DNA from: Clostridia bacterium
GTDB lineage: Bacteria; Bacillota; Clostridia; Christensenellales; Aristaeellaceae
Direction of reading: 5' to 3'
Assembly: GCA_017460585.1 (NCBI GenBank)
Contig: JAFUAR010000392.1
Span: 1-33,266 of the forward strand
DNA length: 33,266 bases
Part shown: positions 1-33,266 of the stretch, piece after piece
Layout: every line of letters starts with the position of its first letter
How positions within the stretch are numbered: position 1 is the stretch's first letter
Notes under the pieces: model-generated
Database searches by the model: none
The model's input: only the letters and a program-made list of their open reading frames with translations
Told to the model about the DNA's origin: nothing
Program-made: the position numbers and the translations under genes

Positions 1-1464
1 TATTCTGTGCCGATGGCGGGCGGGTTGACTTACAACTACGCCGCTAAGGCGGTGAACGACGAAGTGCTTTCCACGCTCGTCGCTCTGGCGAAAGAGGCGC
101 AGCTGGCGGATAAGTATAGCCTGCTGCTGAACGGCGAGATCATCAATACCGGTGAAAAGCGCCGCGTACTGCATCAGCTCACGCGCGGTCAGCAGGGCGG
201 CGACGTGATTGCCGACGGCGTAAATAAGCGTGAATTCTATGTGGCACAGCAGAAAAAGGTCGCCGAATTCGCGGCAAAGGTGCATTCCGGTGAGATCGTG
301 AACGCGGCGGGCGAAAAGTTTACTACCGTGGTGCAAATTGGCATTGGCGGCAGCGATCTGGGTCCCAGAGCCATGTATCTGGCGCTGGAAAATTGGGCGA
401 AGCAGGTCGGTACCTTCCACATGGAAGCCCGATTCATTAGCAACGTGGATCCGGACGACGCGGCGAGCGTGCTGAAGGGGATAGACGTATCGCGCGCGTT
501 GTTTGTGCTGGTATCCAAGTCCGGAACTACTCTCGAAACGCTGACCAATGAGGCGTTTGTCAAGGACGCGCTGCGTGGAGCGGGGCTCGATCCCTCCAAG
601 CATATGGTCGCCGTGACCAGCGAGACCTCGCCGCTGGCTTCCAGCAGCGATTACCTCGCCGCGTTCTTCATGGATGATTTCATTGGCGGACGCTATTCTT
701 CGACCTCCTGCGTAGGAGGTGCGGTGCTCAGCCTCGCGTTCGGTGCGGATGTGTTCGAGCGCTTCCTGAATGGCGCCGCGCAGGCGGATGCCTTGGCGAA
801 GGAAGCGGATCCGCTCAAGAATCCCGCCATGCTGGACGCGCTCATCGGCGTATACGAGCGCAACGTGTTGGGGTATCCCGCTACGGCGGTGCTTCCCTAT
901 TCGCAGGCGCTCAGCCGCTTTCCGGCGCACCTGCAGCAGCTCGATATGGAATCCAACGGCAAGTCGGTCAATCGCTTCGGCGAGCCGGTGAACTATGCTA
1001 CCGGTCCCGTAATCTTCGGCGAACCCGGTACCAACGGTCAGCATTCCTTCTATCAGCTTCTGCATCAGGGTACGGATATTATTCCGCTGCAGTTCGTGGG
1101 CTTCAAGCGCAATCAGGCGGGCATGGATGTGGATATTCAGGGCAGTACCAGTCAGCAGAAGCTGTGCGCCAATGTGGCGGCGCAAATTATGGCGTTTGCC
1201 TGCGGTAAGGACGATGAGAATCCCAACAAGAGCTTTGCGGGTCAGCGCCCTTCCAGCATTATTATCGGCGATCAGCTTACGCCTGAGGCGCTCGGCGCTC
1301 TGCTGGCGCATTTTGAGAATAAGGTCATGTTCCAAGGCTTTATTTGGAATGTAAATAGCTTCGATCAGGAGGGCGTGCAGCTGGGCAAGGTGCTGGCAAA
1401 GCGCGTGCTCGCACACGATACGGACGGAGCGTTGCGGGCATACAGCGATCTGTTGGATATCTAA
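1..1464 (+). CDS. pgi: Glucose-6-phosphate isomerase, 5'-truncated by window edge
   Basis: Interconverts glucose-6-phosphate and fructose-6-phosphate in the cytosol (glycolysis and gluconeogenesis). The frame is open from base 1, and the first possible starts (GTG at 7, ATG at 13) lie in sequence that aligns about 50 residues into typical PGIs of about 540 residues, so the true start is probably outside the window. Family motifs are clear: the sugar-phosphate binding GIGGSDLGPR, SKSGTTLET, the FIGGRYSSTS signature, GEPGTNGQHSFYQLLHQG carrying the catalytic Glu and His, and a C-terminal QLGKVLAKR with the catalytic Lys. The downstream gene starts about 70 bases later, beyond a strong hairpin. 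In this context PGI would feed hexoses released by the nearby galactosidase into glycolysis, but it is also a housekeeping gene. Identity is secure; only the start is unknown. Confidence 0.96.
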   Translation, partial: YSVPMAGGLTYNYAAKAVNDEVLSTLVALAKEAQLADKYSLLLNGEIINTGEKRRVLHQLTRGQQGGDVIADGVNKREFYVAQQKKVAEFAAKVHSGEIVNAAGEKFTTVVQIGIGGSDLGPRAMYLALENWAKQVGTFHMEARFISNVDPDDAASVLKGIDVSRALFVLVSKSGTTLETLTNEAFVKDALRGAGLDPSKHMVAVTSETSPLASSSDYLAAFFMDDFIGGRYSSTSCVGGAVLSLAFGADVFERFLNGAAQADALAKEADPLKNPAMLDALIGVYERNVLGYPATAVLPYSQALSRFPAHLQQLDMESNGKSVNRFGEPVNYATGPVIFGEPGTNGQHSFYQLLHQGTDIIPLQFVGFKRNQAGMDVDIQGSTSQQKLCANVAAQIMAFACGKDDENPNKSFAGQRPSSIIIGDQLTPEALGALLAHFENKVMFQGFIWNVNSFDQEGVQLGKVLAKRVLAHDTDGALRAYSDLLDI

Positions 1465-1480
1465 ATCATGGGTCATGCTT

Positions 1481-1513
1481 CAGCGGGTCGGGATTGCTTT
1501 TCCCGACCCGCTG
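1481..1513 (+). terminator. Strong hairpin after pgi, no U-tract
   Basis: A perfect 13-bp inverted repeat (1481-1493 and 1501-1513) with a 7-base loop begins 17 bases after the pgi stop. No run of T follows, so it is not a textbook rho-independent terminator. It may act as a partial terminator or an mRNA 3'-end stabiliser between pgi and the next gene, whose ribosome binding site begins only 12 bases later. Confidence 0.5.
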
Positions 1514-1537
1514 CGCATCGCATTGGGAGATTTGTAT

Positions 1538-2101
1538 ATGGAACGCGTGGAGGATGTAAGGCTCAATCAGAGCGTACAGCGGTATATTCCATCCAATGTG
1601 CGCGTGATTCAAGCGCTTTTATACTTTGCAGTAATTGTATTTGCGCTCATTGGGACGTATGCGGGGCTGCTGTGGGGCATTTTATCGGTGGGAACGCTGG
1701 TATTCGCGTGGTACTTTATGGGCGTTGCGCGGGTGACGTTTCACTACGTTACCGAGGGAACGAAATTGAGGGTGCAGCGTATATCCGGTTTTGTATCTCG
1801 CCCGAAGAGAGAAGAATTTGCCCAGTTTGATTTAAAGCGTGTGCGCATATGCGCCCCTGAGGGCTCGCCTCTGTTGAATGGCGAGGAACAGGCGACGGCG
1901 AAGCTCTCGCCCAGACGCGTGACCTACGATTTGACCAGCCATACGCCCAACCGCGTATGCGCGGTTATGTTTTTAGAGGGCATTGGGGACGACGCGAACC
2001 GTCAGCTCAAGGTATTCTTTGAACCGTCGGCGGAGCTTCGCGCCCATATGCGTCGCATTGTGCCCAACGCGGTGAAAGGGTTTGAAGATGAAATCCGTTG
2101 A
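1538..2101 (+). CDS. Small membrane protein of unknown function
   Basis: A 187-residue protein that I do not recognise. The start is the ATG at 1538, preceded by GGGAGA at a spacing of 7; an upstream in-frame start at 1475 would run through the hairpin at 1481-1513 and is rejected. Residues about 24-66 form two adjacent hydrophobic segments. The rest (about 70-187) is soluble, with many basic residues and no cysteine cluster, and is probably cytosolic. The two-helix hairpin followed by a cytosolic domain resembles many short DUF membrane proteins of Clostridia. Its last 14 bases overlap the AraC-type regulator, so the two are translationally linked. That suggests co-expression with the regulator, but nothing in the sequence gives a function. 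Confidence 0.8.
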   Translation: MERVEDVRLNQSVQRYIPSNVRVIQALLYFAVIVFALIGTYAGLLWGILSVGTLVFAWYFMGVARVTFHYVTEGTKLRVQRISGFVSRPKREEFAQFDLKRVRICAPEGSPLLNGEEQATAKLSPRRVTYDLTSHTPNRVCAVMFLEGIGDDANRQLKVFFEPSAELRAHMRRIVPNAVKGFEDEIR

Positions 2102-3002
2102 TTGGTTCCAGCCATCCCGTACGGGTTTGGCGGAGCCCAATACGCAGGTGCGCAATTACGATTTGAGCGCGGGCAATACGCTGGTGGGATTGCTGGACAA
2201 CCCGTGGTATCCGCCTTATGTGCAGGACGCGCAGCACGTGCATAATTGCATGGAGATCGGTATGTGTATGTACGGCGCGGGAGAGATCGCCATAGGGGAT
2301 CGAATGTGGACGTTTTCAGAAGGTACGGTCATTGTGGTACCGAAGAACGTGCCCCATGCGCAGCAGAACAGGGGAGAGCCGCTGACCCGTTGGCGCTATG
2401 TGCTGATCAATGAGGAGCAATACCTGCGCGATACGCCTCTGCGCAGTCAAGGCGCGCTCAGCGCCATGCTCCGCCAGATACTCGGGGGGGTATTGCTAGA
2501 CGCAGGACGACCGCTGGAGGATGTGCACCGCGCAATTGACGATCTTTTTCGCGCGTATGACCTACGTGGTGCGACGGATGGCTTTGAAATGGAGGCGCTG
2601 GCGCGCGTGCTCCTCGCTCGAATTCTATCCTCGCCTCCGGAAACGCACAGGGGAGCCCTTCTTTCCGCGCCCTCCAGAAAGGCGGTGGAACCCGCGCTGC
2701 AGTTTATTTCGCGCAATTATGCGCAGGATATGCGCATTGGCGAACTGGCTTCGGTATGCGCCATGTCGGAAAGCTACTTTCGCAAGGTGTTTGAGCGGAT
2801 AATGGGAATACCGCCCATGGAATACCTCAATCGGTATCGGGTGAATCGCTCGGTGTACCTTTTGTATACTACCAATGAAACGGTTTTAAGCATCGCCGGA
2901 CTGTGCGGGTTTGCCTCGATCGCGACCTATAATCGAAACTTCATGCGCTATGTGGGTCTTTCACCCGGCGAGTGGCGAAAACGCGCGCAGTCGCAGAAAT
3001 AA
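2088..3002 (+). CDS. AraC-family transcriptional regulator with N-terminal cupin
   Basis: A DNA-binding regulator of 304 residues. The start is the ATG at 2088, 7 bases after GAAAGGG; a TTG at 2082 is too close to that site. The N-terminal half contains a cupin-like sugar-sensing domain (HVHNCMEIGMCMYGAGEI and a later VPKNVPHAQQN turn). The last 100 residues hold the two helix-turn-helix units of the family: IGELASVCAMSESYFRKVF, then SIAGLCGFASIATYNRNF, ending in the usual GLSPGEWRKR. It lies directly upstream of a sugar-binding protein gene, permeases and a beta-galactosidase, so it probably activates that operon in response to the transported sugar. Direct repeats at 3087-3118 are its likely binding site. 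The family call is secure; the inducer is inferred to be a galactoside. Confidence 0.93.
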   Translation: MKSVDWFQPSRTGLAEPNTQVRNYDLSAGNTLVGLLDNPWYPPYVQDAQHVHNCMEIGMCMYGAGEIAIGDRMWTFSEGTVIVVPKNVPHAQQNRGEPLTRWRYVLINEEQYLRDTPLRSQGALSAMLRQILGGVLLDAGRPLEDVHRAIDDLFRAYDLRGATDGFEMEALARVLLARILSSPPETHRGALLSAPSRKAVEPALQFISRNYAQDMRIGELASVCAMSESYFRKVFERIMGIPPMEYLNRYRVNRSVYLLYTTNETVLSIAGLCGFASIATYNRNFMRYVGLSPGEWRKRAQSQK

Positions 3003-3040
3003 ACGCCTACAAATTAACATTTGTGGTTGTTTATGATTGT

Positions 3041-3046
3041 ATAATC
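3041..3046 (+). promoter_or_regulatory. Isolated -10-like TATAAT after the AraC gene
   Basis: A perfect TATAAT lies 39 bases after the regulator's stop codon, but no convincing -35 box is found 16-18 bases upstream. It may be a weak second promoter for the transport operon or chance in an AT-rich leader. Confidence 0.25.
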
Positions 3047-3086
3047 GCGGAGTGGGCTTAATAATTACTACACATTCCACAAAATA

Positions 3087-3118
3087 GAATCGAAAATAAT
3101 ACTAAATGAATCGAAAAT
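3087..3118 (+). promoter_or_regulatory. Putative AraC-type operator: two direct repeats 21 bp apart
   Basis: GAATCGAAAAT occurs at 3087-3097 and again at 3108-3118, a period of exactly 21 bp or two helical turns. AraC-family dimers classically bind direct repeats with this phasing. A weak promoter follows: CATACA (3122-3127) and TATCTT (3145-3150), 17 bases apart. The second repeat therefore abuts a poor -35 element, as expected for an activator-dependent promoter. The repeat is seen directly; binding by the adjacent AraC-type protein is inferred. Confidence 0.6.
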
Positions 3119-3205
3119 GAGCATACAATGGAATGGGTGTGTGTTATCTTATTGTTGTGTAGCGGAGCAAAACGTTCCGTAAATAACAAAGGGGGGGCAC
3201 AACCT

Positions 3206-4465
3206 ATGAAAAAATTCCTTTCGATGCTGCTGATTTTGGCGCTCGCGATCTCCATGAGTTCCATGGCGTTCGCCGCGGAAGACGGCAAGCTGACCATCTG
3301 GTGCTGGGACGTTAATTTTAACGTGGCGGCAATGGAAGTTGCGAAGAAGATGTATCAGGAAGAACATCCCGATGTAGAGATTGAAGTCGTGAATTCCACC
3401 GGTTCCGGCGATATCGAGACCTCTGTGGTGCAGGCGGCGACCGCTGGCGATCTGTCCACTTTGGCGGATATCATTCTGTATCAGGACAACTCCTATCAGA
3501 AGCTGGTTGCCAACTATCCCGAGGTTTTCACCGATCTGACCGACCTGTACGATTTCACCGATTTTGCGGAAGGTAAGTCTTCCTTCTCCATCGTTGATGG
3601 TCACCACTATGGCATTCCGTTCGATGCGGGTACCGCCGTTGCCGCCTATCGTACCGACGTGCTGGAGCAGGCCGGTTATACGATTGACGACATGAACGAC
3701 ATCACTTGGGATCGCGCCATTGAGATCGGCAAGGATGTAAAAGAGAAGACCGGCTTGCCGCTGTTCTCCGCGCAGGCGGGCTCCAGCGACTGGACCGTCA
3801 TCATTCTGAAGAGCTGCGGCGCTTCCATGTTCAACGAGGACGGTTCTGTGAACCTCAAGGACAATGACCAGCTCAAGGCTGCGTTGGATGTATATCTCAC
3901 CCTCGTGAGGGAAGGCGTTCTGGTAGAGGTCAACTCTTGGGACGAGTACATCGGCACCATGTCCAACGAGTCCGTAGTGGGCACCTTCAACGGCTGCTGG
4001 ATTCTGGCTTCCGTAATGTCCCTGACCGATCAGGCTGGCAAGTGGGGCATGGCGAATATTCCTTCTCTGGTTGGCGTAGACGGCGCAACCAACTATTCCA
4101 GCAATGGCGGTTCCTCTTGGGCCATCACTCAGGGCACCGATATTGATCTGGCGGTGGACTTCATGCAGGCGTATCGCAATGTAGACTTCTACAATGAGAT
4201 TCTGCCCACCACCTCCGCGATTGCTTCCTACAATCCCGCGAAGGAAGGCTCCAACTATACCGATGTGAACGAGTTCATGGGCACCCCCGTGTTCGCGGAT
4301 ATCATCGAGTACGGCGAGCATGTTCCTCCGGTCGTTTCCAGCCCCTACTACTACGATGCGCGCGACGCTCTGGCGACCGCTCAGACCAACATTCTGAACG
4401 GCGCGGATATTCAGGCTGAGCTTGAGAATGCGCAGAACACCGTAGAGTTCGCAATGGATTTCTAA
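3206..4465 (+). CDS. Sugar ABC transporter substrate-binding protein (family 1)
   Basis: The extracytoplasmic receptor of a CUT1-type carbohydrate importer, 419 residues. The start is the ATG at 3206, preceded by a run of seven G; in-frame starts from 3128 would add 26 residues before a clear signal peptide and are rejected. The peptide begins MKKFLSMLLILALAI and ends AFA-AEDG, a signal peptidase I site. There is no lipobox cysteine, which is unusual for a monoderm binding protein. The mature part has the family pattern (LTIWCWD start, SYQKLVANYPEVFTDLTDL, GIPFDAGTAVAAYRTD, WDRAIEIGKDVK). Two permease genes follow after a hairpin-containing gap. The substrate is probably a galactoside or oligosaccharide, given the beta-galactosidase downstream; no ATPase gene is present. 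Confidence 0.93.
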   Translation: MKKFLSMLLILALAISMSSMAFAAEDGKLTIWCWDVNFNVAAMEVAKKMYQEEHPDVEIEVVNSTGSGDIETSVVQAATAGDLSTLADIILYQDNSYQKLVANYPEVFTDLTDLYDFTDFAEGKSSFSIVDGHHYGIPFDAGTAVAAYRTDVLEQAGYTIDDMNDITWDRAIEIGKDVKEKTGLPLFSAQAGSSDWTVIILKSCGASMFNEDGSVNLKDNDQLKAALDVYLTLVREGVLVEVNSWDEYIGTMSNESVVGTFNGCWILASVMSLTDQAGKWGMANIPSLVGVDGATNYSSNGGSSWAITQGTDIDLAVDFMQAYRNVDFYNEILPTTSAIASYNPAKEGSNYTDVNEFMGTPVFADIIEYGEHVPPVVSSPYYYDARDALATAQTNILNGADIQAELENAQNTVEFAMDF

Positions 4466-4510
4466 TTCAGACCCATTCCCTTTCATTCAGTCCATTAAAC
4501 TGAAGGCGCG

Positions 4511-4538
4511 CTGCCGCTTCGGTGTTCCGAAGCGGCAG
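4511..4538 (+). terminator. Intercistronic hairpin between binding protein and permeases
   Basis: A perfect 12-bp stem (4511-4522 and 4527-4538) with a TGTT loop and no U-tract. A second, smaller stem (4548-4554 and 4564-4570) follows. Such hairpins after a binding-protein gene usually reduce read-through or protect the 5' mRNA, giving more binding protein than permease. That role is inferred. Confidence 0.55.
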
Positions 4539-4591
4539 TTGTGCCATAAGAGCGAATGATATGCGCTCTTCAAGTTTAGCGAGGTGAAAAT

Positions 4592-5503
4592 ATGACCAAT
4601 CAGGAAAAGGGGCAGTCGAAGCGGCACCTGACGCTGCAGCAGAAGCAGAACCTTACGGGTTGGATATTCCTGCTGCCGGCAAGTCTGTTGATTATTTGGA
4701 TGAGCTTCTATCCGATGGTGCGCGCATTCGTGGTTTCGTTAATGCGCGGCAAGCCCACCGCGTTGGAGTTTTCCGATCCGCTTTGGCGCAACTATCAGCG
4801 AATGACGATGGATACCGTATTCATCCAATCGCTCAAGAATACGTTTACCTACCTGATCATTCAGGTGCCGATCATGCTGGTGCTGGCGCTTATATTCGCG
4901 TCACTGCTCAACCGCAAGGATATTCGTTTTAAGGGTATTTTCCGCACCTGCATATTCCTGCCCTGCGCTACCGCGCTGGTATCTTACTCGATTATATTCC
5001 GCACGCTGTTTGCCTACGATGGCTTTGTGAATGCCATTTTGTTGAATCTCCGCCTAATCAGCGAACCCATTAACTGGATGAACGACCCTACCGGAGCGAA
5101 GACGGTAATCATCATCGCGTTGATCTGGCGTTGGACGGGGTACAATATGGTATTCTACCTTTCGGCAATGCAAAGCATTGATTATTCCATTTACGAGGCG
5201 GCGCGCATCGACGGCGCGGGTCCGCTTACGCAGCTTACAAAAATCACCATGCCGCTGCTTAAGCCGGTCATATTGGTTACCGCCATTATGTCTACCAACG
5301 GAACCCTGCAGCTGTACGATGAATCCGTCAACCTGACCAACGGCGGTCCGGCAAACGCCTCTATTACCATGTCGCACTACATTTACAACACTACCTTCGT
5401 CACCAGCCCTAACTTTGGCTATGCGGCGGAAATGTCGTTCGTCATTCTAATGTTTGTGGCAATTCTTTCCGCAATTCAGATGAAAGTGGGTGACAAGCGA
5501 TGA
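4592..5503 (+). CDS. Sugar ABC transporter permease (MalF/UgpA type)
   Basis: An inner membrane subunit of the importer, 303 residues with about six transmembrane segments; the first is at residues 22-45 (LTGWIFLLPASLLIIW). The conserved cytoplasmic EAA loop is present as YEAARIDGAGPLTQLTKITMPLLKP, the site that docks the ATPase. The ATG at 4592 has GAGGTG upstream. Its stop overlaps the next permease start by four bases (ATGA), so the two are translated together. It is the MalF-like partner by gene order and by its short N-terminal cytosolic tail. Confidence 0.93.
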   Translation: MTNQEKGQSKRHLTLQQKQNLTGWIFLLPASLLIIWMSFYPMVRAFVVSLMRGKPTALEFSDPLWRNYQRMTMDTVFIQSLKNTFTYLIIQVPIMLVLALIFASLLNRKDIRFKGIFRTCIFLPCATALVSYSIIFRTLFAYDGFVNAILLNLRLISEPINWMNDPTGAKTVIIIALIWRWTGYNMVFYLSAMQSIDYSIYEAARIDGAGPLTQLTKITMPLLKPVILVTAIMSTNGTLQLYDESVNLTNGGPANASITMSHYIYNTTFVTSPNFGYAAEMSFVILMFVAILSAIQMKVGDKR

Positions 5504-6324
5504 GTAAAGGCGCGTTTCGCAAGTATGGCTCGAAGGCGCTCATCTATCTGTTCCTCATCGTCATGTCGTTTATTTCGGTATTTCCGCTGTATTGGTGCTT
5601 TGTTTCCGCATTCAATACTACGCCGGAAATTCTGGGCGGCAAGCTGGTGCCCGGCGGGCATTTGATGGAGAACATTACCAATTTGCTCGATCAACAAAAG
5701 GTATTTACCGCGCTTAAGAACTCATTTATCAATACCATTCTGGTCGTTCTGCTTTCGCTTACGGTGTGTTCTGTGGCGGGTTACGGCTTTGAAGTATACC
5801 ACGATAAGGGCAAGGATACCGTCATGAAGATATTGATGCTTTCGATGATGGTTCCCTTTGTCGCCATTATGGTGCCCATGTTCCAAATGTTTTCCGCCAT
5901 GGGTATGCTGAATAAATACATTGGTTTCGTATTGCCCAGCATTTCCACGCCGTTTTTGATTATGCTGTTCCGCAGCAACGCGCGTTCCTTCCCGAAGGAG
6001 ATCATAGAAGCGGCGCGCATTGACGGTTTGAACGAGGTGCAAATATTTGTGCGTATGTTCATTCCTACTATGCGCCCCACGTACGCCGCGGCGGCTACGG
6101 TTACATTCATGAACAGCTGGAACTCCTACCTGTGGCCTCGCATAATCTTCAAGACCAACGAATCCATCACCATGCCCATGCTCATTTCCAACCTGATGAG
6201 CGGATATGTGTTGGACTACGGTTTGATTATGGCGGCGGTGACCATTTGCACATTGCCCACGGTCATTATATTCTTCTTCCTGCAGAAGAGCTTTACCGAG
6301 GCGATTGCGGGTTCTGTAAAATAG
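5500..6324 (+). CDS. Sugar ABC transporter permease (MalG/UgpE type)
   Basis: The second transmembrane subunit of the same importer, 274 residues, with about six helices. The first is at residues 10-33, followed by the family sequence PLYWCFVSAFNTTPEI. The EAA loop reads IEAARIDGLNEVQIFVRMFIPTMRP. It ends in AIAGSVK, the usual short C-terminus (IxGSVK) of MalG-like proteins. It starts inside the stop of the preceding permease and is followed by a rho-independent terminator, so the transport operon ends here. No nucleotide-binding subunit is encoded nearby, so a shared ATPase such as MsmK/MsiK encoded elsewhere is presumed. Confidence 0.93.
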   Translation: MSKGAFRKYGSKALIYLFLIVMSFISVFPLYWCFVSAFNTTPEILGGKLVPGGHLMENITNLLDQQKVFTALKNSFINTILVVLLSLTVCSVAGYGFEVYHDKGKDTVMKILMLSMMVPFVAIMVPMFQMFSAMGMLNKYIGFVLPSISTPFLIMLFRSNARSFPKEIIEAARIDGLNEVQIFVRMFIPTMRPTYAAAATVTFMNSWNSYLWPRIIFKTNESITMPMLISNLMSGYVLDYGLIMAAVTICTLPTVIIFFFLQKSFTEAIAGSVK

Positions 6325-6337
6325 TTTTCATAGCGTA

Positions 6338-6370
6338 AGAAGGGGAGCGTAGTCGTTCCCCTTCTGTTTT
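6338..6370 (+). terminator. Rho-independent terminator of the sugar transport operon
   Basis: A 12-bp stem with one G-T pair (6338-6349 and 6354-6365) and a TAGT loop is followed by GTTTT. It lies 14 bases after the second permease stop and separates the transport genes from the beta-galactosidase, which therefore needs its own promoter. Confidence 0.8.
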
Positions 6371-6497
6371 GCAGAGCTCGATAGGATTCGAGATCGGCGA
6401 ATGAACCAATTATATGGGTAATATCTCAAAAGGGATAGAGAGTGAAATCGCCTGTAAAATGGTATCGCTGCATCTTCCATTTTTGTGCGTTCTACGC

Positions 6498-6503
6498 TAT
6501 AAT
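6498..6503 (+). promoter_or_regulatory. Candidate promoter (-10) for the beta-galactosidase
   Basis: TATAAT at 6498-6503 lies in the 300-base gap between the terminator and the beta-galactosidase. The best -35 with a 17-base spacer is the weak TTCCAT (6475-6480), so an activator is plausible. No exact copy of the 11-bp AraC-type repeat is seen here. The rest of 6371-6670 shows no convincing gene on either strand. Confidence 0.4.
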
Positions 6504-6670
6504 TTTCTTGGGCATAGGTCGTGCGTTCCATGGCTGTATTGCGCTATCGCAAAACATCGCGCTTTGAATGCATTAGCTTTGCCTTCGCGTATCTTGCAGC
6601 TTTTTCCTATGAACCGTTTCAATTTGTTGGATGGGAGGGAGGTCGTCTGGAATTTCGACGACCGAATCAT

Positions 6671-9600
6671 ATGAGCTTTGACTTGAAGAAGATTCATGAC
6701 CCGGGTTATTTCGCGGAAAATCGAGTGCCCGCGCATTCGGACCATGTCTGCTATGCGAGTGTGGAAGAATGTGCCGCTGGAGAGACGAGCCTGCGCTATT
6801 CGTTGAACGGAGCGTGGAAATTTCATCATGCCGTGAATGTAGGGCAGGTCATTTCCGGTTTTGAAGCGGCGGATTTTGATTGCAGAGGCTGGGAGGATAT
6901 CGCCGTGCCCGCGCATATCCAGATGGAGGGCTATGGACATCCGCAATACTGCAATATGCAGTATCCATGGGATGGTTATGAGGATTTGGAGCCCGGTCAG
7001 CTTCCGGAGCGTTTCAATCCCGTGGCTTCCTATGTGAAATATTTCTATCTGCCGCAGAATATGCAGGGCAAACGGGTATTCGTATCCTTTCAGGGCGCGG
7101 AGAGCTGCGTGGCGGTTTGGCTCAACGGGCACTACGTAGGTTTCTCCTCCGATACCTTTACCCCCAGCGATTTTGAATTGACGCCGTACCTTACCGATGG
7201 CGAGAATAAGCTCGCGTGTCAGGTAGTGCGCTTTAGCGCGGGAAGCTGGCTGGAGGATCAAGACTTCATGCGCTTTTCAGGGCTCTACCGCGATGTATTC
7301 CTCTACGCGCTGCCCAATGCGCATATTGCCGATTTGCGCATTCGCACCGATTTGAACGATGCGTTTAACGAGGCGAAGCTCGGCGTGCGCGTTCGCTTGG
7401 AAGCGCAGAACGGCTGGAAGCTCTCTGCAAAGCTGATGGATGGGGAAAAGACCGTCGCTGAAACCGCGCAGTCTGGCGGCGAAGCGAACGTGGAGTTTGC
7501 GCTTAATGTATCCAATCCTAAATTGTGGAGCAGCGAGCAGCCCAATTTGTATACCCTGCTGCTCACAGTGTGTACTCCCGAGGGAGCGGTGCAGGAGGTC
7601 GTATCCGAGCGGGTTGGTTTCCGCAGATTCGAAATTCAAAACAGCATTATGTATTTAAACGGCAAGCGCATTGTTTTCAAGGGTGTGAACCGTCACGATT
7701 ACTGCGCCGAGACCGGGCGCGCAGTGCCCGAGGAAAAATTGCGCCGCGATCTCATCACCATGAAGCGGCTCAATATCAATGCCGTGCGTACCAGCCACTA
7801 TCCGAACGTTTCCGCGCTGTACCGTTTGTGCGACGAGCTGGGGCTCTATGTGATTGACGAGAACAACATGGAGACTCATGGCATTTGGAACCGCGTGATG
7901 TTCGGTGAAAAGCCCATTGAATTCGCGTTGCCGGGGGATCGGGCGGATTGGAAGGATATTCTGCTCGATCGCGTCAATTCCGTGTATCAGCGCGATAAAA
8001 ACCATGCCTGCGTGCTGATTTGGAGCTGTGGCAACGAATCCATGGGCGGCAGCGTGATTTACGAAATGAGCCAGCGCTTCCGCGAATTGGATGATACCCG
8101 CCCGGTACATTACGAAGGCGTGGATCATGACGAGAGATACCTGGACACTACGGATATTCGCAGCCAGATGTATACGCCCGTCAGCCGCATACGCGAAATA
8201 TTGCAGGAAAAACGAGATAAGCCGTTTATACTGTGCGAATATACCCATTCCATGGGCAATTCCAACGGCGCAATGCACAAATATACGGAGTATGCCTATG
8301 AGGAACCGCTTTATCAGGGCGGATTCATATGGGACTATCTGGACCAATCCGTGCGCGGCGTAGATCGTTATGGGCAGGTTGAATATCGCTATGGCGGCGA
8401 TAATGGCGAAATGCCGCACGATGGCAATTTCTGCGGAAACGGTATACTTTATGGAAACGGAGATCCCTCCGAGAAGGCGCAGGAGGTCAAGTACAATTAT
8501 CAGAATATCATTGCGGAGGTAGGGAAGGAACGCATTCGCGTATTGAACCGCAATATGTTTATCTCTACCGCGGCATTCGATTGTTTGGCAATACTGGAAC
8601 GCGAGGGTGTAAAGATAGCTGAAAAACCCGTACAGATCGATATTCCGCCCATGAGCGAAGGAACGATTGACAACCCGTTCCCGCCCCAGACACGTGGCGG
8701 AGAATATGCGGTAACGCTTTCGTTCCGCTTGAAGGACGATACGCTCTGGGCGCAGCGCGGTTATGAAGTGGCGTTTGCGCAAGGGGTATATCGGGTAGAT
8801 GCGCCTGCTCGCGTTCAAACGTACGCGCCGCTGCGCGTGGTCAATGGTTCTGCGAATATCGGCGTCCACGGAGCGAATTTCACTGCGTTGTTTGGCAAAA
8901 TGGGCGGGGGACTCATCGATTATAATTACGGCGGTTTGGACTTGATCCGCAATACGCCTATGCCGAACTTCTGGCGCGCGCCAACTGATAACGATCGCGG
9001 TAACATGATGCCCCAGCGCTATGCTCAATGGAAATTGGCAAGCTTGTACGCCACGAACCGGTTGGATATGGGCGCGGGATTCCCCGATATTCGCGTGCCT
9101 GTAGAGACGAATGCTGATGGTTCTGTGAGCCTTACGTACACCTACGCCATGCCGACCGCGCCAATTTCGCGCTGTGCCATGCGCTATACCGTGTATCCGT
9201 GCGGCTCGATTGAAGTGACCCTGGAATATGATCCGGTGGAAGGCTTGAGCGATATGCCTGAATTCGGCGTGCTTTTCCGCTTGAATGCCGATTACGATCA
9301 GGTTCGCTACTATGGTTTGGGACCGGATGAGAACTATATCGACCGCCGCGAAGGCGCGCGGTTGGGCATATTCAGCCGCGCTGTGCGCGATAATATGGCG
9401 CGCTATCTGGTTCCGCAGGAGTGCGGCAATCGTACCGGAGTGCGTTGGGCGGAGGTGACGGATTACAAGGGCAGGGGCATTCGATTCAGCGCCGACTGTA
9501 TGGAGTTTTCCGCGCTGCCGTATACACCGCATGAAATCGAAAATGCGCTTCACGCCAACGAATTGCCTCCGGTGCACAATACCATTGTGCGCTGCGCGCT

Positions 9601-9715
9601 CAGGCAGATGGGCGTTGCGGGCGACGATAGCTGGGGAGCGAGAACGCATGAAGAATACCTAGTGGATGCGAGCAAGCCCCTGCGCTTCACGTTCCGCTTT
9701 CAAGGAATCATCTAA
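6671..9715 (+). CDS. lacZ: Beta-galactosidase, glycoside hydrolase family 2
   Basis: Hydrolyses terminal beta-galactosides by a retaining mechanism; 1014 residues, close to E. coli LacZ (1024). The domain order is the LacZ one: a sugar-binding jelly-roll domain from about residue 40 (LNGAWKFHHA), immunoglobulin-like domains, a TIM barrel from about residue 330, and the C-terminal small-chain domain. The acid/base Glu is residue 456 in IWSCGNES and the nucleophile Glu is residue 523 in ILCEYTHSMGNS. There is no signal peptide, so it acts in the cytosol on imported substrate. The start at ATG 6671 gives the usual N-terminus (SFDLKKIHDPGYFAENRVPAH). The only good Shine-Dalgarno (6633-6642) lies about 28 bases upstream; a CTG at 6647 is correctly spaced from it but would be a rare start. 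It has a terminator just after the stop. Confidence 0.95.
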   Translation: MSFDLKKIHDPGYFAENRVPAHSDHVCYASVEECAAGETSLRYSLNGAWKFHHAVNVGQVISGFEAADFDCRGWEDIAVPAHIQMEGYGHPQYCNMQYPWDGYEDLEPGQLPERFNPVASYVKYFYLPQNMQGKRVFVSFQGAESCVAVWLNGHYVGFSSDTFTPSDFELTPYLTDGENKLACQVVRFSAGSWLEDQDFMRFSGLYRDVFLYALPNAHIADLRIRTDLNDAFNEAKLGVRVRLEAQNGWKLSAKLMDGEKTVAETAQSGGEANVEFALNVSNPKLWSSEQPNLYTLLLTVCTPEGAVQEVVSERVGFRRFEIQNSIMYLNGKRIVFKGVNRHDYCAETGRAVPEEKLRRDLITMKRLNINAVRTSHYPNVSALYRLCDELGLYVIDENNMETHGIWNRVMFGEKPIEFALPGDRADWKDILLDRVNSVYQRDKNHACVLIWSCGNESMGGSVIYEMSQRFRELDDTRPVHYEGVDHDERYLDTTDIRSQMYTPVSRIREILQEKRDKPFILCEYTHSMGNSNGAMHKYTEYAYEEPLYQGGFIWDYLDQSVRGVDRYGQVEYRYGGDNGEMPHDGNFCGNGILYGNGDPSEKAQEVKYNYQNIIAEVGKERIRVLNRNMFISTAAFDCLAILEREGVKIAEKPVQIDIPPMSEGTIDNPFPPQTRGGEYAVTLSFRLKDDTLWAQRGYEVAFAQGVYRVDAPARVQTYAPLRVVNGSANIGVHGANFTALFGKMGGGLIDYNYGGLDLIRNTPMPNFWRAPTDNDRGNMMPQRYAQWKLASLYATNRLDMGAGFPDIRVPVETNADGSVSLTYTYAMPTAPISRCAMRYTVYPCGSIEVTLEYDPVEGLSDMPEFGVLFRLNADYDQVRYYGLGPDENYIDRREGARLGIFSRAVRDNMARYLVPQECGNRTGVRWAEVTDYKGRGIRFSADCMEFSALPYTPHEIENALHANELPPVHNTIVRCALRQMGVAGDDSWGARTHEEYLVDASKPLRFTFRFQGII

Positions 9716-9732
9716 ACAGATATGATTGTTTG

Positions 9733-9775
9733 AGATCGCCTCTGATATGGATAATATCGGGGGCGATCTATTTAT
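9733..9775 (+). terminator. Rho-independent terminator of beta-galactosidase
   Basis: A long stem, 9733-9748 pairing with 9754-9769 with two G-T pairs, closes a 5-base loop and is followed by ATTTATT. It begins 18 bases after the galactosidase stop. Confidence 0.75.
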
Positions 9776-9836
9776 TGCTTCGAATGCGAGTTAGTCATTT
9801 TACTTAATTTGTTTATGGTGAAATTTGCTCCGCTTG

Positions 9837-9845
9837 TGGTATACT
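9837..9845 (+). promoter_or_regulatory. Extended -10 promoter for the patatin gene
   Basis: TGGTATACT matches the extended -10 motif (TGn then a -10 hexamer at 9840-9845), which can work without a good -35. It lies about 55 bases before the patatin start. Confidence 0.5.
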
Positions 9846-9900
9846 GAACGTACTTAGAAAACGTGATCGCCCTTGCGGCGAGAATGGAGGAGACCAAATC

Positions 9901-10731
9901 TTGATCGGCGTAATCGACGTGGGCGGCGGTACGCGCGGTGTGTACGGCGCGGGCGTGTTCGACTGGTGTATGGATCATGGCGTTTCGTTTGATTATTTCG
10001 CCGGTGTTTCGGCGGGAAGCGCTAATGGTGCGTCGTTTCTCGCCGGTCAACGCGGGCGCAATTTGCGCTTTTATAATGAATACGCTTTCCGCAAGGAGTA
10101 CATGAGCTGGAATAATTTCCGGCGTACAGGCGAATATATTGATCTCGACTACATATATACCACGCTGAGCGGAACCAATGGAGAAGACCCGTTGGATTAC
10201 GACGCCATGATGCGCAATCCCACGCGCATGGAGATTGTCGCCTCCAATGCGATTTTGGGCGTTCCAGAGTATTATTCCAAAGAGATCATGCGCAGGGATG
10301 ATTATGCGCCCATCAAGGGCTCCTGTGCCGTGCCGCTGGCGTGCAAGCCCTATAATGTGTATGGCACTCCATGTTTCGATGGCGGCATAAGCGATCCGAT
10401 TCCCTATGCGCGCGCCTTTGCGCAGGGCTGTGATCACGTAGTAGTGGTGTTGACTCGCCCCAAATCCAGTTTCCGTAAACCCAATCGCGATATCCGGTTT
10501 GCGCGGCTGCTGCGCAGGCGCTATCCAAAGGCGGCGGAGCTGTTGAGCCGGCGCAGCGAAACCTATAATCGCAGTCTGCGCGCCGTGCTGGAATTGGAGC
10601 GACAAGGGAAGGTTACGATTATCGCGCCCGAAGATATAGGTCAAATGAAGACCCTTACGCAGGATCACGCCGCCATTCTTTCCATGTACGAAAAGGGTTA
10701 CCGCGATGCTTCGGTGATCGAACGGCTGTGA
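9901..10731 (+). CDS. Patatin-like phospholipase (YjjU type)
   Basis: A predicted lipid acyl hydrolase of 276 residues using a Ser-Asp dyad. The oxyanion loop is GGGTRG (residues 8-13), the nucleophile elbow GVSAG has Ser37, and the dyad Asp160 is in FDGGISDP. Spacing and length fit the bacterial YjjU/RssA-like patatins. The start is a TTG at 9901 with GGAGG 10 bases upstream; it is only a few residues from the first beta strand (IGVIDVGGG), so nothing further upstream is needed. There is no signal peptide or membrane segment, so it is cytosolic or membrane-peripheral. It stands alone between its own promoter and a terminator. Its lipid substrate cannot be told. Confidence 0.92.
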   Translation: MIGVIDVGGGTRGVYGAGVFDWCMDHGVSFDYFAGVSAGSANGASFLAGQRGRNLRFYNEYAFRKEYMSWNNFRRTGEYIDLDYIYTTLSGTNGEDPLDYDAMMRNPTRMEIVASNAILGVPEYYSKEIMRRDDYAPIKGSCAVPLACKPYNVYGTPCFDGGISDPIPYARAFAQGCDHVVVVLTRPKSSFRKPNRDIRFARLLRRRYPKAAELLSRRSETYNRSLRAVLELERQGKVTIIAPEDIGQMKTLTQDHAAILSMYEKGYRDASVIERL

Positions 10732-10751
10732 TAAAATTAATGCTGCATACG

Positions 10752-10781
10752 TTGTATTCGCAATCCATCTTACGATATAAT
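10752..10781 (+). promoter_or_regulatory. Promoter for the DUF1846-dapF-hom operon
   Basis: TTGTAT (10752-10757) and a perfect TATAAT (10776-10781) are 18 bases apart, starting 21 bases after the patatin stop. Expected transcription start is near 10788, inside the left arm of the following hairpin. Confidence 0.65.
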
Positions 10782-10784
10782 GAT

Positions 10785-10826
10785 AAGGGCACTTTGGAGA
10801 TGCTTCGCTCCCGAGGTGCCCTTTTT
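10785..10826 (+). terminator. Rho-independent terminator of the patatin gene
   Basis: AAGGGCAC (10785-10792) pairs with GTGCCCTT (10816-10823), with an inner GGAG/CTCC stem, followed by a T-run. It would stop patatin transcripts but sits just downstream of the next operon's -10 box. Confidence 0.85.
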
Positions 10827-10850
10827 ATTGCGTTAGGGGAGGGGTTTGAT

Positions 10851-12335
10851 TTGAATCGGATCGGTTTTGACAGTGAGAAATACATACAGATGCAGTCGCA
10901 GCGCATTCGGGAAAGAATTGCGCAATTTGGGGGCAAGCTGTATCTGGAATTCGGGGGCAAGCTGTTCGATGATTATCACGCTTCCAGAGTGCTGCCGGGC
11001 TTTCAGCCGGACAACAAAATTCAAATGCTCCTGCAGCTCAAGGATCAGGCGGAGATCGTCATCGCCATTAACGCCAATGATATTGAAAAGAGCAAGCGAC
11101 GCGGCGATTTGGGTATTACCTACGATACGGATGTAATTCGTTTGGTAGATGTGTTTCGCGATTTCGGACTGTATGTGGGCAGCATTGCGCTTACGCAATA
11201 TACGGGGCAGCCTTCTGCAGAACTGTTTGAAAAGCGCCTGAAAGCGCTGGGGTTGCGCGTTTACAGGCTGTATCGCATTGCGAATTACCCCGCGGATGTG
11301 CAAACCATTGTATCTTCCGAAGGTTACGGGCGCAACGATTATATCGAAACCACGCGCTCTCTGGTGGTTGTGACCGCGCCCGGTCCGGGCAGCGGCAAAA
11401 TGGCGACCTGTCTTTCGCAGCTTTACCACGAGCATCAGCGTGGTATTAAGGCGGGCTACGCGAAGTTTGAAACCTTCCCAATATGGAACCTGCCCCTCAA
11501 GCATCCCGTCAACATCGCCTATGAGGCGGCGACAGCCGACTTGAACGATGTGAATATGATCGATCCCTACCACTATGAAGCGTACGGTGAAACTACGGTG
11601 AATTACAACCGCGATATCGAAATATTCCCCGTGCTTCGTGCCATATTCAGCCGTATTTATGATGAATGCCCCTACAAGAGTCCTACCGATATGGGCGTGA
11701 ATATGGCGGGTTACGCCATTATAGACGACGAAGTATGCCGTGAGGCATCCCGTCAGGAGGTTGTGCGGCGTTACTATAAGACCGCTTGTCTGCAGCGGCA
11801 GGGACTCGCCGGAAGCGGAGAAATCGATAAGCTTACGCTGCTCATGCGCACGCTGGGCATTGATTTGAACATTCGCAAAACGGTTCCCGCCGCGCTGGCG
11901 GTGGCGGAGGCGACGGGAGAACCGGCGACCGCGATCGAATTGCCGGATGGGCAGGTGGTTACAGGCAAGACCTCCGCGCTGCTGGGCGCGTCCTCCGCTG
12001 CGCTGTTGAACGCGCTTAAAACCTTGGCGGGCATTGCGGACGAGGTCAAGCTCATTTCGCCCACGGTTATCGCGCCCATTCAGCATTTAAAGGTAGATCA
12101 TATGGGCAATCGCAATCCCAGATTGCACACGGACGAGGTGCTCATTGCGCTGGCAATTTCCGCGGCAACGGATTCGAACGCTCACCGCGCCATGGATATG
12201 TTGGGACAGCTGCAGAACTGCGATGCGCACTCTACGGTTATTCTATCGCACGTAGATGACAGCGTGTTCAATCGTTTGGGTGTGAATATTACCTGCGAGC
12301 CCACATATCAGAATAGCAGGCTCTACCATAAGTAG
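10851..12335 (+). CDS. DUF1846 family protein
   Basis: A cytosolic protein of 494 residues belonging to the widely conserved DUF1846 family, whose function I do not know. The family N-terminus is unmistakable (FDSEKYIQMQSQRI, then GKLYLEFGGKLFDDYHASRV). A P-loop-like APGPGSGKMATC occurs at about residues 185-196, suggesting nucleotide or phosphate binding. The start is the TTG at 10851, six bases after AGGGGAGGGG. An in-frame GTG at 10728 would add 41 residues running through a promoter and a terminator and is rejected. It is the first gene of a plus-strand set with a small membrane protein, dapF and hom, separated by short gaps, so it is probably co-transcribed with amino-acid biosynthesis genes. 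Confidence 0.92.
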   Translation: MNRIGFDSEKYIQMQSQRIRERIAQFGGKLYLEFGGKLFDDYHASRVLPGFQPDNKIQMLLQLKDQAEIVIAINANDIEKSKRRGDLGITYDTDVIRLVDVFRDFGLYVGSIALTQYTGQPSAELFEKRLKALGLRVYRLYRIANYPADVQTIVSSEGYGRNDYIETTRSLVVVTAPGPGSGKMATCLSQLYHEHQRGIKAGYAKFETFPIWNLPLKHPVNIAYEAATADLNDVNMIDPYHYEAYGETTVNYNRDIEIFPVLRAIFSRIYDECPYKSPTDMGVNMAGYAIIDDEVCREASRQEVVRRYYKTACLQRQGLAGSGEIDKLTLLMRTLGIDLNIRKTVPAALAVAEATGEPATAIELPDGQVVTGKTSALLGASSAALLNALKTLAGIADEVKLISPTVIAPIQHLKVDHMGNRNPRLHTDEVLIALAISAATDSNAHRAMDMLGQLQNCDAHSTVILSHVDDSVFNRLGVNITCEPTYQNSRLYHK

Positions 12336-12355
12336 TTGATTGAAGGAGCAAATGC

Positions 12356-12892
12356 ATGAGGGAGCAGAGTAGGCGCGTGGCGCTTTCGAGCATGATGGTG
12401 GCGCTTGGCGCGATGGTCATGCTGTTGGGCGGGGTCATTCCCGCGGCGACATTTTTAAGCCCTGCGTTGGCGGGCGTACTTCTGCTGCCGGTGTTTTATG
12501 AGTTTGGCGCAAAATGGGCGCTCGGCGCTTATGTCGCCATTGCGCTGTTGGCGCTCATGCTTTCGCCAGATAAGGAAGCGGCGCTGTTGTTTGCGTTTCT
12601 GGGCTACTATCCGGTGCTCAAGGCACGGCTGGATCGGGTGCGACTCATCCCCGTGCGAACGCTGTTAAAGCTGCTGGTGTTCAATTTGGCGGCGGGTGCG
12701 ATGCTGGCTGTGGCATATTATGTGTTCGGAATGTCCGCGATATTGGCTGAATACGCTGAAATGACGAAAATCGGATTGATTGTGTTTATCGTTGTTGCGA
12801 ACTTTACCATGCTAGTGTATGATGTTATGCTGGCGGTGATGATGGGGCTCTATCGGCAGCGGCTGCGCCCAAAGCTGTTTCATCAGCATTGA
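12356..12892 (+). CDS. Small polytopic membrane protein, unknown function
   Basis: A 178-residue, highly hydrophobic protein with about five or six transmembrane segments (residues about 10-32, 36-52, 54-68, 75-90, 103-125 and 140-165). The loop SPDKEAALLFAFLGYYPVLK is the most distinctive stretch. The size and helix spacing resemble small integral S-component-like transporters, but no diagnostic motif confirms this. The ATG at 12356 follows GAAGGAG at a good spacing. It lies 20 bases after the DUF1846 stop and 14 bases before dapF, so it is in the same operon; a link to lysine or threonine metabolism is only suggested by position. Confidence 0.82.
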   Translation: MREQSRRVALSSMMVALGAMVMLLGGVIPAATFLSPALAGVLLLPVFYEFGAKWALGAYVAIALLALMLSPDKEAALLFAFLGYYPVLKARLDRVRLIPVRTLLKLLVFNLAAGAMLAVAYYVFGMSAILAEYAEMTKIGLIVFIVVANFTMLVYDVMLAVMMGLYRQRLRPKLFHQH

Positions 12893-12906
12893 AGGGGGAA
12901 TGATTC

Positions 12907-13716
12907 TTGCGCTTTGTCAAGATGCAGGGCATTGGGAACGACTTCATCATGTTCAATGGACTGAATGGTGAAACGCTCGATCAACCGGATGCGCTCGCTC
13001 GCCGAATCTGTGACCGGCACTACGGTATCGGCGGCGACGGGCTCATATGGATGCTTCCTTCCGAACGCGCGGACGCGCGGATGCGCGTATTTAATTCGGA
13101 TGGCGGAGAGGCGGAGATGTGCGGCAATGGCATTCGCTGTGCGGCGCTGTTTTTGCGCAATGAGGGCGCGGTTAGCGCTCCGGAAATGACCATAGATACA
13201 TTGGCTGGCGTACTGACGGCACGCTTTGTGCAAGAAGGCATTGAGGTGGATATGGGCGTGCCGTGTGTTGAACCCGCGATCATTCCGGTGGCGAGCGAGG
13301 ATAATATTCTCGATATCGATATTGAGGACCGTCGGTTGCGCTTTTTCTGCGTGTCTATGGGCAATCCCCACGCGGTCACATTCGATCTCTACCCGGAGGA
13401 TGCACAGTTTCGCTGGCTGGGACCTCTGCTCGAACGGCATCCCGTTTTCCCCCATGGGGCAAATATAGAGTTTTGCCGCGTACGCGACGATGGTCTGGAT
13501 GTGCGCGTGTGGGAGCGCGGGGATGGAGAGACCCTCGCCTGTGGCACAGGCGCGTGCGCTTCACTCGTGGCGGCAGCGAGTTTGGGACTGTTGGGTCGGG
13601 AAGGGCAGGTACGTTTGCCGGGCGGCACGCTCCAGATTCGCTGGGATCAAAATGATCACGTGTGGATGACCGGCGCGGCGCAAAAGGTGTTTGAAGGCGT
13701 GTGGGCGGATGTATAA
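12907..13716 (+). CDS. dapF: Diaminopimelate epimerase
   Basis: Converts LL- to meso-diaminopimelate, the precursor of lysine and of the peptidoglycan cross-link; a cofactor-independent two-cysteine racemase. Both catalytic cysteines are present: Cys72 in MCGNGIRC and Cys212 in ACGTGACAS. The N-terminal signature is MQGIGNDFIMFNG, and GNPHAV lies between the two half-domains. Length 269 residues is normal. The start is a TTG at 12907, 8 bases after GAAGGGGG. It is followed 21 bases later by homoserine dehydrogenase, another branch of the aspartate pathway. The gene implies meso-DAP-type peptidoglycan or at least lysine synthesis. Confidence 0.97.
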   Translation: MRFVKMQGIGNDFIMFNGLNGETLDQPDALARRICDRHYGIGGDGLIWMLPSERADARMRVFNSDGGEAEMCGNGIRCAALFLRNEGAVSAPEMTIDTLAGVLTARFVQEGIEVDMGVPCVEPAIIPVASEDNILDIDIEDRRLRFFCVSMGNPHAVTFDLYPEDAQFRWLGPLLERHPVFPHGANIEFCRVRDDGLDVRVWERGDGETLACGTGACASLVAAASLGLLGREGQVRLPGGTLQIRWDQNDHVWMTGAAQKVFEGVWADV

Positions 13717-13737
13717 TTCAAATTGGAGGAAATAGTT

Positions 13738-14949
13738 ATGATCCAAACTGCGGTATTTGGCTTTGGCAATATTGGCGGCGGCGTGGTTGATGTGATCGAA
13801 GGCAATCAGAGCGAAATTGTAAAGCGCATTCCGGAAGGCATGGCGGTCAAATACGTGCTCGATATTCGCGACTTCCCAGATAGTCCCTATCGCGATCGTG
13901 TGGTGCATGATATCGATATTATTTTAAATGATCCGGAAATTCGCGTAGTTTGCGAGACCATGGGCGGCAAGGAGCCAGCGTTTACGTTTACCAAGCGCGC
14001 GTTGGAGCGGGGAATCAGCGTTTGCAGCTCCAACAAGGAATTGGTCGAAGCGCACGGCGCGGAGCTGCTTGAGATCGCGCGAAAGAACCATTGCAGTTAC
14101 CTGTTTGAGGCGAGCGTGGGGGGCGGTATACCGCTGTTGCGCACGCTGATTGAAAGCCTTTCACAGGAGCGAGTAACCTCCATATTGGGTATACTGAACG
14201 GCACGACCAACTTCATATTGAGCAAAATGGAAGCCGTTGGCGCGGACTATGCGCAAACTTTGAAGGAAGCGCAGGAGTTGGGCTACGCGGAAAGAAATCC
14301 CACCGCGGACGTGGAGGGACACGACACCGGTCGCAAGATCGCGATTCTGTCTTCTCTCATGACGGGTAAAACGGTGCATTACGATGATATCACCGTAGAG
14401 GGTATATCTGCTATCACTTCCTCCGATTTTGATTGGGCGCACCGCAAGGGCTATACCATCAAATTACTGGGCAGAAGCGCGCGCGCAGATTCCGGTCTGC
14501 AGGTGCTCACCGCGCCGTATCTGGTACCGAAGACTCACCCGCTGGCAATGGTCAACGATGTATTTAACGGCGTATTCCTGCATGGCAACATGGTGGATGA
14601 CGTTATGCTCTATGGTCGTGGTGCGGGAAAATTGCCCACGGGTTCCGCGGTGGTAGCGGATATGCTGGAAGCTGCCGCGCATCAGGGTGAAACGGTACCG
14701 GTGCGCTGGTCGAACGAGGTGCTTACGCCGCTTCCCAAATCGCAGAATGCTGATCGCTATTGTGTGCGCGTTCCTTCGGCAAACAGGGCGGATGCGGAGC
14801 GTGCGCTTGAAGGAATGGTCGAAGAGGTTTGGAGCAACGAGGACGATCATGAATTTGTATGCGCAACAAAGCGAATTGAAGCGGGAGAATTGGAAGCGCG
14901 CTTAAATCAATTGGGTGATTCGGTTTCTCGAATTCGTATTCTGGCGTAA
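13738..14949 (+). CDS. hom: Homoserine dehydrogenase
   Basis: Reduces aspartate semialdehyde to homoserine with NAD(P)H, the step leading to threonine and methionine. The Rossmann motif FGFGNIGGGV is at residues 7-16. The catalytic Lys100 is in SSNKEL, and Asp196 and Lys200 are in GHDTGRK; ILNGTTNFILSKM is the family signature. Length is 403 residues, with a short ACT-like tail (residues about 330-403) that could allow threonine feedback. The start is the ATG at 13738 with GGAGGA eight bases upstream; the TTG at 13723 lies within that Shine-Dalgarno. It ends the operon and is followed by a strong terminator. Confidence 0.96.
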   Translation: MIQTAVFGFGNIGGGVVDVIEGNQSEIVKRIPEGMAVKYVLDIRDFPDSPYRDRVVHDIDIILNDPEIRVVCETMGGKEPAFTFTKRALERGISVCSSNKELVEAHGAELLEIARKNHCSYLFEASVGGGIPLLRTLIESLSQERVTSILGILNGTTNFILSKMEAVGADYAQTLKEAQELGYAERNPTADVEGHDTGRKIAILSSLMTGKTVHYDDITVEGISAITSSDFDWAHRKGYTIKLLGRSARADSGLQVLTAPYLVPKTHPLAMVNDVFNGVFLHGNMVDDVMLYGRGAGKLPTGSAVVADMLEAAAHQGETVPVRWSNEVLTPLPKSQNADRYCVRVPSANRADAERALEGMVEEVWSNEDDHEFVCATKRIEAGELEARLNQLGDSVSRIRILA

Positions 14950-14956
14950 GAAAAGC

Positions 14957-15001
14957 AGAGGCTGTTGTTCTAAAAACCAAAGAGCAATAGCCTCTTTTAT
15001 T
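14957..15001 (+). terminator. Rho-independent terminator of hom operon
   Basis: A 15-bp stem (14957-14971 and 14981-14995) with G-T pairs and a 9-base loop, followed by TTTATTT. It begins 8 bases after the hom stop. Confidence 0.88.
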
Positions 15002-15035
15002 TGCCGAATAAGGAATAAAATTCCCGTCCCCATAG

Positions 15036-15299
15036 AAAAAGGTCAATAAAGAACGCCTTGAAAGAAAAAGAATGCTTTTTACGCGGTGGCAACTGCGCTC
15101 TGGCAGCTATACAAATCGCAGTAAAGAAAGACCCGAGAAAAATCCCTATGCTGGTTGCAATACTATCGCACTTGAGCCTAGTGCAGTATTTGGTATGTGC
15201 ATTGCACCGTTTAGGGGTAGATAGAAAAGATAAGAAAATACTGACAGCCTCCAAGTAGGGGACTGTCAGTATTTCCATGGCAGCCGAATAGGCGTTATA
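15036..15299. repeat. Non-genic stretch resembling a decayed IS200-type element
   Basis: This 260-base AT-rich stretch has no gene I can support. It shares GTCAATAAAGAA (near 15042) with the left end of the neighbouring IS200-type element. It also ends in a hairpin (15236-15247 with 15263-15274) whose loop, CCTCCAAGTAGGGG, resembles the CCCCCGAGTAGGGG hairpin after that element's transposase. It may be a decayed second copy or a solo remnant. The similarity is short and was judged by eye. Confidence 0.3.
15236..15274. terminator. Perfect 12-bp inverted repeat with terminator-like tail
   Basis: AAATACTGACAG and its exact complement flank a 15-base centre that can pair further. It could act as a bidirectional terminator or be the 3' hairpin of a lost transposase gene. 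Confidence 0.45.
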
Positions 15300-15353
15300 A
15301 ATCCCCCAGTTCAACTGGGGGTCAATAAAGAAAAAACTTTAGTGAAAGAAAGG

Positions 15354-15409
15354 ACCTCCTATGGTAAACTAAGTGCGGTCTGGCAACCACAGAAAGGAGA
15401 ATCGGAGGT
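15354..15409 (+). promoter_or_regulatory. Leader pairing that can hide the tnpA ribosome binding site
   Basis: ACCTCC (15354-15359) is complementary to GGAGGT (15404-15409), the Shine-Dalgarno of the tnpA remnant. Sequestration of the start region by a 5' leader stem is an established feature of IS200; this leader appears to keep it. Confidence 0.45.
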
Positions 15410-15415
15410 TCAGTC

Positions 15416-15687
15416 ATGAAAGATGACGTAAGAAGTTTATCACATAGTAAGTGGAGATGCAAGTACCATATTGTGTTTGCACCGAAGTACCGCAGGCAAA
15501 TCTGAAGTATAAATATGGGAACCGGCATTTCTGGTGCAGAGGATACTATGTGGATACAGTAGGCAAGTATGAAGGTGCAATAAAAGAATATATCAGGAAT
15601 CAGTTGCAGGAAGATATAATGAACGACCAAATAAGCATGAAAGAGCTTATTGACCCGTTTACGGGTGAGCCAGAGAAGAAAGGCTAA
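15416..15687 (+). pseudogene. tnpA: IS200-type transposase TnpA, broken by internal deletion
   Basis: The ATG at 15416 has GGAGG seven bases upstream and encodes the typical IS200 N-terminus (LSHSKWRCKYHIVFAPKYRR), then stops at 15503-15505. From about 15495 a second frame continues with the authentic C-terminal part (NLKYKYGNRHFWCRGYYVDTVGKY, EYIRNQLQEDIMNDQ, DPFTGEP) to the stop at 15685. The central part of the 130-150 residue protein, including the HUH metal-binding motif, is missing; the region with the catalytic tyrosine (GYYVDTVG) remains. The deletion also shifts the frame. The protein is surely inactive. It is preceded by a leader that can mask the ribosome binding site. Confidence 0.85.
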
Positions 15688-15901
15688 ATAAAGACAGCCC
15701 CCGAGTAGGGGGCCGCCAGTAATAAGAGTGTGGTTGTCAGATCATTCGATGCCCTCTTAAGAGGGCGACCACAAGTGATAAGCCCTTATAGGGCTTGATC
15801 AAACCACCCGTTCAACGGGTGGTTATGACTTTGTATAGCTGTGAATTACGAACAAACGATTCAGGCTCTATAGGGCTTCGTATCATCCGATCAATGAACC
15901 G

Positions 15902-16702
15902 TTATAATTCGCGTATGCGGAAGTTTCTCCAGCGGCAAGCGGAATCCTTTCCCCAGCGATCTTTGCCCAGCCCGGGGTCGTTATCGTGTACCTCTAAAGC
16001 GATGTGTCCTCGCCCCTGCGTAGCAGACGCGGCGTCGCGGTCAAAACGAGTTGAATCGACCTTTTCCAAATCAATTTCCGCGATTTTAACGCCGTTGATG
16101 TATGTGGTGATCGTGGGGAAAAAGCCCTTCACGACGACGCGAAATTCATTCCAGTCGTTCAGCTTCCAAATTTTCAAAAAATCTTCACCGCTAATTTTGT
16201 ATTGCAGCAGCGCGGGTTTATCGGCAGTCAGAGGCTCGAGGGTGCTTTCCGGATCCTCCTGACGGAGTTGTACGGGTATGCCGTTTTCGTCCAAATCCGC
16301 GTCCAGAGTAAAGTTGACGGCGTGAAATCCGCCGAGCGCGTTGCCATAGAATCCGCCGATATTTCCTGATTTTCGATAATCGAGGAGTACTTGATAGCCC
16401 AGAAAGCCATCTTCGGAAGCGCGGAGATATACGCCCGTATCCGCCGGCCAATCCGGTTTGGCTTCGTAAACAATTTCAAAATCGCCAAAGGTTGAGTCGC
16501 TCACGAGATACGACCCCAATCCGCAGCCGGGCGGATCCTGTCGACCTTCTACAATTCCATCCTGAATGCTCCAAAGTCCCTTATGCGCCCACGCGTTGCG
16601 ATATTCGGGCGAATCCTTTTCCAACATACGAATACCGCGCGGGACAATATGCCAGCCCTCTAAAGAATTTTCTGGAAAGAGCGGTTTAAACTCCGAGTGC
16701 AT
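15902..16702 (-). CDS. DUF1080 / 3-keto-disaccharide hydrolase-type protein
   Basis: A 266-residue jelly-roll protein of the DUF1080 (PF06439, 3-keto-disaccharide hydrolase) type. Visible family features are an early GWHIVPRG-like strand, DTGVYLRA, GYQVLLDY, the DWNEFRVVVKG strand with a following TYINGVKIAEID, and the closing GHIALEVHDN ... RWRNFRIREL. The start is the ATG at 16702 with AGGAGG 8 bases upstream; an ATG at 16756 has none. Most relatives in other phyla are secreted, but here no signal peptide is present, so the protein should act in the cytosol on an imported substrate. It is the last gene of the operon, 148 bases after the epimerase gene. Hydrolysis of a 3-keto-glycoside is a family-based inference. 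Confidence 0.82.
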   Translation of the reverse strand: MHSEFKPLFPENSLEGWHIVPRGIRMLEKDSPEYRNAWAHKGLWSIQDGIVEGRQDPPGCGLGSYLVSDSTFGDFEIVYEAKPDWPADTGVYLRASEDGFLGYQVLLDYRKSGNIGGFYGNALGGFHAVNFTLDADLDENGIPVQLRQEDPESTLEPLTADKPALLQYKISGEDFLKIWKLNDWNEFRVVVKGFFPTITTYINGVKIAEIDLEKVDSTRFDRDAASATQGRGHIALEVHDNDPGLGKDRWGKDSACRWRNFRIREL

Positions 16703-16850
16703 ACTTTGTCCTCCTGTTTGAAAATGGTTTTTGAATAAAGCGTTGGTTGATTCCAATGATTGGATGCATCGCTGAAAACATATGAACTTTGCATATCCGC
16801 TTGTTGGAACCTCAATCGCTTTCCGACCATCTCATTGCATTGGCATTTCC

Positions 16851-17687
16851 TTAAAGTGAAACGCCAATGTCGGTTGCAAGCGCTTTCAAATATGCGGTTG
16901 CCTCGATATAGTCTTCCTCTTCCGTCATATGCTCCAGCATGAGCGTGACGTGATCATCCAACTGATCGATGCATTTCAAATAAGTCACATAATCCAATGC
17001 GCCCAAACCGGGTCGACATTCATCCAAATGTACCGTAAGCGTATTGCCCAGTACAATATCCTTGGCGTGGCAGCTACGAATATACGGTCCCAGCGTTTCA
17101 AACCATTCTTCAATGAGCGCTCCATTGCGGTAGAACAGCGCGGGGCTGGATATTACGTTGACCATGTCGAGGTGCGCGGCAAAACCCTTGCGGTCGATTG
17201 CCTGAATGAGCTTAAGACAGCTCTCTGCGGAATCCGGATACATCCATGGCATGGGTTCCAATGTATATGCGGTGCGCTTGGGATTGACGGCGTCTACAAT
17301 GCGTTGCGAGACTTCTACAATCTCGTCAAAGGCGCGTTGCGTCAAATTGTCCGGATGGTGCCCATCCCACTGTGTGGGGTTATAGCTGCCCGCAATATTC
17401 ACGCAGCAGTTTGCCCCGACATAGTCGGCCAGCTCCAACTGCCGAATTGCGTGGGCAATAGCAAGCTCTCTTTGATGGAGATTGGTATCCAGCGTGTTAT
17501 TCCATACGCCTACCTCGGCAATGGTGAGCCCCGCGGCTTTTGACGCTTCCACATAGGCGTCAATCTCCTTTAGCGGAGCAGTGTGATCTACAGGGAAATA
17601 CACAGCAGTGTATCCCATGTCCAACGCCTGCTTCGCCCAATCCTCTGGAGAATTCCACGGTCTTAACAGCATTCCTCCAAATTTCAT
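16851..17687 (-). CDS. Sugar isomerase/epimerase-fold protein (AP endonuclease 2 / xylose isomerase-like TIM barrel)
   Basis: A 278-residue TIM barrel related to IolE/IolI and tagatose 3-epimerase. The four metal ligands of the family are in place: Glu144 (YTLEPMPW), Asp174 (HLDMVN), His207 (CHAKD) and Glu252 (MLEHM). The barrel begins at residue 2 (KFGGMLLRPWNSPEDW), so the ATG at 17687 is right. It lies 4 bases after the upstream VOC gene and shares its transcript. Likely reactions are epimerisation or isomerisation of a free or keto sugar. Members of this fold also cleave C-glycosides through 3-keto intermediates, but no matching oxidoreductase is in the window. Substrate unknown. Confidence 0.88.
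   Translation of the reverse strand: MKFGGMLLRPWNSPEDWAKQALDMGYTAVYFPVDHTAPLKEIDAYVEASKAAGLTIAEVGVWNNTLDTNLHQRELAIAHAIRQLELADYVGANCCVNIAGSYNPTQWDGHHPDNLTQRAFDEIVEVSQRIVDAVNPKRTAYTLEPMPWMYPDSAESCLKLIQAIDRKGFAAHLDMVNVISSPALFYRNGALIEEWFETLGPYIRSCHAKDIVLGNTLTVHLDECRPGLGALDYVTYLKCIDQLDDHVTLMLEHMTEEEDYIEATAYLKALATDIGVSL
16874..16889. promoter_or_regulatory. cre-like site inside the epimerase gene
   Basis: TTGCAAGCGCTTTCAA matches every position of the CcpA consensus WTGNAANCGNWWNCAW. It lies in the 3' end of the epimerase gene, about 170 bases before the DUF1080 start, and also encodes an ordinary LKALA helix, so chance is possible. Confidence 0.3.
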
Positions 17688-17691
17688 ACGC

Positions 17692-18153
17692 TTACCTCAC
17701 GGGCTTGATATTCAGATTGACGCCCAGTTCATCTTCGCTGTCTACAATGGTCCAGCTGCTTCCGGGGTAGTATCCCACGGTGCGCTGCGTGTCAAAGCCC
17801 ATTTCTTTCAAGGCGTCGAGCACTTCGTCGCGCTGGTCGCCCACTTCAAAGCCAATGTGGTGAACTCCGTTGCCATGCCGGTCGAGATATTCCTGAAAGG
17901 AGCTGTCGCCGCCAACGGGTTCATGCAGCTCCAGTACAAAATTGCCCATATCGATGTTGCACACCTTTAGGTCGCAAGGGGTCTCATTACCGCGATAAGT
18001 GTAGCGAAACTGCTCGTGTGACTCGAGGTGATTTAAGCGGATTTCCGGCACGGGTATTCCCAAAATTTCGGACCACGCTTTAGCTGCCTTTTCAATGTCT
18101 TTTACAACAATATTGATCTGTATAAAGCGATCTCTTGAAATGGATGGTTGCAT
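17692..18153 (-). CDS. VOC-superfamily protein (glyoxalase/epimerase fold), second of two
   Basis: A 153-residue protein with the paired beta-alpha-beta-beta-beta units of the vicinal oxygen chelate fold, closest in pattern to methylmalonyl-CoA epimerase-like proteins. Putative metal-site positions are Gln12 (FIQINIVV), Glu75 (LELHEPV) and His98/His99 (VHHIGF). The fourth position, usually Glu near the C-terminus, appears as Asn148 (GVNLNI), so the metal site may be altered. The ATG at 18153 has AGGAG upstream; it starts 13 bases after the permease stop. It probably acts on a sugar-derived intermediate of this operon; the reaction is unknown. Confidence 0.85.
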   Translation of the reverse strand: MQPSISRDRFIQINIVVKDIEKAAKAWSEILGIPVPEIRLNHLESHEQFRYTYRGNETPCDLKVCNIDMGNFVLELHEPVGGDSSFQEYLDRHGNGVHHIGFEVGDQRDEVLDALKEMGFDTQRTVGYYPGSSWTIVDSEDELGVNLNIKPVR

Positions 18154-18166
18154 TGTCTTTCTCCTT

Positions 18167-19093
18167 TTATCCTTTTACGCTGCCCATAATTAGACCACTG
18201 GTAAAGTATCTTTGCAGGAAGGGATACACCAACATGATCGGAATCGTTGCCAGAAAGAGCTGCGCCGCATTGGTTGTGCGCGCGTTCGTGAGGTTCAGAA
18301 ACCGAGAAAGCGATTCCGAAACGTTTGTCGCGTTGCGGAAAAACGCATCGGGATTGATGACGATGGTTTGCAGATAGCTCTGCAGCGGGTAGTTTTCTAC
18401 GCGGTTCATATAGATCATTCCATCAAACCAGCTGTTCCAGTGGGTGACGAATGAAAACAGCGTTACCGTGGCCAGTGTCGGCTTGCATACGGGCAATACA
18501 ATTTGCCAAAGCGTGCGGAAGTGTCCCGCGCCGTCAATGGCCGCCGCTTCCGTAAGCTCCTTGGGCAAACTACGCATATAGTTCATGACCACCAGCATAT
18601 TGAATACAGCCAGAGAACCCGGTAGTACCAACGCCCAGATGGTATCCATGAGTCCCGTGTAGCGAACGATCATATAAGTAGGAATCAGACCGCCGTCAAA
18701 CAACATTGTAATGACAAAGATCCAAGAAAACAAGGGGCGCAGGCGAAATTCCCGATTCGACTTCGAAAGCGGGAAGGCTGTGAGTACGATCAAAATCATA
18801 TTCAATGAAACGCCCAACACCGTTCTGCGTATGGAAACGCCGAGCGCGCGCACAAACTGCGAGCTGTTCAATATGAATTCATACGCGGCGGTATTGAACC
18901 CGATCGGCCATAGCTTGACCTGATTTGCGGCTACCGCGTTTTTGTTGGAAAACGAGATTGCCAGCAGGTTCACAAAGGGCAGTGTGCAGGAAAGCGCAAG
19001 CAGCGTGAGTATCAGTAAATTTACCGCCATGAACACCTTTCGCCCTTTGGAGACATACAGTCCGTTGGACTTTGGTTGCGTATTTTTTTTCAT
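18167..19093 (-). CDS. ABC transporter permease, LplC/YtcP type (CUT1)
   Basis: A 308-residue permease with six predicted helices; the first is at residues about 20-45 (VFMAVNLLILTLLALSCTLP). The EAA loop reads LTEAAAIDGAGHFRTLWQIVLPVCKP, and the protein ends in GLIMGSVKG. The start is the ATG at 19093, which overlaps the stop of the upstream VOC gene in an ATGA; the upstream start at 19126 would lie inside that gene. With the permease at 19588-20493 and the large binding protein it forms an LplABC-like importer for oligosaccharides or glycosides. A VOC gene between two permease genes is unusual. Confidence 0.92.
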   Translation of the reverse strand: MKKNTQPKSNGLYVSKGRKVFMAVNLLILTLLALSCTLPFVNLLAISFSNKNAVAANQVKLWPIGFNTAAYEFILNSSQFVRALGVSIRRTVLGVSLNMILIVLTAFPLSKSNREFRLRPLFSWIFVITMLFDGGLIPTYMIVRYTGLMDTIWALVLPGSLAVFNMLVVMNYMRSLPKELTEAAAIDGAGHFRTLWQIVLPVCKPTLATVTLFSFVTHWNSWFDGMIYMNRVENYPLQSYLQTIVINPDAFFRNATNVSESLSRFLNLTNARTTNAAQLFLATIPIMLVYPFLQRYFTSGLIMGSVKG

Positions 19094-19566
19094 TTTCTGA
19101 AACTCTCCAAAAGCTCTATGCGGCACTTCAATGTATCCTGTGCATTCAAATAGGTGTACTGTCCGATGGCGTCTCCATACAATCCATGCTGTTCCACAAC
19201 CGCGCCGTACTCTTCAACGAGCACCTTGACGACCGCGTCCGTATCGTCTACATCAAAGGCGATGTGGTGAATGCCTTCGCCCTTTTCATCCAGTATATCG
19301 CGCCAGACCGAATGCGCCTGATTGGGCTCGATCAATTCCAGCTGTACGCCGGGGCGCAGGTCGAAAAACGCCATGTAGCACGCCGCGTCTGGTGCGGGCT
19401 TTCCGAATACACTGCAACGGTTTACCTCGTATACGCCGCCGTCTACCGTTGGGGGAACCTCTACGCCAAAGAGCGCGGCGTAGACTCTCTTGGTCGTTTC
19501 CAGATCGTTTACCACGAAGCCCACCTGTGAGAACTTCACATGCTCCAGTATTTTGCTCATTCCCAT
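19090..19566 (-). CDS. VOC-superfamily protein (glyoxalase/epimerase fold), first of two
   Basis: A 158-residue VOC protein related to methylmalonyl-CoA epimerase-like families. The expected ligand positions are Gln14 (FSQVGFVV), Glu77 (QLELIEP), His100/101 (IHHIAFDV) and Glu151 (CRIELLE), so, unlike its neighbour at 17692, this copy keeps the C-terminal Glu. The ATG at 19566 follows GGAGGG with a 7-base gap. It begins 21 bases after the LplB-like permease stop and overlaps the next permease by four bases, so it is translationally coupled to transporter genes. The two VOC proteins differ clearly in sequence and are not a recent duplication. The pair may form a heterodimer or act on successive intermediates; this is inference. 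Confidence 0.86.
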   Translation of the reverse strand: MGMSKILEHVKFSQVGFVVNDLETTKRVYAALFGVEVPPTVDGGVYEVNRCSVFGKPAPDAACYMAFFDLRPGVQLELIEPNQAHSVWRDILDEKGEGIHHIAFDVDDTDAVVKVLVEEYGAVVEQHGLYGDAIGQYTYLNAQDTLKCRIELLESFRK

Positions 19567-19587
19567 GGCTAAACCCTCCTTGATCGA

Positions 19588-20493
19588 TCAGAAGATTTGA
19601 TATCCTGCAAACTTATCGGCAAGTCTGTAGGAGGTGATAATCAGAACGCTCGAAATGATGGATTTAAATAGACCTGCCGCAGTGGACAGCGAAAATTGCG
19701 CGTTATCGATGCCGAGGCGATATACGAATGTATCGAGTATATCTCCCGTACGGTATACGGCGGGGCGATACAGGTTGTAGATTTGATCAAATCCGCCATT
19801 CAGTATATTGGCAAGGCTGAGTACTGTCATCAGCACGATGGTGGAAACAAGACCTGGCAGCGTTACGTGCAGCATCTGCTTCCAGCGATTGGCGCCATCA
19901 ATGGCGGCGGCTTCGTAGAGGTTCTGGTCGATACCCGTGAGCGCGGCTAGATAGATGATCGATCCAAAGCCGAAGCCCTTCCACACATCGGATATAATCA
20001 TGGTCCATGGAAAGACCTTTTGGTCGCTCAAAAAGCCAATCCGCTCAAATCCAAGGTTCACCAGCGACGCATTGATAATGCCATCCTTGGAAAGAAGATC
20101 CGCGAATATGCCCGCGAGTATAACCCACGAAAGGAAATGGGGAAGATAGACGAGCGTCTGGTATGTGCGACGCAGCCCAGAACTTGAAACTTCATTGAGC
20201 AATAGCGCGAAAATGACGGGTACAATGATGCCGAGCGCCATTTTGAAGAACGATATGAAAACGGTGTTAAAAATAATCTGACCGATATCGGGCATTGAAA
20301 ACAGATTACGGAAGTTATCCAGCCCGACCCATTTGGAATGGAAGAAGCCCTTGGCGGGGCTGAACTTCTGGAATGCCATTACCACGCCGAGCATCGGTCC
20401 ATAGCGGTAAATGGCGACGAAAATCAGAGCCGGCACCAGCATGATTACCAGCGGCAGTTCTCTGCGAAAGCGAGAGTATCGGAATTTCTTCAT
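19588..20493 (-). CDS. ABC transporter permease, LplB type (CUT1)
   Basis: A 301-residue permease with six predicted helices; residues 12-33 form the first (ELPLVIMLVPALIFVAIY). The sequence YGPMLGVVMAFQKF, then WVGLDNFRNLF, is characteristic of LplB/YteP proteins. The EAA loop reads YEAAAIDGANRWKQMLHVTLPGL. The ATG at 20493 has GAGGTG upstream. It lies 85 bases after the binding-protein gene, behind a strong terminator, so it is likely expressed at a lower level than the binding protein. It pairs with the LplC-like permease at 18167-19093; no ATPase gene is present in the operon. Confidence 0.93.
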   Translation of the reverse strand: MKKFRYSRFRRELPLVIMLVPALIFVAIYRYGPMLGVVMAFQKFSPAKGFFHSKWVGLDNFRNLFSMPDIGQIIFNTVFISFFKMALGIIVPVIFALLLNEVSSSGLRRTYQTLVYLPHFLSWVILAGIFADLLSKDGIINASLVNLGFERIGFLSDQKVFPWTMIISDVWKGFGFGSIIYLAALTGIDQNLYEAAAIDGANRWKQMLHVTLPGLVSTIVLMTVLSLANILNGGFDQIYNLYRPAVYRTGDILDTFVYRLGIDNAQFSLSTAAGLFKSIISSVLIITSYRLADKFAGYQIF

Positions 20494-20525
20494 GGAATAT
20501 TACACCTCTCACGGCTTGGGGGACG

Positions 20526-20556
20526 AAAAACGGGGCGGCGGTTGACCGCCGCCCCG
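20526..20556 (-). terminator. Attenuator/terminator between binding protein and permeases
   Basis: A perfect 11-bp GC-rich stem (20531-20541 and 20546-20556) with a 4-base loop, followed on the minus strand by TTTTT. As a complete rho-independent terminator inside the operon it should cut permease and enzyme expression relative to the binding protein. Confidence 0.85.
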
Positions 20557-20578
20557 GATGAGTTCTGCTGTTGAGCGA

Positions 20579-22219
20579 TTATTCCGCGGGGTATTTTTCA
20601 TTCAGCCAGTCGAGGGTCTCCTGACCACCGGCGGCCAGCCAGTTCTGCACGAATTCGTCGAAGTAATCCACATCACGATTGCCTACGATGATGTCCACGC
20701 AAGTGGTTTCCACCATGTCGGCCAGTACGGAGGAATTCTGCAGCCAGATATCCGGCATTTCGGAACCCATCACATTCTGCACGAGCCAGCCCTTGTCCTT
20801 GTAATCCAGAGCGATCTTCATGGATCCGCCGTAGCCATCCACGAACATCTGTCCCCAAGTGCCGTAGGCGTTGGAGTTATCGGCGAGGGAACCGTCTTCA
20901 AAGCCGGTCACGTACTTGTAGTATTCCAGCGCGGTGCCGGTCAGACCATCGCTGGTGCCCGCATCGAGCGCGGCATGAATTTCCGGCGCGAACAGCTCGG
21001 TGGGAATGCCGATGTAGGCGGGGCTCAGTCGATACTGCTCGTTGGCCCAATAGGTGTCGAAGTCGTCACCGCTGCCGCGAATTACCACTTCTTCATACAG
21101 ATTCAGAATCTTAATCAGCGCTTCGGGATGCTCGCATTCCGCGCTCACGGTGGTGTAGAGATCGCCGATCTCGTTGGAATTGATGCCCATCAAAGGCTCA
21201 AAGCCGTCCGCAAGCGGAATCGGATAGGGGCGAGTGATCACGCCGTCTTCCTGATAGGAATAGTTGAACGGATGCCAAGTGCCCCAGTTCATGTGGTACA
21301 TCATACCGATGGTGGCGTTGGTAACCTGACCTTCCATGGTGCTGGTATTCAGAGCGGTGAATTCGGGATCGATCAGCCCCTCTTCATACATACTGTGCAC
21401 CAGCGCCAGACAATCCTTCATGCCGGGCTGAATCCAAGCGTAGGTCATTTCGCCGTTGCTATCGCGATAGAAAATGCCGGTATCGTTATATCCGGGAACG
21501 CCGTACGCGCCAGCCAGACCCATCAGAGTGCCGACGTTGTTCGTAGCGGGCATACCCTGCAGTCCCAGACCATAGGTATCGTCCACGCCGTTCTGATCGG
21601 GGTCTTCAAAGGTGAAGCGACGGGCGAGCTCAACCATCTCTTCAATGGTCTTGGGCGGCTCGGCGTTCAGATTCTCGAGCCAGTCGTCGCGAATCCACAG
21701 ATAAGCGGCGTTGTGGAAGTTATCCTCCATGTAGGGGAAGCCGTACAGCTCGCCGTCTACGGTGACCGCATTGAAGGAATCCACGTAACGATCGCGGAAA
21801 GCCTTCAGCTCAGGCGTGGCATACTTTTCCCAAGCTTCTTCCAGATTGGCGAGATAGCCTTCCTCCTGAGCCTGATGGAACTGGGTAATGGAATCCCACT
21901 TGATGATATCCGGCAGCTCACCGGAGGCCAGAGTGGTATTCAGCTTGTTGGTATACGCATCGGTAGAGGTATCCGCCGAGAACGCCACCTGAACATCGAT
22001 ATTGAGGCGTTCCTTGATCAAGCGGGACCAGACGTTGTCGTCATAGGTATCGCCGTTGAAGAACTGCTGCACCGCAGAGGTGGGTACCGACCAAGTGATG
22101 GTCACGGTCTCATCGTAGGGAGTCAGGGGACCGTCTTCGGCTTCTGCGAAGCTCACATTCATGAACAAGAATGTAATCAGCATCGCAAAAGAGAGGAACA
22201 GAGTAACAAAACGTTTCAT
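20579..22219 (-). CDS. Extracellular solute-binding protein, LplA/YtcQ type
   Basis: A large (546-residue) substrate-binding protein for the LplB/LplC-like permeases. The start is the ATG at 22219 with GGAGGAGAA upstream; the longer frame from 22273 lacks one. The signal peptide is MKRFVTLFLSFAML...NVSFA followed by EAEDG; it has no lipobox cysteine. A short EF-hand-like calcium loop (DPDQNGVDDTYGL) occurs at about residues 195-207, as in many LplA proteins. Length and the aromatic-rich C-terminal half (for example MYHMNWGTWHPFNYS) fit receptors for oligosaccharides rather than monosaccharides. Its ligand is probably the substrate of the DUF1080/epimerase pathway downstream. Abundant expression is likely because of the terminator that follows. 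Confidence 0.92.
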   Translation of the reverse strand: MKRFVTLFLSFAMLITFLFMNVSFAEAEDGPLTPYDETVTITWSVPTSAVQQFFNGDTYDDNVWSRLIKERLNIDVQVAFSADTSTDAYTNKLNTTLASGELPDIIKWDSITQFHQAQEEGYLANLEEAWEKYATPELKAFRDRYVDSFNAVTVDGELYGFPYMEDNFHNAAYLWIRDDWLENLNAEPPKTIEEMVELARRFTFEDPDQNGVDDTYGLGLQGMPATNNVGTLMGLAGAYGVPGYNDTGIFYRDSNGEMTYAWIQPGMKDCLALVHSMYEEGLIDPEFTALNTSTMEGQVTNATIGMMYHMNWGTWHPFNYSYQEDGVITRPYPIPLADGFEPLMGINSNEIGDLYTTVSAECEHPEALIKILNLYEEVVIRGSGDDFDTYWANEQYRLSPAYIGIPTELFAPEIHAALDAGTSDGLTGTALEYYKYVTGFEDGSLADNSNAYGTWGQMFVDGYGGSMKIALDYKDKGWLVQNVMGSEMPDIWLQNSSVLADMVETTCVDIIVGNRDVDYFDEFVQNWLAAGGQETLDWLNEKYPAE

Positions 22220-22269
22220 GGGTTCTCCTCCTTTGTTCTCGAGTGGGGACTGTGTATCTTCTGGCAGAA

Positions 22270-23163
22270 TCATTCTCTGCCACGAATTCGGTAGGTGACA
22301 AACGCAAAGCGCTTGCTGTCCGGAGCCCAGGAGTTTACATTAATTGTGCCTTGCCCGCCAAAAAGCTTTACAATGGTTCGCACATTGGAACCGTCGGCGT
22401 TCATCAGGCGCAATTCCACATTTTTATGCGGTACGTGTTCCCCCGGGGCGACGTCGCCCTTCTTATAGGAAATGGTTACAACCTTGGTTCGGTCCGGCGA
22501 AATGTGCGGGAACCATGTGTTCCAGCCTTCGTCAAAGGTCATTTGGGTCTGCTCGGAACCGTCCGCCTTCATGCGGAAAGCTTGCATTAATCCGCTGCGA
22601 ACGGAGTTGAACCATATATATTCGCCCGCGCTGTCGTATTCACAGCCGTCATTCAAGCCAGGCGCGTCGGTCAGGCGCGTTTCCACGCCGCCCTCTACGG
22701 GAATGGAATATACATCGAATTCCCCTTTGCGGCAGGCGCAGTAGAGCAGCGTCTTTCCGTCGGGCGACCAGCCGTGCAGATAGCTGGGGTGCAAGCCGGT
22801 CACCAGCCTCGGTATGCCGCCGGTCATAGGCACCACGTAAATGCGCGATTCGTTGTCTTCCTCCGTCTGATGGCTTACCGCAATCATGCTGCCGTCGGGG
22901 GAGAGCACGTGGTCGTTGTTGCAGCGGTTCACGTAACCGGTCGGTATTTCACTGATCGCGCCGGATTCCAGCTCCAGACGATATATGCGCCCGTTGCTAT
23001 TGTATACCAGCGCTTTGCCATCCGGCGTCCAATTGGGCGCCTCGATTAAATAATCGAATTCTCGCACAATCTGACGCTCATTGGTCTCTACATTGTAGAT
23101 TTCCAATATGGATTCATCGTCGTCGCGATACCATGGATTGGAGTAATCCTTTTTCACTTCCAT
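22270..23163 (-). CDS. TolB-like beta-propeller (PD40) protein, cytosolic
   Basis: A 297-residue protein of about six PD40/WD40-like blades, each carrying a W-x-P/S-P-D-G-K turn: NWTPDGKAL (about 46), VLSPDGSMI (about 86), GWSPDGKTL (about 131), PHISPDRTK (about 226) and SWAPDSKRF (about 280). There is no signal peptide, unlike true periplasmic TolB. Such propellers are common in glycoside-utilisation loci of Firmicutes and Bacteroidetes, and the same fold is used by oligogalacturonate lyase (PL22), so an enzymatic role on sugar is possible but not shown. The ATG at 23163 has AAGGCGG upstream. It is the first gene after the LacI-controlled promoter and is 50 bases from the binding-protein gene. 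Confidence 0.85.
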   Translation of the reverse strand: MEVKKDYSNPWYRDDDESILEIYNVETNERQIVREFDYLIEAPNWTPDGKALVYNSNGRIYRLELESGAISEIPTGYVNRCNNDHVLSPDGSMIAVSHQTEEDNESRIYVVPMTGGIPRLVTGLHPSYLHGWSPDGKTLLYCACRKGEFDVYSIPVEGGVETRLTDAPGLNDGCEYDSAGEYIWFNSVRSGLMQAFRMKADGSEQTQMTFDEGWNTWFPHISPDRTKVVTISYKKGDVAPGEHVPHKNVELRLMNADGSNVRTIVKLFGGQGTINVNSWAPDSKRFAFVTYRIRGRE

Positions 23164-23235
23164 TGAAACGACCGCCTTTCGAATAAGCTTTCAATATAAA
23201 ATCGCGTTTACTATAATTGCATCTTTGTTAAGTTC

Positions 23236-23264
23236 ATTGTATCATAATAAACACGTGTTTTCAA
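23236..23264 (-). promoter_or_regulatory. Promoter of the TolB-binding protein-VOC-DUF1080 operon
   Basis: On the minus strand, TTGAAA (23259-23264) and TACAAT (23236-23241) are exactly 17 bases apart. The gap holds the palindrome of the next entry. Transcription would start near 23229, about 65 bases before the first gene. Confidence 0.82.
23249..23260. promoter_or_regulatory. Putative LacI-family operator O1
   Basis: AAACACGTGTTT is a perfect 12-bp palindrome with the central CG that LacI-family proteins favour. It overlaps the -35 box and fills most of the promoter spacer, so a bound repressor would exclude RNA polymerase. The divergent LacI-family gene 250 bases away is the obvious ligand. 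Confidence 0.7.
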
Positions 23265-23414
23265 TAGAAGCGATCATAATATTTTATTATTTAAAGAACA
23301 AAACACAAAAATAATTATAATAATAGAGGCTGTTTTTCCGAAAGATGGGGCTTTTTTCAAAGATATTTATGGGGAATTGCCATATTGTTTATTGAACGTT
23401 ATTCAGCTACGCGC
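23265..23414. other. AT-rich divergent intergenic region without further genes
   Basis: The centre of the 342-base gap between the two divergent transcription units. It is very AT-rich and holds no gene and no additional clear site. Confidence 0.5.
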
Positions 23415-23443
23415 TTTACAAACATGGTTTCATACGGTATAAT
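23415..23443 (+). promoter_or_regulatory. Promoter of the LacI-family gene
   Basis: TTTACA (23415-23420) and TATAAT (23438-23443) with a 17-base spacer; start of transcription expected near 23450. Confidence 0.82.
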
Positions 23444-23487
23444 CATTTCAGCATTTGTGAACAGTTGTTTACAAGCACTGAAATGAT
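23442..23487. promoter_or_regulatory. Nested dyad at the lacI transcription start
   Basis: ATCATTTCAG (23442-23451) is an exact inverted repeat of 23478-23487. Inside it TTGTGAAC/GTTTACAA (23455-23462 and 23467-23474) forms a second, nearly perfect dyad with one mismatch. It overlaps the -10 box and leader, so it may be an autoregulatory operator different in sequence from O1, or a leader hairpin. Confidence 0.5.
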
Positions 23488-23505
23488 CGGCGGGAGGTTT
23501 GCGAT

Positions 23506-24540
23506 TTGAAACGGATCAATAGCAGCGATATTGCAAGAATGGCGGGCGTTTCCCGCAGTACCGTCAGCCGAGTGATCAACAATTATAGCAATGTGCCGGA
23601 GAATACACGTCGCAAGGTTATGCAGGTGATTAAGGAAAACAACTATTATCCGCAGCTTTCGGGGCAAATTCTTGCGGGGATGAAGCAAAAAACGATTGGT
23701 ATATTTTGGGCGGGCTCCAATTCACTCGCCTCAGATTCGCTTTCCAGCAGCTATTTTATGCATATGCTAGACGCGGCAAAAGATCGCGGTTATCTGGTGC
23801 TTGCCTGTATTTTGGAAGATTTGTCGAAAAAGGAAAACTACAATTTTGTGCGCAAGACCTATGCCGAGGGGCGAATAGACGCGGGTGTTTTTGTAGGCGC
23901 GAGCTATAGCGATCCGTTAATGGCTGAATTGATTGAGGGGGGCGAAATTGTCGGCGTATTTGACTATCGCCACAAAGAACAGGAAAAGTATAAATGTGTT
24001 ACGGTGAATTACGAGACGGATTCAGGGGATAAAGCGATTGATTACCTGTATCAACTAGGGCATAGAGATATTGCCATTATCGATGGAAACATGACTCGTC
24101 TGAGCTCCATTACGCGCCATGAGGGGCATATGCGAAGTATGCAGGCGCATGGTTTGCCCATTCGAAACGAGTGGTTGACCTACGGCGGAATTACCATTGA
24201 TAGCGGATATAAAGCCGCAAGGCATATGCTGGAAAATACGCTTGATCATTTACCCACCGCCATATGCGCCAATAACGATGCCGTCGCGTTCGGGGTATAT
24301 CGCGCTTGCGGGGAGCTTGGCATATCTATTCCCGGCGATATTTCGGTGATTGGCGTGGATGGACACGCAGACGGTACGCATTCTCAGCCGCCGTTAACGA
24401 CCATTGCATTCGACGCAAAGGGGATGTTTTCGTCATTGGTGGATCGTACAATTCGCAAAATTCAACAGGAAGACGATGTCGTTGCCGATGAAGTGTTCAA
24501 GGGAAAGTTGATTGAACGCGCATCCTGCCGCAAAATTTAG
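23506..24540 (+). CDS. LacI-family transcriptional regulator
   Basis: A repressor-type regulator of 344 residues. The N-terminal helix-turn-helix with hinge is typical: SSDIARMAGVSRSTVSRVIN, then PENTRRKVMQVIKENNYYP. The remainder is a periplasmic-binding-protein-like effector domain (KTIGIFWAGSNS, then GHRDIAIIDGN, and ANNDAVAFGVYRA near the end). The start is a TTG at 23506, 8 bases after GGGAGG. It is divergent from the TolB/ABC/VOC operon, whose promoter carries a CG-centred palindrome, so it most likely represses that operon until the imported sugar or a derivative is present. A second copy of the palindrome core lies beyond its 3' end. Confidence 0.94.
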   Translation: MKRINSSDIARMAGVSRSTVSRVINNYSNVPENTRRKVMQVIKENNYYPQLSGQILAGMKQKTIGIFWAGSNSLASDSLSSSYFMHMLDAAKDRGYLVLACILEDLSKKENYNFVRKTYAEGRIDAGVFVGASYSDPLMAELIEGGEIVGVFDYRHKEQEKYKCVTVNYETDSGDKAIDYLYQLGHRDIAIIDGNMTRLSSITRHEGHMRSMQAHGLPIRNEWLTYGGITIDSGYKAARHMLENTLDHLPTAICANNDAVAFGVYRACGELGISIPGDISVIGVDGHADGTHSQPPLTTIAFDAKGMFSSLVDRTIRKIQQEDDVVADEVFKGKLIERASCRKI

Positions 24541-24561
24541 AAGATATGTATTTGTTTTTTG

Positions 24562-24594
24562 TTCCCATGAAATCAATGTCTCATGGGAATTTTT
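24562..24594 (+). terminator. Rho-independent terminator of the LacI-family gene
   Basis: TTCCCATGA (24562-24570) pairs with TCATGGGAA (24581-24589) and is followed by TTTTT. It starts 22 bases after the stop. Confidence 0.85.
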
Positions 24595-24634
24595 GTACAC
24601 GTTTTCATATGTCAGTTTGTTTTTGCTCTTACTA

Positions 24635-24648
24635 TAAACACGTGTTCA
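24635..24648. promoter_or_regulatory. Second copy of the LacI-type operator (O2)
   Basis: TAAACACGTGTTCA shares the 10-bp palindrome core AACACGTGTT (24637-24646) with O1, in a region with no gene. It sits 1.39 kb from O1 on the far side of lacI and could be an auxiliary operator for DNA looping. Nearby, 24593-24608 resembles a cre site with one mismatch. Confidence 0.5.
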
Positions 24649-24722
24649 TTATTTCTTATATCAATTTCGTACTCAGTATGTGGAAATACATTGATTTGGC
24701 GGATATGATATTTCTGAAGAGT

Positions 24723-24765
24723 CGTAATAAAAAAACTGGAGCAAATTCTCATGAGAATTTGCTCC
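24723..24765 (-). terminator. Terminator of the cell-shape operon: perfect 28-bp palindrome
   Basis: The palindrome at 24738-24765 forms a 13-bp stem. On the minus strand it is followed by AGTTTTTTTATT, an ideal terminator for rodA, whose stop is 14 bases upstream. On the plus strand a weaker T-rich tail follows, so it may stop transcripts from both sides. Confidence 0.9.
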
Positions 24766-24778
24766 GTCGAGTTTATTT

Positions 24779-26044
24779 TTACAATCGTATTGCTCTGGAT
24801 GTATGAATGCGGCGCAGACGGTTGCGATAACGCGTGCGAATCATTACATTCTGTACCAGACCAATGGCGGCAAAGTTGGTAATGAGATTGGAACCGCCGT
24901 AGCTCACGAAGGGGAGAGGAATGCCTGTAACGGGCAGCAAGCCAATGACCATGCCGATATTTTCAATAATGTGCGCCAGAAGCATTGCCATTACGCCGAA
25001 AATAACATAAGCGCCGTAAGGATCCTCCACGCTGAGCGCCAATCGTACAAGGCGCGCTACAATTAGTATGTACGCAGCAACCAGCGCAAGACCGCCGATG
25101 AGTCCAAACGATTCGCATACGATCGCGAAAATAAAGTCAGTATGGTCGTCCGAAATATAGCCGAGCGAAGCAAAGCTGCCGGGAGATACAATGCCTTTGC
25201 CGAAGAGTCCGCCGGAGCCAATGGCAATTTGTCCGTTGATAATCTGGCGGGCGTCGTCCGGATAGTTTTCGGGGTGCAGCCACATCATAATGCGCATCAG
25301 GCGAAAGTTATCGCCGGAAGAGGTATTCCGCATATAGTACCATACGGGGATCGCCAGCAATACTGCCGCAAATAGTATGCGGTACAGAAGGCTGCGCTTG
25401 GTGCCGGAAATGTATATCATTAGTATGAACACAAAGGCGTACACCATCGCGGTGCCGAAGTCCGGTTGAATAAGGATGAGGAAAGTCGGAATGCCCATAT
25501 AAATTCCCATCTGCATTAGATCGCGCAGCTTGGATATGGGCTTTTTACGGTCGGAGAATACCTTGGCGAAGCAAATGATCATGGCGACTTTGCCAAATTC
25601 AGAGGGCTGAAACGCGCTCTCACTGCCGACGCGCAGATATGCCTGCATACCTCCGCGACCGACCTCCGCCAAGAGCTTGGTCAACATCAACACCGCCAAA
25701 TTGAGCAGATAAATCCCGTTGGACCAGCTGCCAAACAGCTTGTACGGAACATATGTGAATATAACCATCATCACAAGTCCGACGAGCAGATTGCGCAATT
25801 GTCGCGCGGGATAATAGGTAGACTGGGTTTCCAGCATTTCCATAATGCTGCGTGGCGTCTCGACGACTTCGGAAGAGGTCGCAGAGAATACGCACACAAT
25901 GCCAAAAAGGGATATGAGCATCACAATAATGAACAGCGGCCAATCGAAATAGCGCATCATGCGCCTTGTCAGCCGGTTGTCCACAATGGTCTGAACCTGA
26001 GCTTTCGCCCAGATTCTGAAATTTTCTATCCAGGTTCTGACCAT
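24779..26044 (-). CDS. rodA: Peptidoglycan polymerase RodA (SEDS family)
   Basis: A SEDS glycosyltransferase of 421 residues that polymerises lipid II during side-wall growth, working with PBP2. About ten transmembrane helices are visible. The key catalytic aspartate is in the conserved SDDHTDFIFAIVCESFG. Other family marks are FQPSEFGKVAMI, QPDFGTAMVY, and LPFVSYGGSNLI near the end. The N-terminus carries an extra 30-residue cytosolic stretch before the first helix. The ATG at 26044 is preceded by AAGGGG and lies 19 bases after the PBP2 stop. It is the last gene of the maf-mreBCD-mrdA operon, which favours RodA over FtsW or SpoVE. Confidence 0.93.
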   Translation of the reverse strand: MVRTWIENFRIWAKAQVQTIVDNRLTRRMMRYFDWPLFIIVMLISLFGIVCVFSATSSEVVETPRSIMEMLETQSTYYPARQLRNLLVGLVMMVIFTYVPYKLFGSWSNGIYLLNLAVLMLTKLLAEVGRGGMQAYLRVGSESAFQPSEFGKVAMIICFAKVFSDRKKPISKLRDLMQMGIYMGIPTFLILIQPDFGTAMVYAFVFILMIYISGTKRSLLYRILFAAVLLAIPVWYYMRNTSSGDNFRLMRIMMWLHPENYPDDARQIINGQIAIGSGGLFGKGIVSPGSFASLGYISDDHTDFIFAIVCESFGLIGGLALVAAYILIVARLVRLALSVEDPYGAYVIFGVMAMLLAHIIENIGMVIGLLPVTGIPLPFVSYGGSNLITNFAAIGLVQNVMIRTRYRNRLRRIHTSRAIRL

Positions 26045-26063
26045 ACCTGCCCCTTTTGCTTGT

Positions 26064-28577
26064 TTATTCCGTCATGCTGAAATCCGCGCCAATGGTGCTG
26101 GATTCCGATCTGGAGGCGTGCTCCAAATAGTATACGATGGTTTCCTTGCCGGCGGGCGAGCAGTTCGCGCCCGCATAGCCGTTTTGAATATAAATTACAA
26201 CGACAATCTGCGGGTTTTCCTTGGGTGCGTACAACACCTCCCACGCGTTGTTTTCCACGTCCAAATCGGTTCTTTGCGAGGTTCCCGTCTTTGCGGCGAT
26301 ATAGTCTACATCGGCGAAGTACTTCGCGGCGGTACCGCCGTCTTCCATAGAGGTAACGTCCTCCATGCCCTCGCGAATCTTTTCGAAATAGAGGTTGCTG
26401 GTATAGATTTGGTTGGCGACCACGGGTTCTTTATCCATCACCACGCTGCCATCCGGCGCGATGATCTTATCCACGATCTGCGCGTCGTATACCGTGCCTC
26501 CGTTGGCAATTGCGCTCACGTAACGCGCAACGGCGATGGGGGAGACCTGCGTAATGGACTGCCCTATGCCCAACATGATGGTCTCGTTCGCGGTCCAATA
26601 GAGCTCCTGAATGTAGGTGGTAATGGTGTTACCTACGTAATGTGAATTCAGGTAGCTTGCCGGAATGTTCAGGTCGTACAGCAGTACTTCACGAATTGGC
26701 TGCGCCCATTCGGCTTTGCGATCGTAGCTTACCGAAATATCCAAAAGCTTTTTTACAGCTTCCGATATGCGCTCTTCGTCGTACTCAATTCCCAGTTCCT
26801 CGCCCACGGAAAGCAGCTTGGAGCGAATGGCGTTCGCGGCGATGAGCGGCTTATAGGTCGCTTGCTGACTGATGGGGAGATCGGGGTCGTACAACATATC
26901 CTGATTGCCCACAAAGCTGGTGGTTTCGCCGGGCAGTTCAATGTTGGTTTTGGAAGTCAAACCCAGCGCGGCCGCCCATTTATATATGTTGGTCGCTCCC
27001 AGCGCGTAGCTCACGGTGTAGAAGAAATAATTGCAGGAATTCTTAATTGCCTGTACAATGGTTTGGTTGCGGTGTCTGTTGATATCGCTGGTCCAGCAGC
27101 GCGGCGCGTGCGTGGTATCAATACCGGTACCGGTAAACGCGCCCATATCGCTAATGCGCGTATCTACGGTAATTGCGCCTTCCGCCAGTCCTGCCAGCGC
27201 GGTGCACAGCTTGAATATGGAGCCGGGACTATCCTTTGCGGATACCGCGCGATTGTACAGCGGATCGTTGCCTTCCTGCACCTTTGCCCAGTCGCTCATA
27301 GATATGGTTCCGCCGTTGAAGTACGAAAGGTCGAAGTCCGGATAGCTTACCAGACCCAGTACGCGTCCTGTATTGGGATCCATTGCGACCATTGCGCCGG
27401 AGGAGGCGAGCTGAATCTCCTTTCCGGCGGCTTCGTATTCATCCAATATATCCTGATTCAGGTAGAGCCAGTGTTCGTTGACGATTGTCTCCTCCTGCAT
27501 TACGCGAATATCGTCAATGGTGCTCTTAAGAGCGTCCGCCATTACTTTTTGCAAGTCGGTATCGATGGTGAGCACCACCGAGTTGCCGTTTTGCGGGGCG
27601 GTGTAGTCCAGATCGCGCACGACCTTGCCGCGGGTGTTGCGCTCTACGGTGCGGCTGCCCTGTCGGTACTGGATGTAGGGCGAGAGTTGGTTTTCCAGCG
27701 ACGCTTCAATGCCGTCCGCGCCGATAAAGGCATCGTTCGGGTAACCCTGCGCGCGGTACTCATCCAGTCGAGTGGAACTGATTTTGCTGATATAGCCTAC
27801 TACATGGCAGGCGGTAGTGCCCTGCGGATATACGCGCGTGGAGCTTTCGGAAATATCGATTCCGTCCAGTTCGTCCGAGCGCACCTCGATTTCGGAAACC
27901 GTTTCAAAGCCTACGTCGTAGGCGATGGTGCATGGGGTGGAATTGAAGGCGTTCATGCGCGATTCCTGCCATAGTGCCAGAATCTTCACCTTCATGGAGT
28001 CGTCAATGTCTTCCGGAATGGAGTATTTGCTTAGTAGCGAATCAAACCAATGATCTTCCGAAACATTGGTCAGGGAAAAGTTCGTGCGGAAAGAGCGCTT
28101 GCGCGACGCCTCTGCCGAATCGGTGGAAGCACCGCCGTTAAACACCCACTGTCCGTGTTCGTTTTTGCGCATCCAGAAATCGTTCACCGTAGTTTTGCCG
28201 TTGGATTCAATCAATTGAATGGCTTCCAACAGCACTCTGGTATACGCTTCGCGATCCGCGGCGGAAGCGCGGGATGGGTCGCGATAAAATGTTACGTTAT
28301 AGCTGGTACGGTCATATGCCAGCGGATTCATGTTGGTATCGTAAATGGTGCCGCGCATTCCGTACAGCGTGATCGACTTGGTGGATTTGTTGGAAGCCGT
28401 TTCGGCATAAGTTTCGCCCATGCTGCGCACCATAATATTCATACGACCGAATATGGCGACGAATATGAGCGATAAAATTACGCACAATATGGTCATCCGT
28501 CCCAGAAACAGGCGATTTGTAGGGTGCTGTTTGGGTTCGCGCTGCGAAATATCGGTAATGAATTTGGGAAGCTTCAA
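26064..28577 (-). CDS. mrdA: Penicillin-binding protein 2 (elongasome transpeptidase)
   Basis: A class B PBP that cross-links peptidoglycan with RodA during elongation. The protein has a single membrane anchor at residues about 25-45, a pedestal domain, and the transpeptidase domain. The active-site triads are SIFK (Ser453, Lys456), SCN (514-516) and KTGT (763-766). At 837 residues it is about 200 longer than E. coli PBP2 (633). One insertion is between the SCN and KTGT motifs (about residues 560-665), and a smaller one lies before the catalytic serine. The start is a TTG at 28577, preceded by AGGAGGTG, overlapping the mreD stop in a TTGA; a longer frame from 28718 would lie inside mreD. Confidence 0.93.
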   Translation of the reverse strand: MKLPKFITDISQREPKQHPTNRLFLGRMTILCVILSLIFVAIFGRMNIMVRSMGETYAETASNKSTKSITLYGMRGTIYDTNMNPLAYDRTSYNVTFYRDPSRASAADREAYTRVLLEAIQLIESNGKTTVNDFWMRKNEHGQWVFNGGASTDSAEASRKRSFRTNFSLTNVSEDHWFDSLLSKYSIPEDIDDSMKVKILALWQESRMNAFNSTPCTIAYDVGFETVSEIEVRSDELDGIDISESSTRVYPQGTTACHVVGYISKISSTRLDEYRAQGYPNDAFIGADGIEASLENQLSPYIQYRQGSRTVERNTRGKVVRDLDYTAPQNGNSVVLTIDTDLQKVMADALKSTIDDIRVMQEETIVNEHWLYLNQDILDEYEAAGKEIQLASSGAMVAMDPNTGRVLGLVSYPDFDLSYFNGGTISMSDWAKVQEGNDPLYNRAVSAKDSPGSIFKLCTALAGLAEGAITVDTRISDMGAFTGTGIDTTHAPRCWTSDINRHRNQTIVQAIKNSCNYFFYTVSYALGATNIYKWAAALGLTSKTNIELPGETTSFVGNQDMLYDPDLPISQQATYKPLIAANAIRSKLLSVGEELGIEYDEERISEAVKKLLDISVSYDRKAEWAQPIREVLLYDLNIPASYLNSHYVGNTITTYIQELYWTANETIMLGIGQSITQVSPIAVARYVSAIANGGTVYDAQIVDKIIAPDGSVVMDKEPVVANQIYTSNLYFEKIREGMEDVTSMEDGGTAAKYFADVDYIAAKTGTSQRTDLDVENNAWEVLYAPKENPQIVVVIYIQNGYAGANCSPAGKETIVYYLEHASRSESSTIGADFSMTE

Positions 28578-29110
28578 AAGAGTTTCACCTCCTGTTCGGA
28601 AGAAACGGTATGCGCCTCCTTGGAGCCGGTGAATAGCTTGCGAAGCGGGATATACAGTGCGTCGGTCAACAATGCCGCAATACCGCTGCGAATGAATCCG
28701 TCGCGCAGGTACAACCACGCAAAGCTGTTGGTTACGAAAAATCGATAAATGACAAATAAAATCTCGGCGGTAAGGAACAATAGAAACGCCGCCAGCGTTC
28801 TACGCAGCCACTGCCGCCATATCGGTCCGGATACATCTACGGAGGGTACAATAATCAATCCCATGAGAAAACCGACGATCATGAAAAAGAAGGTCATGAT
28901 ACCCAGCGTACCAGTGGTAATATCTACCAGCAATCCTCCAATCATGCCAAACAACAGCCCCTGCATACGCCCATTGATCAGAGAAATGCACATAATCAAG
29001 GGAAACAGCAGCGGAACGACGAATGTGCCATGATAAAATACGGGTAATATCGCCGTATCGATCAGCATGGCTGCAAGCGTCAGAATCAGGGGCATGAGTC
29101 TCTTCAGCAA
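28574..29110 (-). CDS. mreD: Rod-shape protein MreD
   Basis: A small integral membrane protein (178 residues, about five or six helices) of the elongasome, bridging MreC and PBP2/RodA. Typical features are the early LTLAAMLIDTAILP helix, PLLFPLIMCISLINGRMQGLLFGMIGGLLVDI, and a basic cytosolic tail. It is assigned by hydropathy and by its fixed place between mreC and mrdA. The start is a TTG at 29110 with GGAGG 10 bases upstream; its stop overlaps the PBP2 start. Confidence 0.9.
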   Translation of the reverse strand: MLKRLMPLILTLAAMLIDTAILPVFYHGTFVVPLLFPLIMCISLINGRMQGLLFGMIGGLLVDITTGTLGIMTFFFMIVGFLMGLIIVPSVDVSGPIWRQWLRRTLAAFLLFLTAEILFVIYRFFVTNSFAWLYLRDGFIRSGIAALLTDALYIPLRKLFTGSKEAHTVSSEQEVKLF

Positions 29111-29141
29111 GGCTGGTATTCCTCCATTATGGGAAAATTGG

Positions 29142-30230
29142 TTAGTTCTCCGCCCAAGAATCCTCCGGCAGCGGCTCCAAACGTACGTTCGGGGCAGCAG
29201 TTGCGCCGTTTGCGCTGGGCCAATTCCATTCGCCTTCCACCGCTTCCGTACTCATCGGCATACTGTTCGGATCGGGCGTGGGCGACGCGGTCGCGGTGGG
29301 CGCCGGACTGGGCGTGGGAATGGGGGAGAGGCTCCCGCTCGCTTTTTCCACCTCGTCGCGCAAAACGAGTACCTCTTCAATGTGCACGAAATCCACCGCA
29401 GGTTCGACTACTGCGTAGTTGCCGTCGGAACCCGCGCTTAGACTCACCTGTGTTACGGTGCCGATTACGAGCCCCTTCGGGTATACGGAATCCGTGCCGG
29501 AGGTGACTACAACATCGCCTGGCACCACGTTGTTGACTCTGGGTAGGTAATTCAGGTAGCACTGCGCATCGTCCGAGCTATCGGAGGTACCGCCGCGCAG
29601 TATGCCGTCGTCGCGCGTGCGCTGTACGAGGCAGCCCAAGCCGCTCCGCGGGTCAATAATGGTGCGTACGTTGGCGTAGTTGAGCCCAACCTCATATACG
29701 CACCCTACCAGACCGTCGCCGGTCACTACCGCCATATCTTTGGATACGCCGTGCATTTCGCCGCGATTAATGGAGAAAGTGGAAAACCACTGCCCCGCGT
29801 CGCGGGCGATTACCCGAGCATAGACTGGATCAAGCGATTCATAGCTGCTGCTCGCATCCAGCAGCGATTTGAGGCGTTCGTTTTCCAATAGCGCCTCCTC
29901 CGCCGCGGCGAGCTCCAGCGTTAACTGCTCGTTTTCCCGCGATAGTTCTTCATATGCCGCCTGCAGCTTTCCATAGTTGCGCTGATTGGCGACGAAATTT
30001 TTTACGCCGCTGGCAGCGCCGGAAAGCGCCGATTGCACAGGGCTGAAAAAGGAACCGATGGCGTTTTCCACAATGGAAATCTGCGCGCCGGATCGCAGCA
30101 CCAGAAAGAATACCGTCGCCGCCACAACCGCAAGGGTAATGACGGACAGCAGTACGTTTCGGATGAGTACTCTTCTGCGACGCGTATTGCGCGTGCGATT
30201 TTTCGGCTCCTTCTTTTTTAACTTTGGCAT
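29142..30230 (-). CDS. mreC: Rod-shape protein MreC
   Basis: A bitopic membrane scaffold of the elongasome, 362 residues. A basic cytosolic N-terminus (KKKEPKNRTRNTRRRR) is followed by one membrane segment at residues 22-45, then a coiled coil at about 85-120 (YEELSRENEQLTLELAAAEE), then the two beta-barrel domains (RVIARDAGQWFSTFSINRG, then DGLVGCVYEV, and GDVVVTSGTDSVYPKGLVIG). An unusual C-terminal tail of about 65 residues, rich in Pro, Thr and Ser, follows. The ATG at 30230 has GGAGGCG upstream, 15 bases after mreB. Function is to link MreB filaments to PBP2 and RodA. Confidence 0.95.
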   Translation of the reverse strand: MPKLKKKEPKNRTRNTRRRRVLIRNVLLSVITLAVVAATVFFLVLRSGAQISIVENAIGSFFSPVQSALSGAASGVKNFVANQRNYGKLQAAYEELSRENEQLTLELAAAEEALLENERLKSLLDASSSYESLDPVYARVIARDAGQWFSTFSINRGEMHGVSKDMAVVTGDGLVGCVYEVGLNYANVRTIIDPRSGLGCLVQRTRDDGILRGGTSDSSDDAQCYLNYLPRVNNVVPGDVVVTSGTDSVYPKGLVIGTVTQVSLSAGSDGNYAVVEPAVDFVHIEEVLVLRDEVEKASGSLSPIPTPSPAPTATASPTPDPNSMPMSTEAVEGEWNWPSANGATAAPNVRLEPLPEDSWAEN

Positions 30231-30245
30231 TGCTGCGCCTCCGGT

Positions 30246-31286
30246 TTAGATTTCAATCAGGCAGCCGGATTGTAGAAAGCGATTGGCAATTCTGGAATCC
30301 GATGCCGCGAGGCAGAGCCCGCGCGCTACGTCGTCCTGCGGCGTTTCGTCCATATGTACCGGCATATGCACCAGCTCGCTCAGGCGGTCGGAAAGCCCGT
30401 CCAGCAGTGCGCCGCCGCCGGAAAGGTATACGCCCTTTTCCAATATGTCCTCCGCCATTTCCGCGGGGGTATTTTCAAACGCCTCGCGAATGGTCTCCAA
30501 CAGCTGTTCGGTCGTGGGAAGTATCGCGTTGTATATATCGCGCGCGGTGACCTCCACGGTGGCGGGTTTGCCGGTGCGCGCGTCGCGTCCGCGCAGCGAG
30601 GCGACTTCGTTATCGATGAAGGCGATATCCTTGCAGGTGCCCAGATCGATTTTCAAATCCTCCGCCGTGCGCTGACCGATGATTAAGCCCTTTTGTTTGC
30701 GAATAAAGCGCATAATGGCTTCGTCTATGGAAAGGCTTCCCGTTCGCGTAGAACGGGAGGCGGCAATGCCGTTCATGGAGAGCACGCTGACCTCGGTGGT
30801 CGAGCCGCCAATCAAAACTAGCATACAGCCGCGCGCGTCGTCAATCGGCGCACCCGCGCCCAGCGCGGCGGCAACCGTTGAACGCATAAGCCACGATTTT
30901 TTAGCGCCCGCCGCTTGCAAGGCGCTTTGCAGGGCTTCCAGCTCTACGCGCGTGCAGCCCTGTGAAACAGATACCGCCAAACGGTTTTTCTCCAGCGCAC
31001 GCCGCTTGCCCAAAGCCTTTTCAGAGAGCGTGCGCAAAAGCGCGATCGCGAGATCTACGTTGCCCACCGCTCCGTCCATAATGGGGGAATGCAGCGTTAC
31101 GTCGCGTGGAGTACGTCCAAGCATCTGCCGCGCGTCGCGCCCTGTCGCCAATATTTCATCAAAATCCTCCTGCAGCGTGAGCACATAGCTCGGCTCTCGC
31201 AGAACGACCCCTTCGTTTTCCAGACAAATGGTTACGTTGGCGGAACCCAGATCAATGCCTACGCCGCCGTTGGAAAAAACGCCCAT
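30246..31286 (-). CDS. mreB: MreB-like actin homologue with a degenerate ATPase site
   Basis: A bacterial actin of 346 residues and normal length, which organises side-wall synthesis. The phosphate-1 motif GIDLGSAN (9-16), the IGQRTAEDLKI signature and the adenosine motif LSGGGALLDGL are intact. Several active-site residues differ from the family. Where others have IEEPMAAA, this has MRSTVAAA (134-141), losing the catalytic Glu. VVDIGGGTTEV is LVLIGGSTTEV, replacing Asp by Leu158 and Gly by Ser162. AGDEMDEAI is TGSLSIDEAI. It may bind nucleotide without hydrolysing it. It lies in the canonical place before mreC. A second, normal MreB elsewhere in the genome is likely but cannot be seen. Confidence 0.9.
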   Translation of the reverse strand: MGVFSNGGVGIDLGSANVTICLENEGVVLREPSYVLTLQEDFDEILATGRDARQMLGRTPRDVTLHSPIMDGAVGNVDLAIALLRTLSEKALGKRRALEKNRLAVSVSQGCTRVELEALQSALQAAGAKKSWLMRSTVAAALGAGAPIDDARGCMLVLIGGSTTEVSVLSMNGIAASRSTRTGSLSIDEAIMRFIRKQKGLIIGQRTAEDLKIDLGTCKDIAFIDNEVASLRGRDARTGKPATVEVTARDIYNAILPTTEQLLETIREAFENTPAEMAEDILEKGVYLSGGGALLDGLSDRLSELVHMPVHMDETPQDDVARGLCLAASDSRIANRFLQSGCLIEI

Positions 31287-31303
31287 GTATTCCTCCTGAT
31301 GGG

Positions 31304-31873
31304 TTATATGCCGAATTCGCGCAAAAGGGCTTTCACATCGTCCACGGGGAAGCCCATTACATTTTCAAATGAACCGTCCAGTTTAGTAACGAACGCGCCC
31401 GCGCCGCCCTGTATGCCGTATGCGCCCGCTTTATCCATGGGCTCGCCGGTAGCGATATACGCGTCGATTTCCTCGTTGCTCAATGTTTTAAAAGTAACGC
31501 CCGTGCGCGCTACGCGCAGCGCAGTTTGATTGGTATCGGTATCGATCACGCATACGCCGGAAAAAACCTCGTGCGTTCTGCCGCTCAGCGCGCGAAGCAT
31601 TCGTCTGGCGTCCGCCTCATCTTCGGGCTTGCCTAGCGGCGTTCCGTCCATGGAAACCAGCGTATCCGACGCCACAATCACGCTATGCGGGCAGTGTGCC
31701 GCTGCGGCGAGCGCCTTGCGCTTGGCGAGTACGGCGACGATTTCCTTCGCTTCGCCGGTCACGTGCTCGTCGACCTCAGGCGCGCATATTTCAAACGAGT
31801 AGCCCATTTTTGTGAGCAGCTCGCGCCTGCGCGGCGAAGTGGAAGCCAATACCAGCGTTTTTTCACTGCACAT
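31304..31873 (-). CDS. maf: Maf family nucleotide pyrophosphatase
   Basis: A 189-residue house-cleaning pyrophosphatase of the Maf/YhdE family, hydrolysing non-canonical or UTP/dTTP-type nucleotides. The motifs are LASTSPRRRELL at residues 8-19, then ASDTLVSMDGTPLGKP with the catalytic Asp, then LSGRTHEVFSGVCV. The start is the ATG at 31873, which gives the usual short N-terminus; an upstream ATG at 31951 lacks homology. It heads the cell-shape operon and is 17 bases from mreB. maf before mreBCD is a common order in Bacillota. Confidence 0.94.
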   Translation of the reverse strand: MCSEKTLVLASTSPRRRELLTKMGYSFEICAPEVDEHVTGEAKEIVAVLAKRKALAAAAHCPHSVIVASDTLVSMDGTPLGKPEDEADARRMLRALSGRTHEVFSGVCVIDTDTNQTALRVARTGVTFKTLSNEEIDAYIATGEPMDKAGAYGIQGGAGAFVTKLDGSFENVMGFPVDDVKALLREFGI

Positions 31874-31907
31874 ACCTATACAACTCCATTTTGATACAAG
31901 AATATAT

Positions 31908-31919
31908 CGTATTATAGCA
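31908..31919 (-). promoter_or_regulatory. Extended -10 promoter of the maf-mreBCD operon
   Basis: Read on the minus strand, TGCTATAAT (the -10 hexamer complement at 31911-31916) is an extended -10. No strong -35 is seen. A small palindrome, CTTTCGCACGAAAG (31943-31956), lies just upstream. Confidence 0.55.
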
Positions 31920-31974
31920 TGGAACTGTAACAAATCCATGAACTTTCGCACGAAAGGTGAAAAATCGCAAATAG

Positions 31975-32005
31975 ATTACCGCCCGGCACAATTCCGGGCG
32001 GTAAT
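31975..32005 (-). terminator. Terminator after the Nudix gene
   Basis: A 12-bp GC-rich stem (31975-31986 and 31994-32005) with a 7-base loop, 15 bases after the Nudix stop. The T-content downstream is moderate (CTATTTG). Confidence 0.7.
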
Positions 32006-32020
32006 AAACGCACATAAAAA

Positions 32021-32455
32021 TCAATGGCGAACCGTCGTGCGATACTTCTGGTAGATTTGCCAGGCGTTTTTTACGATTTCGCGATCCGGCTCAAACGTAA
32101 GCCGTTCAAGCGCCTCTTCCATGGGGAAATAGCCCCCATTTAAAAAGCCCTGATCATAGGAGACCTGAAAGCTGTGATCATCCGCGACCATGGCGAACCA
32201 CTGAATACGGTTGCTTACCTCCCGCCCGCGGCTTTCAGAGAAGAAATCATATCGCGTATTGCCTGCTATGCCGATGATTTCCGCGTGGATCCCCGCTTCG
32301 TCTTCCACGCGCCAAAGCGCCACATCGTTGGAGCGGTTGTAGTTGCGAATCACACCTTTGGGCATCACCCAGTCTCCACGGTCGCTCATCAGCAAAAAGA
32401 CATCGTTTCCGGAAAAAACCACGCCTCCGGCGCAGCTGCGAATGCTGCTTGGCAC
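32021..32455 (-). CDS. Nudix-fold protein with a degenerate Nudix box
   Basis: A 144-residue protein with the Nudix fold pattern (SSIRSCAGGVVF, WVMPKG before the box, then a long helix). The start is a GTG at 32455 with GGGAGGG 8 bases upstream; an ATG at 32512 has none. The Nudix box (residues 34-56) is altered: the consensus Gx5Ex7REUxEExGU reads with Asn40 in place of the first Glu, Trp48-Arg49 in place of RE, and Asp52-Glu53 in place of EE. The normal Mg-binding set is therefore incomplete, so hydrolase activity is doubtful and a binding or regulatory role is possible. It has its own promoter and terminator. Confidence 0.85.
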   Translation of the reverse strand: MPSSIRSCAGGVVFSGNDVFLLMSDRGDWVMPKGVIRNYNRSNDVALWRVEDEAGIHAEIIGIAGNTRYDFFSESRGREVSNRIQWFAMVADDHSFQVSYDQGFLNGGYFPMEEALERLTFEPDREIVKNAWQIYQKYRTTVRH

Positions 32456-32485
32456 GAACGAATCCCTCCCTTCGGTACAGATAAC

Positions 32486-32514
32486 ATCATACCACATTTT
32501 CAGAGAAAACACAA
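32486..32514 (-). promoter_or_regulatory. Promoter of the Nudix gene
   Basis: On the minus strand, TTGTGT (32509-32514) and TATGAT (32486-32491) are 17 bases apart; a TGG before the -10 makes it an extended -10. Confidence 0.75.
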
Positions 32515-32580
32515 CAAAGAAACGAAGCGTGAAATTGACTTCTATAATTTGCCATAGTAAAAGTATATTGCTGTGCTATA

Positions 32581-32609
32581 TTGACGAATATTTCACAGTT
32601 GGATATAAT
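32581..32609 (+). promoter_or_regulatory. Promoter of the nitroreductase gene
   Basis: TTGACG (32581-32586) and a perfect TATAAT (32604-32609) are 17 bases apart, one mismatch from consensus. It is the strongest promoter in the window; the leader is about 68 bases. Confidence 0.87.
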
Positions 32610-32683
32610 CGATTTGTCGAAAGAAGAACGGCATATCTCATTGCGCCGTTAATCATGCCAATACGACAATTGGAGGGATCATC

Positions 32684-33208
32684 ATGAACGAAGCGTTGAA
32701 TAATCTGCTGACCAGACGCTCCTGTCGCGCCTATCGCGATGAACAGATCAAAACCGAGGAATTGGACGCTATTTTGCAGGCGGGCGTGTATGCGCCAACC
32801 GGAATGGGCAAACAGTCGCCGCTCATCGTGGCGGTACAGAGTCCGGATAAGGTGGGCGAGGTTGAACGCTTGAACGCCGCAGTATTGGGCAATCCGGATG
32901 CACATCCGTTTTACGGCGCGCCGACGGTGCTCGTGGTGTTTGGCGACGCAGAAAGCCCATTGGGCGTATCGGACGCGAATCTCGTGCTTGGCAACCTGCT
33001 CAACGGGGCGAACGCCGTAGGTGTGGATTCCTGCTATATCTGGCGCGCCAAAGAAGCCTTCGAAAGCGAGGCGGGCAAGGCGTTGAAAAAGGCTTGGAAT
33101 ATTCCCGATTCGTATGTAGGGTGCGGGTATGTGATTCTGGGTTACGGAAAACCGGAGGGAAAACGCGAAGCCGCGCCTAGAAAGGAAAACTACGTTTTGA
33201 AGATCTAA
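32684..33208 (+). CDS. Nitroreductase family protein (FMN-dependent)
   Basis: A flavin oxidoreductase of 174 residues, on the short side of the nitroreductase family. The N-terminal FMN phosphate-binding signature RRSCRAYRDEQI is clear, followed by the family AGVYAPTGMGKQSP (ribityl contact). The C-terminal part GCGYVILGYGKPEG, then the lysine/arginine-rich PRKENYVLKI, is also typical. ATG 32684 has GGAGGG upstream. The protein is cytosolic and likely reduces nitro or quinone compounds with NAD(P)H; the natural substrate is unknown. It is a single-gene unit; the window ends 58 bases after its stop. Confidence 0.93.
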   Translation: MNEALNNLLTRRSCRAYRDEQIKTEELDAILQAGVYAPTGMGKQSPLIVAVQSPDKVGEVERLNAAVLGNPDAHPFYGAPTVLVVFGDAESPLGVSDANLVLGNLLNGANAVGVDSCYIWRAKEAFESEAGKALKKAWNIPDSYVGCGYVILGYGKPEGKREAAPRKENYVLKI

Positions 33209-33266
33209 GGAACCGCTGGGTTATCGGATCAGGTATGGCATTAGAAAAGGCACTGCCGCGGAAAAA

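Follow-up and report, generated by a model that had tools for sequence, protein, structure and literature searches.

The window, by which we mean the whole 33,266-nucleotide stretch of DNA analysed here, derives from a gut bacterium of the genus Faecivicinus (family CAG-74, order Christensenellales), Candidatus Faecivicinus being equivalent to GTDB UMGS1603 in that family and order (PMC8035907). The genome is a fragmented metagenome-assembled genome (MAG) of 423 contigs with 87% completeness. On the minus strand of the window, genes reading in a single direction form a maf-mreB-mreC-mreD-pbp2-rodA operon, the genomic context expected of the MreB/Mbl family (mreB-mreC-mreD, optionally followed by pbp2-rodA), and this synteny is retained in relatives. 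The operon and the altered sites within its mreB gene are as follows:

31304..31951, minus strand: maf nucleotide pyrophosphatase, opening the conserved maf-mreB-mreC gene order; the true start is probably internal to this ORF
30246..31286, minus strand: mreB, the operon copy (copy A), 346 amino acids, lacking Glu136 and Asp158 (PF06723, E 8e-87; NF010539; AlphaFold)
30876..30884, minus strand: Arg135-Ser136-Thr137 (codons CGT TCA ACG, read complementarily) replacing [E/D]-E-P, from alignment to solved MreBs
30792..30815, minus strand: LIGGSTTE (residues 158-165) replacing DIGGGTTE, from alignment to solved MreBs
30735..30743, minus strand: Thr182-Gly183-Ser184 replacing [V/I]-[A/G]-G in the adenosine/phosphate loop, from alignment
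29142..30230, minus strand: mreC (TIGR00219 over cut-off)
28574..29110, minus strand: mreD (weak TIGR03426 match, E 5e-6, together with position)
26064..28718, minus strand: penicillin-binding protein 2 (PBP2), the class B elongation transpeptidase, with SIFK, SCN and KTG motifs; the true start is probably internal to this ORF
24779..26044, minus strand: rodA (NF037961 RodA over cut-off)

The window MreB scores 291.5 bits against PF06723 (cut-off 27) and 300.7 against the NF010539 MreB profile (cut-off 293); against the stricter TIGR00904 it reaches 278, below the cut-off of 366. Its AlphaFold model is a confident full-length MreB fold (pLDDT 92.3), and the top 25 PDB matches to this model are all MreB or Mbl, with TM-scores of 0.81-0.90. 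Canonical MreBs (PF06723; Geobacillus 7zpt/8azg, Caulobacter 4cze-4czm, B. subtilis MreB/Mbl) resemble the window protein in fold over the full length at approximately 36-38% identity, and share with it the mreC/mreD/pbp2/rodA operon and the nucleotide-binding signature, but the window protein lacks the catalytic Glu, the Mg-site Asp and one phosphate-loop Gly.

These losses were located by a phmmer alignment to the Geobacillus and Caulobacter MreBs that is gap-free over residues 100-200. The replacements of EEP by Arg135-Ser136-Thr137 and of DIGGG by LIGGS, both reported in a preliminary description of this DNA, are borne out by the alignment, with the correction that, of the two acidic residues, it is the second, now Ser136, that corresponds to the catalytic Glu (Caulobacter E140, Spiroplasma MreB5 E134). 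Leu158 lies at the Mg-site Asp position (Caulobacter D162) and Ser162 at the phosphate-loop Gly position. A third change described at the same time, in the AGDEMDEAI region, holds in part: Gly184 to Ser is the sole change there at a residue invariant among canonical MreBs. The alignment of this region is gap-free (A-G, G-S, D-L, E-S, M-I), the rest of it varies normally, and position 184 is variable even in close relatives, where Gly is kept in 6 of 34. Asp12, Thr163-X-Glu165, the RTAE-K helix and the GGG motif are retained. The hydrolysis motif 'E...T-X-[D/E]' is thus broken, with Glu gone and T-X-E intact; the statement that several hydrolysis residues are lost applies to Glu136 and Asp158, and it would be untrue to say that all are missing, because Thr163-X-Glu165 persists. 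The catalytic Glu and the Mg-site Asp are both absent (Ser136, Leu158), and they are functional rather than family-defining: Spiroplasma MreB3, which is counted as an MreB, also lacks the Glu.

The roles assigned to the replaced residues agree with solved structures, in which the attacking water is held by Glu and Thr and the Mg2+ shell by Asp12, Glu134 and Asp156 (PMC4051119; PMC9195046). In Spiroplasma MreB5 (ScMreB5), ATPase activity falls from 0.15/min in the wild type to 0.01/min in E134A (about 15-fold) and to 0.08/min in D156A (about 2-fold) (PMC9195046), and BsMreB D158A forms long, static filaments (PMC3206058). According to PMC3599482, which cites earlier work for B. subtilis, D158A cells of that species are only slightly wider, and their filaments are reported to move about as fast as in the wild type, whereas the equivalent D165A in E. 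coli is non-functional and the cells are not viable; tolerance of this change therefore depends on the host. The Thr-acid pair and the Glu play different roles (PMC9597168). CcMreB double filaments form without nucleotide, and what ATP hydrolysis does for MreB function is described as still ambiguous (PMC9195046).

The state of the operon copy was followed through approximately 170 MreB sequences from genomes of the family and of other families of Christensenellales, including seven related loci in named public genomes such as that of Candidatus Faecivicinus avistercoris. Within the subclade of operon MreBs that contains the window copy, Glu136 is present in 0 of 53 sequences and Asp158 in 3 of 53, with one row gapped at that position, so that Asp158 is absent from 49 of the 52 readable sequences; position 158 drifts among Cys, Val, Ser, Leu, Asn and Thr. 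E136, P137, D158, G162, G184 and T15 are lost in the subclade, while the binding residues D12, G14, G160, G161, T163, E209, K212, G290 and G291 are still conserved. In the 34 core operon copies Thr163 and an acidic residue at 165 are kept, and Arg135 is invariant (34/34). The possibility that a catalytic Glu or Asp had been relocated was addressed for the catalytic loops, where comparison of the subclade with Glu-bearing MreBs found no newly conserved acidic residue; the newly fixed residue there is Arg135. The window mreB is under purifying selection, with dN/dS against genus mates of 0.13-0.15, and because the state extends across the subclade, dN/dS is low and the predicted fold is confident, the gene is a working MreB and not a relic. 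In three related genera (G014 L064, G067 L197 and G076 L196), the operon MreB carries extra residues near positions 218-230, which separate the first half of the profile match from the second and make these frames longer than those of other family members.

A search for a second mreB in the genome, suggested by the preliminary description, yielded one further MreB outside the window (contig C420, locus L002), a contig-edge fragment that is likewise without Glu: it reads RSD at the Glu motif, with Thr163 replaced by Lys and Glu165 by Thr. The fragment adjoins a gene for a YgjP-like metallopeptidase, and a YgjP-like metal-dependent hydrolase gene stands repeatedly beside the solo MreB in the window's subclade (L002 and its relatives L044, L046, L077, L083 and L103). 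The family norm is two MreBs, of which copy A belongs to the mre operon and copy B stands by itself. Copy A lacks Glu in every family genome read: beyond the window's subclade, the majority of genera have Lys there, and Gln, His, Ala and Ser also occur. In copy B the site is occupied by Arg, Lys, Ser or another residue, except in three genomes outside the window's subclade (G028, G030, G035), where Glu is kept. Both copies are Glu-less in 60 of the 63 family genomes in which both were read and in 32 of the 35 that are at least 90% complete; the single-contig genomes G186 and G208 each carry exactly two MreBs, both Glu-less (EKP and DKN). HMM and protein searches, on which these genome-wide statements rest, detected no further MreB of the canonical type in the near-complete and the single-contig genomes.

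The damage differs between the copies in the window's subclade: copy A lacks Glu136 and Asp158, and copy B lacks Glu136, Thr163 and the acidic residue at 165. All 28 sequences near the Candidatus Faecivicinus avistercoris copy B have lost Glu136 and have Lys163 and Thr, Ser or Ala at 165, with Asp158 kept. Both copies have evolved faster in this subclade than in the rest of the family, with stem branches of 0.58-0.86 and 1.09-1.21 changes per column. The RodZ_C domain (PF13464) had no match in any of ten family genomes (10/10, including G000, G002, G009, G186 and G208); the HTH_25 matches in these ten genomes are short, and the one inspected, a PF13413 match in the window genome, is an Xre-cupin regulator. 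A loss of RodZ tracking the loss of Glu was considered and rejected, as PF13464 is also absent from a genome with a Glu-bearing copy.

Glu loss is not confined to this family. In a tree of the order that omits the motif columns, at least four changes in the Glu state are required, given as a minimum because the placement of fast-evolving rows is unsure, and operon MreBs in several small-genome families of the order are also Glu-less. The mostly maf-linked MreBs of small-genome families outside CAG-74 form one very divergent Glu-less clade (ESP, EAP, DSP; loci L109, L111-L118 and L121 in G037, G039, G041-G043, G048, G050, G052, G053 and G058), and some of its genomes have no other MreB. In two other families of the order (G037 L108, G052 L120), two or three MreB genes stand in direct tandem in addition to the Glu-less MreB beside maf, and in these tandem genes Glu is kept and the following Pro is replaced (EEI/EEV). 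In a class control of 50 MreBs, 20 of which were picked mostly among the weakest matches, Glu stands at position 136 in 42. Seven genomes of other Clostridia share the loss of Glu136: five carry the Glu-less MreB beside a Glu-bearing one in the same genome (G283, G316, G317, G286, G296), and two do not. In these two (G287 and G318, family f40; L252, L282, L250 and L280), both MreBs are Glu-less (SSP and ESP; KKP and EKP), apparently a separate case of double loss.

Among characterised proteins, Spiroplasma MreB3 (SpeMreB3, 7e1c/7e1g) has the broken 'E...T-X-[D/E]' motif in common with the window MreB, low ATPase having been measured in MreB3. Its residues at the three sites are Asp, Lys and Ser, its phosphate release is too slow to measure, and it is thought to form a stable filament (PMC9597168). 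Copy B of the subclade, with S/K/T-S at these sites, matches MreB3 closely, whereas the window copy A keeps T-X-E and loses the Mg-site Asp; MreB3 also belongs to a swimmer that has no wall, where an ATPase-active MreB5 works alongside it. The identity between the window MreB and MreB3 is only 27%, and in trees that contain no Spiroplasma row the operon copies cluster with the operon MreBs found across their own order. The likeness to MreB3 is therefore taken as convergent, such that the window protein, as far as its residues indicate, may work like an MreB3 while not being descended from one. The laboratory mutants BsMreB D158A and ScMreB5 E134A/D156A are altered at the same positions and form filaments that are static or poorly organised, but they are single engineered changes, in contrast to the naturally fixed states of the window's subclade.

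Taken with the published mutants, the residues suggest that hydrolysis by the window MreB is likely weak or absent, in keeping with the nucleotide-binding but non-hydrolysing MreB originally proposed, with the qualification that some hydrolysis may persist. Since copy A is the mre-operon MreB beside mreC, mreD, pbp2 and rodA, its position argues for a main role in elongation. MreB motion is driven by wall synthesis. The account that we favour, and hold to be rather better than an even chance, is that the window MreB is a genuine, selected MreB serving the wall-elongation machine of its operon, and that it, like the MreB cytoskeleton of the family as a whole, no longer performs canonical ATP hydrolysis but works as a slow-turnover scaffold. 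Filaments would assemble on nucleotide binding, or even without nucleotide, and would turn over slowly, as hydrolysis would not trigger their disassembly. They would serve as membrane-bound scaffolds for MreC-MreD-PBP2-RodA, moved by wall synthesis and not by a filament ATPase, with turnover proceeding by a route other than hydrolysis. Copies A and B, with their differently broken sites, would probably occupy the same structure, perhaps as co-filaments, although such co-assembly is a guess from their joint presence. The chief uncertainty of the scaffold account is residual hydrolysis via Thr163-Glu165 and Arg135, which is possible for copy A by analogy, because Thr163-X-Glu165 is intact and ScMreB5 D156A kept about half of its activity.

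Carried further, the same observations could describe a rewired site in which Arg135 and Thr163-Glu165, with Asp12 alone on the metal, replace Glu136 and Asp158 and sustain hydrolysis. The invariance of Arg135, the retention of the Thr-acid pair in core operon copies, the separate role of that pair and the activity left in D156A are compatible with such a site; nevertheless it appears unlikely, given that no new acidic residue has become conserved in the catalytic loops, that position 158 drifts freely as if unneeded, and that the Thr-acid pair, too, is missing from the subclade's copy B. Less plausible still is that the nucleotide site is being lost altogether, leaving a purely structural, nucleotide-free scaffold: the losses at D158, G162, G184 and T15, an unconstrained position 158 and the nucleotide-independent double filaments of CcMreB would fit, but the continued conservation of D12, G14, G160, G161, E209, K212, G290 and G291 speaks against this. 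The preliminary description had also envisaged that the protein might regulate a normal MreB or form co-filaments with it, an arrangement for which the Glu-less paralogues beside Glu-bearing MreBs in five genomes of other Clostridia offer a precedent. In CAG-74 it is very improbable and that part of the proposal fails, as the second MreB is Glu-less as well, no Glu-bearing MreB stands alongside in 60 of 63 family genomes, the three exceptions fall outside the subclade, and the two single-contig genomes carry only Glu-less copies. A pseudogene, assembly error or misalignment, which a fragmented MAG might invite, is scarcely conceivable and is ruled out by the dN/dS and by the recurrence of this state across dozens of independent genomes and in named MAG records, alongside a full-length confident fold.

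MreBs of the low-ATPase kind are already known. Spiroplasma MreB3 is one example, and in a published survey 95.8% of 4832 MreBs had the hydrolysis motif, the other 4.2% lacking the full motif (PMC9597168). A search of the literature for this MreB trait in Christensenellales found nothing, and as far as the literature searched extends, what is new is the retention of an elongation operon in a family where most genomes have no Glu-bearing MreB, together with the evolutionary fixation of metal-Asp loss and the different ways in which the two copies are damaged.

Judged from sequence, cell shaping in family CAG-74 probably relies on MreB filaments with little or no ATP hydrolysis. It is a more tentative suggestion, to which we give somewhat less than even weight, that CAG-74 walls are built with a two-part MreB cytoskeleton of which neither subunit hydrolyses, the sites being differently broken in the subclade and turnover being run by non-ATPase means; if this is true, filament turnover needs a driver other than the actin ATPase cycle. 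A complete elongation operon without a catalytic-Glu MreB represents a natural experiment in which the much-debated part played by MreB hydrolysis can be put to the test, and the family would either show that hydrolysis by MreB is dispensable for MreB-directed wall growth or reveal a second route to the chemistry.
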